DNA of 64,000 nucleotides from Fodinisporobacter ferrooxydans (lineage in GTDB: Bacteria; Bacillota; Bacilli; Tumebacillales; MYW30-H2), in NCBI RefSeq assembly GCF_022818495.1, contig NZ_CP089291.1, positions 620,001 to 684,000 of the forward strand. The letters are read 5' to 3'. The position numbers and the translations under genes are program-made. The notes below the pieces were generated by a model. The model was not told the origin of the DNA. It did no database searches and saw nothing but the letters and a program-made list of their open reading frames with translations. Each line of letters begins with the position of its first letter. The first letter of the stretch is position 1. Of the stretch, positions 1 through 64,000 are shown in pieces.

Positions 1-2357
1 TCAGAGCGTCTTTTCCGTCGATTGGATGTTTGACTTGAACGCTCATTTGTTCGTTTCCCTTTTCCTCTGGTACGGCTATATCCCGGTTCCAGCATAGTGA
101 CAACCGTCGATTTGTCATATTTCTTGTCCCGTTTTTTCTTGCCTTTGCGGGTTGGGTCCCATACCCGGTCGGCATTGCGATCGGAAGCGACTGCCCGAGT
201 ATCTTCATAGCGCCGTTTCCGTCGAATCGATTTGGCATCTGTAATCAATTCGAAATCGATGGTGATCGTTTCCTTGCTTGCGCCGATGACGCGAATTCGA
301 ACAGCGTCGCCAATCCGATAGATATTCCCTGTACGCTCACCGACAAGGGCATACTGCTTCTCATGGTAATTGTAATAATCGTCGTTCAAATAGCTGACAT
401 GAACAAGCCCTTCAATGGAATTTTCCAATTCGACAAACATGCCGAATGCTGTGACACCGCTGATGATGCCGTCAAATTCTTCTCCGATTTTGTCCAGCAT
501 AAATTCGACTTTCTTCAAATTATCCGTTTCCCGTTCCGCTTCCACTGCCAGCCGTTCCCGCTCGGAGGATTGTTTTGCGATATCCGCCATATGTTCGGAC
601 AAATATTGATGGCGTTTTTCTCCCAAACGTCCGTGCAAGACCATTTCCCGGATAATTCGATGTATCACCAAATCCGGGTAGCGCCGAATCGGTGATGTAA
701 AGTGTGTGTAATACTCGGCAGATAAACCGAAATGTCGAGCGGATTCAGCCGCATATTTGGCCTGCCGCAAAGATCGCAGCATAACAGTGCTGATAATTCG
801 TTCTTCCGGCGTATCTTTTACCTTATCCAGTATTTCCTGCAAAGACCGCGGATGAATGCGATTGCCGATGCCTTTCAAATGGTAGCCAAAATTATGGATA
901 AATTCATTGAAATTTATCATTTTTTCCATATCCGGATCTTCGTGAATCCGATACAGGAAGGGAACCTGCAGCCAATAAAAATGCTCCGCCACTGTCTCAT
1001 TGGCAGCCAACATAAACTCTTCAATGATTTGTTCTGCAATGGAACGTTCCCGCTTTTTGATCTCTACCGGCTTTCCTTCTTCATTCACGATGATTTTGGT
1101 CTCTTGAAAATCAAAATCGACAGCTCCGCGATTCATGCGCCGATTCCGCAATTTCATCGCCAGGTCTTGCATCATGCGAAAATCATCGACCAATTCTTCA
1201 TAGCGCTCGATCAGTTCCGAGTCTTGGTCGATGAGAATTTTTCGCACATTGGTATATGTCATTCGTTCATTTGTCTTAATTACACTTGGATAAATGTCAT
1301 GGCGAACCATGTCCAAATCCGGTGTAAATTCCATGTCACACGTAAGCGTCAATCGATCCACCTGGGGATTCAAGGAGCAAATCCCATTGGATAACCGATG
1401 TGGCAGCATCGGTATGACGCGGTCTACCAAATAGACGCTGCAGCCGCGGCGATACGCCTCTTTATCCAAAACGGAACCTTCCTGAACATAATATCCCACA
1501 TCTGCAATATGCACACCCAATAGATAATTGCCATTCGGCAAACGTTCCACCGAGACAGCGTCATCCAGATCTTTGGCATCTTCCCCGTCAATCGTCACCA
1601 TACGGCGATTCCGCAAATCCCGTCTGCCTCTGATCTCCTCTTCCGCAATCTCTGTCGGGATCTTTTCCGCTGCTGCCAATACTTCCGGCGGAAAGGCTTC
1701 CGGCAGCCCGTATTTTCGGATCACGGACAAAATATCCACACCCGGATCGTTGGGATTCCCGAGAATTTCTACAATTTGTCCCTGGGAATTCTTCACTCCA
1801 TTGGAGTATTTGGTGATATCGACAACGACTTTCTGTCCATCTTCGGCATCGTTCAAATCTTCCTCTGATATAAAAATATCATTGCCAAAGCGCCTGTCAT
1901 CCGGAGTTACGAATCCGTATTTCGGATATTTTGTCAATGTGCCGACAATTTGGGATGTTCCTCGTTCGATAATGCGGATAATTTCCCCTTCCAAACGCGG
2001 GCCGCTTGTTTGCTTTTGAATCCTTGCCATGACACGGTCGCCATGCATAGCGCCGTTCATATCACTTGCACTTACATATAAATCAGGCTGATTGGGTTCA
2101 TCTGATATGACAAAACCGAACCCTTTTGATTTTGCCTGCAATTTTCCGACCACTAAATTCATTCGTTCGGGGATCCCATAGCGGTCCGTACGTGTACGTA
2201 TCACCTGTCCGCGCTCTTCCATCTGGTTCAACAGTTTCATAAATTGCCGCAATTCATCAGCAGACACAACTTCCAATACTTCTTCCAGTTCTTGCACGGT
2301 CAACGGTTTGTACGCTTGTTCACGCATGAACTCCAAAACTTGTTCTTCTGTGATCAC
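1..2357 (-). CDS. rnr: Ribonuclease R (3' end beyond window)
   Basis: Processive 3'-5' exoribonuclease of the RNB family that degrades structured RNA. The frame is open from a GTG at 2357, preceded by GGGGGAGCACAG, to the left edge, about 785 codons, so the stop lies outside. In order: an N-terminal winged-helix region (residues 1-65), two cold-shock domains (about 70-225), the RNB domain with the acidic motif GEDAKDLDDAVS near residue 255, an S1 domain (about 625-705), and a Lys/Arg-rich tail typical of RNase R. It lies downstream of secG but a terminator separates them. In many Bacilli smpB and ssrA follow rnr; here they would lie left of the window. Identity is very secure; the start codon is probable. 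Confidence 0.95.
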   Translation of the reverse strand, partial: MITEEQVLEFMREQAYKPLTVQELEEVLEVVSADELRQFMKLLNQMEERGQVIRTRTDRYGIPERMNLVVGKLQAKSKGFGFVISDEPNQPDLYVSASDMNGAMHGDRVMARIQKQTSGPRLEGEIIRIIERGTSQIVGTLTKYPKYGFVTPDDRRFGNDIFISEEDLNDAEDGQKVVVDITKYSNGVKNSQGQIVEILGNPNDPGVDILSVIRKYGLPEAFPPEVLAAAEKIPTEIAEEEIRGRRDLRNRRMVTIDGEDAKDLDDAVSVERLPNGNYLLGVHIADVGYYVQEGSVLDKEAYRRGCSVYLVDRVIPMLPHRLSNGICSLNPQVDRLTLTCDMEFTPDLDMVRHDIYPSVIKTNERMTYTNVRKILIDQDSELIERYEELVDDFRMMQDLAMKLRNRRMNRGAVDFDFQETKIIVNEEGKPVEIKKRERSIAEQIIEEFMLAANETVAEHFYWLQVPFLYRIHEDPDMEKMINFNEFIHNFGYHLKGIGNRIHPRSLQEILDKVKDTPEERIISTVMLRSLRQAKYAAESARHFGLSAEYYTHFTSPIRRYPDLVIHRIIREMVLHGRLGEKRHQYLSEHMADIAKQSSERERLAVEAERETDNLKKVEFMLDKIGEEFDGIISGVTAFGMFVELENSIEGLVHVSYLNDDYYNYHEKQYALVGERTGNIYRIGDAVRIRVIGASKETITIDFELITDAKSIRRKRRYEDTRAVASDRNADRVWDPTRKGKKKRDKKYDKSTVVTMLEPGYSRTRGKGKRTNERSSQTSNRRKRRS

Positions 2358-2542
2358 CTGTGCTCCCCCTTTCTTGTCGATTCTGAAAATGAAAAACTTG
2401 CAAGGGTGCAAACACCATGGCTTGGCAAATTCCATTTCTCTATCATAGTATACACGGATTAAAAAATTGCTAAACATAAAGGAAACTTGGCTTCGCCATG
2501 TTTTTCGGCGAGGCCTTAGTTAACCTTATACTTTTCGAAAGT

Positions 2543-2576
2543 AAAAAAATACCGCCTCAATAGTTGAGACGGTATC
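2543..2576 (-). terminator. Intrinsic terminator after secG
   Basis: The inverted repeat ATACCG-C-CTCAA / TTGAG-A-CGGTAT is followed on the minus strand by seven T. It sits just after the secG stop, so the glycolytic/secG transcript probably ends here and rnr needs its own promoter in the 185 bases that follow. Confidence 0.8.
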
Positions 2577-2587
2577 TCATCTTTTTA

Positions 2588-2830
2588 TTATATATGGGAA
2601 TGTGCAACCAGCCAAGCAACCCACATAGTCACGATAAAGAATAAAACGCCAAATATCGTAGTCAAACGGATCAGCACGGCATCGAGCCCTCTTGCTTTAC
2701 GGCCCATCATCTGTTCCGCACCGCCCATAATCGCTCCTGATAAACCGGCGCTCCGTCCTGACTGTAAGAGAATAACAGCGACCAAAACAATCGCAATGAT
2801 CACTAACAATATTTTAGCAAATGTCAACAT
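2588..2830 (-). CDS. secG: Protein translocase subunit SecG
   Basis: Small accessory subunit of the SecYEG channel in the cytoplasmic membrane. The 80 residues contain two hydrophobic segments (about 4-21 and 52-73) separated by the family loop with LLQSGRSAGLSGAIMGG, in which the LQ..RS.GL pattern is diagnostic. An AGGAGGTGACAGATC sequence precedes the ATG. It lies 55 bases after eno in the same direction and so may be read with the glycolytic genes. The usual Bacilli neighbourhood (secG, a carboxylesterase gene, rnr) is kept except that the esterase is missing. Confidence 0.93.
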   Translation of the reverse strand: MLTFAKILLVIIAIVLVAVILLQSGRSAGLSGAIMGGAEQMMGRKARGLDAVLIRLTTIFGVLFFIVTMWVAWLVAHSHI

Positions 2831-2885
2831 GATCTGTCACCTCCTACATATCCAGCATGGACTTATATACTTTACCATATTCCCT

Positions 2886-4196
<1,311 letters not shown>

Positions 4197-4228
4197 CTAT
4201 GTATCGTATTGGCATTGTCACTCTTACA

Positions 4229-4257
4229 TCTATACCATCGAATGACTGCCGATTCAA
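4229..4257 (-). promoter_or_regulatory. Possible sigma-A promoter for eno
   Basis: On the minus strand TTGAAT is followed after 17 bases by TATAGA, with a TG one base before the -10 box. This lies about 57 bases upstream of the eno start, in the only long gap of the lower glycolytic genes. It would allow eno, and perhaps secG, to be transcribed independently of CggR. Based on sequence pattern only. Confidence 0.4.
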
Positions 4258-4381
4258 GACACGAATGAACTCAACGATTAAAATAATGCCCGCAAACGGG
4301 ATTCGAAACTCCTACTTGCCCGCTTTCCAAAGAATACCTCACTGCCTCTTGCCAACCGGATTTTTCACTTGAGACTTTCCA

Positions 4382-5929
4382 TTAAATCTCGTTGACTACA
4401 ATCGATTGTCCCGTCATTTCTTTCGGCTGCGGCACTTGTACCAATTTTAATATGGTCGGAGAAATATCAGCCAATACTCCACCTTCGCGTAGTTGCACAT
4501 CTTTATGTGTAACGATGAATGGTACCGGATTTGTCGTATGTGTCGTACAGGGTGCACCTGTTTCCGGATCGATCATCACATCCGCATTCCCGTGGTCGGC
4601 AGTGATCAGCGCAACACCGCCCATGTCGAGAATCGTATCCACCACTTTGCCCAGGCATTCATCGACCGCCTCTATCGCTTTGACAGCCGCTTCCAGAATG
4701 CCGCTGTGCCCGACCATATCCGGATTGGCAAAATTGAGAACCAGCACATCAATGGTGCCTGTTTTCAATTTGTCAACGACTGCATCAGCCAGCTCATATG
4801 CGCTCATTTCCGGCTTCAAATCATACGTTGCCACTTTTGGCGATGGGATCAGAACCCGCTCTTCCCCCTGAAATTCGGCTTCCCGTCCGCCGCTGAAAAA
4901 GTAGGTGACATGAGGAAATTTCTCCGTCTCCGCAGCACGCAACTGTGTCAAGCCGTTCTGCGCCAAAACTTCGCCGAGTGTATTGTCCAGATCCGTCGGT
5001 TTGTAAGCGACATATCCACTCACCGATTCGCTGAAGCGGGTCAAGCATACATAATAGAGATCTTTGGGAAATTGCGGGCCCCGATCAAAGCCGCGAAACT
5101 CTTCATTTGTGAACACCTGAGAAATTTGCACGGCGCGATCCGGTCGGAAATTAAACATGATAATGGCATCATGATCGCGAATTTGGCCGACCGGATTTCC
5201 CGCTGCATCCACAATCACTGCGGGCATGACAAACTCATCTGTAACACTTTTTTGGTAGCTGTCTTCCAGCGCTTGCAGCGGATCTGTCGCTTTTTCGCCG
5301 TCTCCATATACCATCGCACGATAGGATTTCTCCGTACGTTCCCACCGACGATCCCGATCCATTGCATAATAGCGGCCTTGTACAGTAGCAATTTTCCCAA
5401 TGCCCAATTCCTGCATTTTTTCTTGCACTTGTTTGATGTAGGTCACAGCAGATCCAGGCAGTACGTCCCGTCCGTCCAAAAACGCGTGAACATACACCGT
5501 TTCAACATTCTGCCGCTTTGCCAGCTCAAGCAACGCCAACAAATGGTTGATATGGCTGTGAACGCCGCCGTCTGACAGCAATCCGTACAGATGGAGAGCG
5601 GAGCCATGTCGTTTCACGTGATTCATCGCGCCAAGAAATGTTTCATTTTGAAAAAATTCCCCTTCGCGAATCGACTTTGTGACACGAGTCAAATCTTGAT
5701 ACACTACCCGGCCTGCACCAAGATTGAGATGGCCGACTTCAGAGTTGCCCATTTGTCCCTCCGGCAGTCCGACTGCTTCCCCGCTTGCCAAGAGCTGCGT
5801 ATGCGGGTATGTGTTCCAGTAACGATCATAATTTGGTTTTTTCGCAGCTTTTACGGCGTTGCCATTCGTCTCATTGCGCAATCCAAAGCCATCCAGGATA
5901 ATCAAAGCTACCGGTTTTGGTCTTGTCAT
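4382..5929 (-). CDS. gpmI: 2,3-bisphosphoglycerate-independent phosphoglycerate mutase
   Basis: Interconverts 3- and 2-phosphoglycerate with two Mn2+ ions, an alkaline-phosphatase-fold enzyme. It is 515 residues long, close to the family norm. The N-terminal metal motif [10 protein letters not shown] is followed by the phosphorylated serine in [11 protein letters not shown] (Ser at residue 63). The C-terminal metal cluster includes ITADHGNAD and [10 protein letters not shown] longer frame begins seven codons upstream, but the ATG at 5929 has AGGTGG at a proper distance and gives the usual N-terminus. It lies 111 bases after tpiA in the same transcription direction. Confidence 0.96.
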
Positions 5930-6040
5930 CTTTGTACCACCTATTTCCATTCAATTTGTATTCGTGAAAATACAATGAACAAATTCCAACGATTCATCTC
6001 GCAATTTTGAGCTTTGAGCCGGCTGACGCAAGCAAGCTCT

Positions 6041-6805
6041 TTATTTTTGCGCACCTTGCACCAATGCCACAAAGGAATCGGCTTCCAAGCTTGCACCGCC
6101 GACCAGTGCACCGTCAATCTCCGGCTGTGCCATAAATGTCGCAATATTCTCCGGCTTTACACTGCCGCCATATTGAATCCGCACCGTGCCAGCAGCTTCA
6201 TTGCCAAATTTCCGGGCCAATACTTGCCGGATATGTCCGATGACCGCATTGGCGTCCTCTGCCGTCGATGACCTGCCAGTGCCAATCGCCCAAATCGGTT
6301 CATAGGCGATTACAACATCTGCCAACTGTTCAGCAGTCACGCCCTTTAAGCCGTCTTCTGTCTGTACGGCAACTACTTCATTTGTCAGATTGCGTTCTCT
6401 TTGCTCCAGATCTTCTCCTACGCAAAGAATCGGTTTGAGACCGTGTGCAAGAGCTGCAAGTACTTTCTTGTTTATCATGTCATCCGTTTCATGAAAATAT
6501 TGACGGCGCTCCGAATGTCCCAAAATCACATATGCACAGCCGAGCGCTTGTAACATTCCCGGTGCAACTTCACCGGTATATGCACCTTTTTCAGCAAAAT
6601 ACATATTTTGTGCGCCCACTTGGATCGCAGTTCCTTTCGCAGCATCTGCGACTGCCTGCAATGCAGTGAAAGGAGCACAAATCGCATATTCCACAGTTTG
6701 CGTCGCTGCCAGTGACTCTTTCGCTGCTGCGATAAAGGCAGCTGCTTCCGCATGTGTTTTATGCATTTTCCAGTTTCCAGCAATGAAAGGCGTGCGTGTT
6801 GCCAT
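6041..6805 (-). CDS. tpiA: Triosephosphate isomerase
   Basis: Interconverts dihydroxyacetone phosphate and glyceraldehyde 3-phosphate; a cytoplasmic TIM barrel of 254 residues. Active-site residues are visible: Lys13 in AGNWKMHK, His in ILGHSERR near residue 97, and Glu in [11 protein letters not shown] near residue 169, the latter followed by the flexible loop 6. The phosphate-binding C-terminal YGGSVKPEN is present. It is separated from pgk by only 12 bases and so almost certainly shares its mRNA. Confidence 0.97.
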
Positions 6806-6817
6806 TGTCAGTCCCCC

Positions 6818-7999
6818 TTATTTATCTTGCAATGCTTCTACACCCGGCAAAGCTTTTCCTTCCAGGAACTCCAAAGATGCGCCGCCGCCTGTAGAGATAT
6901 GTGTCATTTTATCCGCCAAGCCGCTTTTTTCAACGGCAGCTACCGAATCGCCGCCGCCGACAATGGTAACCCCTTCCGTCTCTGCCACTGCCTGTGCCAC
7001 TTCATTGGTCCCTTTTGCAAATGCATCCATTTCGAACACGCCCATGGGTCCATTCCAAATCACCGTTTGCGAACGAACAATTGCCAACCGGTATGTTTCA
7101 CTCGTTTTCGGGCCGATATCAAGGGCCATCCAGTCATCCGGAATTTGATCGATATCCACAATTTTATGTTCCGTATCTGCTTTAAACTCTTTCGCAACAA
7201 CCACATCTTCCGGCAAAAAGAGAATCACATTATTTGCCCGTGCTTTTTCAATCAACGTATTGGCAAGATCCAGTTTATCCGCTTCTACAAGGGATTTACC
7301 CAATTGATAGCCTTGTGCAGCCAAAAACGTATTGGCCATTCCGCCGCCGATGATCAACTGATCCACTTTTTCAATCAAATTCTCCAACACTGTGATTTTA
7401 TCGCTGACTTTTGCTCCGCCGATAATGGCAGTAAAAGGACGTTCCGGATCTGATAGGGCATTTCCCATAATGGAAATTTCCTTCTCCATCAAAAACCCGG
7501 CAACTGCCGGCAGATATTCCGCAATGCCGGCTGTGGATGCATGTGCGCGATGCGCCGTACCAAATGCATCATTGACGTAGAGATCCGCCAACTCTGCGAA
7601 AGATTTGGCCAAATCCGCATCATTCTTTTCTTCGCCGCCATGAAATCGCACATTTTCCAACAGCAAAACATCGCCGTTCTTCATCTGATTGACCTGATGT
7701 TTTACCGTATCTCCCACACTGTCCTCCGCCATGGTCACGTCTTGGCCGAGCAAATGTGACAAATGCGCTGCTACAGGCTGCAAAGAAAACGCCGGATCCA
7801 CTTTTCCTTTGGGCCGCCCCAAGTGGCTCGCCAAAATGACTTTGGCACCTTGCTGCTGCAAATATTGAATGGTTGGCAATGCGGCCTGAATGCGCGTATC
7901 ATCCGTAATCTTGCCATTTTCCAACGGAACATTAAAATCCACCCGTACAAATACTCGTTTTCCCTGTACATCAATATCCCGAACCGACTTTTTGTTCAT
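6818..7999 (-). CDS. pgk: Phosphoglycerate kinase
   Basis: Transfers phosphate from 1,3-bisphosphoglycerate to ADP. The 393-residue protein has the N-terminal substrate signature RVDFNVPL, the hinge and ADP-binding segment [11 protein letters not shown], and the C-terminal glycine-rich GGGDSVAA and [11 protein letters not shown] motifs. The start at 7999 ([12 protein letters not shown]) is chosen because AGGAGGG lies 8 bases before it; an upstream in-frame codon at 8023 overlaps that ribosome binding site. A gap of about 200 bases with a hairpin separates it from gap. Confidence 0.97.
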
Positions 8000-8122
8000 A
8001 AAGGAAACCCTCCTCTTTCTCACACTGGAAAATGTACCATAGGTTTGCCAATAAATCGAGCCAAATGAAACATCAGCCAGTCAAATTTCAGGCTCGCTCA
8101 CTTTGACATTTACATAAAGGAA

Positions 8123-8151
8123 GAGGAGAACGTTGATTTCGCATTCTCCTC
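8123..8151 (-). promoter_or_regulatory. Hairpin in the gap-pgk spacer
   Basis: The perfect 8-bp inverted repeat GAGGAGAA / TTCTCCTC with a 13-base loop lies between gap and pgk. It is followed on the minus strand only by a weak T-rich stretch, so it is a poor terminator. In Bacilli the cggR-gap part of the transcript is processed and of different stability from the rest; this stem may stabilise the 3' end of gap mRNA. The structure is visible; its role is inference. Confidence 0.4.
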
Positions 8152-8202
8152 ATACTTGCCTTCTATTGGAATCCTCTCGTTGAAAAGGAGCCGTTGCTTA
8201 TT

Positions 8203-9225
<1,023 letters not shown>

Positions 9226-9267
9226 CTATAGATACGCGCATAGTGCGCTAAAATAACTTTTTCATTG

Positions 9268-10287
9268 TCACAGCTGAATAATCGCTCGAGCTGCCCCTTC
9301 ATCTGTCACCAAAACATCCTGTCGGCAACCTTTGGCTACAGCGACGATCGCATGTGCTTTGCTGCGTCCGCCGGCGACTCCGACAATTCGTTCAATCTTC
9401 TTTAAATCTCCCAATCGCAGTCCGACAGTATTCATTACGTGTACAATTTGCCCGGTTTGGTCAAAATAATACCCGAATGCTTCGGCAATCGCATGGCCAC
9501 TGTCCAAAAGCCGAATCGTCTCTTCCGGCAATTGGCGGCGTCGCGCCATTTTTAACGCTTCCCCAATCCCGTGAATGACGATACGAGCAGACTGGATCAT
9601 TGCCAAACGTTCCCGGACATGGGGTTCCGCCAATAAGGACTGGTATACATCTTCACTGACAAAATCAGGCACATGCAGCATTTTATTTGTCCCGCCTAAT
9701 TTTGCAGCGAGCCGAGACGCAATCGTATTGGCCTGATATTCCACATTCTCGCCCAATCCCCCGCGGGCAGGGACGACTTGCACGTCCATACCGTGCGCCA
9801 AACTGGGCATCATTTCCGCCAACATCGCGATCGTCGTACCGCCAGTCACCGCAATGGTATCGCCGGAGCGAATTTCCTGCCGCAGCCAGACGGCGGTCGC
9901 ATAGCCGAGTTCCCGTTTGATCAATGGATCTTCATCCGAGTCGCCATTTACGATAATCACTTGGTCAATTCCCAGGCGTTCTGACACTTGCGCTTCCAAT
10001 GAAGAGATGCCGCTTACGTCCCGCATGACTTGATCGAGATCCCGCAACAAGGAGAGACCTGAATCCGTTATGTGCATGCCAACACTTTCGACAGCGAGCA
10101 ACCCTTGCTGCTTAAAAAACTCTACTTCTGATCGCAGGATACGTTCCGTAGTATTCAGGCTTTGGGCCAATGTTCTTCTTCCGATCGGTTGAGTCAAGAA
10201 GATCCGCTGTAAAATTTGATACCGCCACTGCATAGTCTGCAGTAAATCCGGCACCAATTTTTGCTGAATCGATACGAGATCTTTCAT
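9268..10287 (-). CDS. cggR: Central glycolytic genes regulator CggR
   Basis: SorC/DeoR-type repressor that in Bacillus binds upstream of its own gene and is released by fructose 1,6-bisphosphate. The 339 residues hold an N-terminal winged helix (about 1-85; IGRRTLAQSLNTTERILRSE is the helix-turn-helix part) and a C-terminal sugar-phosphate domain (about 95-335) containing AVTGGTTIAML and VVPARGGLGENVEYQAN. It is the first gene of the operon, 54 bases before gap. A sequence matching the known CggR operator lies 46 bases upstream of its start, which strongly supports autoregulation. Confidence 0.95.
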   Translation of the reverse strand: MKDLVSIQQKLVPDLLQTMQWRYQILQRIFLTQPIGRRTLAQSLNTTERILRSEVEFFKQQGLLAVESVGMHITDSGLSLLRDLDQVMRDVSGISSLEAQVSERLGIDQVIIVNGDSDEDPLIKRELGYATAVWLRQEIRSGDTIAVTGGTTIAMLAEMMPSLAHGMDVQVVPARGGLGENVEYQANTIASRLAAKLGGTNKMLHVPDFVSEDVYQSLLAEPHVRERLAMIQSARIVIHGIGEALKMARRRQLPEETIRLLDSGHAIAEAFGYYFDQTGQIVHVMNTVGLRLGDLKKIERIVGVAGGRSKAHAIVAVAKGCRQDVLVTDEGAARAIIQL

Positions 10288-10332
10288 ATAAGTGTCAGTT
10301 TCCTCCCAATGATCGGCTTGCTAATTCTTATG

Positions 10333-10368
10333 GACGAAATACGTCCCGCGTATGCGTATTGTGTCCCA
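10333..10368 (-). promoter_or_regulatory. CggR operator (two direct repeats)
   Basis: Read on the minus strand: TGGGAC-N6-CGCA-N4-CGGGAC-N6-CGTC. The Bacillus subtilis CggR operator is described as CGGGAC-N6-TGTC-N4-CGGGAC-N6-TGTC. Spacing is identical, the GGGAC cores are intact in both repeats, and only the tetramers deviate. Position just upstream of cggR agrees with autogenous control of the gapA operon. Confidence 0.78.
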
Positions 10369-10376
10369 CTATCAAC

Positions 10377-10412
10377 AAAAAAATAACAGAATGAAATTCT
10401 GTATTTTTATTT
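10377..10412 (-). terminator. Terminator after rpoN
   Basis: The stem ACAGAAT / ATTCTGT with a three-base loop is flanked by seven A on one side and T-rich sequence on the other, so it can act in both directions. On the minus strand it ends the rpoN transcript directly before the CggR operator, isolating the operon from rpoN. Confidence 0.7.
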
Positions 10413-10475
10413 TAATCGTATTTAAGGAATTTGGCAAGCATCAAGAGTGATGGATCAAGAATGACGGAAAAGGGA

Positions 10476-11870
10476 CTACAGCAAACGTTTCCGCTGTGCT
10501 GTAGCCAGAACCCCCATTTCTTCCCTGTATTTGGTTACGGTTCGCCGGCTGATCGGGACTCCCTGCCCAGCAAGTACATCCGCAATTTTTTGATCGCTCA
10601 TCGGTTTGCATGGGTCTTCGCGGTCGATAATATCTTTGATTTGCGCTTTGATGCTTTCCGCCGAATTGCCTAAACCATTTTGCATTTTTATGCCCGATGT
10701 AAAAAAGAATTTCAATTCGAAAATGCCTCGCGGTGTTTGTACGTATTTGTCGTGTGTCGCCCGGGAAACGGTGGATTCATGAACGCCGACAACATCTGCC
10801 ACTTGCCTCATCGTCAACGGTTTCAAATGGCTGATTCCATATTCGAAAAATTCCTGTTGGATATCAACAATAGCTTTTGTCACGTTGTACAAAGTCATAC
10901 GGCGCTGCTCGATACTTTTAATCAGCGACAGGGCCGATGTTAATTTGCGATGAATAAATTCTTTTGCCTCTGACCCATCAGGTGTATTCAGTAATTTTCG
11001 ATACGTTTCACTGATACACAAATGCGGAGCGAGACGGTCATTGACAATCACCACATATTGATCAGACACTTTTTCCACTGCGACATCCGGAATCACATAC
11101 GGAGGGCGACAATCCGAAAATGCCCGGCCCGGCTTTGGGTCCAATGACTTTAGCAGATCCGTCAGCTGTTGCAATTGCTGTGGGGAAAGATGCAGCGTCT
11201 GGATGAGCTTATTCCATTTCCCTTCCGCGACGTCCCGCAAGTGGTCTTCAATCAAACATTCCAGACTGGATTCTGTCGATGCATCGATATCCAATTGGCG
11301 AACCTGAATCAATAAACATTCTTGCAAGGAACGGGCCGCCACTCCCGCCGGCTCGAATGTTTGCACCAAATCAATCGCTTCCCGAATTTGCTCTACGGTC
11401 GTCCCGCATAAATCCGCCAACTCTTCATCCGGTATTTTCAGGTAACCGTTTTCATCCAAGCTGTAGATAATATATTGACACAGACGGCGGAATCCAGATT
11501 CACAGCGAACAAAGACCAATTGTTCAAATAAATGATCCGCCAGTGTAATGCCGAATTTCGTTTGCCCTTCGAGAAGGGATTTTGTCTCTTCCGAATAGGC
11601 TCGCATGGATTCGGATGGTATCGGACGCTGTAGTCGGGAAATTGATGTCCAATCCCATTGCCCTGCAGTTTCCGCAGTTTCCGTACTTTCCTGCTCGGCC
11701 CATTCCATGACCGGATTTGATTGCATTTCATTTTCAATATACGACAATAAATCCTGTGCGGAAAATTGTAAAATTGTAATCGCTTGGCGGAGTTCAGGTG
11801 TCATGACTAATTTTTGAACTTGTTCTTGTTGGAGATTAAACCCCATGTTCATACCCGCATCCCCATCCAT
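10476..11870 (-). CDS. rpoN: RNA polymerase sigma-54 factor
   Basis: Directs RNA polymerase to -24/-12 promoters and needs an AAA+ activator. N-terminal activator-interacting region I is recognisable (QQEQVQKLVMTPELRQAI), followed by the core-binding domain, the HTH (about 330-370), and the C-terminal RpoN box ISRRTVTKYREEMGV. The frame is open back to 11954. The ATG at 11870 (GGTGA five bases upstream) or the one at 11852 gives a normal family start; this choice is uncertain by a few codons. No bacterial enhancer-binding protein gene is seen in the window. rpoN upstream of cggR is the arrangement found in several Bacilli. Confidence 0.94.
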   Translation of the reverse strand: MDGDAGMNMGFNLQQEQVQKLVMTPELRQAITILQFSAQDLLSYIENEMQSNPVMEWAEQESTETAETAGQWDWTSISRLQRPIPSESMRAYSEETKSLLEGQTKFGITLADHLFEQLVFVRCESGFRRLCQYIIYSLDENGYLKIPDEELADLCGTTVEQIREAIDLVQTFEPAGVAARSLQECLLIQVRQLDIDASTESSLECLIEDHLRDVAEGKWNKLIQTLHLSPQQLQQLTDLLKSLDPKPGRAFSDCRPPYVIPDVAVEKVSDQYVVIVNDRLAPHLCISETYRKLLNTPDGSEAKEFIHRKLTSALSLIKSIEQRRMTLYNVTKAIVDIQQEFFEYGISHLKPLTMRQVADVVGVHESTVSRATHDKYVQTPRGIFELKFFFTSGIKMQNGLGNSAESIKAQIKDIIDREDPCKPMSDQKIADVLAGQGVPISRRTVTKYREEMGVLATAQRKRLL

Positions 11871-12082
11871 CCTCTTCACCAAAATAAACGACATATATCC
11901 ACTATATGCAGCTATTTTTAATTTACTGGTATTATAGCACGAAAAAGTATCCAAAAAAATTCACATAGGCATTTTGCCTACATATACTATATTGAGAAAA
12001 TGGAGTCATTCGCTGAAGATCCATACAACTTAGTGATTGTTTTCTATCCAACACGACAAATTCTGGGATCGGGGGGATAAAC

Positions 12083-12880
12083 ATGCGTGTAGGATTTATT
12101 GGTACCGGAAGCATGGGAAGCATGCTGGTGCGGGCATTTAGTCGCAGGAATGATCCAAATCTGCAAATCGTCGCATGCAATCGAAGTCGAGAAAAACTCG
12201 ATCATTTAGTTGAAACATTCCCAACTTTGGAAATTGCGGAACGCCCGCAAGAAGTAGCTGCACTCTGCGACCTGACGTTTCTTTGCGTCAAACCGAAGGA
12301 CGCTCGTTTACTTTTGCCGGAGCTAGGATTCACACTGCTGCCCGACCAGCATTTGATTTCCATAAATAGTGCATTAACCATACAGGAACTGGAAGGTACA
12401 TTGTCTTGCAAAGTCACAAAAATCATTCCAAGCATTACACAAGAAGCTGCCAGCGGCGTGATTTTGACGATGTTTGGCAGCCGCATGACAGACAGTGACC
12501 GCGCCATGATGTCGGCATTCTTGCGTATGATCGGGCAACCGTTCGAAACGAAAGAAGAGCAATTGCGCATTTGTTCCGACATCACAAGCTGCGGACCGGC
12601 ATTCTATAGCTTTATCATCCAGGAATTTACACAGGCGGCCGTTCGACACGGACAACTTTCCCCGGAAACTGCACAATACTTAACGGTCGAAATGCTGCAA
12701 GGCTTGATCGATCTGGTAAAAAATCAAAATTTTTCTACAGCGCAAGTGATCCAGCGAGTTTCCGTTCCTGGAGGCATTACAGAAGCAGCCATGCAGGTGC
12801 TGCGGCCGGCCGTATCCGGAATGTTTGATGACCTTTTTGAAACAACGAAAGAGTTTCAACACCAACACAATAAGCACTAA
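12083..12880 (+). CDS. comER: ComER-like pyrroline-5-carboxylate reductase family protein
   Basis: NADP-binding protein of the ProC family. The 265 residues start with the Rossmann motif VGFIGTGSMGSMLVRAF, then FLCVKPKD (about 67-74) and a C-terminal dimerisation domain with SCGPAFYSF and VPGGITEAAM, which are ProC signatures. The low similarity of the middle part to housekeeping ProC and its style match ComER of Bacillus, which lies divergent from comEA and has no firmly known reaction. No comE genes are next to it here. It is a lone gene on the plus strand between rpoN and thiD. Proline synthesis remains possible. Confidence 0.75.
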   Translation: MRVGFIGTGSMGSMLVRAFSRRNDPNLQIVACNRSREKLDHLVETFPTLEIAERPQEVAALCDLTFLCVKPKDARLLLPELGFTLLPDQHLISINSALTIQELEGTLSCKVTKIIPSITQEAASGVILTMFGSRMTDSDRAMMSAFLRMIGQPFETKEEQLRICSDITSCGPAFYSFIIQEFTQAAVRHGQLSPETAQYLTVEMLQGLIDLVKNQNFSTAQVIQRVSVPGGITEAAMQVLRPAVSGMFDDLFETTKEFQHQHNKH

Positions 12881-12889
12881 AGCTACTTT

Positions 12890-12927
12890 CTCAATATGTT
12901 TGTTTTAACTCAATATGTTTGTTTTAA
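12890..12927. repeat. Tandem 19-bp duplication
   Basis: CTCAATATGTTTGTTTTAA occurs twice without a spacer (12890-12908 and 12909-12927) just after the comER-like stop. A slipped-strand duplication is the simplest explanation. The copies carry T-rich ends but no hairpin. Confidence 0.9.
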
Positions 12928-12941
12928 TAGGCTTCTATTTT

Positions 12942-13739
12942 TTACAAATTGCTTCGAAAGTACGCCCAATGATTCGTCGGCCCATGCCCATGTCCGATTC
13001 CCAAGCTCTCCCGAATGGCAGCCGTTATAAATGCTTTTGCTGTGGCAACCGCTTCAAATATCGGACGTCCTTTCGCCAATTCTGCAGCAATCGCGGCCGA
13101 AAACGTACAGCCTGTCCCATGGGTATGGGGAGTTTCAAAACGTTTGCTGTCCAATTGTTCAAATGATGTCCCGTCAAATACAATATCGATCGCATCCCCT
13201 TGCATATGTCCGCCTTTTACAATGACATACTTGACGCCCATATCCCCAATCCGCTTTGCCGCTTCCTTCATATCAACCAGCGACCGAATGGACAAGCCTG
13301 TCAAAACTTCCGCTTCCGGAATATTGGGGGTTGTCATAAAAGCAACCGGCAAAAGATCATGAATCAGAGCATCTTGTGCCTGCTCCTGCAGTAAACGCGC
13401 TCCCCCTTTTGCCACCATGACCGGATCGACCACCAGTTTTTCAATGTTGTGTTCTTTCACTTTATCCGCTACCAATCGGATGATTGCAGCATCTGCCAGC
13501 ATCCCCGTTTTTGCGGCATCGACGCCAAGATCTGTGGCAACCGCATCGATTTGCAATCCGATCCCTTCCAATGGAACCGGATAAATGCCGTGAACCCCCA
13601 ATGTATTTTGTGCCGTAATGGCTGTAATGGCTGACATGCCAAATACATCCAACATTTGAAATGTTTTTAAATCCGCTTGAATCCCAGCCCCACCGCCGCT
13701 GTCAGAGCCAGCGATCGTCAACGCCCGCGCCACTTTCAT
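12942..13739 (-). CDS. thiD: Hydroxymethylpyrimidine (phosphate) kinase
   Basis: Phosphorylates HMP and HMP-P in thiamine synthesis; PfkB/ribokinase-like fold. Recognisable are the N-terminal ALTIAGSDSGGGAGIQADLKT motif region, DPVMVAKGGARLL, and the C-terminal HTHGTGCTFSAA with the catalytic Asp position replaced in context by GTGC, as in ThiD. It is 265 residues from the ATG at 13739, which has GGAGG eight bases upstream; a longer frame to 13805 would run through the leader hairpin. Bacilli also have a PdxK-type paralogue (pyridoxal kinase), so substrate preference cannot be fixed. No TPP riboswitch is visible; the leader instead carries a terminator-like hairpin. Confidence 0.88.
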   Translation of the reverse strand: MKVARALTIAGSDSGGGAGIQADLKTFQMLDVFGMSAITAITAQNTLGVHGIYPVPLEGIGLQIDAVATDLGVDAAKTGMLADAAIIRLVADKVKEHNIEKLVVDPVMVAKGGARLLQEQAQDALIHDLLPVAFMTTPNIPEAEVLTGLSIRSLVDMKEAAKRIGDMGVKYVIVKGGHMQGDAIDIVFDGTSFEQLDSKRFETPHTHGTGCTFSAAIAAELAKGRPIFEAVATAKAFITAAIRESLGIGHGHGPTNHWAYFRSNL

Positions 13740-13761
13740 ATCGAAAACCTCCGCATTTCGT

Positions 13762-13795
13762 AAAAAATATTTGAAAACCCCTTCCGCAGAAGGGG
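13762..13795 (-). terminator. Terminator-like hairpin in the thiD leader
   Basis: CCCCTTC-TGCG-GAAGGGG followed by TTTT and a second T6 run on the minus strand lies 40-55 bases before the thiD start, downstream of a probable promoter at 13851. No gene ends just upstream, so this is either an attenuator or a fortuitous stem. An upstream segment of the leader can partly pair (GCATC with GATGC) but I could not recognise a known riboswitch. Confidence 0.5.
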
Positions 13796-13850
13796 CTGAT
13801 TGCATCGATCACGCTATCTATCTTCGCTGATTTCACCACATGATGCTCCA

Positions 13851-13859
13851 ATTATACCA
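13851..13859 (-). promoter_or_regulatory. Extended -10 promoter for thiD
   Basis: TGGTATAAT on the minus strand, an exact extended -10 element, lies about 112 bases upstream of the thiD ATG. No good -35 box is seen 17 bases before it. It would start a leader of roughly 100 bases that includes the hairpin at 13762-13795. Confidence 0.5.
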
Positions 13860-14157
13860 TGAAAGTATTGTTTTTATATTCCATCTTTCAAGTCCGCATT
13901 GTTTTGCAAAAATAGCAAATGAGATTGAAAGGTAAATTGGATCGAGTCGAATGCACAATGGCATCCATTTAATTGCAGATTTTTTTCCATAATATTTGCA
14001 CACGATTCCCATACCCTCGTAATACGCTTGTAATATTCGCGGGTTACTATAAATCCATAACATTTGACCCCCTTTTATATAAATTGGCATGTTGACGCAC
14101 CTGATGATGCGTCATTTTTTTGTCCTCGTACTATGTAACCGCCTGACATTTGTTCCT

Positions 14158-14741
14158 GATTCCGACAAATCCATTACCGGATCGATCAATGGCAGTACAA
14201 AGTGGGATCAGACATTTTATGCCTGGGGCATCAACAATAATTTCCACAACTCCGGACAAATTGTTATTTTCACGCCTGCGTATGGCGATCAGACAGGCAT
14301 TGATACTGGAACATGTGTGGTTGTAAAACAGTGTAAAGTGGCTCACATCCGGGAAGGAAACAGCTACATTCCACCCGATGGGTATGTGATATATTTTGGA
14401 ACCGACCCGAATGCCGCCAAATACGTGGATCGCTTTCACTATGGGGATTCTATCAGCTACCAAGTGCAGCCCCTCGATGGGAATAAAAATCCGGTAGATT
14501 GGACGCAGGTGCAAAGTGCGCTATCCGCAGGTCCCATGTTGGTGCAAAATGGGCAAACGGTTCAACCATTCAATTGCAAATCGGCAGCCAAACAGCAGCT
14601 GTCAACGGCAAATCCGTATCACTCGATGCCGCTCCTCAGATCTTCAACGGCAGCACGTACATTCCTTTGCGTTTTGTCGCTGAGTCATTGGGAAAAAGCG
14701 TCACATGGGATGCTGCCAATGATGCGGTTGAATTGAATTAA
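14158..14741 (+). pseudogene. Decayed phosphodiester glycosidase / stalk-domain protein
   Basis: Two reading frames together give parts of one secreted protein. The first (to about 14570) reads like the middle of a NAGPA-type phosphodiester glycosidase domain (QIVIFTPAYGDQTG, GPMLVQNGQ). The second, in another frame (about 14520-14741), is the C-terminal part of a copper amine oxidase N-terminal (stalk) domain, with IFNGSTYIPLRFVAESLG and ending at TAA 14739. The signal peptide and N-terminal domain are absent, and sequence between the two parts is missing. An intact protein with the same stalk domain is encoded at 44488. A truncated, frameshifted relic is the best explanation. Confidence 0.65.
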
Positions 14742-14825
14742 GTTGCATTACGTTGGAACAAGAAAAAGTGGACCGACACTCAATAGGACGCACCTATGTT
14801 CCTTAGCCACACAGTTCGAATCATT

Positions 14826-15440
14826 TCATCTCATAGATTTTAGTCCCGTAATATCCCTAAATCCTACAAATTTTTTACTATCTTCGTCCCAGACACGGTA
14901 ATGTAAGGAACGTAAGCTGGAGAGCAAGCCGATAGCTGGAACATTCCGAAACGAATGATTGCTTTCATAGACTCGTTGCAGATTATAGTTAGGCACTCTT
15001 GAGGCGAGATGGTGAATATGATGAAAACCAATATTTCCGGTTATCCATTGTAAGATCTTCGGCAATTTATAATGTGAACTTCCTTGCAGAGCCGCACTTA
15101 CAAAATTCCAATTATCTTCTTTCTCAAAATAGGTTCCTTCAAATTGGTGCTGAACGTAAAACAGCCAAATACCAATTATACCTGAAAAGTAAAGAATCGG
15201 TCCTTGAACTAAAAGAAATTCATGCCTATCCATTGTCCAACAAAGCAGCCCTACAATTCCAATTAGCCCCAGATTTGTTATATGGGTGTTTAAGCATTCT
15301 TTTTGACTAGCAGATTTCCTATTAAATCTGTATTCGATCAGAAAAATGTATATTGGTCCAAGTCCAAACATCACAAACGGGTTTCGGTAAATTCGGTAAA
15401 CCATTTGTCGAAATGTGGATAAAGCCAAGTACTCATCCAC
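14826..15440 (-). pseudogene. 5'-truncated fatty acid desaturase
   Basis: A 204-codon frame that begins right after an in-frame TAG and matches only the C-terminal two thirds of a membrane acyl-lipid desaturase of the Des type. The second and third histidine boxes are present (QHQFE and GFHHIHHLASRVPNY), but the first box and the N-terminal membrane segments are missing; family members are roughly 340 residues. Without the first His box the di-iron centre cannot form, so it is very likely dead. In Bacillus, des is cold-induced; here the fragment lies beside a cold shock gene, which may be coincidence. Confidence 0.75.
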
Positions 15441-15463
15441 CTAAGCGTCCAACAGTGCACTGT

Positions 15464-15492
15464 TTGCATATATCATCTCATTGTGTTATACT
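15464..15492 (+). promoter_or_regulatory. Sigma-A promoter of the cold shock gene
   Basis: TTGCAT - 17 bases - TATACT. The predicted start lies about 165 bases upstream of the cold shock ATG, giving the long untranslated leader typical of csp mRNAs, which in other bacteria changes structure with temperature. Confidence 0.65.
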
Positions 15493-15663
15493 AAGAAAAC
15501 ATTTGCACGAAACTTTCGAAATGAATGCTTGAAATACAGATTATCCGATTACCTGAATATGATACTTCCATGATTCAAGTTGGTTAGTTGTATTAATTTG
15601 TTCATATCATTTTGTTACGCAAATGAAACGAATCGACCAATTGGGTCAATGGAGGGCTATAAC

Positions 15664-15864
15664 ATGCAACAAGGTACAGTAAAATGGTTTAATGCAGAAA
15701 AAGGATTTGGATTTATTTCGGTAGAAGGCGGCGAAGATGTATTCGTACATTTCACTGCAATTCAATCAAATGGATTCAAAACCCTTGAAGAAGGACAATG
15801 TGTAAGCTTTGAAACTGTTCGTGGCAACCGCGGTCCACAAGCTGCAAATGTATCCGTACTCTAA
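15664..15864 (+). CDS. Cold shock protein, CspA/CspB family
   Basis: A 66-residue single-domain OB-fold nucleic acid chaperone. RNP1 (KGFGFI) and RNP2 (VFVHF) are both intact, with the family start [18 protein letters not shown]. The ATG at 15664 follows GGAGGG by 7 bases; an in-frame codon further upstream would extend it without homology. A strong terminator follows. It binds single-stranded RNA and DNA and helps translation and transcription antitermination in the cold or generally. Confidence 0.96.
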
Positions 15865-15884
15865 ATAACAGACTTATAAACATA

Positions 15885-15916
15885 ACACCCTCTTAATCTG
15901 TGAGAGGGTGTTTTTT
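15885..15916 (+). terminator. Terminator after the cold shock gene
   Basis: A 9-bp perfect stem ACACCCTCT / AGAGGGTGT is followed by six T, 20 bases after the stop codon. Confidence 0.92.
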
Positions 15917-15957
15917 GATACAGAAATATTTTACCAATATCGAAGGAGTACAATTAA

Positions 15958-16092
15958 ATGCATCGTGAAATGATCGGACGTTTGGAGTTATTTAAAGAAA
16001 AGCCTATTTTAGTTACAAAAATTGGGGCTGCGTATGAAGTTGTGCCTGGAATACCCCAAAAAACCAATAAAGAATACCAAAAAAAACAATAA
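15958..16092 (+). CDS. Hypothetical small protein (44 aa)
   Basis: An ATG at 15958 is preceded by AAGGAG at 9 bases, a strong ribosome binding site, and opens a 44-codon frame ending at TAA 16090. The product starts MHREMIGRLELFKEKP and ends in a Lys/Gln-rich tail; it has no signal peptide or membrane segment. I do not recognise it. It lies between the cold shock terminator and tRNA-Arg. The good Shine-Dalgarno sequence is the main support; codon use looks ordinary. Confidence 0.5.
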   Translation: MHREMIGRLELFKEKPILVTKIGAAYEVVPGIPQKTNKEYQKKQ

Positions 16093-16140
16093 AGCTTGAC
16101 TTCAATATTGTGATCATGTATATTTTTATATGTTCGCTAC

Positions 16141-16212
16141 GCACCCGTGGTCCAATGGATAGGACGTAGGTCTCCGGAACCTGAGGTAGGGGTTCGATTC
16201 CCTTCGGGTGCA
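16141..16212 (+). tRNA. tRNA-Arg (anticodon CCG)
   Basis: All arms fold: acceptor GCACCCG / CGGGTGC with discriminator A at 16212, D stem GTCC/GGAC with loop AATGGATA, anticodon stem TAGGT/ACCTG with loop CTCCGGA (anticodon CCG at positions 34-36, reading CGG), and T arm with loop TTCGATT. The 3' CCA is not encoded. Confidence 0.95.
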
Positions 16213-16240
16213 TCTTTCACATATAGTTGTCTTTTACTTT

Positions 16241-16271
16241 TTGAACTTTTACATGATATAATGGGTATAAT
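16241..16271 (+). promoter_or_regulatory. Strong promoter of the antitoxin RNA
   Basis: Two overlapping TATAAT boxes lie at 16257-16262 (preceded by TG, an extended -10) and 16266-16271, the second with TTGAAC 19 bases upstream. They drive the plus strand into the antisense RNA of the toxin. Confidence 0.65.
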
Positions 16272-16305
16272 AAAAGCATCAATGGTGTTCGCGCACCCTT
16301 GATGC
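16268..16305 (-). terminator. Terminator of the toxin mRNA
   Basis: GCATCAA-GGGTG / CACC-TTGATGC hairpin (one mismatch) followed on the minus strand by TTTTATTAT. It lies about 95 bases after the toxin stop, leaving a long 3' untranslated region that is complementary to the antitoxin RNA. The same dyad forms the 5' stem of the antitoxin RNA. Confidence 0.65.
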
Positions 16306-16412
16306 AAGTGTACATTGAATTGCCCTTAATGGGCGGTTGGCTCAAGTTTATTTCGTGGAGAAATAGACCTCACCTAAAGCTGGGGGCTCAAGGGGGTCTA
16401 TTTCTTTTTGTT
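16270..16412 (+). ncRNA. Antisense antitoxin RNA of a type I TA system
   Basis: Defined by the promoter pair at 16241-16271 and an intrinsic terminator (stem AGAAATAGACC / GGTCTATTTCT at 16359-16405, then T5GTTTTG). The RNA of about 140 bases is fully complementary to the 3' untranslated region and last codons of the holin-like toxin mRNA. This 3'-end overlap is the arrangement of TxpA/RatA and BsrG/SR4 in Bacillus subtilis, in which the RNA recruits RNase III and blocks toxin expression. The ends are inferred from signals. Confidence 0.7.
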
Positions 16413-16478
16413 TTGTGACAGTATGGCTACGAATGTTCCAAAAGCAATCATGATGGATAGTGCTTCGTATACTGTCAT
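16398..16478 (-). CDS. Holin-like type I toxin (Hol_Tox / TxpA-like)
   Basis: A 26-residue peptide: N-terminal MTVYEAL, a hydrophobic core of about 15 residues (SIMIAFGTFVAIL), and a basic QNKKK end. This pattern is that of putative holin-like toxins in Firmicutes, which insert in the membrane. The ATG at 16478 follows AAAGGAGGTG by 7 bases. An extended -10 promoter lies at 16550-16558. It is transcribed against an antisense RNA that covers its 3' end. It is too short for most gene finders. Confidence 0.85.
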   Translation of the reverse strand: MTVYEALSIMIAFGTFVAILSQNKKK

Positions 16479-16549
16479 AGGCCGCACCTCCTTTCAACAG
16501 GAGATGAGCCAACCACCCTTGAGGAGCCGATTCAATTTGTACATAAGGG

Positions 16550-16558
16550 ATTATACCA
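16550..16558 (-). promoter_or_regulatory. Promoter (-10) of the toxin gene
   Basis: TGGTATAAT on the minus strand, an exact extended -10 element, 72 bases upstream of the toxin ATG. The -35 region is poor. Confidence 0.6.
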
Positions 16559-16586
16559 TATTTCGAAATGAATCTAGTAAAATTAG

Positions 16587-16706
16587 CCAGAGATGCCTGT
16601 AAACTCTGCAGTTCGCATTATGCGTGGGCATGATACGCGTCTTTGGAGAGTCATTCACTATTATGTGAATCAAGCGTTAGAAAATCAGGATTTATCGTTA
16701 AATTGC
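16587..16706 (+). pseudogene. ISL3-family transposase remnant
   Basis: After an in-frame TAG at 16584, the frame reads PEMPVNSAVRIMRGHDTRLW and then RVIHYYV..AL...DLSL before a stop at 16704. EMPV..A.R....DTRLWR.I.HYV..A....DLS is the conserved helix-turn-helix/central part of ISL3 (IS204/IS1001/IS1165) transposases. The DDE catalytic part, N-terminal zinc finger and terminal repeats are all gone. Confidence 0.7.
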
Positions 16707-16960
16707 TAGTCTGTGAATAAATTAAGCTGCTGCTTGTAACTGAGCTTCCCGATGGGAGAAGAATTACATGATCTATTTTTAGCGACCCACCTATTTGAAA
16801 CAACTCCCATCTATGCTGAATCCACCACATTCCAGAAGTTAATGCCATAATAAATACAAGTCGTCTCGTTAGAGTTTACGCTTGACTCATTTGTTCGGAA
16901 AACTTTAAACTCGCGTTCATGTTAGTTTTTTCCCCAATAACCCACTTTTTATCAAAGACG

Positions 16961-17135
16961 GCGTAAAACCCCTTGCTTCAGCAATGGGGTAAAAAACAAA
17001 AAGTTTATTATTCGATAACATCAAATCATCTATCCTAAATATGATGTAATTTGGATAGATGATGCCTATGAGCAGAAGTGTTGAAAGCAATCCCAATATC
17101 ACATTTGATTGCAAATATCATGTTGTTTCTGCTTT
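16961..17135 (+). mobile_element. IS200/IS605 left-end remnant with truncated tnpA
   Basis: The imperfect palindrome ACCCC-TTGCT-TC-AGCAA-T-GGGGT (16968-16990) looks like the subterminal hairpin that TnpA recognises. About 80 bases on, an ATG at 17068 starts MSRSVESNPNITFDCKYHVV, the N-terminus of the Y1 HUH transposase (FDCKYHVV). Homology stops after about 20 codons and runs into the 3' end of the DUF2269-like gene. The HUH and Tyr motifs are missing, so it cannot move itself. Confidence 0.65.
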
Positions 17136-17173
17136 TGCAATTTTAAAAATCCATCAAGAAAGGATAGAAGTTT

Positions 17174-17617
17174 TTAAAACGGCTTATAGTACATCAACAA
17201 TATCAATAGAAAGGCTAGTAAGTGCGTAATTCTTTCCAGCTTTCCCGCCTGCTTCCCGACAGCAATATATGAGTCTGGAAGGCCTCCGCCGGCATGTTGG
17301 GCGAGAATGTCAGCCTGTTCTCTCATCTTCTTCGGCAGCAATCCGATCACAATCACCTGGGCGGCGAAATACAGGACAAGAGATGCGATGTACCACCCAG
17401 TTGCAAATAAGGAAGGATGGATGCCGAGAATAATCCCTGTGACAAGAAGCGTAATGCTTCCTATTTTAGGAATTAACTCCAGTTTTTTCGGAAGTTCCAA
17501 CGTATACTTTGCTTGAGACTCGATTTTCGCGCTCTTAGCCACGATTAGGAATCCGAAGGCGGCCTCCAAGCCCATAACAGCAGTTGCTATGTGGATGGAT
17601 ACCAATAAACTGTACAT
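17174..17617 (-). CDS. DUF2269-like integral membrane protein
   Basis: A 147-residue protein with four hydrophobic segments (about 5-25, 48-66, 73-93, 128-146). A His in segment 1 (LVSIHIATAVMG) and the overall pattern resemble predicted membrane proteins of the DUF2269 group; function unknown. It stands alone between IS debris and a two-component system. Its last codons overlap the decayed end of the IS200-like fragment, suggesting that an insertion event occurred next to it, but the length looks complete. Confidence 0.65.
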   Translation of the reverse strand: MYSLLVSIHIATAVMGLEAAFGFLIVAKSAKIESQAKYTLELPKKLELIPKIGSITLLVTGIILGIHPSLFATGWYIASLVLYFAAQVIVIGLLPKKMREQADILAQHAGGGLPDSYIAVGKQAGKLERITHLLAFLLILLMYYKPF

Positions 17618-18121
17618 GTGATCCAGACTCCTTTACAGTGTTCACATCCGGTGAGTGGTATGTGTTGAAAAACTATCATGACATGCAGATATTCCAAATT
17701 TATTTGAATTGCTTGCAAAATTAAAAACTTTAGGATTGCCTTGAAAGGAACTGACTGCTTTCCCAAGCTTGAGGTGCATAGAAATTGGAGGCTGCGGAAA
17801 GTTCTCCAATTAACCAATGACCAAGGCGAAAAAAATTATAATATTAAAATGCATACATTGATACTAAGAGAATTCCCTATTTTTGTTTAAAACTCCAATG
17901 ATATCCATATGATTTTTGTGGACTTGTTAATAGGCTAGATATTTGAGTAAACGATCATGGCTTTCCCCCGCAACCCCGACATGAAAGTTGGGCTATGTGC
18001 AGATAAGACTTCCATATTAAATTCCACCTTTACAAAAAATAGATGTATTTAGAAAAATCCATTTTTACATGTACAATAAAATAAGCTTTAGTCTTTACTG
18101 GAGATAGTGCGAGGTGTAAAA
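17618..18121. other. 504-base gap without a supported gene
   Basis: AT-rich sequence. Short frames exist on both strands but have no ribosome binding site and no recognisable product. The last 100 bases probably hold the promoter of the two-component operon that begins at 18122. No strong hairpin with a T-run was found. Confidence 0.5.
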
Positions 18122-18826
18122 ATGAGTGAACGTATATTGGTCATCGAAGACGAAGATAGAATAGCAAGGCTCCTTCAATTGGAATTGGCTCATGAAGGAT
18201 ATGAGGTAGCAATCGAGAAAACCGGTAGACAAGGCCTTAAAACTGGCTTGTCGGAAGCATGGGATGTAATATTGCTCGATATTATGCTGCCCGAATTAAA
18301 CGGAATCGAGGTGTTGCGAAGATTTCGCAATACAAATCAGACGACGCCGATTATCATTATTACTGCCCGGGATTCCATCCCGGATAAAGTGAATGGGCTC
18401 GACCAGGGAGCCAATGATTATGTAACCAAACCGTTTGAGATTGAGGAGGTGCTGGCCAGAATCCGATCTTGCATTCGTTTGGCCAAACATATTCATGAAC
18501 AAAATATGGAACCGTCCCCCAAGACATTGAAAGTGAATTCGCTCGTTGTCAAACATCGATCACACGAAGTTTTCCGGGAGGGCAAGAGGATCATCCTGAC
18601 ACCGCGAGAGTTTGACCTGCTCGTCTATTTAATGGAAAATTGGAACCTTGTCGTGACAAGGGAACAAATTATACAGCATGTCTGGGGCTATAATTTCACA
18701 GGTGACACTAATGTGGTGGACGTATATATCCGTTACCTGCGGAAGAAGATCGATTATGATTTTGACACACACCTTATCCAAACGATTCGTGGCATTGGCT
18801 ACAGTATGAGGGAGTCCGCAAAATGA
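18122..18826 (+). CDS. OmpR-family response regulator (ArlR-like)
   Basis: 234 residues: receiver domain (1-118; acidic pair in VIEDEDR, phosphorylated Asp in ILLDIMLPELNG near 52, Lys in TKPFEIEE) and a winged-helix DNA-binding domain (about 130-232) with the RGIGYSMRE end. AGGTG precedes the ATG at 18122; a frame five codons longer lacks a ribosome site. It overlaps the kinase gene by ATGA, so the two are cotranslated. The sequence is closest in feel to ArlR/CssR-type regulators; the target genes are unknown. Confidence 0.92.
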   Translation: MSERILVIEDEDRIARLLQLELAHEGYEVAIEKTGRQGLKTGLSEAWDVILLDIMLPELNGIEVLRRFRNTNQTTPIIIITARDSIPDKVNGLDQGANDYVTKPFEIEEVLARIRSCIRLAKHIHEQNMEPSPKTLKVNSLVVKHRSHEVFREGKRIILTPREFDLLVYLMENWNLVVTREQIIQHVWGYNFTGDTNVVDVYIRYLRKKIDYDFDTHLIQTIRGIGYSMRESAK

Positions 18827-20178
18827 CAATTCGAAAGAAAATCATCTGGATTACAACAGTATGGCTGATCAGCATCTTAATCTGTATTAATTTTATCATT
18901 TATTATTTGTTTATTCATATTGCTACCGACAATGAACGGGAAATGATCAAATCCAGAGTGGACAATATAATCGAAAGTGTAAGTGCTTCCGTTTTAATGA
19001 ACAAAAATCAGGTTCATGTCCTTTCCGGATTTCTGCCCGACAATTCCATGCTGCAAGTGATCAACCGCCAATCGCAAGTGGTCGACCAGATCTCCAATGA
19101 TGCGGATGCTGTGTTGATCCGAAATACATTTTCAACTCAAGCCATTACGACCGTCACCACTGTGAATAACCATAAAATTTTGGTGATGAAGAAACCCATT
19201 GCTTTTCCTGATGGTACGATTGTTGGTACCCTTGTAATGGCTGAAAAACTGGTTTCATTGCAGGGAAATATTCAATTGTTAATTGAATTATTGGTTTTTT
19301 CATCGATTGGCGCCGTTCTGTTATGCATAATGGGAGGCATTTTTTTATCCAAGGCCATTCTTAGACCCATTACTGGTTTAATTCATACGATGGAAGAAGT
19401 AGAACGCAGTATGGCATTTAGGAAAATCCCCATTTCTTCCGGGCATAAAGATGAATTGGCCCAACTTGGAGCTACCTTCAACCGCATGATGGAGCGAATC
19501 AAGCAAAGCTTTGCCCGCCAACAGCAGTTCGTGTCGGACGCCTCTCATGAATTAAAAACGCCACTCACGATTATTGAAAGCTATACGAATTTATTAAAAA
19601 GATGGGGAAGACAGGATCAAAATGTTCAAGAAGAGGCGATTCAAACAATCCATGAGGAATCTGTACGAATGAAACAGATGATTCATCAAATGTTGACTTT
19701 GGCCGCTTCCGAAACCACTTGTACTTTTACGTACCAATCCTTTGATTTGGTGGAATTGGCTCGTGATTCGGCACAACTCTTTGAAACGATGAATAGCAGG
19801 ACAATACAGGTCAAATCACCGGCAAAATCTATAAAGATCTGGGCGGATCGGGAAAAAATAAAACAACTGTTGCTCATTTTGATAGACAATGCCGTCAAAT
19901 ACAGCGAAAAAATCGTAGAAATTTATATGGATCAACAGCCAGCATATACAACGTTGTCAGTGACTGATTACGGAATTGGAATTCCCGAGAAAGAAATTCC
20001 GTTCATTTTTGAACGATTTTATCGTGTCGACAAGGCCCGTCATCGAAAAACCGGCGGTACGGGATTGGGACTGTCGATAGCAAAAGCTATTGTCATGCAG
20101 CATCAAGGCACGATTGCCATCAAGTCAATAGAGGGAAAAGGAAGCAAAATCATGGTCAAAATCCCCAATAAGACATAA
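18823..20178 (+). CDS. Sensor histidine kinase (ArlS-like)
   Basis: 451 residues. Membrane segment 1 (8-31), an extracellular sensor of about 115 residues, membrane segment 2 (about 150-175), HAMP, then HisKA with the phospho-accepting His in DASHELKTPLTII (near 243), and HATPase_c with N box DNAVKYS, G1 DYGIGIP and G2 GGTGLGLSIAK. It is the partner of the regulator whose stop codon it overlaps. The signal sensed is not evident. No transporter gene is adjacent. Confidence 0.93.
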   Translation: MTIRKKIIWITTVWLISILICINFIIYYLFIHIATDNEREMIKSRVDNIIESVSASVLMNKNQVHVLSGFLPDNSMLQVINRQSQVVDQISNDADAVLIRNTFSTQAITTVTTVNNHKILVMKKPIAFPDGTIVGTLVMAEKLVSLQGNIQLLIELLVFSSIGAVLLCIMGGIFLSKAILRPITGLIHTMEEVERSMAFRKIPISSGHKDELAQLGATFNRMMERIKQSFARQQQFVSDASHELKTPLTIIESYTNLLKRWGRQDQNVQEEAIQTIHEESVRMKQMIHQMLTLAASETTCTFTYQSFDLVELARDSAQLFETMNSRTIQVKSPAKSIKIWADREKIKQLLLILIDNAVKYSEKIVEIYMDQQPAYTTLSVTDYGIGIPEKEIPFIFERFYRVDKARHRKTGGTGLGLSIAKAIVMQHQGTIAIKSIEGKGSKIMVKIPNKT

Positions 20179-20337
20179 TAAACTTCAGACTATTCAATCT
20201 ATTCTCATTCAAATCTCATAGAATTCTTAGTATACTTTCATTTTCTCCGATTAAAATGTACATGTGCAATAAAAAACTTGAATCGACAAGAAATACTGAA
20301 GGTATTTCTTTAAAGATACATGCTATCGGAGGAAAGA

Positions 20338-21207
20338 ATGGACACACTGACAGCATTTTATGAGGAAATTGACAGACAATATGAACTGTTTCTCAAGGAG
20401 AAAACGGAATTGAACGATTGGTGGTTGATGCTTCAAACATACTATATGTCCATTTCAAGACGTTCCATTTTACATTCATTGCCTATACAACCAAGCTACC
20501 GTATCTTGGATCTAGGCACTGGATTTGGCGCCGTGCCTTTGGAGTTGGCAAGTCATTGGCAGGTTAAAGTGGAAGGGATCGACATCGACCAAGCAAAAAT
20601 CAAAATCGCTCATCAAATGAAAAATAGAATTGAAAATCAGATGAAACTGCCAGGGGATATTCATTATCAATGGGGGGACGCCAATCAACTGCCTTATGAT
20701 GACAATTCGTTTGACTTTGTCATTTCGTGGTATGTTTTTCAGCACTTAACCAATCCATTGCATGTTTTGGAGGAGATTTTTCGCGTGCTCCGTCCCGGTG
20801 GCATAGTCTGCCTGATTGATGTGGACGATCAATTGGTATTGACGTATCCGGAACCTTTGCCGGAAGAAAAACAATTACGTAAAGCGTTAAGCCAGGTGCA
20901 AAAACTTCGGGGCGGAGACCGGTATATCGGCAGAAAATTGCCCAGCTATTTGCATCATGCAGAATTCAAGAATATATCCGCCACCATCATAACTCAGACT
21001 CAATTCCAAAAACAAACAATGGAAAACATTGATCAAAAAATGATGCTGGATCATTATATGAGAGTCAAAGATGCTATATTAGAATTCGAAATTATGACAG
21101 AGAAAGAATTCCATCAATGTATACAAAAAGTATCGGCACACGGGGAAAGCGCATATGGTTTTGTATCAAATGCACAAGTCGTCACACTCGCTCAGAGACC
21201 GAATTGA
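20338..21207 (+). CDS. Class I SAM-dependent methyltransferase
   Basis: 289 residues with motif I ILDLGTGFGAVPLELA (about 49-64), the acidic residue GIDIDQ after strand 2, and LPYDDNSFDFVISWYVFQHL, which is typical of UbiE/Methyltransf_11 proteins. The N-terminal 45 residues and C-terminal 80 residues are not conserved enough to tell the substrate. GGAGG lies five bases before the ATG at 20338. It stands alone, 160 bases after the kinase gene and in front of a stretch of gene fragments. Confidence 0.85.
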   Translation: MDTLTAFYEEIDRQYELFLKEKTELNDWWLMLQTYYMSISRRSILHSLPIQPSYRILDLGTGFGAVPLELASHWQVKVEGIDIDQAKIKIAHQMKNRIENQMKLPGDIHYQWGDANQLPYDDNSFDFVISWYVFQHLTNPLHVLEEIFRVLRPGGIVCLIDVDDQLVLTYPEPLPEEKQLRKALSQVQKLRGGDRYIGRKLPSYLHHAEFKNISATIITQTQFQKQTMENIDQKMMLDHYMRVKDAILEFEIMTEKEFHQCIQKVSAHGESAYGFVSNAQVVTLAQRPN

Positions 21208-21234
21208 TACACAATCCTTCAGGGATATCTAAAC

Positions 21235-21492
21235 TCTAATACAAAAACAATTTCTCTTGAAAAAGCAACAGAGACCGATCCGCGATTTTTTCCTATCAAT
21301 ACGTATTCAGACGATACTGTAACCCCAAAAGTCGCAGTGGATAATTCCACCACTTCCAATAATAACGGGAACAATGTGGATATCGATTCGGAGATGCCAG
21401 AGTTGGCAAAAAATCAGATACAGTATTATGCGGTTACAGACTTGATTAGTGGAAATTTTAAAAGTTTTTTATTGGTAATTAATGTAAAATAA
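21235..21492 (+). pseudogene. flgB C-terminal fragment
   Basis: In frame with, but after, the stop of the methyltransferase gene lies a start-less open frame ending at TAA 21490. Its product contains NNGNNVDIDSEMPELAKNQI followed by a short hydrophobic end, the conserved C-terminus of the flagellar rod protein FlgB (DGNNVDID.EM..LA.NQ..Y). The N-terminal half is missing and no flagellar gene is nearby. Confidence 0.75.
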
Positions 21493-21550
21493 AATTCAGG
21501 GCATACACATCTGCAAACTCATTTCATTATTCTGATTCCAGTATGTTTCC

Positions 21551-21722
21551 CTAGTGGAAAGATTTTACCAGATCATTTCCATCCTGCAGTTTCACGCCAT
21601 TTGCTTTTGCAAGTTCCTCTGCTTGTTTTGAACATCCTCTTATAACGTTTTGCTTGAATGCCTGTCTTGGCTCCTTTCTCTTGCGTAACAAGACAGCCCC
21701 ATTGCCACCCATATATTTTTGT
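21551..21722 (-). pseudogene. Mrr-type restriction endonuclease relic with internal deletion
   Basis: On the minus strand one frame reads LVTQEKGAKTGIQAKRYK, the core of the Mrr_cat nuclease fold (catalytic QAKRY). Another frame then reads KQAEELAKANGVKLQDGNDL to a TAG at 21551, the usual C-terminus of that domain. About 30 residues expected between the two parts are missing; in their place stands exactly the 14-bp repeat GAGGATGTTCAAAA (21626-21639). The gene is clearly dead. Confidence 0.6.
21626..21639 (-). repeat. Copy of the 14-bp motif GAGGATGTTCAAAA
   Basis: Exact copy, on the minus strand, at the junction of the two remaining pieces of the Mrr relic. Further exact copies lie at 22159, 22173, 56052-56065 (minus) and 59661. 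Confidence 0.85.
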
Positions 21723-21785
21723 TCCATCGGACAGCCAAGATAATGTATATTTTTATTTTCACAGATGCAAATTATTGATAAATAG

Positions 21786-22160
21786 GGAGATACCGCTTCG
21801 ATTCATCATCTTGAAAAACACTTCACTGCATCTGATATGATTCGAGATATTGTAATTGGCATGTCGGACGGACTAACAGTACCTTTTGCACTTGTCGCTG
21901 GCCTGGCTGGCACGGTTTCCACCACGACTTTATTGGTTACAGCCGGAATTGCCGAAATAGCGGCGGGATCTATCGCAATGGGCTTGAGGGGTTTTTGGCT
22001 GCAAGAACAGATCGCGAACACTATCAATCGGAATATCCTATATAGTAGGCGGACTGATTCCTTTAGCACCATATATGGTGCTATCAACCGTTTCAACTGC
22101 CCTCATTGTTTCCGTGATTCTTACTCTAATTGCTCTCTTCACATTTGGTTTTATTAAAGA
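21786..22160 (+). pseudogene. VIT/CCC1-family transporter relic
   Basis: After an in-frame TAG the sequence reads HHLEKHFTASDMIRDIVIGM, then SDGLTVPFALVAGL and TAGIAEIAAGSIAMGL. This is the N-terminal half of a VIT1/CCC1 type iron/manganese transporter, without a start codon. After about 22020 the reading frame changes and continues as VGGLIPLAPYMVLSTVSTAL up to FTFGFIK, the next-to-last membrane helices of the same family. The cytosolic metal-binding segment between them is deleted and the last helices are cut off at a GAGGATGTTCAAAA copy. Confidence 0.75.
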
Positions 22161-22408
22161 GGATGTTCAAAAGAGGATGTTCAAAACTTATGTGGCCTTT
22201 CAGCCACCGCATCACATGAAAATGTTATTTTCGTACAAAAAGCCTAAAGTACCTTAGGGCAGGTGCGAGCAACTCATATAAAGCGCGAGTTTGCATATGG
22301 TTTTGCCACCTCTTATACGTGCGTAAGTAGGCAAAACGATTTGCCCTGTCTGAGCGACTACATGAGTGCTCGCGCCTGCCCCTGCACAGAGCCTTTTTGA
22401 ACACGCAC
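22159..22408 (+). repeat. Repeat element with nested inverted repeats
   Basis: Begins with two tandem copies of GAGGATGTTCAAAA (22159-22172, 22173-22186) and ends with TTTTTGAACACGCAC (22394-22408). This is the complement of the end GTGCGTGTTCAAAAA seen at the other side of the element at 55911. Inside lie nested dyads: 22257-22277 with 22362-22381 (about 20 bp, one mismatch and one bulge), GTTTTGCC/GGCAAAAC (22300-22307, 22330-22337), and CTTATACGTGCGTAAG between these. No gene is inside. It sits exactly between the VIT relic and the stop codon of the kinase gene. Confidence 0.65.
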
Positions 22409-22410
22409 TT

Positions 22411-23868
22411 TTAGAAAAATAAAGCAAATTCCATACATGCTCCGCCGTCTTGGGTATTGTATGCAAGGATTGTACCGCCGTGCATTTCTACCAGTTTTTT
22501 TGCGATGTAAAGGCCGAGTCCGGCATGGCCGTTTTTGGAAGAACGGGACTCATCCCCCCTGTAGAATTTATCAAAAAGATTGGACAGGTCTTTATTGCTG
22601 AATCCTTTTCCTGTATCGCATATCTGAAAATGGATACGATCAAACGCAACATCCGCATGTATCGTTATCATTCCAAAATTCGGCGTATAGCGTATGCTGT
22701 TCAATATGATATTGTCCAGTATGCGCTCAAGCTTTACCGCGTCGACAGAACATATGGTTGCATCCCGATTTTCATATGTTACGTCAACTTTAAAATGTAT
22801 CTGTTTATGTTTCGCAAGCATTTCATAGCTCTCTGTTTTTTGCAGTAAAAATGAATCCATATCGACCGGGGTAGCATGAAGGTCTGCGCCGGATGCTTCC
22901 AACTCTGCGGCGAAAAGCATTTCTTTGACAAGCACTGACCCTTTGTTTGCATTGTCTTGTATGACTTTTAAATATTTTTCGGTCTTTTCCGCATCGCGAT
23001 GGTTTCCCTCCAGTAGTGCCTCAACATAACCCAATATTATGGAAAAGGGGGTTTTCAAGTCATGCGCCAGCGCATGAACCATCTCACGCCTGTTCTGTTC
23101 CGCCTTCCACTGTGAAAGCAGAGACTCTTTCAGTTCTTTTTTCATGTCGGTAAACGCTTCACAAAGTTTGCCAAGCTCATTGTCTGCATCATAATCGATT
23201 TGAAAATCAAGATCCTTTTCTTTGACCTTTTTTGCCGCATCTATAAGCATGTTTACCGGTCTTCCTATCGTATCGGCAATCCTCTTGGAAAAGAGCAATG
23301 TAAAGACGGCAATATAAACAAAGGGGGATAAAACAATTCCTATCAATACCGGTACGATCCACATTTTATCAAATGTGCTTGCATAATGCGGAGTTAATAT
23401 ATACGACAATGAAACAGCTCCGCGTATTTTGTCATGGGAATTGAATATTGGAATGATTCTTACATACCTTCCGTCTATTCCGATTGTAGTATTGATTGTA
23501 TGCAACAATTGCGTTTTGCCTTGTAATATTTGTTTATCATCTGTTCCGTATACTCGTTTTCCATTTTCATCCATAACCTCATATAGAATGCCTTTCGCAG
23601 GAATCATCCGATCCATGGACTGTTTTTCTTCCCGGTTTACTATCCTTGCACCCTTTTTTCTGACATAGGTTTCAATCGCAGGTATTTGCTTTTCATAGTA
23701 ATTCGCCGGATACATGTTTTTATATTCAATATTTATATAAATGGCATAACCGGCAAAATAAGTAGCGATTGTGCAGAGGATGCTTGCCAGTATTATAAAA
23801 AAAAATGTTATAACAAATTGGGACTTGAGTGATTTTCTTTCCAACATTTCACCACATCCGCCAAACAT
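22411..23868 (-). CDS. Sensor histidine kinase of the lantibiotic-immunity cassette
   Basis: About 485 residues: membrane segment near residues 20-42, extracellular sensor of about 130 residues, second membrane segment (about 170-195), HAMP, HisKA with His in ALAHDLKTPFSII (near 266), and HATPase_c with NSIRYTP, DTGKGF and GHAGLGLYIAKK. The start is uncertain: the ATG at 23868 (AAAGGAAA upstream) or at 23847 (GGTGA). It is the last gene of an operon with a response regulator and a three-gene ABC transporter, the arrangement of SpaRK or CprRK systems that sense cationic peptides. Its stop codon abuts the repeat element. Confidence 0.9.
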   Translation of the reverse strand: MFGGCGEMLERKSLKSQFVITFFFIILASILCTIATYFAGYAIYINIEYKNMYPANYYEKQIPAIETYVRKKGARIVNREEKQSMDRMIPAKGILYEVMDENGKRVYGTDDKQILQGKTQLLHTINTTIGIDGRYVRIIPIFNSHDKIRGAVSLSYILTPHYASTFDKMWIVPVLIGIVLSPFVYIAVFTLLFSKRIADTIGRPVNMLIDAAKKVKEKDLDFQIDYDADNELGKLCEAFTDMKKELKESLLSQWKAEQNRREMVHALAHDLKTPFSIILGYVEALLEGNHRDAEKTEKYLKVIQDNANKGSVLVKEMLFAAELEASGADLHATPVDMDSFLLQKTESYEMLAKHKQIHFKVDVTYENRDATICSVDAVKLERILDNIILNSIRYTPNFGMITIHADVAFDRIHFQICDTGKGFSNKDLSNLFDKFYRGDESRSSKNGHAGLGLYIAKKLVEMHGGTILAYNTQDGGACMEFALFF

Positions 23869-23884
23869 AATATAGGATTTCCTT

Positions 23885-24580
23885 TTACATCCATTTATTA
23901 AAACGATATCCGATTCCCCATACTGTCGATATATACTCTGTAGCATGATCCAATTTTGCTAGTTTTGCCCGTATATTTTTCACATGCTCTGTCACAGTTG
24001 AATAGTCTCCTTCCGCATCATACCCCCAGACCTTTTCATAAATTTGCTCTTTTGAAAATACCTGGCCCGGATGCATGACAAACAATTCCAATATTTCAAA
24101 CTCCCGTTTCGTTAGAGAAAGGAGATTGCCGTCCACCCAAAATTGTCTTGCTTTTAAATCAATTGACAGATTCGCCAAGTTTATCAACATTCTCTTATTT
24201 GAATGATTCAGAAAGACGGCTCTTTTCTCCCTCCTTATATGTGCATCAATTCTCGCAAGCAGTTCTTTCAGACTAAATGGCTTTGTCAAAAAATCATCGC
24301 CACCTAAAGCAAGGCCTCTCAGCCTGTCAGTCTCTGATTGTCTGGCACTCAAAAAAATAATCGGGCAAAAAACCTGATCTCGCAGCGACCGGCATACTTC
24401 ATATCCGTCAACACCTGGCATCATGATGTCGAGAATAATGATATCCGGCTGTTCCTGGGCTTTTTTAAGGCCGCTTTCGCCATCAAATGCTACGGATACA
24501 ATATGACCTCTGCTTTCCAGAGAATCTTTTAATAGATCGACCAAATCTTTCTCATCGTCAATGATAAGAATCCTGCTCAT
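23885..24580 (-). CDS. OmpR-family response regulator of the lantibiotic-immunity cassette
   Basis: 231 residues from the ATG at 24580: receiver with IIDDEKD, phospho-Asp in IIILDIMMPGVDG and Lys in TKPFSLKE, then a winged-helix domain ending GIGYRFNKWM. Two starts are possible (24601 or 24580); the second begins directly with the receiver strand MSRILIIDDE. It lies 36 bases after the permease gene and 16 bases before the kinase gene. It probably activates the operon at the ATPase gene in response to an antimicrobial peptide; this follows from related systems, not from a visible operator. Confidence 0.92.
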   Translation of the reverse strand: MSRILIIDDEKDLVDLLKDSLESRGHIVSVAFDGESGLKKAQEQPDIIILDIMMPGVDGYEVCRSLRDQVFCPIIFLSARQSETDRLRGLALGGDDFLTKPFSLKELLARIDAHIRREKRAVFLNHSNKRMLINLANLSIDLKARQFWVDGNLLSLTKREFEILELFVMHPGQVFSKEQIYEKVWGYDAEGDYSTVTEHVKNIRAKLAKLDHATEYISTVWGIGYRFNKWM

Positions 24581-24616
24581 GAGATCATGAATTCCTTTCA
24601 TCTGTTGCTATTCATA

Positions 24617-25384
24617 TCATTTCCTGCCTTCCCATGTGTTAAACCAAGCCAAACCTCCCACCAACAGGAGAACGAAGCATATTGCGGCCAGAACAAGACC
24701 TTTCATCCCTTGATTGATGACAAAACCTGAAGCGATCATTTGGGAGGGTATTTTTATGCCGGGCAAATATGCTCCCGCCAATCCGGTCAAACGCACCGGC
24801 CAAGCCCACGGCACGAATTGCCAAATTGTATTGCCGAGATTTGTTGCCATCAAAGCGGCTATGAGAACACCGACACCGCCAATGCCAATGGATGCACCCA
24901 TGCCCTTCGCAAAACTTATCCACAAATGAAATGCCAATAGCGGAAGGGTTCCTGCCATAGCCAGTAGTGCCGCTGCGATAAAAATCGGCCAAGAGATGTG
25001 TATGGCCGCTATACCAGCAAGTCCCGCAACAAATAGTATTGTCGCAAGCATGGTGCTTGCCAATGTCACCAGCAGAAGCACTGCAAATTTCCCCATGTAC
25101 AAATCCCGACGCGGCCGTTTGCTTCCGAGTAATCCGCCGAAACTGCCGGCAAGTTCCTCCTGATGTATCATAATCCCGGATACAACGCCTATGCCAAAAG
25201 GAATGACCACCGCCGTCCATACTTCAAAAAATGCTTGAAAGATTGAAATTTGCCTATCAATCGTAATGGTCTGCCTTGAAACATACCATGTGAAAAGCGC
25301 TGCAAAAATCAACGGTGGCAACCATGCAAGCCATCGTATAGGAGTGCGCTTTGTCTTCATCCATTCCGCCGCGAATAGTCTCAT
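24617..25384 (-). CDS. Lantibiotic immunity ABC permease, MutG/SpaG type
   Basis: 255 residues with about six membrane helices and no periplasmic domain. WMKTKRTPIRWLAWLPPLIF at the N-terminus and FVPWAWPVRLTGL near residue 193 match the MutG/SpaG/EpiG permease group; the WPxR loop is shared with the sister permease. Its ATG overlaps the stop of the preceding gene (TGATG), so translation is coupled. With its partner it should form the membrane part of an exporter that removes lantibiotics from the membrane. Confidence 0.87.
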   Translation of the reverse strand: MRLFAAEWMKTKRTPIRWLAWLPPLIFAALFTWYVSRQTITIDRQISIFQAFFEVWTAVVIPFGIGVVSGIMIHQEELAGSFGGLLGSKRPRRDLYMGKFAVLLLVTLASTMLATILFVAGLAGIAAIHISWPIFIAAALLAMAGTLPLLAFHLWISFAKGMGASIGIGGVGVLIAALMATNLGNTIWQFVPWAWPVRLTGLAGAYLPGIKIPSQMIASGFVINQGMKGLVLAAICFVLLLVGGLAWFNTWEGRK

Positions 25385-26142
25385 CAACTTGCTTCCCTTC
25401 TCTCAAACCACACTGCAGTAAGCAAAGTAAACATGATAAAAGCAACGAATGAAACAGCGATCCCGACCGGAATGACGGAAGGATCCCTAAGGGGATCGGA
25501 CGGGTTTAAGGCAATCCCATTCGGGTGTACTCCGATTATTGCGCTCATCAGTCGTGTCGGCCAGCTCCACGGCACGTATATCCAGTACGGGTCCGATGCC
25601 GCCATGACCCCAGCAATCAGTCCGGCAAGCCCCAGAATCATACTGAAAAATGTGCCCTTCCATGCTGCCGCCCATAGCTGAAGCGGTATAACTGCCAGCG
25701 ACGTCAGCCAGATTGCGAAACCCCCCGCAAAAATCTTGATCCATGGAATGGCTCCTCCGGCTGTCATCCAGCCCGATGCGATGACAGCCGCAAAAAGGAT
25801 CCATGTCGCAAGAAACATATGATAGGCCATTCCTGCCACCTTGCCAATCCATATTAGGAAGGCTGGGATATTGTGAACCCTCATATTGCGATAATTTCCT
25901 GCCTTCTTCTCCTGAAGCTGCACGAGTGAAGCCAATAATGCGGTGCCAAGGGGAACAAACAGTACCGGCCACCAATTGTACACTTGATCGAGCAGAAGCT
26001 GCCATGGTCGCAAATAATCAGCCGGCATGAATAATTTTTGCGGCAATGCAATCAGTATGAAAAGCAGTGGCGCAAACACTATTATACGCCTTGCAAATGT
26101 CCTCTTGTATTTAAGCAACTCTGATTTTGCCATGTTTATCAT
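25384..26142 (-). CDS. Lantibiotic immunity ABC permease, MutE/EpiE type
   Basis: 252 residues with about six membrane helices. The start MINMAKSELLKYKRTFAR, an amphipathic cytoplasmic helix, and VPWSWPTRLMSAIIGVHPNG near residue 195 are typical of EpiE/MutE/SpaE permeases. AAGGAG lies eight bases before the ATG. It lies 3 bases after the ATPase gene and overlaps the second permease, indicating one transcript and a heteromeric transporter. Confidence 0.87.
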   Translation of the reverse strand: MINMAKSELLKYKRTFARRIIVFAPLLFILIALPQKLFMPADYLRPWQLLLDQVYNWWPVLFVPLGTALLASLVQLQEKKAGNYRNMRVHNIPAFLIWIGKVAGMAYHMFLATWILFAAVIASGWMTAGGAIPWIKIFAGGFAIWLTSLAVIPLQLWAAAWKGTFFSMILGLAGLIAGVMAASDPYWIYVPWSWPTRLMSAIIGVHPNGIALNPSDPLRDPSVIPVGIAVSFVAFIMFTLLTAVWFERREAS

Positions 26143-26145
26143 GTT

Positions 26146-26838
26146 TCAATCTCCTTTTACAACTTTCATGAATAATTTCTCAAGATCTTCCTTATGACTG
26201 ATTTCCCCCTGATACTTGAGTTCTCCATCGCTTATTATGCCAACATGGTCAACAAGCTGTGACACTTCCGGCAATAAATGGCTAGAGAGAATGACCGTAA
26301 TTCCTTTTTTGGGGAAGGAACGGATAAGTTCCCTAAGTTCTTGAATGCCAATCGGATCAAGGCCATTTGCCGGCTCATCGAGTATCAATAATTCAGGGTG
26401 GCCTAGAAGTGCAATTGCAATGCCGAGCCTCTGCTTCATTCCCATGGAAAACTGCGATACCAGCTTTTTGCCAGCAGCTTTCAAATCTACCGTTTCAAGC
26501 ACTTCGCAAATCCTCTGGTTTGGAAGGCCCATCAATTTTGTGTGAACAAGCAGATTCTCTGCCGCTGTCAGGTTGCCGTATAGGGCAGGCGATTCAATAA
26601 GCGCTCCCATTCGCCCCAGGTGCTTGCGTTGCCACGGTTCGCCAAAAACAACGATTTCACCGCTTGACGGCTGCAAAAGTCCTGTAATCATCTTTAATGT
26701 CGTAGATTTTCCTGCACCATTCGGTCCCAGCAATCCATATATGGAGCCTTTTGGTATACCAAGTGATACGCCATTCACCACGAGCTGTTTTCCATAATAT
26801 TTTTTAAGATTTTTCGTTTCCAATAGTAAGTTCGGCAT
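26146..26838 (-). CDS. Lantibiotic immunity ABC ATPase, SpaF/MutF type
   Basis: 230-residue ATP-binding subunit. Walker A GPNGAGKST, Q loop, signature SMGMKQRLGIA (the SxGxxQR form), Walker B LLILDEPANGLDP and the switch His in SSHLLPEV. The start MPNLLLETKNLKKYYGKQLV at 26838 follows AAAGGGGAAG. It energises the two permeases encoded next. No lanthionine synthetase, precursor peptide or immunity lipoprotein gene is seen in the window, so the cassette looks like stand-alone resistance against foreign peptides. Confidence 0.92.
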   Translation of the reverse strand: MPNLLLETKNLKKYYGKQLVVNGVSLGIPKGSIYGLLGPNGAGKSTTLKMITGLLQPSSGEIVVFGEPWQRKHLGRMGALIESPALYGNLTAAENLLVHTKLMGLPNQRICEVLETVDLKAAGKKLVSQFSMGMKQRLGIAIALLGHPELLILDEPANGLDPIGIQELRELIRSFPKKGITVILSSHLLPEVSQLVDHVGIISDGELKYQGEISHKEDLEKLFMKVVKGD

Positions 26839-27059
26839 CTTCTTGCTTCCCCTTTCCTCATACAAATAATCCCTGTTTCCACCCAAAATGTATCAGCTAA
26901 TTCTAAAGAATGTATAAAGTTCGGGACCGATTTTCGGACTGGGGAAACACCGATATCACTACCGAAATTATTACCAATAGTATTCCTCCCGTTCCAATCA
27001 TGCACTGCCGTTCCATATATTGAGGGCTGATGTCCCTCATCATTTCTGATAAAGTTTTA

Positions 27060-27182
27060 AGGGCAAGTACACAAATAAAGCCGAAGCTCATCTTGAGCGC
27101 GGGGGATCCATTTTTGGGGTGAAACCATTTTTATGGTCGGGTATCCTCTTATCCGAACCCGTCAGCTAACCTCGCAGGCTAC
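27060..27182 (+). promoter_or_regulatory. c-di-AMP riboswitch (ydaO/yuaA type)
   Basis: Conserved landmarks occur in the right order: GCCGAAGCTC, GAGCG-CGGGGGATCCA, TTTTTGGGGTGAAACC, a variable stem with GGTCGGGTAT, then CCGAACCCGTCAGCTAACCT and CGCAGGC. This pattern defines the ydaO riboswitch, which usually turns genes for cell-wall hydrolases and ion transport off when c-di-AMP is high. It ends 16 bases before the ATG of an NlpC/P60 protein with a signal peptide, a classic target. Confidence 0.92.
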
Positions 27183-27198
27183 AGGGAGGAATTCTGTC

Positions 27199-28053
27199 AT
27201 GTTGAAAAAAACGGTTCTATCTGTATTAGCTGTTGGCAGCATCGCCGCTGCCATGGTAAGTCCTGCATTTGCGGACACAAATTATCAAGATCACAATGGT
27301 GAACAGACACAAAACAAGATTGTACATCGTTGGAATCATGCCAATCAACGAAATACAGATCGAATGAACGGAAGCAACCAACAAGACAATGGGAAAGGCA
27401 ATCCTCAAGCAGATACTACTTTGTATCGCAACTCCTCTGCCAGTTTAAACAAATCGGCAGATCCTATGAAAAATACCAGCTCTGCATCGGACAAGCTTAC
27501 ATCAGTTGCTACACCAACATCTACATCCCTATCTACAAATTCAAAACCTCCGGTAGTACAAGCACAACCGAACTCTAGCAGTTCAACAAGTACCTATTCT
27601 ACGTCTGCACAACTCCCTCCAGGAGTTGGTTATGATGCAAGTATGCAGCCACTGGCATCTCTAGGCGCCGATTACCAAACAAAGTTTAATGCAGTCATGC
27701 AAGTGGCTCAAAGCAAACTGGGCACGCCATACAGATGGGGGCATAATGAAGATCGCGGCCAGTATGGCTTTGATTGCTCAAACTTCACCGCTTACGTATA
27801 TCATCACGCATTGGGTTATAAAATGAGTGGCGCTTCCCAAACCCAATACCATTCGATCGGTACACCTGTTCCGACAAAAGATATGCGCCCCGGCGATCTC
27901 ATTATCTTTAACAAAGGTGGTCACGTTGGCATTTATGCAGGCAACGGCCAAATGATTGAAGAAGGGGGCGGATTGGGGAAAGTCGGATATCTCAAAGTAT
28001 CCCCGGGCTCCTATTGGTATAACCATATAACGGTAGTCAAACGAATGTTTTAA
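27199..28053 (+). CDS. Secreted NlpC/P60 cell-wall peptidase
   Basis: 284 residues. Signal peptide MLKKTVLSVLAVGSIAAAMV ending near SPAFA. A low-complexity Ser/Thr/Asn-rich linker follows (about 30-150), then an NlpC/P60 domain (about 170-284) with catalytic Cys in GFDCSNFTAYVY and His in GGHVGIYAG; the third polar residue is expected in the following EEGGG/N-H region. The start at 27199 is fixed by GGGAGGA eight bases upstream, right after the riboswitch. It should cleave gamma-D-Glu-diamino-acid bonds in peptidoglycan. No LysM or SH3 domain is seen. Confidence 0.92.
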   Translation: MLKKTVLSVLAVGSIAAAMVSPAFADTNYQDHNGEQTQNKIVHRWNHANQRNTDRMNGSNQQDNGKGNPQADTTLYRNSSASLNKSADPMKNTSSASDKLTSVATPTSTSLSTNSKPPVVQAQPNSSSSTSTYSTSAQLPPGVGYDASMQPLASLGADYQTKFNAVMQVAQSKLGTPYRWGHNEDRGQYGFDCSNFTAYVYHHALGYKMSGASQTQYHSIGTPVPTKDMRPGDLIIFNKGGHVGIYAGNGQMIEEGGGLGKVGYLKVSPGSYWYNHITVVKRMF

Positions 28054-28066
28054 ACAATCGAATGCA

Positions 28067-28101
28067 ACAGCTATTCCCAATGGGGGTGGCTGTTTTATTT
28101 T
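28067..28101 (+). terminator. Terminator after the NlpC/P60 gene
   Basis: Stem ACAGC..CCC / GGG..GGCTGT with an internal bulge is followed by TTTTATTTT, 14 bases after the stop. Confidence 0.75.
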
Positions 28102-28371
28102 CACCGATATCGTTATCCGGCAAATATTGAATGTTGAACAATTATTGAATGCTGTTGCTATTAATCCAAGCAATCGTTAGACTTGAATTAAATAGACTCA
28201 AGGATCGTTCCATCTTTCCTGTCACTGGTTTTATTTCGTTAAGGAAGTCGAATTGAAAGTCGAATTTGATAGAGCGAGATCGCATGCAAAGTGAAGACAT
28301 ATTTCCTTTTTGATACGGACAAAAGCAGTAAAATTTTAAAATTGCAGCCAATGTTCGAAAGGATGAACAAG
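28102..28371. other. Gap before the coiled-coil gene
   Basis: 270 bases between terminator and the next start. It contains the direct repeat TTGAATG-TTGAACAATTATTGAATGCTG near 28127-28152 and no supported gene. Only the ribosome binding site of the next gene (GAAAGGATG) is clear. Confidence 0.4.
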
Positions 28372-28905
28372 ATGAGCGAAAAACTAGAGTTAGTTTTAAC
28401 TCAAATTCAAAATGAACAAAAACGCCAAGGGGATATTCTTTTTCAACTCATTGGCATTGTGAACGACACAAACGAAACGTTAAATGCCGTTAGGCATAAA
28501 GTTGATATGCTGGAATACAAAATAGGTGACATCGAAAACAAAATAAGTGACATTGAAAACAAAATAGGTGACATCGACAATCAAATAAGGATCATTCAAA
28601 ACCAGATAAACACCTTGGAAACAAGAGTTGGCTCAATTGAAGAAAAAATTGATACTATTGAGGGCAAAATTGATACTATTGAAGACAAAATCGATACCAT
28701 TCAAACCGATATGCAAGTTCTAAAAGGCGGTCAAACAGGAATCCGTTCTGAAATCTCGGTTCGGTTTGCTGAAATCAAGTCCGACATCAAGGACATTCGA
28801 GGGGATGTTGAGTTTACATATGGAGAAACAACGAAAAACAAATTAGACATTGAACGAATTAAACGCCACATTCCGATCAACACAAGTACATTCATAGAGA
28901 AATAA
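28372..28905 (+). CDS. Coiled-coil protein with heptad repeats
   Basis: 177 residues, start MSEKLELVLTQIQNEQKRQG after AAAGGA at 8 bases. From about residue 45 to 120 it is an almost perfect heptad repeat, IGDIENKI-SDIENKI-GDIDNQI and then IDTIEGK-IDTIEDK-IDTIQTD. At DNA level two blocks of 21-bp tandem units encode this (28522-28585 and 28648-28710). No signal peptide or membrane segment; it is acidic and probably an elongated oligomer. Similar short coiled-coil proteins are common and unassigned in Bacilli. The repeats may change copy number by slippage. Its stop codon lies inside a terminator that resembles the toxin-antitoxin terminator at 16359. Confidence 0.75.
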   Translation: MSEKLELVLTQIQNEQKRQGDILFQLIGIVNDTNETLNAVRHKVDMLEYKIGDIENKISDIENKIGDIDNQIRIIQNQINTLETRVGSIEEKIDTIEGKIDTIEDKIDTIQTDMQVLKGGQTGIRSEISVRFAEIKSDIKDIRGDVEFTYGETTKNKLDIERIKRHIPINTSTFIEK

Positions 28906-28950
28906 ACCTCTCTTAAAGCCGGAAGCCCAAGGGAGGTCTCTTTCTGTTGT
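28895..28950 (+). terminator. Terminator related to the antitoxin terminator
   Basis: Stem AGAAATAAACCTC / GAGGTCTCTTTCT (two mismatches) then TGTTGTTTTC; overlaps the coiled-coil stop. The stem, loop and tail align almost base for base with the antitoxin RNA terminator at 16359-16414, including TAAAGC.GG and CAAGGG.GGTCT. It looks like the remaining end of a lost holin-like toxin locus. Confidence 0.65.
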
Positions 28951-29022
28951 TTTCATCCTACAAAGTTCCTACATCGATCTGGTGTGTTGCATACGACTGC
29001 TATAAGGCTCTTGCACCACCTA

Positions 29023-29298
29023 CTCCTGCACCAAATCCCACAATGTCAAATCGTGAAACATTTCCACAACATGTACCGGTAATGATGCCATCATTCTGAC
29101 TCCGACAGCTTTGCGCATCAGATAAACACTTGGCGTCTTGGATAATTGAAAGTCGGATGCAAGCTGTTCGGCAAGAGCGATCAATGCTTGTTGTTGTACT
29201 TTATCGGCGACTGCAACTGTCCAGCCGGTGTGATCTGCGATACGCTGCAGCCAATCGGGCTGGCTTTGTCCCCACTCCGGCGTGATAAACGTGATCTC
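29023..29298 (-). repeat. C-terminal protein repeat 3
   Basis: Encodes EITFITPEWG..., ADHTGWTVAVA and TPSVYLMRKAVGVRM. Aligns with the two upstream repeats by the shared order: strand ending in F-P or TP, 'TGW' about 25 residues later, and (T/S)P-x-(I/V)Y followed by V-x-V-like strand. Confidence 0.6.
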
Positions 29299-29538
29299 GA
29301 TCCGTTCATTGCGCAAAGATTTCTTGTAGATCTGAATTCCCTGTCCCGCAGCATCTTCATCGATCCATTGCAATGCACGATTGATTTCCATTCGTTCGCT
29401 TGTAGTCTGCGGCAGAAATTGAAACGGCTGAAAATCTCCGTTTGCAGTTGTATTTGCATTTGCATCCGCTTGTCTATGTGCCGCATGCACTGCCGCCACA
29501 TCTGCCAAAGGTTGAGCGTATGTCTGCTGTTCCCCGGC

Positions 29539-29838
29539 AAAACGCAACTGCCAGCCTGTCTGTTCGTGAAACAGTTTATTGGACGCTTCCATATCTTGCA
29601 CAGATAAACGAGTGGTTAATTGAACGCCTACTTCTTTTCGTTCCAGATAGATCGCCGGTGATCCTTTCACAGCCCCGCCCGCTTGTTCGACAGATGCGAG
29701 TGCAACTTTTGCCAATTGCGCCTGGTTTACGGATGGCATCCATTCAATCTTCCAGCCGGTCTCTTGCTCGATTCGTGCCGCAAATGCGGTTGCTTCCGGA
29801 CGATGTACGACTGCATCCGGAAAAAGCAAGGCAATTTT
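29539..29838 (-). repeat. C-terminal protein repeat 2
   Basis: Encodes KIALLFPDAVV..., IEQETGWKIEWM, SPAIYLERKEVGVQL, then a second FHEQTGWQLRF. The best conserved copy; it is separated from repeat 3 by a Gln/Ala/Asn-rich linker of about 80 residues. Confidence 0.6.
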
Positions 29839-29997
29839 GATCGTGCCAGCCAGTTGATCGAGTCCCGCCTTGTGCAATCCGAATGATTCGGGTATCAATT
29901 GCTTGACTCTGCGCAACGCTTCATTCTGTTCCATTCTGGTGACTGGGTGGCTCCCTGTTCCCGTTCCTTCTTCCCCTTGCCCGCGTTCACCATTTGT

Positions 29998-30297
29998 TTC
30001 CTCAAGCAATTGGATAAGAACCGTCCCGCCAATCTTCTCTGTCAGACTTTGCTCCATGTGCTGCCGTTGTACATCTGTTACTCGACCTTGCAGCGGAACA
30101 ACGATACGATGATCTTGCGGATAAATTTTAGGTGTCAAAGCAACTACATCCAATAACTTTGCCTGCTCTTCCACCAAGCGATTCACCGCTGGCGGATACA
30201 CATGCGGACTGATCTCATAGCGCCAGCCTGTTTGCTCCTTTTTTTCGATCGTTTGCCAAATGTCCGATGGAATGGCCCATGGAAAAGACACATATGC
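29998..30297 (-). repeat. C-terminal protein repeat 1
   Basis: Encodes AYVSFPWAIPSD..., KKEQTGWRYEI and TPKIYPQDHRIVVPL. The most diverged copy; a Gly/Glu-rich linker of about 25 residues and an amphipathic helix separate it from repeat 2. Confidence 0.5.
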
Positions 30298-32234
30298 TTT
30301 GAACACGCGCTGTTCTGCTACCGGCTCCGTTTTCCGCCATCCATACGGCGCCAACAGCTCCGCTACTTCATCGCCGCCATATGGATCGACAGGCACAAGC
30401 AAATCTTGCGCCTCGGCAATGTGATACGCAAGACGTTCTGCCGGGCGATATCCGTACATCCTGCCTTCCGCTATACTGGCTTCTGCCGCTTGCCATAACC
30501 CATCCATAAAGTCACTTGCATCTTCACCGCTTGGCACTCTGCCAAACGCATCGACGACCAACCCGACAGGAATCCGCTGTGATTCCCCTTTGGCAGAAAA
30601 AACCGTACACGTGCCGCCATGAACCTCTTTGCATATGCCTAAAGACAATTCTTGCTGCGTCTTGTTTTTGTACAACAAGATTTGATTCTGCCAAATGTCG
30701 GCACGCACCGGACGCTCTTCTGCCGGAACTTGCAAATGCTTGCGGATTCGACCTGCCACCTCATATGTCAATCCAACTTCCACGATCTCAATGTTCGCTT
30801 GCGGCAGATAGGAACGCAATTCACGGGCCAATCCTTGCTTGGATTCCTGATCTCCGTGTACCAGCAATATGCTTTGTGGCCGAATGTCTGTAACCAATTG
30901 TGTCAATTCACGACGGTCAGCATGTGCGGATAAGGAATACAAACCGACTTGCGCCCGCACAGGCACCACACGATCCGGCAAGATCCATTTGCGCTGTTCC
31001 GGTTCCTGTTTGGCAAGATCGAGCAACAGCCGCCCCGGTGATTCTTCATCTTGGTAACCGCACAGAAAAATCGCATTTTTTTCTTTCGCAGCAAGCATAT
31101 CCGCATAAAAAACAGACGGACCTCCTGTCAGCATCCCGGAAGAACTGATGATACAAGCAGGATCGCCTTGTACCACTTGCTGCCGTTCTTCCGGTTTTTT
31201 CACAAACTGAATGTCATCAGGTGCGAACAATCTGCCTTTGCTGCGTAATAACCGCTTGGCAGGACCTTGCAGCAAATGCGGATAGGATTCATAAATCGGA
31301 CAGATCGACCGCACCAATCCATCCACGACCAGCCGAAATGGTTTGATCTCTTTGTTGTAACGCATCGCATCTTGCAGGATCATCAGCACCTCTTGTGCTC
31401 GACCGACGGCAAACGCCGGAATCAGGACAAATCCCCCATTTTCGATCACCGCAGAGACTTGTTCGGCCAACGCTTTCTCTTGATTGGCCCGATTCTCATG
31501 CAAACGCGCTCCATACGTGGATTCTGTGATCACCGTGTCAAATGACATCCCTTTTGGAATCCGCAGTCCACCGATCAAACGGCCTGGTGCAACCGCATAG
31601 TCACCCGTTACCAATACGCTTCCTTCCGCTTGTGTCTCAAACCCGAGCGCAACTGCACCCAAGATATGCCCAGCCGAAAAGGTGGAAACACGAATCCCGT
31701 TCCATCCGAACATTTGATCTTGTCCCATCACATGTATGCGTGTCCACAATTCATCCAACTGGATGTCCTGAAATACTCTTGGTTGTCCATCCTGGCTGCT
31801 CAACCGCAATGCATCCGCCAGCATGACCCGGCTGATATCGAGTGTGGCTTGCGTCATATACACAGGAGCATTTGGAAACATGCTTCATAGGAGCGGCAGG
31901 CTCCCGATATGATCTTGATGCGCATGTGTAACAAAAATCGCGTCAATGTTAGCGCCATTCTGTTCGAGCAGCGCAAGATTCGGCAGCGGATCCCGTGGGT
32001 CCATCCGCACTCCTGCGTCTACCAGCCACTCCGTATGTTCTGTTTGAAACCACAGACAAGTTGCCCCAATCTCCGCGCCGCCCAGTACCGTAATTTTCAC
32101 TAAAATCCCTCTCTCATATCCTTCTCCGTGACAATATTTCAATAGTTAATCCAATCTATGTTTCAATGAAATCTTCAAATGAACTGAATGATCCATGATA
32201 AAGCCTACAAAAAACTGCAAGAGATTTCTCGATT

Positions 32235-32918
32235 TTACCGGTTGGATGTTTTCATAATTTCATTAACCAAACAATCAAATGAGGAAATAATCAAATCCGC
32301 TCCGTCGAGTTCCTCTTCCTGGCCAAACCCGCTGTAGTTGCACCCAACTACATACAATCCGTTTGCCTTTCCTGCTTCCACATCAGAAGAACGATCCCCT
32401 ACCATCCAAGCGGAACGGATCGAGTATGTTTCCATTAAAAGGCGCACAAGATCAACTTTGGATTTCGTTTGAAATTCTCCTGCACTGTATAACGCTTTGA
32501 AAAATGGCGCCAACCCTGAATATCTGATGACTTCTTTTACATAGTTTTCCAATCCGTTGCTTGCAACAAACAATTGATACCCTTGTTCGTATAAGATGTT
32601 TATTCCCGTCTCCACACCTGCATACAGTTTTCCCGTTCCCTGTTTCAGTTCTTCCAGTTGATAATGAAGCAATAATTCATTCGCACGACTGTACACAAGC
32701 GCAGACGCATCGGGCATTACCCGTTTCCAAATCTGCTCCAGAAGCATGCCCAAACCACCTAAAATTTTTTCTTCTGGCGGTGTGTCTCCCGTATACAATC
32801 CTTCTTTCCGTAATTGTTCGAATGTCCGATGATATGCAGGTACGAGAATCGTCTCCGCACGAAACAAAGTTCCATCCAAATCAAAAATAACGGCTTCCGG
32901 TTGATAGTTTTCTGTCAT
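32235..32918 (-). CDS. HAD-superfamily phosphatase
   Basis: 227 residues. Motif I VIFDLDGTLF (nucleophile Asp), cap domain of about 65 helical residues, motif II VASNGLE, Lys of motif III in TKSKVDLV, and motif IV MVGDRSSDVEAGKANG. This is the phosphoglycolate phosphatase/beta-phosphoglucomutase subgroup; the substrate cannot be told. Start at 32918 follows CGGAGATGCGTA. It lies alone on the minus strand, with a terminator of the upstream membrane gene between them. Confidence 0.88.
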   Translation of the reverse strand: MTENYQPEAVIFDLDGTLFRAETILVPAYHRTFEQLRKEGLYTGDTPPEEKILGGLGMLLEQIWKRVMPDASALVYSRANELLLHYQLEELKQGTGKLYAGVETGINILYEQGYQLFVASNGLENYVKEVIRYSGLAPFFKALYSAGEFQTKSKVDLVRLLMETYSIRSAWMVGDRSSDVEAGKANGLYVVGCNYSGFGQEEELDGADLIISSFDCLVNEIMKTSNR

Positions 32919-32999
32919 TACGCATCTCCGCTTTCCAAAAATGAATATACGATCGATCATCTTTACACATTCTATCCTATCCGCAATATAAAGTGAAGA

Positions 33000-33033
33000 A
33001 ACCGCCGTCTACCAAACGGTATGTACGGCGGTT
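33000..33033 (-). terminator. Terminator after the Met-rich membrane gene
   Basis: 9-bp perfect stem AACCGCCGT / ACGGCGGTT with a 16-base loop, followed on the minus strand by TTCTTCACTTTATATT. The T-run is imperfect, so efficiency may be moderate. Confidence 0.65.
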
Positions 33034-33118
33034 GTAAGGTTATTGCGGCCCTTTCCTTGCCATTATTGATGCACACGTACGGAATTTTCCTTGAGGCCGT
33101 AATCCCTCAGCTGCCATA

Positions 33119-33640
33119 TCAAAGAAATTTTAACATCCCTCCAATAACCAGGAGCCCGATGACGAAAATCCCTATCTGATACAAAAATACAGGAAATGAT
33201 TTTGTTGAAGAATTGCGGTTCGCTTTCGTTCTTGGACTCGTTTCCTGCCGGATCATGACCAATAGCAAAGCCATGATCAAAGCAAAAATACCATCGACAA
33301 ACCACATCATTGCATTTTGGGAATGTATCATGCTTCCAAGCATTCCTCCCATTAACCCACCCATGACTCCTGCTGTGATACCATCAATCGCTGCCATCAA
33401 ACTCACCGGTTGGCCCGTCGTAAATCCAACCAATACACCAAGCACAACAGCAAAAACACTTGAACGCGTGATATCATGATTGGCCGCTCCAAGGATGATG
33501 CCGAAGGAAAGACTCGACAGCATTCCAAATGTCATAGCAGTCATCATTCCCACCATACAAGTCATTTTCTCCAAGCGTTTCAAAGCATAGCTGATGCAAT
33601 ACGATAAAATTCCTCCGATCCAAACAAGATGAATCAACAT
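33119..33640 (-). CDS. Methionine-rich membrane protein, unknown function
   Basis: 173 residues from the ATG at 33640, which follows AGGAGGAG by six bases. Four to five hydrophobic helices: about 2-17, 28-50 (CMVGMMTAMTFGMLSSLSFG), 60-80, 88-125 with a glycine-zipper-like GGLMGGMLGSM, and 150-172. Methionine is strikingly frequent in the helices. I do not recognise the family; a role with metals or in a channel is only a thought from composition. No partner gene is adjacent. Confidence 0.7.
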   Translation of the reverse strand: MLIHLVWIGGILSYCISYALKRLEKMTCMVGMMTAMTFGMLSSLSFGIILGAANHDITRSSVFAVVLGVLVGFTTGQPVSLMAAIDGITAGVMGGLMGGMLGSMIHSQNAMMWFVDGIFALIMALLLVMIRQETSPRTKANRNSSTKSFPVFLYQIGIFVIGLLVIGGMLKFL

Positions 33641-33873
33641 GCAATCTCCTCCTGTACATTTCCTCGGATAAGCTTCCATGTTTTATTGTATGGACGTGCC
33701 TAGCGAGACAAGTACAAATTCTATGAATTTTCATGTTGATTTCACAATTTAGGGGCATAAGGATATCCATTACAAAACATGTACAAAACGACCAAAAAGA
33801 ACCTCTTTCCATGGACGTTCGTACTATGGCAATAAGGGATGAAAAATCAGGCGAACAAAGTGGTGAGAATGAC

Positions 33874-35037
33874 ATGCAAAAAACCTTCAAGACCCTCGTT
33901 TTTCCTGTAGGGCAAGTCAACCGGCTGTATGAGTATGCAAATAGCCGCTATAGCGATCTCCAACGGGACGGCTTGTCCGGCACCTATAACAATACAAAAC
34001 GAAACTATATCGGCCTTTTCGGACATGTCAAATTCATGGAAGCACTCATGTATTTATATCAGGCGACGAAAAATAAGAAATATCTGGAGGAATGCCGAAA
34101 AAAAATCGAGTTTTGCATGGCGATGCGGCGGGGCAACGGAGTTGACGACTGGTGGTCACACGCTGGACTGGAACGCTCCGACTGGATCGAGTCCAATCAT
34201 CTCGGCATTCTTGCCCTTGTCGTTTATGAGTATTTTCAAGCGACAGGCGATTCCCGGTACAATGGATTTGCGGAAGATTTGATGAATAAAATTCCGAAAG
34301 TAGCCGGCAGCGGCGGAGCGTATGTCGATGGCTATGACCCCACTCAGTGTTCGTTGGATGACCGCTGCTATTTGGCAGATAACGCAGAGATTTTAATCGG
34401 TTGGTGGGCCTGTTGGAAAATGACCGGCAACACACAATACAAACGAAATTATGAGGAGATTTTTTCATTTTTTGACCACCATTTTAAAACGACTCCCAAA
34501 CAACCGGATTTGCCGGCTTGGCTGGTGGGTCCGAAACATGTACCATATGCGGAAGGCACCGACTCGGAAGTATTTTGCGACCAAAGCCACACTACGTATT
34601 CTCAATTTTTCATCGCCCGGGACATCGTATTGACCGGCCAAACGGACCAATACCAACGACTTGTAAAGGCAACCGACTGGGCAATCCGTCATGCCCTGTT
34701 TCCCGACCATCTGATCGGCTATAATGGCCGCGATGACAAAATGGTCGGCTGGTCTGCATATTTTGCCGCCCAATGTTATTGGGCCTATCACATCACGGGA
34801 AATGACCATTATTTTCGGCAGGCACAAAAAACGCTGGATGCAGTCTTCGCGTTGCAGCATAAAAAGACAGGTAAAATTGTGCCGATGATGCCAGTAACTA
34901 AGAAAATCGAATGGCGGGTGATGGAAAGAAACCGGGCCGGACTCGGGGAAATATGGCAATTGACCGCCATTTTGGAGAGTGCTGCACTGATCGCTTTAAC
35001 CGGTACCGGCATATTGAAATTCCACCATGCAGACTGA
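33874..35037 (+). CDS. Six-hairpin glycosidase-like protein
   Basis: 387 residues, rich in aromatic residues, with repeated helix pairs: FGHVKFMEALMYLYQATKNK, SNHLGILALVVYEYFQATGD, ADNAEILIGWWACWKMTGN and GWSAYFAAQCYWAYHITGND. Each ends in 'TG(N/D)' before a Tyr or Arg. This periodicity is that of (alpha/alpha)6 barrels of glycoside hydrolases or lyases. No signal peptide, so it is probably cytoplasmic. The start at 33874 is preferred (GGTGAG nearby); upstream in-frame ATGs lack ribosome sites. Catalytic residues cannot be assigned with certainty. A strong terminator follows. Confidence 0.65.
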   Translation: MQKTFKTLVFPVGQVNRLYEYANSRYSDLQRDGLSGTYNNTKRNYIGLFGHVKFMEALMYLYQATKNKKYLEECRKKIEFCMAMRRGNGVDDWWSHAGLERSDWIESNHLGILALVVYEYFQATGDSRYNGFAEDLMNKIPKVAGSGGAYVDGYDPTQCSLDDRCYLADNAEILIGWWACWKMTGNTQYKRNYEEIFSFFDHHFKTTPKQPDLPAWLVGPKHVPYAEGTDSEVFCDQSHTTYSQFFIARDIVLTGQTDQYQRLVKATDWAIRHALFPDHLIGYNGRDDKMVGWSAYFAAQCYWAYHITGNDHYFRQAQKTLDAVFALQHKKTGKIVPMMPVTKKIEWRVMERNRAGLGEIWQLTAILESAALIALTGTGILKFHHAD

Positions 35038-35040
35038 GAG

Positions 35041-35079
35041 AATCCCCTGCTTTTTTCTATCAAAAGCAGGGGATTTTTT
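35041..35079 (+). terminator. Bidirectional terminator
   Basis: 14-bp perfect stem AATCCCCTGCTTTT / AAAAGCAGGGGATT with a 7-base loop followed by TTTT. It lies between convergent genes (glycosidase-like on plus, CuA-like lipoprotein on minus) and can serve both. Confidence 0.9.
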
Positions 35080-35132
35080 AAGCGATGCCAGGCCGGCCGA
35101 TACTTCTTGCATAAGGAATTTTGATAAGAGAA

Positions 35133-35738
35133 TTATTGAACCGTCATGTTTCCGACCATATATCCATTTGTGACCATTGGCCCTTGCATTCCCGTTTTTC
35201 CTGTGCCGCATGGAGCCAGACACTGCCAAGCATAGGTGCCTGGTTTGTCAGGCGCTTTAAACGTAACTTCCGTTGTGGACGTTACTGGTATGGGAATATT
35301 GATTCCCAATTGCGTAAACGTAATGGTATGAGACACATCTTTCGGATTCAAGGATGTGATCTCTTTTCCGTTTACTTTTTCGTTATTGTTGTTTGTTCCG
35401 GCCACTTTCGCGTATTTCGCCGCATCTTGCGGCAGTGCTGCCGTTCCGTCGTCAAAGTTGCGAATGGTCAAATCGATCGTCGCGCCTGCCGGAACTTTGA
35501 AATCTGCCGGCGAGATCATCGGCCAGCCCTTTTTATTGATCATTTTCCCTGTCATGATATCCATATACAAATGTACAACCGGCGGTTTGGCTGCAACCGT
35601 CTGTGTCTGTTTGGCAGTCCCGGATGCAGGAGCAGCAGCAGTGGTGGTTGTCCCATTCGATCCACAGCCAGCCAGTGTGAGTGCGAGTACTGCAGCGCCA
35701 ACTGCTGTAAGTTTCATATATTTCTTGCCGTTTCTCAT
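35133..35738 (-). CDS. CuA-like cupredoxin lipoprotein
   Basis: 201 residues. Lipoprotein signal with lipobox LTLAGC (Cys near 26), a Thr/Ala-rich linker, then a cupredoxin domain. DVSHTITF (near 134) and CLAPCGTGKTGM (near 173-184) align with the two ligand segments of the CuA centre of cytochrome oxidase subunit II, where the second reads C-x3-C-G-x-G-H-x2-M. Here the second His is a Lys, so a normal binuclear CuA site is unlikely; a mononuclear copper site or copper storage is possible. No oxidase genes are adjacent. AGGAGGGG lies five bases before the ATG at 35738. Confidence 0.75.
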   Translation of the reverse strand: MRNGKKYMKLTAVGAAVLALTLAGCGSNGTTTTAAAPASGTAKQTQTVAAKPPVVHLYMDIMTGKMINKKGWPMISPADFKVPAGATIDLTIRNFDDGTAALPQDAAKYAKVAGTNNNNEKVNGKEITSLNPKDVSHTITFTQLGINIPIPVTSTTEVTFKAPDKPGTYAWQCLAPCGTGKTGMQGPMVTNGYMVGNMTVQ

Positions 35739-36067
35739 ATAAACCCCTCCTAATGTCACATCAGTAAATGCTTACAAATGTATTGTAGCAAGCGGTTTTT
35801 GTTGATTATAGGGACATACGAACCTACTCTTGCTGTCAATATGACTAAATCAACTAGACTAAACAGACCGTTGGAAAAAATACAATCATCCGAATTTGCT
35901 AGCTCAAAGATACTAGTTGCATCGACTCAAGATCCCAAAGCCGATCAGGTCTTCTTATCATATGAGTTATCATACAAGAGTCCATGTGAATTTATTGTGA
36001 CGTACTTCACTGGCAGCAACAAAGGGTGTAGATTAGAAGAAAACTTGGTTCTCTGGAGTGCTTGATC
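35739..36067. other. Divergent intergenic region
   Basis: About 330 bases between the lipoprotein gene and the NarL-type kinase gene. A 95-codon frame (35778-36065) runs through it but has no ribosome binding site or recognisable product. It should contain the promoters of both genes. Confidence 0.4.
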
Positions 36068-37558
36068 ATGAGCCAGATGTCGCAATTTTTTGCATCCAAT
36101 AAAATCATCATTTCGTTTCTCTATCCTCTTGTTTTCTTCTTGATGGGTTTTGGCATCTTATTGAAAAATCGGGTGCATAGCCAGTTTCATTTGGCCAAAA
36201 GCCTGCAATATATGGCCTTTTTTGGAATTTTGCACAGCTTTGCAGACTGGGGAGATATATTTATACCGTTACAGACCGCCTATTTGAGCCCGTTCGGCAT
36301 CCATGTTTTGCAATCATTGCAGTTGATACTCAAATCCTTATCGTTTTCCTTTCTGTTGTATTTTGGCATCGACTTGCTATGCAGAAGTCAAAAACGAACG
36401 CGCCGGATATCATTAGTCGCTCCCGGATTTTTTCTATTATGGCTGGTTAATTTTGCAATTCTCCGCTATTGGCTTTTTGCCGGTCAGAGCTTTGAGCATT
36501 GGCTCGCTTTAAGCAATTTCTGGGCCAAATTATTGATCACGTTGCCAAGCGGCATTGTTTCCGGGTATGGGATGTATGCGCAGAGGGAGCAATTTCGCAA
36601 ATTCGGGGAAAGATCGATGCCGCTGACATTGCTTTTGATCGCCCTCTTGATCAATCTCTACACGTTTTCCGATGGGCTTGTCTTTTCCAACACCCCATTT
36701 TATTCGGGAGTCTGGCTGACTGATCGGCAGTTTCATAAAATCACGGATATTCCGATTGATTTTCTCAGAGGAATCAATGGCATGTTGATTTCTTTCTTCA
36801 TTCTAAAAACGCTAAAAATAGTAGATTGGGAATACCAACAATTTTTTACGCAAGCGGAGAAACAAAAAGTGGTCACGGAAGAGCGCAATCGAATCGCAAG
36901 AGACCTTCATGACGGCATGATTCAATCGATTTATGCCATCGGACTGCATTTGGAAGGAATCAGTCAAATGATCGCACAGCATGAAACGTTTGGGATCCAA
37001 CGCTCCATAACAGGGGTACAGGAAGCCATTCAAAAATTGAATGATTTGATTCGGGAAATTCGCGGATACATCAAAGAATTAAAAATGCCCATCAGCCAAA
37101 AAAGGAATTTTCAAGAAGAATTGATTGCCTTGATTCAGGAATTCAATACAAGCCAATCTATCCCTATTTTATTGGAACAACACGATTCAGATGACGACCC
37201 GCCTTTAACCGTTGTCGTCCAGATTCTGTATATTGTGAAAGAAGCGTTGAGCAATGTCGTTCGGCACAGCCATGCGACCAAATGTATCGTTTCTCTCTAT
37301 GAAAAAGATGGGGAAATACGAATTGAAATTGCCGATAACGGACTGGGCTTGATCGATGCGCTCCATTCTGTCGACAGCAACCTGGAAAGCTTCAAACAAG
37401 GAATTCGAAATATGAAATTTCGCGCAAACAAAATCGGCGGCATGTTATCCATTCATTCTGAACCCAATCACGGAACGACCATACGCTTGCTGATCCGAAA
37501 AACATGGAAAGAGGGTCCCTTCGAAGATGCAAAAAAAGATCACAGTTATGCTCGTTGA
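36068..37558 (+). CDS. NarL-type sensor histidine kinase with multi-helix membrane sensor
   Basis: 496 residues. About seven membrane helices make up the first 260 residues, with no large extracellular loop. HisKA_3 follows with the His in ERNRIARDLHDGMIQSIYAI (near 280), then HATPase_c with EALSNVVRHSHA and IADNGLGL. This is the DegS/LiaS/ComP-like class of kinase. The start at 36068 follows TGGAGTG. It overlaps the regulator gene by 32 bases. Confidence 0.9.
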   Translation: MSQMSQFFASNKIIISFLYPLVFFLMGFGILLKNRVHSQFHLAKSLQYMAFFGILHSFADWGDIFIPLQTAYLSPFGIHVLQSLQLILKSLSFSFLLYFGIDLLCRSQKRTRRISLVAPGFFLLWLVNFAILRYWLFAGQSFEHWLALSNFWAKLLITLPSGIVSGYGMYAQREQFRKFGERSMPLTLLLIALLINLYTFSDGLVFSNTPFYSGVWLTDRQFHKITDIPIDFLRGINGMLISFFILKTLKIVDWEYQQFFTQAEKQKVVTEERNRIARDLHDGMIQSIYAIGLHLEGISQMIAQHETFGIQRSITGVQEAIQKLNDLIREIRGYIKELKMPISQKRNFQEELIALIQEFNTSQSIPILLEQHDSDDDPPLTVVVQILYIVKEALSNVVRHSHATKCIVSLYEKDGEIRIEIADNGLGLIDALHSVDSNLESFKQGIRNMKFRANKIGGMLSIHSEPNHGTTIRLLIRKTWKEGPFEDAKKDHSYAR

Positions 37559-38186
37559 CGATCATGAAATGGTCAGAATGGGGCTAAGAAGTTTATTGAC
37601 CATGTATTCCCAGATCGAGATCATAGCGGAGGCTGGCAACGCGGCCCAATGCATGACATTGGCAGTACAGATGAAGCCGGATGTTATCCTCCTGGATATC
37701 CGCTTGCCTGACAAATCCGGCGTAGAAGTGTGCCGCATGCTCAAGCAGCAAATTCCTGCCAGTCGCATCATCATGCTCACATCCTATGATGACGAGAAAT
37801 TTATCCGGGAAGCGTTTCTACATGGTGCGAACGGATATATATTAAAAGAGATCCGCGGACAAAATCTGATCAAGTCGATTGAATCCGTATATGAAGGAAA
37901 AACGATGCTGGATCCCAAAATTGCGGATAAAGCATTTCACAAAATTAAAGAATCCAAGCGGGAAGAAACTTTGTACAATTGTTTAACAGCGATTGAAAAA
38001 CAAATTCTCTTCCATATCAGTGAAGGATTGAAGAACCGGGAAATTGCCGAAAAATTAGGTCTGAAAGAAAAAACCGTCCGCAACTACGTCAGCCAAATCC
38101 TTGAGAAGTTAGATTTGCATAAGCGGGCGGAAGCGGCAACGTTTGCCGTGCGTTACCAACGGGATCATCTTTCGTTTCCAGGATGA
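37527..38186 (+). CDS. NarL/LuxR-family response regulator
   Basis: 219 residues: receiver (VDDHEMVRMGL, phospho-Asp in VILLDIRLPDKSG, Lys in ILKEIRGQ) and a C-terminal LuxR helix-turn-helix (EGLKNREIAEKLGLKEKTVR) near residues 165-190. Partner of the overlapping kinase. Targets are unknown. Confidence 0.93.
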   Translation: MQKKITVMLVDDHEMVRMGLRSLLTMYSQIEIIAEAGNAAQCMTLAVQMKPDVILLDIRLPDKSGVEVCRMLKQQIPASRIIMLTSYDDEKFIREAFLHGANGYILKEIRGQNLIKSIESVYEGKTMLDPKIADKAFHKIKESKREETLYNCLTAIEKQILFHISEGLKNREIAEKLGLKEKTVRNYVSQILEKLDLHKRAEAATFAVRYQRDHLSFPG

Positions 38187-38263
38187 GTATGGTTCCGCTT
38201 TTTTCAAACTCCGTCCGTTCGCCCTGTCTCCGATTCAAAGGTATCTGCTAAAAAATTGCTGCC

Positions 38264-39460
38264 TTAGGTTGCCGACAAAGGACTTTGCAGGATTGTATTG
38301 GAAATCGGAAGTTGGGCTGCACCGCTGACAATCGTATCCCCATGTGCAATAGCGATCGGAACATACTTATTGGATGCCATGGAACGGTTCCTTAAAGCAG
38401 ATTGCACCTCGGGCAGAAAGTACTCGGCTCCCAATGCCATAGTACCTCCAATGACGACAAGCTCAGGGTTCAGTGCGTTGACGATATTGGATATTCCGAT
38501 ACCGAGATACTGCCCAAGAACTTGGAAGGCCCGTTTGTACGATGGTTTTTCAATTGCTCTGGCTACTGCAACGGATACAAGATTTGGAGATAATTTAAGA
38601 GCTTCCGATACTTCTTCTTCTTCCTCCTGCAAGTACCGAAGTAAAGCCTGTTCAGAAGCGTACTGTTCCCAACATCCGTAATTTCCACACGCACAAAGAA
38701 GCCCCATCGCAGAGATAGTCATGTGCCCAAATTCGCCAGCGATACCATGTGCCCCCCGATACAATTGTCCGTTCACAACAATGCCTGTGCCGACGCCAAT
38801 TCCTACATTAACAAAGACTAAATTGTTGATTTGTCGCAAACGATATTCCGACCAAGCGCCACAGTTGCCATCGTTGTCAATAAATATTGGGAACGGGAAG
38901 TGTTTTGTTAGGGCACCACAAATATCCCAATCCCGAATTTCAATATTAGGCAGATAAAAGACTGATCCGGTGCTGAAATTTACAATGCCCGGGAGTGCAA
39001 TCCCTGCGCCGATAATGCTGTGTCTGCTTGGCGGGGCCTTGACGGCAGCATGATTCATTTCATCAATAAGAATTTCCTCAAGCTCTGTTTGCGTCAGACC
39101 GCCATCTGCACAGTCGATGGGTCGAATACTTTTATAAATGATGCTGCCGCTCATGTCCGTAAGTACAGTAGTCATATGCGTAATTTGAATGTCGACGCCG
39201 ATACAGTATCCTGCGCTTGCATTAAGTTGCAAAAGTACAGGTTTGCGCCCGCCATTTGATGTTCCAAATCCAATTTCATTGACGAAATCGTCAGCAATCA
39301 AATCATCCACTAACGACGACACAGTTGCTTTATTGAGGCCGGTAATTTGTGAAATATCAATTCGGGACAAAGGTCCTTGATTATAAATAATTTCTGTTAC
39401 GTATTTTTTATTGATTTGCCGCATGGTGGCGGCATCCACTGTTTTTGTCAATTTTTCCAC
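38264..39460 (-). CDS. ROK-family sugar repressor (XylR-like)
   Basis: 398 residues. Winged helix at 10-75 (GPLSRIDISQITGLNKATVS), then a ROK sugar-kinase-like domain with IGAGIALPG, the zinc-binding CACGNYGCWEQYAS, and IVVNGQLYRGAHGIAGEFGH. It lies divergent from a xylose-type ABC importer. Two dyads resembling XylR operators lie in the shared region, one near each gene. It is expected to repress the importer genes until a pentose or hexose binds. Confidence 0.88.
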   Translation of the reverse strand: MEKLTKTVDAATMRQINKKYVTEIIYNQGPLSRIDISQITGLNKATVSSLVDDLIADDFVNEIGFGTSNGGRKPVLLQLNASAGYCIGVDIQITHMTTVLTDMSGSIIYKSIRPIDCADGGLTQTELEEILIDEMNHAAVKAPPSRHSIIGAGIALPGIVNFSTGSVFYLPNIEIRDWDICGALTKHFPFPIFIDNDGNCGAWSEYRLRQINNLVFVNVGIGVGTGIVVNGQLYRGAHGIAGEFGHMTISAMGLLCACGNYGCWEQYASEQALLRYLQEEEEEVSEALKLSPNLVSVAVARAIEKPSYKRAFQVLGQYLGIGISNIVNALNPELVVIGGTMALGAEYFLPEVQSALRNRSMASNKYVPIAIAHGDTIVSGAAQLPISNTILQSPLSAT

Positions 39461-39497
39461 CTCAAAATCTATAGTAGAGTCTTGCTAAGATGTTACT

Positions 39498-39518
39498 TTT
39501 AGTTTAACATATAAACCA
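39498..39518. promoter_or_regulatory. ROK-type operator near the repressor gene
   Basis: Imperfect dyad around TAGTTTA-ACATA-TAAACCA, reminiscent of the Bacillus xyl operator (TTAGTTTGTT...AACAAACTAA). It lies about 40 bases upstream of the repressor start, fitting autoregulation. Confidence 0.5.
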
Positions 39519-39525
39519 AGAAAGG

Positions 39526-39539
39526 GAATAACGCTTTCA
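39526..39539 (-). promoter_or_regulatory. cre-like site
   Basis: TGAAAGCGTTATTC on the minus strand matches the CcpA consensus TGNAARCGNWWWCA at 12 of 14 positions. Confidence 0.5.
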
Positions 39540-39588
39540 AAAAATCTACGAAAACACTTTCTGCCATCGATTTTCCGAGGATTTCCCG

Positions 39589-39617
39589 ATAGTTTGTTTT
39601 ACAAAAAAACAATCTAT
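39589..39617. promoter_or_regulatory. ROK-type operator near the importer
   Basis: ATAGTTTGTTTT - 5 bases - AAAACAATCTAT: a 12-bp inverted repeat with one mismatched pair. Shares the TAGTTTGTT half-site with known XylR operators. It lies about 80 bases upstream of the binding protein gene, where it would cover a promoter. Confidence 0.65.
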
Positions 39618-39665
39618 TCTTAACTTCTTTGGATTTACTAGAAAAATAAAATTCCGAATCTAGGT

Positions 39666-39679
39666 AGAAAGCGTTTGCG
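39666..39679 (+). promoter_or_regulatory. cre-like site before the binding protein gene
   Basis: AGAAAGCGTTTGCG matches the CcpA consensus at 11 of 14 positions, with an intact AAGCG core. It lies 18 bases before the start codon, suggesting catabolite repression as a roadblock. Confidence 0.5.
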
Positions 39680-39696
39680 AAAAAGGGGAGTTTTTC

Positions 39697-40806
39697 ATGA
39701 AATTAAAAAAAGTGCTATCCGTAGGTTCTGCTGTCGCCATTGCCATGACATTGGCAACCGCATGTGGATCTGCAAACAATTCTTCAACAGGGTCATCTGG
39801 TGGAACAACTGCCAGCAATCCAAGCAAATCCGGTTCTAGCAGCGACAGCGGGAAAATTGCGCTTTTGCTTCCAGACACGACATCTTCTGCTCGTTACGAA
39901 ACACAAGATAAGCCAGACTTTACAAAAGAAGTTCAAAAGCTCAATCCAAAAGACACTGTCATGTATGAAAATGCACAAGGCAGTTCTACAACACAGCAGC
40001 AACAAGCCGAAGCAGCCATCACCAATGGTGCGAAAGTTCTTGTTATTGACCCGGTTGACTCACAGGCTGCTGCCGCGATTGTTCATGAAGCAAATCAAGC
40101 CGGTGTAAAGGTGATTTCCTATGACCGATTGATAACTAAGGCATCTGTAGACTATTATGTTTCATTTAACAACGAAGAGGTTGGCAAATTGCAAGGCCAA
40201 TTCATCGCAGACCACACGCCAAAGGGCGGAACTGTTGTCATGATCAATGGCGCACAGACGGACAACAATGCACTCTTGTTCGCAAAAGGTGCACATGAAG
40301 TTTTGGATCCACTGTTTAAGAATGGAACTCTAAAACTTGGCTATGAAACCTATACGCCAAACTGGGATCCAAAAAATGGCCTTCGCGAGATGGAGCAAGC
40401 ATTGACCAAGTTGAACAACAAGGTTGATTCGGTTCTCTCTGCCAACGATGGTCTTGCCGGCTCCATTATTCAGGCTCTGAACGCTCAACACCTTGCCGGC
40501 AAAGTCCCCGTCACCGGACAGGATGCAACAGATGCCGGCTTGCATAACATTTTGCAAGGCACGCAATCCATGACAGTTTACAAGGCTGTACCCGAGGAAG
40601 CGAAAGTTGCAGCACAGCTTGCAGTCGATCTTGTCAGCGGCAAAACACCAGGCTCCGACATCGTCAATGGACAAACGGATAACGGTTCAGGGAAGAATAT
40701 TCCTTCCGTGTTGCTGAAGCCGGTTGTCGTCAACAAGAATAACATTCAGGATACCGTTATCAAAGACGGATTTACAACGATGGAAAAAATCAAAAATCCT
40801 TCTTAA
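39697..40806 (+). CDS. Sugar ABC transporter substrate-binding protein (XylF-like)
   Basis: 369 residues. Signal peptide followed by a weak lipobox (LATAC, Cys near 23) and a Ser/Gly-rich linker. A periplasmic-binding-protein type 1 domain follows, with VLVIDPVDSQAAAAIVHEAN, GVKVISYDRLI and VDSVLSANDGLAGSIIQAL. The GxKVxxYDRxI and NDxxA motifs are typical of XylF-type xylose/glucose binding proteins. First gene of the operon with the ATPase and permease. An internal terminator after it should make it more abundant than the membrane parts. Confidence 0.88.
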   Translation: MKLKKVLSVGSAVAIAMTLATACGSANNSSTGSSGGTTASNPSKSGSSSDSGKIALLLPDTTSSARYETQDKPDFTKEVQKLNPKDTVMYENAQGSSTTQQQQAEAAITNGAKVLVIDPVDSQAAAAIVHEANQAGVKVISYDRLITKASVDYYVSFNNEEVGKLQGQFIADHTPKGGTVVMINGAQTDNNALLFAKGAHEVLDPLFKNGTLKLGYETYTPNWDPKNGLREMEQALTKLNNKVDSVLSANDGLAGSIIQALNAQHLAGKVPVTGQDATDAGLHNILQGTQSMTVYKAVPEEAKVAAQLAVDLVSGKTPGSDIVNGQTDNGSGKNIPSVLLKPVVVNKNNIQDTVIKDGFTTMEKIKNPS

Positions 40807-40830
40807 TTTGTATCACCTGAGAGCGATTGC

Positions 40831-40866
40831 AGAGCGTAGATCCTCAGTGTTCTGCGCTCTTTTTAT
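40831..40866 (+). terminator. Intra-operon terminator
   Basis: Stem AGAGCGTAG / CTGCGCTCT (9 bp with one T.G) and a 12-base loop, followed by TTTTTA. It lies between binding protein and ATPase genes of one operon and is likely leaky. Confidence 0.7.
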
Positions 40867-40945
40867 ACTAGCCTATTCGACAAATTGATTCTACAAATTG
40901 ATTCTAAAAGTTGATTCTAAAAAATATTTGCAGGAGGTGTGCAGT

Positions 40946-41722
40946 TTGAATAGTGCTCAGAACGCACCACTACTTAGTGTGCAAAATATCCGTAAACGCT
41001 TCGGAGCCGTTCAAGCTCTGCAAGGAGTGTCGTTGGACGTGCATCCCGGTGAAATTGTCGCTCTTGTTGGAGACAATGGTGCCGGAAAGTCGACTACCAT
41101 TAAGATGATTGCCGGAGTTGAACAGCCGGATGAGGGAAATATCGTGTTCGAGGGAGAAAAAGTTTTCTTGAACGGTCCTTCGATTGCCGAAAAATTAGGA
41201 ATACAGACCGTATACCAAGATCTAGCTTTATGTGACAATTTAGACATTGTATCCAATCTGTTTTTAGGACGAGAGTTGCGTCGGAAACTTATCCCTGGAT
41301 TGCCAAAGGTGATCCGCAAGTCGGAGATGGAAGAAAAAGCGCTCCCCGTTCTGCGTGATCTTGGCATCAATCTGCCGCCGCTGACAACGACGGTGGCCAG
41401 TTTATCAGGTGGACAACGACAGACAGTCGCGGTCGCACGTGCCGTACTTTGGGGTTCCAAACTTGTAATGATGGATGAACCAACTGCAGCACTCGGCGTT
41501 GCGCAGACAAAAGCCGTACTTGAATTGATTGTCCGGTTGGCAAGCCGCGGCGTTGGCGTCCTCGTCATTTCTCACAACATGAGCGATGTGTTCAAAATTG
41601 CGGATCGCATCGTCGTACTCCGGCTAGGACGCACAGTCGCCAACTTCGTCAAAACGGAAACAAAACCGGAATCAGTAATCGCAGCGATTACTGGGGCTAC
41701 AGAGGAGGTGCTTACGTCTTGA
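40946..41722 (+). CDS. Sugar ABC transporter ATPase (XylG-like)
   Basis: 258 residues from a TTG at 40946; AGGAGGTG lies six bases upstream, while the longer frame to 40898 starts inside the spacer. Walker A GDNGAGKST, signature LSGGQRQTVAVARA, Walker B LVMMDEPTAALG, and switch His in ISHNMSDV. It has a single ATPase domain, so it must act as a homodimer. XylG of E. coli carries two domains; the half-size form is common for this subgroup in Gram-positives. Confidence 0.9.
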   Translation: MNSAQNAPLLSVQNIRKRFGAVQALQGVSLDVHPGEIVALVGDNGAGKSTTIKMIAGVEQPDEGNIVFEGEKVFLNGPSIAEKLGIQTVYQDLALCDNLDIVSNLFLGRELRRKLIPGLPKVIRKSEMEEKALPVLRDLGINLPPLTTTVASLSGGQRQTVAVARAVLWGSKLVMMDEPTAALGVAQTKAVLELIVRLASRGVGVLVISHNMSDVFKIADRIVVLRLGRTVANFVKTETKPESVIAAITGATEEVLTS

Positions 41723-42921
41723 TGAGCATGAATTCAGCACAAGCGGGACAACGCCAATCGAATACGTTTGGCAATATCCGTGCAAGTTTATCCAGCGGAG
41801 ATTTAGGCTTGATTCCAGTCATACTTGCACTTGTCATCATCTGGATTGTATTTGAATCCGTAAACGGAAACTTTTTGTCAGGGCGGAACCTTTCAAACCT
41901 GATTCTGCAAATTGCAGAAATCGGGATGTTGGGTATCGGTGAAACGTTCATCTTATTGCTCGGTGAAATTGATTTATCGATTGGATCTGTCAGTGGTGTT
42001 GCGGCTGCTGTTCTCGTTTTGTTGTCAGTGGCACATGTAAATCCTTGGATATGTATTATTGCAAGCATCGTCAGCGGTGGTCTGATCGGTATGTTCCAAG
42101 GGTTTTGGGTCACATTTATCGGCGTTCCTGCATTCATCGTGACTTTGGCCGGCTCTCTTGGCTATCAGGGCATACTATTGGCCATGCTTGGCAATACGGG
42201 AACAGTTCCTATTTCCGACCAGACACTCTTGGGGATTACTTCTACTTACATTCCAAAGGGTCTGGGGTGGGGCATTGCCATTCTTGCTGTAGTTCTTTAC
42301 GCAATTGGCACCATGATGATACAGCGCAATCGAAATGCCCGTCAATTGCCCGCTTTATCCACACCGGCATTGCTGGGGCGTTCCATCTCGCTGGTGGTGA
42401 TTTTGGCAATTGTTGTCGGCGTCTTGAATTCCTATCGGGGCGTTCCCGTGGCCGGCTTTATTCTACTGTTGTTCGTTGTTTTGTTTGCGTTTGTTACACA
42501 GTCAACCGTTTATGGCCGCCATGTGTATGCGCTTGGCGGAAACGCAGAAGCCGCTCGGCGCGCCGGTATCAATATTCGCGCCATTCGCCTGAGCATCTTC
42601 ACGCTCGCCGGGGTTATGGGCGCTATCGGCGGCATCATCGGCGCATCCCGTCTTGGATCGGCATCGCCTGCTTCTGGCACCGGCAACCTGCTGATGGATT
42701 CGATTGCCGCTGCCGTCATCGGCGGAACCAGCCTGTTTGGTGGCCGTGGCAGCGTATGGAATGCACTTGCCGGTGCGCTCGTCATTGGCAGTGTCGAAAA
42801 CGGTATGGATTTGCTCAGTGCTCCATCGAGCACAAAATATATCGTCGAAGGCGGAATTTTGCTCATCGCCGTAACCATTGATACCATCACACGTCGCCGA
42901 CGCAAACGCTCCGGCCGATAA
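41722..42921 (+). CDS. Sugar ABC transporter permease (XylH-like)
   Basis: 399 residues, about ten membrane helices, BPD_transp_2 family. GETFILLLGEIDLSIGSV near residue 75 and the coupling motif ALGGNAEAARRAGINI near 270 are family signatures; AAAVIGGTSLFGGRG follows. The ATG overlaps the ATPase stop (TGATG). Forms the membrane channel with the two preceding products. Confidence 0.92.
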   Translation: MSMNSAQAGQRQSNTFGNIRASLSSGDLGLIPVILALVIIWIVFESVNGNFLSGRNLSNLILQIAEIGMLGIGETFILLLGEIDLSIGSVSGVAAAVLVLLSVAHVNPWICIIASIVSGGLIGMFQGFWVTFIGVPAFIVTLAGSLGYQGILLAMLGNTGTVPISDQTLLGITSTYIPKGLGWGIAILAVVLYAIGTMMIQRNRNARQLPALSTPALLGRSISLVVILAIVVGVLNSYRGVPVAGFILLLFVVLFAFVTQSTVYGRHVYALGGNAEAARRAGINIRAIRLSIFTLAGVMGAIGGIIGASRLGSASPASGTGNLLMDSIAAAVIGGTSLFGGRGSVWNALAGALVIGSVENGMDLLSAPSSTKYIVEGGILLIAVTIDTITRRRRKRSGR

Positions 42922-43012
42922 TTGAACTTACGAAGATCGGTATTTTCGGCTTGGCTGCTGAATCCTCGCAGTATCGGGTTTTAGCAAGGATTCCATTCCA
43001 CTCGCCTTCACC

Positions 43013-43059
43013 AACTGGGCTGTCTGCAAGTAGCAAACTACTGCAGGCAGCCCAGTTTT
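43013..43059 (+). terminator. Terminator of the sugar importer operon
   Basis: Stem AACTGGGCTG-T-CTGC / GCAG-G-CAGCCCAGTT with a 17-base loop, then TT only. A very stable stem with a short T tail, 90 bases after the permease stop. Confidence 0.6.
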
Positions 43060-43237
43060 CACATGGACGCGCAATGAATTGCTTGATCATATTTTTTATT
43101 TTTCTCTTGCAATACAAAGAAACATCTTTACATATATACCATAAGTATGAAATCATAAATTGGTGATGTATGCAGGAATTTTCGATACGGTAAATACATG
43201 ATTAAAAATCATTTGTCATTGGTTTGGGGGTATGGGA

Positions 43238-44128
43238 ATGCGCAAGACGACGTTTGCAATCATTGTTTTAATTCTCATGTGGGGATTTTCCTGGCCTGTC
43301 TATAAAATCGGATTGGAATATACACCGCCGATTTTGTTTGCAGGATTGCGAACCATTCTAGGCGGTATTATTTTAGGTGTAATAGCGCTGCCGAAGTATA
43401 AACAACTGCAATTCAAAAAGAATTGGCCGATCTACATCGTCTCATCCATATTTAATGTCATCTTGTTCTTTGGACTGCAAACGGTAGGACTGTCCTATCT
43501 TCCATCCGGGCTGTTTTCTGTCATTGTATATTTGGAGCCTGTGTTGGTCGGATTCCTTGCCTGGTTATGGCTCAAGGAACCTTTGACACCCACAAAAATC
43601 ATCGGATTGATTTTGGGATTTTTGGGCGTGGCCGCTGTAAGTGAAGCCGGATTTTCAGCGCCAAATTCCTTTCTCGGCATCCTGCTTGGAATCATTACTG
43701 CCATTGCCTGGACAATCGGAACGATTTATTTAAAGAAAGTTCAAAACCAAGTTCATCTGCTTTGGCTCGTTTCCATGCATTGCATGATCGGCGGAAGTTT
43801 TTTAATCATCGCAGGAACCACCTTTGAAAAGTGGTCCGCGATTCATTGGACACTTCCTTATATCGGTACGTTGTTGTATGGAATGTTTATCGGCACATCA
43901 TTTTCCTGGGTCATCTGGAGCTGGCTGGTTCAACATGGAGAAGTAAGCCGCGTCTCTGCATACACATTTTTCGTCCCAATGGTTTCTGTCGTGGTCGGAA
44001 CTCTCGTTTTGCATGAACCTGTGTCAAACTTCCTTCTGATCGGATTGATTTTGACGATTATCAGCATTTATCTCGTCAACCGTCCAGTAAAACAGGCACC
44101 GCAATTGGTAAAAAACACTGCGGAATGA
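43238..44128 (+). CDS. EamA-family drug/metabolite exporter
   Basis: 296 residues, ten membrane helices in two EamA halves (about 1-135 and 147-285). MWGFSWPVYKIGLEYTPP and GLSYLPSGLFSVIVYLEPV in the first half and FVPMVSVVVGTLVLHEPVS in the second are typical. Start at 43238 or 43232; GGGGGT favours the second ATG. Such proteins export amino acids or metabolites; substrate unknown. It is monocistronic. Confidence 0.88.
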   Translation: MRKTTFAIIVLILMWGFSWPVYKIGLEYTPPILFAGLRTILGGIILGVIALPKYKQLQFKKNWPIYIVSSIFNVILFFGLQTVGLSYLPSGLFSVIVYLEPVLVGFLAWLWLKEPLTPTKIIGLILGFLGVAAVSEAGFSAPNSFLGILLGIITAIAWTIGTIYLKKVQNQVHLLWLVSMHCMIGGSFLIIAGTTFEKWSAIHWTLPYIGTLLYGMFIGTSFSWVIWSWLVQHGEVSRVSAYTFFVPMVSVVVGTLVLHEPVSNFLLIGLILTIISIYLVNRPVKQAPQLVKNTAE

Positions 44129-44182
44129 TCTTCGCGTCTTATAACAATTCAATGCTTCAATATTTGGACATGTGTGCCGATC

Positions 44183-44380
44183 TCATCGTATTTCTTCGAA
44201 TCTCGGCACCCATTGTCCGTTTATTTCTACTTTTTCATAGAACATCTCTTTCGGGCGAATCCACAGTGATCCTTCCTTGACGCTTTGATAAATAACAAAT
44301 TCCTCTTCCGTTTCCGAATGCCTTCCTTCGCCCACAACGATATAAAAGTTTCCTTTATAATGTTTGTATAACTTTAACAT
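44183..44380 (-). CDS. DUF1653-like small protein
   Basis: 65 residues from the ATG at 44380, which follows AAAGGTGG. LYKHYKGNFYIVVGEGRHSE and YQSVKEGSLWIRPKEMFYE are the DUF1653 pattern (YRHYKG..Y.V...A.H.ET.E..VVY..L....WVRP..MF). Function unknown. The open frame could extend to 44527, but the short form has the right start and usual length. Confidence 0.87.
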   Translation of the reverse strand: MLKLYKHYKGNFYIVVGEGRHSETEEEFVIYQSVKEGSLWIRPKEMFYEKVEINGQWVPRFEEIR

Positions 44381-44487
44381 GCAACCACCTTTTCGGATAA
44401 AATTTTTTTGAAATTTGCCTAACTTAACTATACTGTGTCTCGTCCTAATTATTAAAGAACGTTCGATTTCGACAAGGGGGTTATAAA

Positions 44488-45525
44488 ATGAAAAAACATA
44501 TCGTTTCTTTTGTTTTGGCAGGAACACTTCTCTATACCAGTCTCGTCCCTACTCTCGCATTTGCAGACCAATTCCCAAACGTAACAGTGATGATTGATGG
44601 CCAATACCAATCTTTCCAAGAATCTCCTGTCATTATCGATGACCGCACATTTGTTCCCGTTCAAGATATCGCGTCTGCACTCGCAGCAGAAACCCAGTGG
44701 AATCCGCAAGATGAAACGGTTACTGTCACCAATGATGGGACAAGCCTGCAATTGCAAATCGGTTCCTCCATTGCCAAATGGAACGGTCAATCGATCGATA
44801 TGGGTGTCGAACCTCAGATTCTGCATGGACATATGATGGTTCCTGTAAGCACGATCTGCCAAGCATTAGGGGCAACCGTCCAATGGAACGAATCAAAAAA
44901 AACGGTAGACATTTTTTCCGATCCGAACGTTGACTTAGGCAATGGCGTTTCACTCTTAAAAAAATCGATTTTAACAGATACCCCCTTGCAAATCATCTAT
45001 TATCCTGAGCTATCAGGATTATCCGATCCATCTGTACAATCCCAAATCAACTCGATACTCAAAAAGCAAGCAGTTATAAACAGCCTGAGTGACGTAGTAG
45101 AGTACAGATCCAATTACCGTATTCAATTCCATCGCGGCAATATTTTAAATCTGGTATTTCATAGTTATCTCTATACGGGTGGTGCACACGGTTTACCGAC
45201 CAAAACATCTTTGATTATTAACTTGTCGAGCGGAGCAGTCTATTCACTTTCCGACCTTTTCAAACCGAACTCTGATTATATTGGAAAATTAAGCGACATG
45301 ATTAAACAGCAAGATACCAATCATATCCTTGACTCATTCTCCCCTTTTCAAAGTATCAGCAAAGATGAACGTTTCTATCTTGAATCGGATGGTTTGACAA
45401 TTTATTTTCCGCCTTATAAATATACACCATATGCTTACGGGTTCCCAAAATTTAAAATTTCCTACCAAGATGTAATGGACTTTATCAATACAGAAAGCCC
45501 GATCTGGAAAGCGATTTCCCAATAA
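44488..45525 (+). CDS. Secreted protein with stalk domain and DUF3298-like domain
   Basis: 345 residues. Signal peptide (1-27, ending AFADQ), a copper amine oxidase N-terminal (stalk) domain with two repeats (about 35-145; VIIDDRTFVPVQDIASALAA and ILHGHMMVPVSTICQALGA), then a DUF3298/DUF4163-type domain (about 155-340) with YTGGAHGLPTK, LSDLFKPNS and IYFPPYKYTPYAYGFPKFKI. This combination resembles the non-catalytic parts of PdaC/RsiV type extracytoplasmic proteins; likely cell-wall associated. The region around 14520 encodes a broken relative of the stalk domain. Confidence 0.85.
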   Translation: MKKHIVSFVLAGTLLYTSLVPTLAFADQFPNVTVMIDGQYQSFQESPVIIDDRTFVPVQDIASALAAETQWNPQDETVTVTNDGTSLQLQIGSSIAKWNGQSIDMGVEPQILHGHMMVPVSTICQALGATVQWNESKKTVDIFSDPNVDLGNGVSLLKKSILTDTPLQIIYYPELSGLSDPSVQSQINSILKKQAVINSLSDVVEYRSNYRIQFHRGNILNLVFHSYLYTGGAHGLPTKTSLIINLSSGAVYSLSDLFKPNSDYIGKLSDMIKQQDTNHILDSFSPFQSISKDERFYLESDGLTIYFPPYKYTPYAYGFPKFKISYQDVMDFINTESPIWKAISQ

Positions 45526-45647
45526 TATGATAGTTCCGGAAGAAAGTCTGAATTGTTAAAAATCACTCCAATAGTAGTTGTCTTTCGAAACAATTGAACG
45601 GCGTATCCCGTCTATTTTATTGAACTCGAATAAAAGGGGGCTTCTTT

Positions 45648-46883
45648 GTGAAACGACTTCATGTTCACCCCACATGGATCGCGGGCATCGTATCCATTGG
45701 CATTGTGTTGTCTATAGCTGGTTGCGGGACAACGCAACCCACAGCTTCAACAATTGATACATCCAAACAACAAACAACAATACAGTCGAACAAAAACAAA
45801 AATCAGACAGATCCTGTTTCTTCCAAATCAACCAAAACCGGCAATCCATATCGTACTCCCATTGATTCTGCAAAATCCTATCCCGGCACATCCGTTTCCT
45901 TTTTGAATAATCAAGAGGGATGGATCGGCGGACAAGGCTTTATTCTCCATACTTCCGATGGCGGTCAGAAATGGTATGAACAATATCATGGTCCTTACAT
46001 GATCACCGCCATTCAATTTCATGATGCTGCACACGGCTGGGCTCTTGGCACACACATGGATGATACCGGCGCTGTGCAAACAAACGTATTGCTGCAAACA
46101 ACAGATGGAGGCAACCATTGGGCAATGATCTCCGATGTACAATCGGGAAGCACACTCCGCTTCACGTCAAATACGGATGGATTTTATGGCGGTCATATGA
46201 CGACAGACGGGGGAGTAACCTGGAAGAGACTGCAAATTCCCGACTATTTGCAAACAGTAGGTACGTATTTTGACGATGCCACTACCGGCTGGTCTGTCGT
46301 CAGGGACAAAACCAATTACAAAATTGAACGTACTGCTGATGGCGGAAAACATTGGAATATCGTCTTCCAACGGCCTACGGCGTTTCCGATTGCCAAAGCA
46401 TGGATTCAATCCACATCAGCAGAGGATGCCTGGGTCATGATTTACGGAGGCAGCGGAATGACCCAAACATCCTATACGCTGCTGCATTCCTCCGATGCAG
46501 GCGCTCATTGGACGCCTGTCATCCTGCAGTCCACGGCCGGCGGCGGACCGGCGCCCGGATATTCCGAGCAAGCATCCAAAGGCAAAGCAGGCCCAGGTTC
46601 AAAACCGGGTGATTGGGTTGCGTTCAACTCCAAATCGATGATCCTGGCAGGAGTCTGTCCTGCATGTGAAGGTCATGGAACTGTAGGGATAGGTTTCACG
46701 ACAGACGGAGGTATTACCTATACAAATACCAAAAATAAATTCCCTGGACAAGAAAGTTCGGTTTCTTTCTTGAATCCAAAAGATGGATGGCTATTGACGA
46801 ACTCCCCGTCGATCTTATACTCGACAAACGATGGGGGCCAAACCTGGACAACTGTATATCAATTTGAAAAAAGCGGAAAATAA
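45648..46883 (+). CDS. Ycf48/BNR-repeat lipoprotein
   Basis: 411 residues from GTG at 45648 (AAAGGGGG upstream). Lipoprotein signal with lipobox SIAGC (Cys near 27), a polar linker, then a beta-propeller with repeated HTSDGGQKWYE, QTTDGGNHWAMI, TADGGKHWNIVF, HSSDAGAHWTPV and STNDGGQTWTTV. These Asp-box/Ycf48-type repeats number about six or seven, enough for one propeller. In photosynthetic organisms Ycf48 assists PSII assembly; in non-phototrophic Bacilli such lipoproteins have no known role. It does not show sialidase catalytic residues. Confidence 0.85.
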   Translation: MKRLHVHPTWIAGIVSIGIVLSIAGCGTTQPTASTIDTSKQQTTIQSNKNKNQTDPVSSKSTKTGNPYRTPIDSAKSYPGTSVSFLNNQEGWIGGQGFILHTSDGGQKWYEQYHGPYMITAIQFHDAAHGWALGTHMDDTGAVQTNVLLQTTDGGNHWAMISDVQSGSTLRFTSNTDGFYGGHMTTDGGVTWKRLQIPDYLQTVGTYFDDATTGWSVVRDKTNYKIERTADGGKHWNIVFQRPTAFPIAKAWIQSTSAEDAWVMIYGGSGMTQTSYTLLHSSDAGAHWTPVILQSTAGGGPAPGYSEQASKGKAGPGSKPGDWVAFNSKSMILAGVCPACEGHGTVGIGFTTDGGITYTNTKNKFPGQESSVSFLNPKDGWLLTNSPSILYSTNDGGQTWTTVYQFEKSGK

Positions 46884-46917
46884 TTCAACTTGAAAAACCA
46901 GAAAATAATACGACTCC

Positions 46918-46948
46918 AAAGAGGTGTTTGCGAATACCTCTTTTCTTT
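46918..46948 (+). terminator. Terminator after the propeller lipoprotein
   Basis: Stem AAAGAGGT / ACCTCTTT, loop of 10 bases, then TTCTTTC. Confidence 0.75.
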
Positions 46949-47198
46949 CATGAAACATTCATGAATTTTCTTTGTTTTGAATTGAAGGAATCGGATATTC
47001 GATAGCGAACCATTTATTTTATGCTGCCAAAAACTATAGGATTTTCTATTGAAAGCTGGCGAATTTCCCATTGCGGCCTCTGCAGTGTGTCACCTCCCTG
47101 TCGAAGCCGAAAATTCTTGCGAAATACACCCGTTAAGAGGACTTATCGGACGTTAAAGGTTTCCTATGCCTAAAAATCAGAGATAGGTGGGTCAGATG

Positions 47199-48815
47199 AT
47201 GGAGAAACAGACATTACCAAGAAGGTTGGTAAAAAAACAACAGTCCATTGTCGAAAATGCGGCGAAAAAAATTGAGGCAGTTCTTGCAACACACGGACAA
47301 TTAACAGATCAGGCGATCCTTTCGATTCGCCACATCATGGAGCAAGAACTCAGCGATTTGGAGTATTTTGTATTGGTGCGCGAAGATGGATTTGGAGAGA
47401 TTCATACAAACCATTTCCGGGAAGGGGTTTATTTTAATGACCCTGTCGGTTTAAAATGTGCGCAAGTTACTGCAACATCCGCCTTTTTTTATCCCCGCAA
47501 TACCGGCGAGCAACTGATTGATGTTTCAACACCTGTTCGCGTAAAAGGCAAAAAGTTGTATGCATTGCGCTCCGGGCAAATTTTACATGGTCTCAGTCGA
47601 AATCTGAAAATCGGCCTCCCGTTCACGCTCTTTTATCTGATTGGTGTACTAGCCATTTTGCTGCCTGAAACAAATTGGAGGCTGACGATTTCCTGGGTTT
47701 CTCTTGCAACCGCTTTCTTTGTGATTGCCTGGGATCGCAGGCAATTTCGCAAAACATATCAAACATGGGTACAATTTATGCGCAAAATCGGAAAAGGCGA
47801 TTTAGGGTATCGACTCACCCCAAAATCCCGCGATGAATTCGGACAGATGCAATTTGAACTCAATAAGATGGCGCTCGGTCTGGCAGACATCGTTCGCAAA
47901 GTCAGCACAAGCGCTGAGCAAGTAGCAGCATCCGCCCAGGAATTGAACGCCAGTGTGGATCAGGTCAGCATTGCAAATTCTCACATTATTTCACTCATGC
48001 AAGAAGTAGCCACAGGGTCGGAACATCAGGCAAAAAGCACGGATGAAGCAAATACATCCATACACGAAATGTCGATGTCAATCCAGGAGATCGCGTCAAA
48101 TGCCCAATCTGTCTCATCATCCTCGATTCAGGCAGCAGATATTGCCCGATCCGGCAGGGATTCCATTCGGCAAACAATCGCAAAAATGGAATCGATTCAT
48201 ACTGTCGTAAATGGCCTGGCAGATACAGTCAAACACTTAGGCGATCGCTCGCAATCCATTGGTCAAATCACACAAGTCATCACAGATATTGCTTCACAGA
48301 CCAATTTATTAGCATTAAACGCCGCCATTGAAGCGGCCAGGGCAGGCGAGCATGGACGAGGATTCGCCGTGGTTGCGGATGAAGTGAGAAAATTGGCGGA
48401 ACAAGCAGCGATATCCAGCAAACAAATTGTCCATTTAATTTCTGCCATTCAACAAGATGCAGAACATGCAGTATCCATTACGGAAACAACAACACAGGAA
48501 GTTTCGGAAGGGATTAAGGCTGTCCACTCCGCTGGAGAGTCCTTCAATAAAATTGAAAACTCCTTCCATCAAGTAGCGGATGAGATCGAGCAAGTCTCCG
48601 CTTCCGTACAGGAAATGGCCGCAGGAACAGAACAAATCGTGGAAACAATGAATCAGATATCAGTAGTAACACTCACGACTGCCAGCCGAACACAGTCTGT
48701 ATCAGCAGATACGGAAGAACAATCTGCTTCCATTGATACCATTTCTGCTTCAGCCTCGACGCTTTCCAAAATGGCAGATGATCTGCAGCATCTCGTCGGT
48801 AGATTTCATGTATAA
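47199..48815 (+). CDS. Methyl-accepting chemotaxis protein with internal membrane hairpin
   Basis: 538 residues. The N-terminal 130 residues form a soluble sensor ([38 protein letters not shown]) with no preceding membrane segment. Two helices (about 138-157 and 162-180) follow, then HAMP and the signalling domain, whose hairpin tip is [20 protein letters not shown] near 365. Topology therefore puts the sensor in the cytoplasm unless an odd export occurs. The start ATG at 47199 follows AGGTGGG by 7 bases. No che genes are adjacent, so it feeds a pathway encoded elsewhere. Confidence 0.9.
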
Positions 48816-48920
48816 AACCTGTCTTGAAACCGGAGCTCCTACCCGATGATCCGAGATTCTGCGGATCGCTTGAAAACCGATCCGGCAAGAAATCTTGCCA
48901 CATTTACGAAAACGCGGCAA

Positions 48921-48946
48921 AAACGCTGGCAATTTGTCCAGCGTTT
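48921..48946. terminator. Bidirectional terminator
   Basis: Perfect stem AAACGCTGG / CCAGCGTTT with an 8-base loop between the convergent chemoreceptor gene and dipeptide operon. The T-rich tail is better on the minus strand (TTTTTGCCGCGTTTTC). Confidence 0.7.
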
Positions 48947-49049
48947 GCGGTTTTCCCTATTGCAATTTCCAAAATCACAGTTTTCAATTCTCGGTTTTCC
49001 ATGCAACATTTAGCGTTTTCCGTGCCAACATTGCATTTCGAATGGCTTC

Positions 49050-49949
49050 TTACTTCATTTTTGGATCGAGAGCGTCACGCAATCCATCTCCAAACAGGTT
49101 AAATCCAAGGACGCTCAACATAATCGCTATACCTGGGAACAAAACGGTCCACGGAGCAGATGTAATATACTCCCTTGAATCAGACAACATTTTTCCCCAC
49201 TCGGATTGAGGCGGCTGTGCGCCAAGCCCAAGAAACCCTAGTGCTGCCGCATCGAGAATGGCTGTCGCAATTCCCAATGTCCCTTGTACGATCAATGGCG
49301 TCCAACTATTCGGCAGTACATGCCGGAACAAAATCCGCGTCTTCGACATTCCTTGCGCACGGGCAGCCGTAATATATTCTTCCTGTTTGACACTTAATAC
49401 TTTGGAGCGAATCAACCGTCCATACGTTGGTATATTGATAATGGCGATGGCCAATAATGCATTAAACAATCCGGGTCCCAAAATGGCGACGATTGCGATC
49501 GCCAGCAGAATACTTGGAAATGCCAACATGACATCGAAAATTCGAGAAATCAGCACATCGACCCATTTTCCAAAATAGCCGGCAATCAATCCTAATAAAG
49601 CACCGACAATGAGTGATCCGATCACAGAGAAAAATCCGACCGTCAATGAAACTCTCGCGCCATACATGACCCGCGACAGTTCATCTCGCCCTGAATCATC
49701 CGTACCAAGCCAGTGGTGGGCAGATGGCGGCTGCAGATGCATTTCCAAATGTTGAATATTCGGATTGTATGGCGCCAGCAACGGTGCAAACACCCCAACC
49801 AAGATAAACAAAACGATGATGATGCCGCCAAACATGGCTGCTTTTTGTTTGCGCAGCCGTTTCCATCCTTCCCGCCAAGGGGACTTTTTGGAAATTTTCG
49901 CAACAGAGGGCATCGAATTTTGCACGCCGAACGATTTTTCCACTTGCAT
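49050..49949 (-). CDS. dppC: Dipeptide ABC transporter permease (DppC type)
   Basis: 299 residues. A soluble N-terminal tail (1-35), then six membrane helices; HHWLGTDDSGRDELSRVMYG (near 77) is the OppC_N/DppC signature, and the EAA coupling loop reads ARAQGMSKTRILFRHVLPNS. GGAGGG precedes the ATG. Last gene of the operon that begins with the C26 hydrolase. Pairs with the DppB-type permease 14 bases upstream. Confidence 0.93.
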   Translation of the reverse strand: MQVEKSFGVQNSMPSVAKISKKSPWREGWKRLRKQKAAMFGGIIIVLFILVGVFAPLLAPYNPNIQHLEMHLQPPSAHHWLGTDDSGRDELSRVMYGARVSLTVGFFSVIGSLIVGALLGLIAGYFGKWVDVLISRIFDVMLAFPSILLAIAIVAILGPGLFNALLAIAIINIPTYGRLIRSKVLSVKQEEYITAARAQGMSKTRILFRHVLPNSWTPLIVQGTLGIATAILDAAALGFLGLGAQPPQSEWGKMLSDSREYITSAPWTVLFPGIAIMLSVLGFNLFGDGLRDALDPKMK

Positions 49950-49963
49950 CTACGATCCCTCCA

Positions 49964-50968
49964 TTATTTATATTGAATTCGCGGATCCAAATACGCATAC
50001 AGCAAATCCACGATTAAATTCACGACGATAAATATAGTTGCAAGCACAAGAATACCAGACTGAATGACCGGATAATCACGGTTGCCAATCGCGTCAAACA
50101 TATAGCGTCCGACACCTGGCCAGCCGAAAATCGTCTCCGTCAAAATCGCTCCGCCAAGCAAGGAGCCCAATTGCAATCCAATGACTGTCAAGACAGGAGC
50201 AAAAGAGTTTTTTAATGCATGCTTGTAAACAACCCAAAATTCACCTAAACCTTTGGCACGAGCTGTACGAATATAATCATGCTTAAATACTTCCAACATG
50301 CTTGCCCGCGTCATTCGGGCAATAATGGCCATTGGAATGGTTCCAAGGGCAACACCTGGCAAAATCAGGTGGCGCACAACTGACCAAAACTGTTGCAAAT
50401 TGCCGGAAAGAAGCGTATCCAATAGATACAGATTGGTGATCGAAGTGACCGGGTCGCGCGGATTCGTCCGTCCGAGTACCGGCAACCAATGAAGCTGTAA
50501 AGAAAACAGCCATTGTTCCAAAAGACCGAGCCAGAAAATCGGCATGGATACGCCGACTAATGCGATAATCATAGCTGCATAATCAAACCAGGTATTGCGT
50601 TTCCAGGCGGATAAGATGCCGGCATTTACACCGATAACGATAGCAAATACCATGCTGAAGAGCGTCAATTCGGCTGTTGCCGCCAGATACGGCACGATTT
50701 CCTGATTGATTGGCCTTTGTGTAACCAAAGAAGTTCCCAAATCGCCATGAAACAGTTGTCCGATATAATGGATGTATTGCAGATATAACGGTTGATCAAG
50801 TCCTAATTGTTGCCGCAGATTGTGAATCGATTCCGAAGTTGCTTTCTCGCCCAGTATGACCTGTGCAGGATCACCCGGAATCGCATGAATGATCGCAAAC
50901 ACGACGATCGACATACCGAACAACACAGGAATTAATTGACCGATCCTGCGAAGTGTATAGGATAGCAC
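49964..50968 (-). CDS. dppB: Dipeptide ABC transporter permease (DppB type)
   Basis: 334 residues from the GTG at 50968, with GGAGGTG at the right distance; the open frame extends to 51058 without support. Six helices. HAIPGDPAQVILGEKATSE and the EAA loop ARAKGLGEFWVVYKHALKNS are DppB/OppB features. TETIFGWPGVGRYMFDAI near the end is typical too. Confidence 0.93.
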   Translation of the reverse strand: MLSYTLRRIGQLIPVLFGMSIVVFAIIHAIPGDPAQVILGEKATSESIHNLRQQLGLDQPLYLQYIHYIGQLFHGDLGTSLVTQRPINQEIVPYLAATAELTLFSMVFAIVIGVNAGILSAWKRNTWFDYAAMIIALVGVSMPIFWLGLLEQWLFSLQLHWLPVLGRTNPRDPVTSITNLYLLDTLLSGNLQQFWSVVRHLILPGVALGTIPMAIIARMTRASMLEVFKHDYIRTARAKGLGEFWVVYKHALKNSFAPVLTVIGLQLGSLLGGAILTETIFGWPGVGRYMFDAIGNRDYPVIQSGILVLATIFIVVNLIVDLLYAYLDPRIQYK

Positions 50969-51098
50969 AAGAACACCTCCAATTTTGCCTTCAGGCACTA
51001 CGCGGCCAATCGATGATAGACAGGGCGCCACAATCGGCGCCCCCATTGTTTCTTGCAAAAACTTGAAATTGTGACAGACTCGTTTATCAAATCTTTAA

Positions 51099-52730
51099 TT
51101 ACTTAATGTCGACATTTGTAAGAATGTCGCTGCCTACAGGACTTGGAACAAATCCTGTTACTTTTTTGGACGCTGCCATCGGTGGTGTGGAGTGAACAAG
51201 CGGCACCCATGGAGCGTCTTTCAGAATAATTTGTTCAGCCTTCTTATATAGATCCGCACGTTTGTTTTGATCGGTTTCCTGTTGCGCCTGAACCAACAAT
51301 TTATGAACTTCCGGATTTTTGTAGAACGCGATATTTTGTGCAGGCGGATTCGCATTGTCTTGGTCTAACAATACATACAAGAAATCATCCGGATCCCCGT
51401 TGTCGCCTGTCCAACCAAGAAGCGCCATAGTATGTTCGCCATTTGCCGTTTTCTTTAAGTAAGTCGCCCAATCGTATGTGACGATCTTTGCATCAATACC
51501 GATTTTTTTCATGTCTGCTTGTAAAGCGGCAGCGATTTTTTCCGGCTGCGGCATATACGGACGAGCGACCGGCATTGCCCAGAGATCTGTCTTAAAGCCA
51601 TTCGGATATCCTGCTTCTGCCAACAATTGTTTTGCTTTTTGAATATTGACTTGATAGTCTTGCAGGCTTGTATCATTTCCCCACATGCTAGGAGGCAATA
51701 CGGATACTGCCGGCACAGCCATGCCATTGTAGAACGCATCAATCAACGCCTTCTTATCTACCACCATATTGATCGCCTGGCGCACGCGCGGGTCATTGAA
51801 CGGTTTTTTCTGCGTATTGAAGGCTAAATATCCGACGTTGTTGCTCGGGCGCGTGAACAACTGCAAATTCGAATCGTTTTTTACAGTTGGTACGTCTGCC
51901 GGATTCAAACCGTCCATAATGTCGATTTGACCTGCTTGCAGCGCATTCAAACGAGCTTTGTTGTCTTTGATCACCTGGAATACGATTTTGTCGAGTTTTG
52001 GTTTGCCTGTATCCCAGTAGCTTGGATTTTTCTCAAGTGTAATGGAATCGTTTGGCTTCCAGCTTACAAACTTGAATGGACCGGTACCGATCGGATGATC
52101 CTTGATATCGCCGTTGTATTTTTTCACATCCGCCGGTGATGCAATCGAAAACGCGGCCATTGTCAAATCTGCCAGGAATGGTGCAGATGGATGTGCCAGA
52201 TCGATTTCAACCGTATAGTCATCCAGCTTTTTCACATCTTTAATGACAGCTTTCGGATTCCCCTTAAATCCGCCAAACATATTTGTGAAATATTCAAAAT
52301 CACCTTTATGGTATGGATTTTGCGGATCCATCCAGCGGTTGAAGTTGAATACGACAGCATCCGCATTGAACGGCGTGCCATCCTGGAATTTCACGTTTTT
52401 GCGCAAATGGAATGTCCACTTCAATCCGTTTTTGGATGCACTCCAGTCAGTAGCAAGACCTGGCTTCACATCAAATGTTCCCGGTTTATCCGCGACAAGT
52501 GTTTCATAAATATTGTCGGTTACGCGAAATGTTTCACCATCTGTTGCATTTGCCGGATCAAGTGTGACGGTATCGCCCCCGCGACCAAAGATTAACGTTT
52601 TGCCGCCGGATTTTGCAGAGTTGCCGCCTGCGTTGGATGCGGTATTGGATGGATTGGAAGATCCGCAACCAGCAAGAATCATGGTCGCCGACAAAACTGT
52701 TGCCGACATGGTTAATGCAAATTTCTTCAC
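51099..52730 (-). CDS. Peptide-binding lipoprotein (DppE/OppA-like)
   Basis: 543 residues. Lipobox ILAGC (Cys near 22), Ser/Asn-rich linker, then an SBP_bac_5 domain: DTVTLDPANATDGETFRVTD, WTFHLRKNVKFQDGTPFNAD, HPIGTGPFKFVSWKPND and RQAINMVVDKKALIDAFYNG. This family binds di- and oligopeptides, nickel or heme; the context with DppBCDF suggests dipeptides or gamma-glutamyl peptides. About 165 bases separate it from dppF upstream and 130 from dppB downstream. Confidence 0.92.
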   Translation of the reverse strand: MKKFALTMSATVLSATMILAGCGSSNPSNTASNAGGNSAKSGGKTLIFGRGGDTVTLDPANATDGETFRVTDNIYETLVADKPGTFDVKPGLATDWSASKNGLKWTFHLRKNVKFQDGTPFNADAVVFNFNRWMDPQNPYHKGDFEYFTNMFGGFKGNPKAVIKDVKKLDDYTVEIDLAHPSAPFLADLTMAAFSIASPADVKKYNGDIKDHPIGTGPFKFVSWKPNDSITLEKNPSYWDTGKPKLDKIVFQVIKDNKARLNALQAGQIDIMDGLNPADVPTVKNDSNLQLFTRPSNNVGYLAFNTQKKPFNDPRVRQAINMVVDKKALIDAFYNGMAVPAVSVLPPSMWGNDTSLQDYQVNIQKAKQLLAEAGYPNGFKTDLWAMPVARPYMPQPEKIAAALQADMKKIGIDAKIVTYDWATYLKKTANGEHTMALLGWTGDNGDPDDFLYVLLDQDNANPPAQNIAFYKNPEVHKLLVQAQQETDQNKRADLYKKAEQIILKDAPWVPLVHSTPPMAASKKVTGFVPSPVGSDILTNVDIK

Positions 52731-52896
52731 TGCTGTTTCCCCCTTATTGATCGTTTTCGCTTGCGTCTTGCAAGCATTTTGTATGACTGATCACGTCTTC
52801 TCGCAATCACTTGCTGAACACGTGCACCGTCCGCATGGTGAATTTTTCATTCAAAACAGCCGATACGAATCCGATGAATCCGATACGAATCAAGAA

Positions 52897-53868
52897 CTAT
52901 TCGTTATATAAGTGGCAAGCCACTTGTTGTCCGTTGCCAACATCCTTTAACACAGGTCGGACCGTTTTGCAGATCTCCATACATTGTGGACATCTTGGAT
53001 GGAACGCACATCCTTGTGGCGGATTCGCAGGACTTGGCACATCTCCTTGCAAAATAATCCGCTCCCGTTTTGCTTCCGGGTCTGCCACCGGAACGGCAGA
53101 AAGCAACGCTTGCGTATACGGGTGCCGCGGATGATCATACAAGCTGTCCCGATCCCCGATCTCAACCAGTCGTCCCAAGTACATGACGCCAATCCGATTG
53201 CTGATATGCCGTACGACGCTCAAATCATGTGCGATAAACAAGTACGTCAACTGGAATTGTTTTTGCAGATCTTGCATCAAATTCAATACCTGTGATTGGA
53301 TGCTGACATCCAATGCAGATACAGGCTCGTCTGCGATAATCAATTTCGGATGCAATGCCACTGCGCGCGCGATCCCGATCCGCTGCCGTTGACCACCGCT
53401 AAATTCGTGGGCATAGCGTCCGGCATGATATTCATTTAATCCGACAACTTCCAGCAATTCTTTGATTCGGTGCTTCCGTTCATTGCGATCTTTCACGCCA
53501 TGTACAAGCAAAGGTTCCTCCAGAATTTGCTGTATCGTCATGCGCGGATTGAGTGATGCATAAGGATCCTGAAATATCATCTGCAGATCCCGCCGCATCC
53601 GCTGCATTTCCTGGGATTTTAACGTCCGCAGATTCTTGCCTTGGAAAAGGATTTCTCCGTCCGTCGGTTCTGTCAAACGCATAATCGTTCGCCCTGTGGT
53701 CGATTTGCCGCATCCGCTTTCTCCCACCAGACCAAATGTTTCCCCTTCAAAGATCGCAAACGAAACATCGTCCACCGCTTTGACGAACCCTTGCTGCTTC
53801 TGCAGCAACCCCCCGTGAATGGGATAATAGGTTTTCAGTTGTTTCACTTCCAATAATGGTTTTGCCAT
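52897..53868 (-). CDS. dppF: Dipeptide ABC transporter ATPase (DppF type)
   Basis: 323 residues from the ATG at 53868 (AAAGGAGGGG upstream). The QKQQGFVKAVDDVSF region, Walker A GESGCGKST, signature FSGGQRQRIGIARA, Walker B LIIADEPVSALD and switch His AHDLSVVRHIS are all intact. The C-terminal oligo_HPY domain has CAFHPRCPQCMEIC with Cys residues for an iron-sulfur cluster, as in DppD/OppD-type ATPases. Confidence 0.93.
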   Translation of the reverse strand: MAKPLLEVKQLKTYYPIHGGLLQKQQGFVKAVDDVSFAIFEGETFGLVGESGCGKSTTGRTIMRLTEPTDGEILFQGKNLRTLKSQEMQRMRRDLQMIFQDPYASLNPRMTIQQILEEPLLVHGVKDRNERKHRIKELLEVVGLNEYHAGRYAHEFSGGQRQRIGIARAVALHPKLIIADEPVSALDVSIQSQVLNLMQDLQKQFQLTYLFIAHDLSVVRHISNRIGVMYLGRLVEIGDRDSLYDHPRHPYTQALLSAVPVADPEAKRERIILQGDVPSPANPPQGCAFHPRCPQCMEICKTVRPVLKDVGNGQQVACHLYNE

Positions 53869-53894
53869 CAGAGCCCCTCCTTTCCAACACAGTC

Positions 53895-54896
53895 CTAACG
53901 AATCGTTTCGAGTGTTGCCGGTTCTTCCTGATGAAGCCAGCAGCGTACTTGGTGTGGATCTGATTCCGATTCGATTTGCAGCAACGTCGGCTCTGCTTGT
54001 AAACATTGTTCTGTCGCAAATGGGCAGCGCGGTGCAAATTTGCAGCCTTGCGGCATGGTAAAGGGCGTAGGTACTTGTCCTTCGATGGATGCCAAACGCT
54101 CACGCCGTTCATTCAATTTTGGCATCGATGCCAATAAACCTTGTGTATAGGGATGTTTCGGATTTTTAAACAATGTCTTGACATCGGTCTGTTCCACGAT
54201 TTTCCCTGCATACATGACGATGACACGGTCGCACATCTCGGCGACAACTCCCAGATCGTGCGTGATCATCAAGATGGAAGTCCCCGATTCGTTTTGGATT
54301 TTTCGCATCAAATCCAAAATCTGCGCCTGAATTGTCACATCGAGAGCAGTCGTGGGCTCATCGGCAATCAGCAACTTCGGATTGCACGCCATCGCCATCG
54401 CAATCATCACACGCTGCCGCATCCCGCCTGACAACCGATGCGGATATTCATGCACAATCTCGCTTGCCCTTGGAATGCCTACTTGTTTTAAAAGTTCGAC
54501 CGCCCGGTTTAATGCTTGTTTGCGGTTGAGCTTCATATGCAAGTGAATCGTCTCGACTAACTGGTCGCCAATCGTGAATACCGGATTTAAACTTGTCATC
54601 GGCTCCTGGAAAATCATCGCGATTTCATTTCCGCGAATACTGCGCATTTGCTTTTCCGACAGTTGCAATAAGTCCCTGTCCTGAAATTGGATCGTTCCGT
54701 CCACGATTTTTCCCGGCTGCGGGATCAAGCGCATGATGGAAAGGGATGTGATGCTTTTCCCGCATCCCGACTCACCGACAACTCCCACCGTCTCTCCGGC
54801 GCCAATTTCAATGGTGACTCCATCGACTGAGCGGACAACACCTTCATCCGTAAAAAAATGCGTTTTCAGATTTTGTATCGAAAGCAACGGTTTCAT
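53895..54896 (-). CDS. dppD: Dipeptide ABC transporter ATPase (DppD type)
   Basis: 333 residues from the ATG at 54896 (AAGGAAGGATG upstream). Walker A GESGCGKSI (Ile instead of Thr/Ser after Ser, a usual DppD variant), signature LSGGMRQRVMIAMA, Walker B LLIADEPTTALD, switch THDLGVVAEMC. The C-terminal CKFAPRCPFATEQC matches the Cys cluster of the oligo_HPY domain. Dimerises with the DppF product. Confidence 0.93.
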   Translation of the reverse strand: MKPLLSIQNLKTHFFTDEGVVRSVDGVTIEIGAGETVGVVGESGCGKSITSLSIMRLIPQPGKIVDGTIQFQDRDLLQLSEKQMRSIRGNEIAMIFQEPMTSLNPVFTIGDQLVETIHLHMKLNRKQALNRAVELLKQVGIPRASEIVHEYPHRLSGGMRQRVMIAMAMACNPKLLIADEPTTALDVTIQAQILDLMRKIQNESGTSILMITHDLGVVAEMCDRVIVMYAGKIVEQTDVKTLFKNPKHPYTQGLLASMPKLNERRERLASIEGQVPTPFTMPQGCKFAPRCPFATEQCLQAEPTLLQIESESDPHQVRCWLHQEEPATLETIR

Positions 54897-54921
54897 GTGC
54901 GAACATCCTTCCTTACGCTGA

Positions 54922-55683
54922 TTATGCCGGTACATTGCACCGATTGCGCACTTGCCGGATAAAGGAATCAAACAGTTGCTGCTGCAACGGATGCTTCTCC
55001 GACATCATTTCCGGATGCCATTGTACAGCTACCACAAAACGGTGTGTTTGCGATTCGATCGCTTCTATGACACCATCAGCGGAATGTGCGGTCGCTGCAA
55101 AACCATTTCCCAGCAATTTGATTCCTTGATGGTGATAGGAATTTACCATAAGCTCTGATTGTCCCACCGCTTGGTACAATCGGGACTGCGGCGATATGCG
55201 GACTGTATGGGTTGCCTGCCATTTGCGATACTGTTCATGTGCATGAAAGTGTTCAGGTCCCATTTCCTGCTGCAAATCCTGATAGAGTGAGCCCCCTTGG
55301 GCTACATTCAAGATTTGCAGGCCGCGGCAAATGCCGAAAATCGGCATATCTCTTAAAAGCGCTTGTCCCGCCAGCAGTAATTCGAATGTGTCCCGTTCTT
55401 CTTCTACACTTCCAAGATAAGCCTTTGGGGCTTCCCCGTAATGCAATGGATTCACATCTGCACCACCGGCAAAAAGCAATCCATCCAGCCGCTCCAGCAA
55501 TTTGCCAATGGAAGACGGTTCCAGAATCGGCAGCATGACAGGAATGCCGCCTGCACGTTCAATGGAGCGGGCATAATCGTATGAAAACATAGCCATATCT
55601 TGTCCCGGCAAGCCGCGCTGGCGGTTTTTCCCGGTCTCGCTTTGATCCAGGTAGTAGCCCGTTAAACCAATCAACGGTTTCAT
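54922..55683 (-). CDS. Gamma-glutamyl hydrolase, peptidase family C26
   Basis: 253 residues, class I glutamine amidotransferase fold. Catalytic Cys in FGICRGLQILN (near 117) and His-x-Glu in VQWHPEMM (near 220); GLLFAGGADVNPLHYGE near 78 is typical of PuuD/YvdE-type gamma-glutamyl-GABA hydrolases. AGGAAGG precedes the ATG at 55683. First gene of the operon with a dipeptide importer, 25 bases before dppD; this suggests hydrolysis of imported gamma-glutamyl compounds. Confidence 0.9.
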   Translation of the reverse strand: MKPLIGLTGYYLDQSETGKNRQRGLPGQDMAMFSYDYARSIERAGGIPVMLPILEPSSIGKLLERLDGLLFAGGADVNPLHYGEAPKAYLGSVEEERDTFELLLAGQALLRDMPIFGICRGLQILNVAQGGSLYQDLQQEMGPEHFHAHEQYRKWQATHTVRISPQSRLYQAVGQSELMVNSYHHQGIKLLGNGFAATAHSADGVIEAIESQTHRFVVAVQWHPEMMSEKHPLQQQLFDSFIRQVRNRCNVPA

Positions 55684-55910
55684 CGTATCAACCTTCCTAT
55701 TCAACGATCCGAACGATCATGAGGATTTCCCATGTTCAGAAATTTCTTATTTTTTAAAAAGAAGCCACAGAATTATTGCTATAACTTTAAGTATATTAAC
55801 TTTATTAAACTAAATTAAATTTTTTGATAACTTTTAAGACGATTATAGCGAGTTTGTAAACAAAACCGAAGAGAAAAAAAGAGAAAAACCATGAAAAAAA
55901 TGGAATATAA

Positions 55911-56065
55911 GTGCGTGTTCAAAAAGTGGTTAAGTAAGACACAAGGAGTGCGAAGCCGAAACACGAAAAGGCGACGGAGTGTACGTGTTTGGTACATGAG
56001 TAAATCTCTTTGGGATTCGGCAAAGCAATCCGCCGTGGAGTTTTAACTACTTTTTGAACATCCTC
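55911..56065. mobile_element. MITE-like element with TATAA target duplication
   Basis: 155 bp. Left end GTGCGTGTTCAAAAAGTGG, right end complementary to GAGGATGTTCAAAAAGTAG. The inner inverted repeats TGTTCAAAAAGTGGTTAA (55916-55933) and TTAACTACTTTTTGAACA (56043-56060) differ at one position. TATAA occurs directly on both sides (55906-55910, 56066-56070). No coding capacity. Typical of a non-autonomous transposable element; the parent transposase is not in the window. Confidence 0.75.
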
Positions 56066-56070
56066 TATAA

Positions 56071-56377
56071 GTGGATGCCAAAGTCGTGGAGCAAGTTACC
56101 GTGTGCAGGGGAATAAAAAAGTCACTGACTACTGGGGGGTGTGCATGAGAACTCATGCAGTCGCGCAAACAACGCCGATCGCCTTGCTCTGATTGAGTTG
56201 GTAGGGGTCGCAAGACGATCTCGTTATCTACGATTTCATCTAAAGAGTTATCGCGTTTCTTAATATTCTTTGTAAGAGTCCTTGTCAAAATAGACATCGA
56301 CCATCCGTTCACTCATTGATTCGCCCGATACGCTTTACTTTGCGCCACGAAAATACGCTTAATTTATCATGTAATGA
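56071..56377. other. Gap without a supported gene
   Basis: About 300 bases after the MITE. It contains the small hairpin TGCATGAG-AA-CTCATGCA near 56142-56159. An 89-codon minus frame reaches into the MITE and carries no recognisable motif. Probably decayed sequence. Confidence 0.4.
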
Positions 56378-57523
56378 TTATTTTACAAGTACTATCTTTT
56401 TCTTCCGCGCAGATCCCGCCAAAATACTGACATACGACATTTTGCTGATAAGATACGTGAAAAATACGGCTGCCAGTGAACAAATCCCTGCAGCCACAAA
56501 TGTCTTCCAGAGAAACGCATGTGCAGGGAGAAGATAGTTTGTGAGTTTCACTGCATAGATTAAGACCAATGCGTGAACCAAATACGCTCCATAGGAATAA
56601 TCACCAAACCATTTTAACAGCGAGTAAATCAATGACTGCTTACGAATGATGACGAATGAAATTCCATAAATGATCAAAATCTCCGAAATCGAATAAAAAA
56701 ACATGGATGGCTTTAAAGATGTAGAATAATTCAGATCCACTCTTCCTGCGCTCATTCCTTGCAATAGATCATGACCGACCCAGACGAAGCAAAATACAAA
56801 AACGAAGCTATTCCAATTGATGGATTGGATAATGAACTCTCGCCATTTGTTGATCGACACACCGACAATCCCACCCAGCAGGAAATAATACAGCCATGAA
56901 ACGAAATTCCGGTCAATAAAGCGAGCAAAAAATTTGAAAATATAGGATGTTGAGTGTATTTGTCCTCCAATAATGCCATTCAAGACAAACCACATATACG
57001 ATGCAAAAAGTACGGTGAGCAGTCCGAATACGATCACAAATCGCCGAACATTCGTAATCCGCCGATAAAACCACCGAAAGATACTTGATAGAATCGGAAA
57101 TACTAGATAAAATTGAAAAATCATTACGACAAACCATAGATGATAGTATTCTCTTCCCAAGACAATGTTTTTCGCAAAACTCTTGATCCACGTCATAGTG
57201 ACGACAGGAATTCCGTTTGAATACAGCTCGTAAATGCATGTCCACAGCAAATACGGTACCAAAATTTCTTTTGCGCGTTTTTTTATAAACGTAATGTAAC
57301 TGAATGAGTCAAAATAATTGTAAAAAAGTACAATTCCTGTGACGAATACAAAAGCTGGGACAGCAAATTTGGAAATATTAAACAGCATGCCTAACAGGAT
57401 CGATTCAGAAGTTTGTACTGCAGGTTGCCGTATATAGGCTCCCAGTGTATGCTGCATCACGACAGCCAAAAATGCGAGACCTCGTATTACATCTAATTCT
57501 TGGATTTTCTCTTTTCTAGCCAT
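56378..57523 (-). CDS. Acyltransferase family 3 membrane protein
   Basis: 381 residues, about ten membrane helices. The first helix reads ELDVIRGLAFLAVVMQHTLG; R and the QH in this order are the acyltransferase_3 hallmark (usually R..A...V...H). HLWFVVMIFQFYLVFPIL and FGDYSYGAYLVHALVLI are further matches. It likely adds acetyl or other acyl groups to exopolysaccharide or cell wall polymers. Single gene; the terminal lysines KKKIVLVK lie before a low-complexity region. Confidence 0.88.
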   Translation of the reverse strand: MARKEKIQELDVIRGLAFLAVVMQHTLGAYIRQPAVQTSESILLGMLFNISKFAVPAFVFVTGIVLFYNYFDSFSYITFIKKRAKEILVPYLLWTCIYELYSNGIPVVTMTWIKSFAKNIVLGREYYHLWFVVMIFQFYLVFPILSSIFRWFYRRITNVRRFVIVFGLLTVLFASYMWFVLNGIIGGQIHSTSYIFKFFARFIDRNFVSWLYYFLLGGIVGVSINKWREFIIQSINWNSFVFVFCFVWVGHDLLQGMSAGRVDLNYSTSLKPSMFFYSISEILIIYGISFVIIRKQSLIYSLLKWFGDYSYGAYLVHALVLIYAVKLTNYLLPAHAFLWKTFVAAGICSLAAVFFTYLISKMSYVSILAGSARKKKIVLVK

Positions 57524-57557
57524 TCACCGTTTCCCTTTTCATAAATTCAACAATCTC

Positions 57558-58199
57558 TTACAAACCAATCCATTGGTAGCGATTTTTGGGACGTCCAATT
57601 TTCTGGTAGCTGACAACCGTCTGTATCTTTCCGTTTTGCAAGAGATACGTAATATACCGATGAACCGTGGGATATGCCAATCCCAGTTTTTCTGACAAAT
57701 CATCGATGCTGAACGATTCTGCGTGTGACTGCAAAAAGTCTTGAATTAATACCAATGTGGATTGATTGATTCCCTTCGTGACAAATACGCTCTCGGAAGA
57801 TTTTTGATTCGATTCCCGTACATCCTGTGTCAGTTGAATGAGACGTATGTGCAATTGAATCCGGGAAATCAAATCAGGCGCCTTTACCGGCTTTAATGCA
57901 AAATCGGTAGCACCCGCATCCAAAAAGCGATCCGCAATCTCTTGCCGCTCATCTACCGTTAACACCAAAATCGGTACATTCGTATCGAGTTTGCGAAGTT
58001 CACGCACCGTTGCCAGACCGTCCATTTCCGGCATGTGGTAATCCACAAGGACAACGTCCATCGGCTCTTGTTTGAAATACTCCAGTGCTTCCCTGCCATT
58101 GCTGCAAGTGCATGCATCCCATCCGGCAAAGCTGCAGATCTCCCGAAGTGTATAACGAATGGTCCTATCGTCATCCGCGATCAGAATTTTCAACTTCAT
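57558..58199 (-). CDS. Response regulator with CitB/DctR-type winged helix
   Basis: 213 residues from the ATG at 58199 (GAGGTGG upstream). Receiver: IADDDRTI, phospho-Asp in VVLVDYHMPEMDG, Lys in LKPVKAPD. C-terminal helix-turn-helix IDDLSEKLGLAYPTVHRYIT near 165-190 ends in GRPKNRYQW, the pattern of CitB/MalR/DctR-like regulators. It overlaps the kinase gene by 29 bases, so translation is coupled. Confidence 0.88.
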   Translation of the reverse strand: MKLKILIADDDRTIRYTLREICSFAGWDACTCSNGREALEYFKQEPMDVVLVDYHMPEMDGLATVRELRKLDTNVPILVLTVDERQEIADRFLDAGATDFALKPVKAPDLISRIQLHIRLIQLTQDVRESNQKSSESVFVTKGINQSTLVLIQDFLQSHAESFSIDDLSEKLGLAYPTVHRYITYLLQNGKIQTVVSYQKIGRPKNRYQWIGL

Positions 58200-59592
58200 T
58201 CCCACCTCTTGACATCTTGATCCATATGGTCGTTCCGCTCCATGTTTTGCTGTCGATTTCTACCCTGCCGCCATGACCTTCCGCCACTTGCCGAACAAAT
58301 GACAATCCCACGCCCGGATGATCTTTCGTACTATATCCGGCTTGCCAAATTTTTTCTTGTTCCTTGGAAGGTATCCCTGGTCCGTTATCAGAGACTCCCA
58401 GCCAAATCTCATCTGTGTGAATTTGTGCGCGCAATGTCACTGTGCCATTCTCTTGTTCACGCACAGCATCAAATGCATTGTCGATCAGGTTTACCAATGC
58501 CCGTGTCATCCGGATGCGATTCACCCAGATCAGCGTATCCAGATGTTCCGGGACGTCCATTTGCAAGGATGCATTTGTGCCGCTAAGCCTGCCTGCGCGG
58601 ACATAGTTTATCAAACTTTCCAGCTTGCACCAACTCTTGCGATTCTCGTACAGAATTTCCGAAATCATCTCACTCATATTTCGAATCGAATGGGAGATAT
58701 TCCTGCAATATTCCTTGATCTTTGATTCCTGCACATACAATTCGATTAAAGAACTCAATCCCTCGATGGCTGTCAATGGTGTTTTCAGATCATGAACAAG
58801 CTGCAAAACTTCCCGATCGGCCCGCGACTCGATGGCTTCGATTTGCGCATAATGCAACGTCTCTTTGAATTGCAATCGCTGATCAGACATAATGAGGAAA
58901 ACCGTTAAAATCACAGCGTTAATGACAAATATCGAGCAAAAAATGATCCCATATACCGTCATGGCCTGGTCAAAGCCGATTTGTATGGCTAACTGTTTGA
59001 CTTGAAGCGAAATCACTCCTCGCCCGAATCCGTAGTCCGTAAATGCAGGCACTTCATCCAACCATTGCAAGCCGATCAATATTTGTGAAAATACAAGCAA
59101 TTTCATCGCCGGCCGCCAGATATTACCGGTGAATTTGTGCAATAAAGCGATCGACAGCAATGCCAGAACAGCAGGCCCGCCGAAATCGTATTTCAAATGC
59201 TGCATGCTGTTAATCACGATATAAACGGCAGGAATCAATGCAATCGGTATCGCCGTTTTGAGAAACATCCGCTTATACCGTTCACCGATGACATCCCCGA
59301 TCAGAAAGGCTCCCAAATAATGAGGCAATGCATGAATCGTATTCAATAATACGAGCACAAAAGATACAATCACAAGGGAATTTCCCGTGGGATATGTTTT
59401 TGCTGCCTGCAACAATCGATCAAGACCGATTTCCCCGGGGCCCAACCAGTCGGGAAACACAATGCCAAAAACAATCAACCCGATGCCAACACCTATGAGA
59501 CAAGAGCGTTCCCGCAACCATCGATACAACCGTATATCACCCATCTTATCTTGCGCACATGATTTTTCTATTTTACCATGTAAGTTTACCAT
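58171..59592 (-). CDS. Membrane sensor histidine kinase
   Basis: 473 residues. Six to seven helices in the first 240 residues (for example LIGVGIGLIVFGIVFP, NSLVIVSFVLVLLNTIHALP, AVLALLSIALLH) with short loops. The kinase core has His in LQLVHDLKTPLTAIEG (near 266), N box LVNLIDNAFDAV, G1 SDNGPGIP, and STKDHPGVGLSFVRQV. Similar cores occur in DctB/CitA-like kinases (DNAFDA). The start is uncertain (59592 or 16 codons later). It lies between the acyltransferase/regulator and the tad genes and could govern either. Confidence 0.87.
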   Translation of the reverse strand: MVNLHGKIEKSCAQDKMGDIRLYRWLRERSCLIGVGIGLIVFGIVFPDWLGPGEIGLDRLLQAAKTYPTGNSLVIVSFVLVLLNTIHALPHYLGAFLIGDVIGERYKRMFLKTAIPIALIPAVYIVINSMQHLKYDFGGPAVLALLSIALLHKFTGNIWRPAMKLLVFSQILIGLQWLDEVPAFTDYGFGRGVISLQVKQLAIQIGFDQAMTVYGIIFCSIFVINAVILTVFLIMSDQRLQFKETLHYAQIEAIESRADREVLQLVHDLKTPLTAIEGLSSLIELYVQESKIKEYCRNISHSIRNMSEMISEILYENRKSWCKLESLINYVRAGRLSGTNASLQMDVPEHLDTLIWVNRIRMTRALVNLIDNAFDAVREQENGTVTLRAQIHTDEIWLGVSDNGPGIPSKEQEKIWQAGYSTKDHPGVGLSFVRQVAEGHGGRVEIDSKTWSGTTIWIKMSRGGNEVENSDRG

Positions 59593-59660
59593 AAAAACAA
59601 TCCAAACCTCTTGAAATGATTTCTATACATCTGCCCGCTTGTGTTTCACGTCCGCTCAAA

Positions 59661-59674
59661 GAGGATGTTCAAAA
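59661..59674 (+). repeat. Copy of GAGGATGTTCAAAA at the tadC stop
   Basis: Exact copy of the 14-bp motif; the tadC stop codon (TGA, minus strand) is formed inside it. It may have replaced the original last codons of tadC. Confidence 0.8.
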
Positions 59675-60610
59675 AAAATTTTTCATTAATAAAATGACGA
59701 TAGGTCCGAGTAACACGATAAAAAGTGTTGGAAATATAAACATCACCAGAGGAAACATCATCTTGATCGGTGCTTTCATCGCCCGTTCTCTGGCTAGTTG
59801 CCGTTGATGTTCACGAATTCTGCGCGTCTGAATGCGAATCACCTTCGCCATGCCGATTCCCAGTTGATCTGCCTGGATCAGTGCGCTCATCACACTTTGG
59901 AACGAATCCATAGGAATCCGGTTGCTTAAATGAGAGAATGCTTCACGCCTTGATTTCCCCAATCGCATTTCATCCAACGTCTGCAAAAATTCCCATGCCA
60001 AAGGCCCGCCCAATTGTTTGCTTACTTTCCACAATGCCTGATCGATGCCTAACCCAGCCTCGACAGATACGTTCACCATATCAAAAAAATCCGGCATGGT
60101 TTTTTGGATCGTCATCAATCGCTGACGTTTTTTCGAGTCAAGATACAGATTCGGATACAGCAGGCCGAAACATCCTGCGATGACAGAGAATAGCAAAGCC
60201 CGGGGGATTGCCGCCCCAATTGACAGCAAAAGCAGAAAGATCAGCAAAAAAAAGCTCCCCCCGATGAGACATTGTATGACTCGATAATCGATCGGTGTCA
60301 ATCCGAAGGGTTGACCTGCTTCCCGCAGTTTCTTCTCCAGGCTGCTCACTGTCTTTGCACGCATATATTTTTTGAATCGATTGCGAATCCATGTCCAAAC
60401 CGGATACAAGACCCGTTCTCGAAAGGATTGGTTTCTTTTCACGGCATCATTTTCGGATGGTGTTTGTTCCAGCATGCCATGATCCTTCGTAAACAGCCGC
60501 TCGATTCTTTGCTGAATGGCCATTCGCGGCTGACGGACCATCGTTAGAATTCCGGCAAAAAAACATGTGAGGGACAAAAAACTAAAAACAGCAAAGACAC
60601 TATATTCCAT
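59669..60610 (-). CDS. tadC: Tad pilus membrane protein TadC
   Basis: 313 residues. Helices at 1-20, about 95-125 (two), and 285-308, with a T2SS-F domain (about 155-285): FFDMVNVSVEAGLGIDQALW and ADQLGIGMAKVIRIQTRRIR are characteristic. With TadB it forms the inner-membrane platform of a Tad/Flp pilus. It is 3 bases after tadB. The stop codon lies in a copy of the 14-bp repeat, so its last residues (KNFF) may not be original; length is nevertheless normal. Confidence 0.9.
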   Translation of the reverse strand: MEYSVFAVFSFLSLTCFFAGILTMVRQPRMAIQQRIERLFTKDHGMLEQTPSENDAVKRNQSFRERVLYPVWTWIRNRFKKYMRAKTVSSLEKKLREAGQPFGLTPIDYRVIQCLIGGSFFLLIFLLLLSIGAAIPRALLFSVIAGCFGLLYPNLYLDSKKRQRLMTIQKTMPDFFDMVNVSVEAGLGIDQALWKVSKQLGGPLAWEFLQTLDEMRLGKSRREAFSHLSNRIPMDSFQSVMSALIQADQLGIGMAKVIRIQTRRIREHQRQLARERAMKAPIKMMFPLVMFIFPTLFIVLLGPIVILLMKNFF

Positions 60611-60613
60611 ATG

Positions 60614-61600
60614 TCACACCTCAATCCGGATAATCTTGCGGATTACCAGCCAGCCAAGTGTGCCGGAAACGATTGCAAAACCAATCATTGCCCAACCGAT
60701 TGGGCTTGTTAGCATCGGTGTAAAATACGCCGGATTCATCATATCGATCAACCCTATGAGAACAACAGGCAAAAGTGTAATGATCCAGGCAGACATTCTG
60801 CCTTGTGCCGTTAACGTCCGCAACTCCTCCTGAATCCGCACCCGCTCCTGCAGGGTTTCCTGCATGGATTCAAGCAGTTCCGCCAAGTTTCCGCCGGTTG
60901 TTCGCTGTACAAGCAATGCTGAGACGACCAACTCCAAATCCCGGTTTGGCAATCGCTCCAGTAAATTTCGAAACGCATCTTCCACCGGTATGTTCAAGTT
61001 CATTTCTCGTAGTGTACGATTCATTTCAACTGCGATTGGATCAGGCATCTCCTGTCCAATCATTTTTAGCGATTGTAAAAAACTGAATCCCGCACGCATC
61101 GCGTTTGCCATTGTACCCAAAGCATTCGGCAACTGTAAGGAAAACTGGCGTAGACGTTTTTCTTTTCTGATCTTTACATAACGGTCAGGAAGCCAGTAGC
61201 CGACACCAAATGCCGCTAAAGAAACGACAAGCAGCCGCTGCCCGAACACATATGCCAAAAACGCAAATACTGCCCCTGCAAACAGACGGATTATAAAAAA
61301 TTCTTCCGGAGTAAAAGGAATGGCTGCTTGTTCCAGCTTTTTCTCCCATCCTTGTAAAAATAATTTGCCGGCAAATTGTCGGGAAAACCGCTGCAGAAGT
61401 TTTTTCGACATCGGGACCACTTGCGTTTGCGACGATGTTTTTTCTTCCTCGGCATCAACAATGGCTGGTCTTGGCTGTATCATGCGTGCAAGTCTCTGCT
61501 TTAACCGTCTCGATTTTCGTGTAAATCGACTTCCCAACAAAGCGAAGAGGACGAGAAAGAAGGAAAACGAACCGATTATAATCAAGATCTTCGCCGTCAT
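60614..61600 (-). CDS. tadB: Tad pilus membrane protein TadB
   Basis: 328 residues from the ATG at 61600 (GAGAGGA upstream); the open frame extends 23 codons into cpaF. N-terminal helix, a pair of helices around 95-140, T2SS-F domain (about 165-290; MANAMRAGFSFLQSLKMIGQ, TTGGNLAELLESMQETLQER) and C-terminal helices. Partner of TadC. It starts right after the cpaF stop. Confidence 0.9.
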   Translation of the reverse strand: MTAKILIIIGSFSFFLVLFALLGSRFTRKSRRLKQRLARMIQPRPAIVDAEEEKTSSQTQVVPMSKKLLQRFSRQFAGKLFLQGWEKKLEQAAIPFTPEEFFIIRLFAGAVFAFLAYVFGQRLLVVSLAAFGVGYWLPDRYVKIRKEKRLRQFSLQLPNALGTMANAMRAGFSFLQSLKMIGQEMPDPIAVEMNRTLREMNLNIPVEDAFRNLLERLPNRDLELVVSALLVQRTTGGNLAELLESMQETLQERVRIQEELRTLTAQGRMSAWIITLLPVVLIGLIDMMNPAYFTPMLTSPIGWAMIGFAIVSGTLGWLVIRKIIRIEV

Positions 61601-61602
61601 GC

Positions 61603-62949
61603 TTACCAGTCCTCTCGGAACATGTCTGGTGGAAACTCCATTCCGAACCGTTCCAAAATATCCATACAATGGGGCCGAATCCCCGTCGATACAAATTTCC
61701 CTGAAATCTTTCCTTCACTCGTCATTCCCGTTTGCCGAAACACGAATAAATCTTGCAGTACGATGGTGTCGCCCTCAAGTCCTACGATTTCCGTGATATG
61801 TGTGATTTTGCGGCTTCCATCCTTCAGTCTCGACTGTTGAATAATCAATTGAATGGCTCGACCGATTTGTTCCCGGATGGCCCGAACCGGCAGTTCCATT
61901 CCGGCCATCATCACCATCGTCTCAAGGCGGGATAAAATGTCCCGCGGCGAGTTGGCGTGTCCGGTCGCCAGCGACCCATCGTGTCCCGTATTCATCGCTT
62001 GCAGCATATCAAGAGCCTCCGCACTGCGAACTTCCCCTACGACAATCCGATCCGGGCGCATTCGCAAAGCATTTCGTACGAGATCGCGAATGGTAATGGC
62101 TCCTTTTCCTTCAATATTGGACGGGCGTGTTTCGAGAGAGACTACATGCTCTTGGGAAAGCTTCAATTCTGCCGCGTCTTCAATTGTGATAATTCTCTCA
62201 TTTTGCGGAATAAAGGAAGAAAGGACGTTTAATGTGCTCGTCTTTCCCGAACCTGTGCCGCCGCTGATAAAAATATTCAGCCGCGCTTTTACACATCCTT
62301 TTAGAAATTGCGCCATCTGCTCGTTTAACGTCCCGAACCGAATCAGATCTTCAATCGCAAAGGGTGTTTGTGAAAATTTGCGAATGGTGATTGTAGGCCC
62401 GTTTAACGCCAACGGCGGTATAATTGCATTCACACGGGAACCGTCCGGCAGCCTCGCATCGACCATCGGCATACTTTCATCAATTCGTCTGCCGAGCGGA
62501 GCAACAATTCGTTCAATCACCTGCAACACATGTTCATCATCACGAAAAAATGTCTGGATGTGATGAAGCTTTCCTTTTTTTTCAACGTAGATTTGAAACG
62601 GACCGTTTACCATGACCTCCGAAATTTCAGGATCCTCCAACAGTTGGGTAATGGGTCCATAACCCACCAATTCGTTGCAAACAGTCGTCAATAAGGATTG
62701 TTTCTCTTCAAATGTCAGCCGTTCCGAATCTTGTTCAAAAAATGGTTCCGAAAGCTTCGGGATCATCGAAACAATATGATCTTCTTTTACGTTCGGATGT
62801 TTTTTTAACTCTTCGACCAAATATTTGTGGAGTCGAATTTTTATTTCTCGTTCTTTTGGTTTCTCATTTCCGGGATTCGCCTGCAATTTCCCCTCTTGTA
62901 CTTGCCTTGCGTTCGTCTCTTGCTCATTCAATCGTTTTAAGAGTGACAT
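61603..62949 (-). CDS. cpaF: Tad pilus secretion ATPase CpaF/TadA
   Basis: 448 residues. An N-terminal helical domain (1-150), then the VirB11/CpaF ATPase: Walker A FISGGTGSGKTSTLNVL, Asp box TIEDAAELKL, Walker B RPDRIVVGEVR, His box ATGHANSPRDIL. It powers pilin assembly and forms a hexamer at the membrane. The start is the ATG at 62949 behind GGGAG. 12 bases after cpaE. Confidence 0.94.
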   Translation of the reverse strand: MSLLKRLNEQETNARQVQEGKLQANPGNEKPKEREIKIRLHKYLVEELKKHPNVKEDHIVSMIPKLSEPFFEQDSERLTFEEKQSLLTTVCNELVGYGPITQLLEDPEISEVMVNGPFQIYVEKKGKLHHIQTFFRDDEHVLQVIERIVAPLGRRIDESMPMVDARLPDGSRVNAIIPPLALNGPTITIRKFSQTPFAIEDLIRFGTLNEQMAQFLKGCVKARLNIFISGGTGSGKTSTLNVLSSFIPQNERIITIEDAAELKLSQEHVVSLETRPSNIEGKGAITIRDLVRNALRMRPDRIVVGEVRSAEALDMLQAMNTGHDGSLATGHANSPRDILSRLETMVMMAGMELPVRAIREQIGRAIQLIIQQSRLKDGSRKITHITEIVGLEGDTIVLQDLFVFRQTGMTSEGKISGKFVSTGIRPHCMDILERFGMEFPPDMFREDW

Positions 62950-62961
62950 ACTCCCCACTCC

Positions 62962-64000
62962 CTATCTGCCAAACATTCGTTGCAGCAATGATTTCTTTTT
63001 TGCCTTCAGATTGCTTCTTTCGCGCTTATATAATCTCGCGGCTAATGTGTAGATGCTCCTTGAAACATTTGCCCGAGGGCTTGATAAAACAAAAGGAATG
63101 CCGCGATTGACAGATGGCACGACGATTTTTCCTTCACTTGGAATTCTCGCATACACAGACATTGCCAAAATCGTTTCCACAGTGTCCAGGCGTATTTCTG
63201 TCACTTCCGAATCGCGATTTAAAATCACTTTGACACGTTCTTTCAATCCCAATGATTCCACTGTTTCCAAGAAGCGTTTTGTATTTTTTAATGTCGGCAG
63301 TTCCATCGATGTGACCAACAGAATTTCATCCGCTTCATCCAACGCCGCGAGTCCTGTCTCTAACAAAGCGGACGGAAGATCAATGAGTACTACGTCATGC
63401 GTGTCTTTCAAAGTTGCAAGCGCCGTGGAGACATGTTCCCCTGTAATCACTTCAGCAAATTCCGGCCGTTGCGGTGCCGCCAAAATGTGAACACCAGACT
63501 CATGCGGCAGCAAAAATTTCCCGATTGTACCTTGCGGATCAGGCAGCCCTTCCTTTACCCAATCATAAATGGTCCGTTTGGCAACCATGTCAAAAAAATC
63601 AGCTACGTCGCCAAATTGCAAATCGAGATCGAGAATTGCCACACTTGAACCATACTTGGCAACCGCCGCAGCCGTGTTGACAGAAATCGTAGTTTTGCCG
63701 ATCCCGCCCTTTGTTCCGCAAACGGCAAGTACGCGTCCTTGCTTCTTTTGCGGCAGTTCTCCCCTCTGCATACCGGACAATTTTTGCGACAGACGTTTTT
63801 CTGCTTCTTTTATTGCTTGTTCCAATTCTTCCTGCCGCAGCGGAATTGTCAAAACATCCAAAGCGCCCGCATGCATGGAACGTTTGATATTCAAATCCGC
63901 GGCAGATACGAGTAAAATAACTACAACGTCCGGGTACTGCAAAGTAAGCTCCCGGCATTGATCATATATACGTTCTTGAGAGCCTGCCAAAAATACGATT
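62962..64000 (-). CDS. cpaE: Tad pilus localisation ATPase CpaE/TadZ (5' end beyond window)
   Basis: Open to the right edge, 346 codons visible. The first 95 residues resemble the end of a receiver-like domain (VVVILLVSAADLNIKRSMHA, then GALDVLTIPL in place of the Lys-Pro motif). The MinD/ParA-type ATPase follows: deviant Walker A GTKGGIGKTTISVN, DLDLQFGDVADFF, and VLIDLPSALLETG. CpaE/TadZ proteins place the pilus machine at a cell site. The C-terminus is basic (ERSNLKAKKKSLLQ). The upstream part of the operon, probably including tadV/cpaB/cpaC-like or pilin genes, is not in the window. Confidence 0.9.
   Translation of the reverse strand, partial: IVFLAGSQERIYDQCRELTLQYPDVVVILLVSAADLNIKRSMHAGALDVLTIPLRQEELEQAIKEAEKRLSQKLSGMQRGELPQKKQGRVLAVCGTKGGIGKTTISVNTAAAVAKYGSSVAILDLDLQFGDVADFFDMVAKRTIYDWVKEGLPDPQGTIGKFLLPHESGVHILAAPQRPEFAEVITGEHVSTALATLKDTHDVVLIDLPSALLETGLAALDEADEILLVTSMELPTLKNTKRFLETVESLGLKERVKVILNRDSEVTEIRLDTVETILAMSVYARIPSEGKIVVPSVNRGIPFVLSSPRANVSRSIYTLAARLYKRERSNLKAKKKSLLQRMFGR

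What the first reader, a model, noticed from the sequence alone, without database searches (positions are those of the whole stretch)
29020..30300. Three tandem repeats of an unrecognised domain C-terminal to a beta-CASP nuclease
About 500 residues follow the MBL/beta-CASP/RMMBL core. Within them I see three units of about 95 residues with the common order: beta strand ending in F-P or TP, 'TGW' about 25 residues later, then (T/S)P-x-(I/V)Y and a V-x-V strand. Linkers are Gly/Glu- or Ala/Asn/Gln-rich. This architecture is not the RNase J or CPSF form I know. Repeats of this kind at the end of an RNA nuclease may bind RNA or partner proteins and could define a new family.
Basis: partly seen in the sequence, partly recalled or inferred. 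Interest (0 to 1): 0.62.

Follow-up and report, generated by a model that had tools for sequence, protein, structure and literature searches.

The report
Bacterial FttA-like nuclease with KH-like repeats
The repeats are real. They are copies of a small RNA-binding-type (KH) fold joined to the tail of a bacterial enzyme that resembles archaea's transcription-terminating RNA cutter, where such folds sit at the front, and the copy in this genome carries a premature stop.

Summary
Three tandem units follow a beta-CASP nuclease core, but each is about 110-145 residues and is itself two homologous modules of 60-70 residues (half A vs half B: hhalign probability 96.5, E 8.9e-10). U2 and U3 are unmistakable. 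U1 is diverged but significant. AlphaFold2 gives U2 and U3 mean pLDDT about 94-98 and the order alpha-beta-beta-alpha-alpha-beta, that of type II KH domains. Half A matches the second KH domain of archaeal aCPSF1/FttA (0 of 300 null comparisons reach it), and Foldseek's best PDB hit is FttA. So the fold is not new; the arrangement is: core first, KH-like array at the C-terminus, no GxxG motif, no N-terminal KH. The family is patchy but wide (32 of 398 Bacillota sampled, plus Chloroflexota, Poribacteria, Deltaproteobacteria, Myxococcota). Nearly all members have four modules; only this protein and one orthologue have six. Pfam and NCBIfam do not cover the array. Carriers keep Rho and RNase J, so the enzyme replaces neither. 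The window's gene has an in-frame TGA just after the metal-binding motif, and several relatives are decayed, so this copy is probably broken or misread. RNA binding by the array is inferred, not shown: it is net acidic and lacks GxxG.

The parts
29020..32100 (-). whole gene, GTG start with a GAGGG-type ribosome site, interrupted by one in-frame TGA
   Evidence: full-length orthologue L002 (G033) is uninterrupted, 54% identical
31885..31887 (-). in-frame TGA at residue 87, just after the HxHxDH motif; orthologues have Ser, His, Ala, Cys and others here
   Evidence: also reported as '1 TGA' by genome searches
30808..32100 (-). MBL / beta-CASP / RMMBL nuclease core (residues 16-446); metal and beta-CASP motifs HAHQDH, GHILGA, TGD, SAHAD, VHGD present
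30568..30684 (-). short beta-rich stretch (residues 488-526), possibly SH3-like, between core and repeats; low confidence
   Evidence: secondary structure; no Pfam match
30010..30369 (-). U1, diverged third doublet of KH-like modules (residues 593-712); only in this protein and G033
   Evidence: poorly modelled
29737..29937 (-). U2A, KH-like module (residues 737-803)
29518..29736 (-). U2B, KH-like module (residues 804-876)
29395..29517 (-). Ala/Asn/Gln-rich linker (residues 877-917)
   Evidence: mostly low pLDDT
29203..29394 (-). U3A, KH-like module (residues 918-981)
29023..29202 (-). U3B, KH-like module (residues 982-1041)

Best explanation
The gene encodes (or recently encoded) a bacterial relative of archaeal FttA/aCPSF1: a zinc-dependent MBL/beta-CASP ribonuclease followed by an array of KH-like modules (six here, four in nearly all relatives). 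SHOWN by computation: the repeats, the KH type II topology (predicted model), the homology of half A to FttA's second KH domain, and conservation of the catalytic motifs. [quoted passage not shown] The enzyme would then act as an accessory RNA-processing or decay nuclease alongside RNase J and Rho, not in place of them. In the window genome the in-frame TGA most likely makes the copy inactive or is a sequencing error. Separate confidences: KH-like fold and homology 0.87; array binds RNA 0.55; accessory role 0.6.
For: AF2 of the window's C-terminus: U2 and U3 pLDDT about 94-98, order alpha-beta-beta-alpha-alpha-beta. The same elements appear four times in a relative modelled full length. Foldseek: best PDB hits FttA 9bct (E 1.9e-5), then 2ycb, 2xr1, 3af5 and NusA KH domains. 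Half A vs four archaeal KHb sequences: hhalign probability 89.9, E 1.7e-6, 59 of 60 positions, none of 300 column-permuted controls reach it. NCBIfam aCPSF1 model positions 65-142 (the KHb region) match four members, E down to 4e-4. The core is nearer to FttA (2ycb, E 3.8e-56) than to CPSF73, Cas14, TTHA0252 or RNase J. Catalytic motifs invariant or nearly so in 27 aligned proteins. Rho and RNase J present in carriers.
Against: The GxxG loop typical of RNA-binding KH domains is absent, and the arrays are net acidic, median pI 5.8, so RNA binding is uncertain. Half B does not match archaeal KH directly and is linked only through half A. Whole-model TM-scores to FttA are low (0.1-0.13) because the model is multi-domain with flexible linkers. 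U1 was not modelled well. No gene neighbourhood supports a role.
Confidence: 0.68

Rival explanations
1. The KH-like array has lost RNA binding and works as a protein-protein or dimerisation scaffold, bringing the nuclease to a partner or holding a dimer together, as non-GxxG KH-like folds do elsewhere.
For: No GxxG, net acidic arrays, conserved polar surface-type motifs MEQN and NQNE at module starts. Foldseek also finds the ring-building PrgH/YscD domains with the same alpha-beta order.
Against: FttA's KHa also lacks GxxG (PMC3095777) yet contacts RNA bases in the termination complex (PMC11616081). The archaeal KHb segment itself is about neutral, so net charge decides little. The closest structural and sequence relatives are RNA-binding.
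Confidence: 0.27
2. Bacterial transcription termination factor: the enzyme engages nascent RNA at RNA polymerase and drives termination as FttA does.
For: Closest solved relative of both the core and the array is FttA.
Against: Rho is present in almost all carriers, the gene is patchy and often decayed, and nothing here tests binding to RNA polymerase or NusG.
Confidence: 0.12
3. The TGA is read through, for example as selenocysteine, so the window's protein is full length.
For: The genome has tRNA-Sec and SelB; three relatives have Cys at this position; the rest of the frame is open for 953 codons.
Against: No hairpin above chance after the TGA (z +0.30); the position is variable (Ser, His, Ala, Val, Tyr and others) and not catalytic; the orthologue at 54% identity has Ser; other relatives are plainly decayed.
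Confidence: 0.05

Closest known systems
Archaeal FttA / aCPSF1 (PDB 2ycb, 3af5, 2xr1, 9bct)
   Same: MBL/beta-CASP/RMMBL core with the same motifs; tandem KH type II domains; half A homologous to KHb
   Different: KH domains are N-terminal and two in FttA; here C-terminal and four to six, without GxxG; well below the NCBIfam cut-off (302.5 vs 580.2 bits); patchy and bacterial
CPSF73 / Ysh1 / INTS11
   Same: Same catalytic core; extra sequence C-terminal to the core
   Different: Their C-terminal dimerisation regions are not KH arrays (PMC11616081); more distant in sequence
RNase J
   Same: MBL/beta-CASP ribonuclease
   Different: 54 vs cut-off 400 bits; a separate RNase J is present in this genome
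TTHA0252-type bacterial beta-CASP RNases
   Same: Core only
   Different: 431 residues, no KH domains; more distant than FttA
Type VII CRISPR Cas14
   Same: beta-CASP core plus C-terminal extension
   Different: 199.7 vs cut-off 800 bits; ten nearby genes are not Cas proteins
NusA KH domains
   Same: Structural similarity of tandem KH domains
   Different: No nuclease; sequence relation not tested

Membership tests
aCPSF1/FttA | MBL-beta-CASP-RMMBL core with catalytic motifs | tested here: met
aCPSF1/FttA | score above NCBIfam TIGR03675 cut-off (580.2 bits) | tested here: not met
   302.5 bits
aCPSF1/FttA | two KH domains N-terminal to the core | tested here: not met
   core starts near the N-terminus in the window protein and most relatives; KH-like modules are C-terminal
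aCPSF1/FttA | transcription termination activity | not testable with these tools
   needs experiment
KH domain, type II | order alpha-beta-beta-alpha-alpha-beta | tested here: met
   AF2 models, high confidence for U2 and U3; predicted, not solved
KH domain, type II | sequence relation to known KH domains | tested here: met
   half A vs archaeal KHb; half B only through half A
KH domain, type II | GxxG loop | tested here: not met
   rare and not conserved (11 of about 160 modules checked)
KH domain, type II | Pfam KH models above gathering score | tested here: not met
   best KH_1 E 0.14, below cut-off
KH domain, type II | binds single-stranded nucleic acid | not testable with these tools
   needs experiment; arrays are net acidic
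RNase J | score above TIGR00649 cut-off (400 bits) | tested here: not met
   54 bits
Type VII Cas14 | score above NF045584 cut-off (800 bits) | tested here: not met
   199.7 bits
Type VII Cas14 | CRISPR array next to the gene | not tested
   no array search was run; ten neighbouring proteins show no Cas family

The most novel reading that the evidence does not exclude
A bacterial counterpart of archaeal FttA, with its RNA-holding KH array moved to the C-terminus, acts on nascent RNA beside Rho in several phyla: an FttA/CPSF73-type co-transcriptional cleavage route in bacteria.
Probability: 0.12. Interest if true: 0.85.

Novelty: new variant of a known kind. Interest (0 to 1): 0.56.

Why it matters
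Combining KH domains with a beta-CASP nuclease was described as unique to archaea (PMC3095777). Here is a multi-phylum bacterial family with both parts in a different order and with a repeat array that Pfam and NCBIfam leave uncovered. It makes testable whether bacteria have an FttA-like RNA-cleavage route besides Rho and RNase J, and what KH-like modules without GxxG do on a nuclease. Six searches of the held open-access library found no report of it; subscription papers and preprints were not searched.

Tried and rejected
Single-protein scan of genome contigs: no relatives; a 13-member alignment was too diverged for patterns; a five-member one worked. PDB profile hits to maltose-binding protein with the whole array are short TG-helix matches in fusion proteins, rejected. 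Butyrate kinase hits with half B: marginal (E 0.018) and covering only part of the module, rejected. Half B vs KHb directly: not significant. Long spacers of L084, L082, L104, L098 and L088 for hidden modules: none; the L103 and L101 hits come from the slice reaching into the first module. Conserved gene neighbours: only a generic ABC-transporter cluster recurs often. Replacement of Rho or RNase J: rejected, both coexist. Defence gene: PADLOC gave only a weak MBL-region hit. Selenocysteine: machinery present but no hairpin above chance.

Full report
WHAT IS THERE. The gene lies on the minus strand, 29020-32100. A GTG start at 32100 follows a GAGGG-type ribosome site. The frame runs through the MBL motif HAHQDH, meets TGA at 31885-31887, and stays open for 953 more codons. 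With TGA shown as W it is P0001. Pfam sees the MBL, beta-CASP and RMMBL parts (within residues 30-444) and nothing after them up to E 1. NCBIfam's best model is aCPSF1, 302.5 bits against a cut-off of 580.2; Cas14 and RNase J score further below their cut-offs. Against solved structures the core is nearest to archaeal aCPSF1/FttA (2ycb E 3.8e-56), then CPSF73, INTS11, Cas14 and TTHA0252.

THE REPEATS. Three units follow the core. U2 and U3 align with score 115 against a shuffle maximum of 59; U1 with U2 or U3 reaches 46-49, met by 3-7 of 2000 shuffles. A doublet profile from relatives finds U1 on its own, E 1.3e-5, at 30022-30336, and hhalign of doublets with U1 gives probability 96.0. Each unit is a pair of homologous modules: half A against half B gives probability 96.5, E 8.9e-10. 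So the basic repeat is 60-70 residues, paired, six copies here. Of 49 family proteins and fragments counted at 16 bits or more, 47 have four modules, one has five and one three. U1 was detected only in this protein and its G033 orthologue.

THE FOLD. AlphaFold2, given relatives from the search for related loci, models U2 and U3 with mean pLDDT of about 94-98 and the order alpha-beta-beta-alpha-alpha-beta. A relative modelled full length shows the same element order four times. This is the type II KH order (established knowledge; Grishin 2001, cited in PMC7785958). U1 and the linkers are modelled poorly. Foldseek's best PDB hits are FttA (9bct, E 1.9e-5) and the other archaeal aCPSF1 structures, with NusA KH domains and type III secretion ring domains behind. 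TM-scores are low because the query is a chain of small domains with floppy linkers.

SEQUENCE LINK TO FttA. The half-A profile picks 2ycb residues 71-130, the second KH domain, as its best PDB hit, though only at E 0.087. The NCBIfam aCPSF1 model matches four of ten arrays within positions 65-142, E 4e-4 to 0.015. Compared directly with four archaeal KHb sequences (taken), half A gives probability 89.9 and E 1.7e-6 over 59 of 60 positions; 300 column-permuted controls and a reversed control do not approach it. Half B shows no direct match. Together these make KH homology likely for A and indirect for B.

WHAT DIFFERS. In FttA, KH1 and KH2 precede the core (PMC11616081), and the combination was called unique to archaea (PMC3095777). 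Here the core is first and the array last. GxxG is not conserved; FttA's own KHa also lacks it (PMC3095777). Arrays are net acidic, median pI 5.8. In the clostridial relative, a helix-helix-helix-strand-strand stretch sits between core and array, with one weak winged-helix match, E 0.018.

DISTRIBUTION AND CONTEXT. The array profile matches 32 of 398 Bacillota genomes. A collection scan adds Chloroflexota, Poribacteria, Deltaproteobacteria and Myxococcota. Neighbouring genes are not conserved apart from generic families; near the window gene lie an NlpC/P60 protein, a HAD hydrolase, an ABC transporter and a histidine kinase. Rho and RNase J are present above cut-off in nearly all carriers checked; the exceptions, G371 for both and G178 for RNase J, are incomplete genomes.

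DECAY. G350 has a frameshift just before the array, while G255 has a 98% identical intact gene. G411, G327 and one contig of G259 hold shortened remnants, and G144 has a partial second copy. The gene is thus dispensable, and the window's TGA fits recent loss or a sequencing error. A restart at ATG 31881 would lack HxHxDH and so should be inactive. Selenocysteine is not excluded, since tRNA-Sec and SelB exist, but no hairpin above chance follows the TGA and the position is variable.

MECHANISM. In FttA the nascent RNA passes the active centre of one subunit and reaches the KH1-KH2 domains of the other, which contact U-rich RNA (PMC11616081). By analogy the C-terminal array would hold RNA near the groove. 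This step is inferred. A scaffold role is the main rival. Termination in bacteria is possible but unsupported beyond homology.

VERDICT. Observation confirmed with corrections; interpretation partly supported; a new variant of a known kind.

Noticed in passing
31885-31887: In-frame TGA in the nuclease gene just after HxHxDH; a restart downstream would lack the metal motif.
   Followed up: yes
L064 (G350), L105 (G411), L106 (G259), L107 (G144), L108 (G327): Frameshifted, shortened or partial second copies of the same gene in other Bacillota: repeated decay.
   Followed up: partly
L076 model residues 484-553; window 30568-30684: Winged-helix-like stretch between core and array in clostridial relatives; the window protein has instead a short beta-rich stretch.
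   Followed up: partly
G000 contig 1: 2667947-2668039 and 717664-719553: The window genome carries tRNA-Sec and SelB, so it probably makes selenoproteins.
   Followed up: partly
28291-28905: Heptad-rich coiled-coil protein (tropomyosin-like low-level match) convergent with the nuclease gene.
   Followed up: no
G353, G258, G234, G396, G208, G330, G375: A second, shorter beta-CASP protein (545-564 aa) beside the array-bearing one in one genus; too short to carry the full array, which was matched only once in each of these genomes.
   Followed up: no
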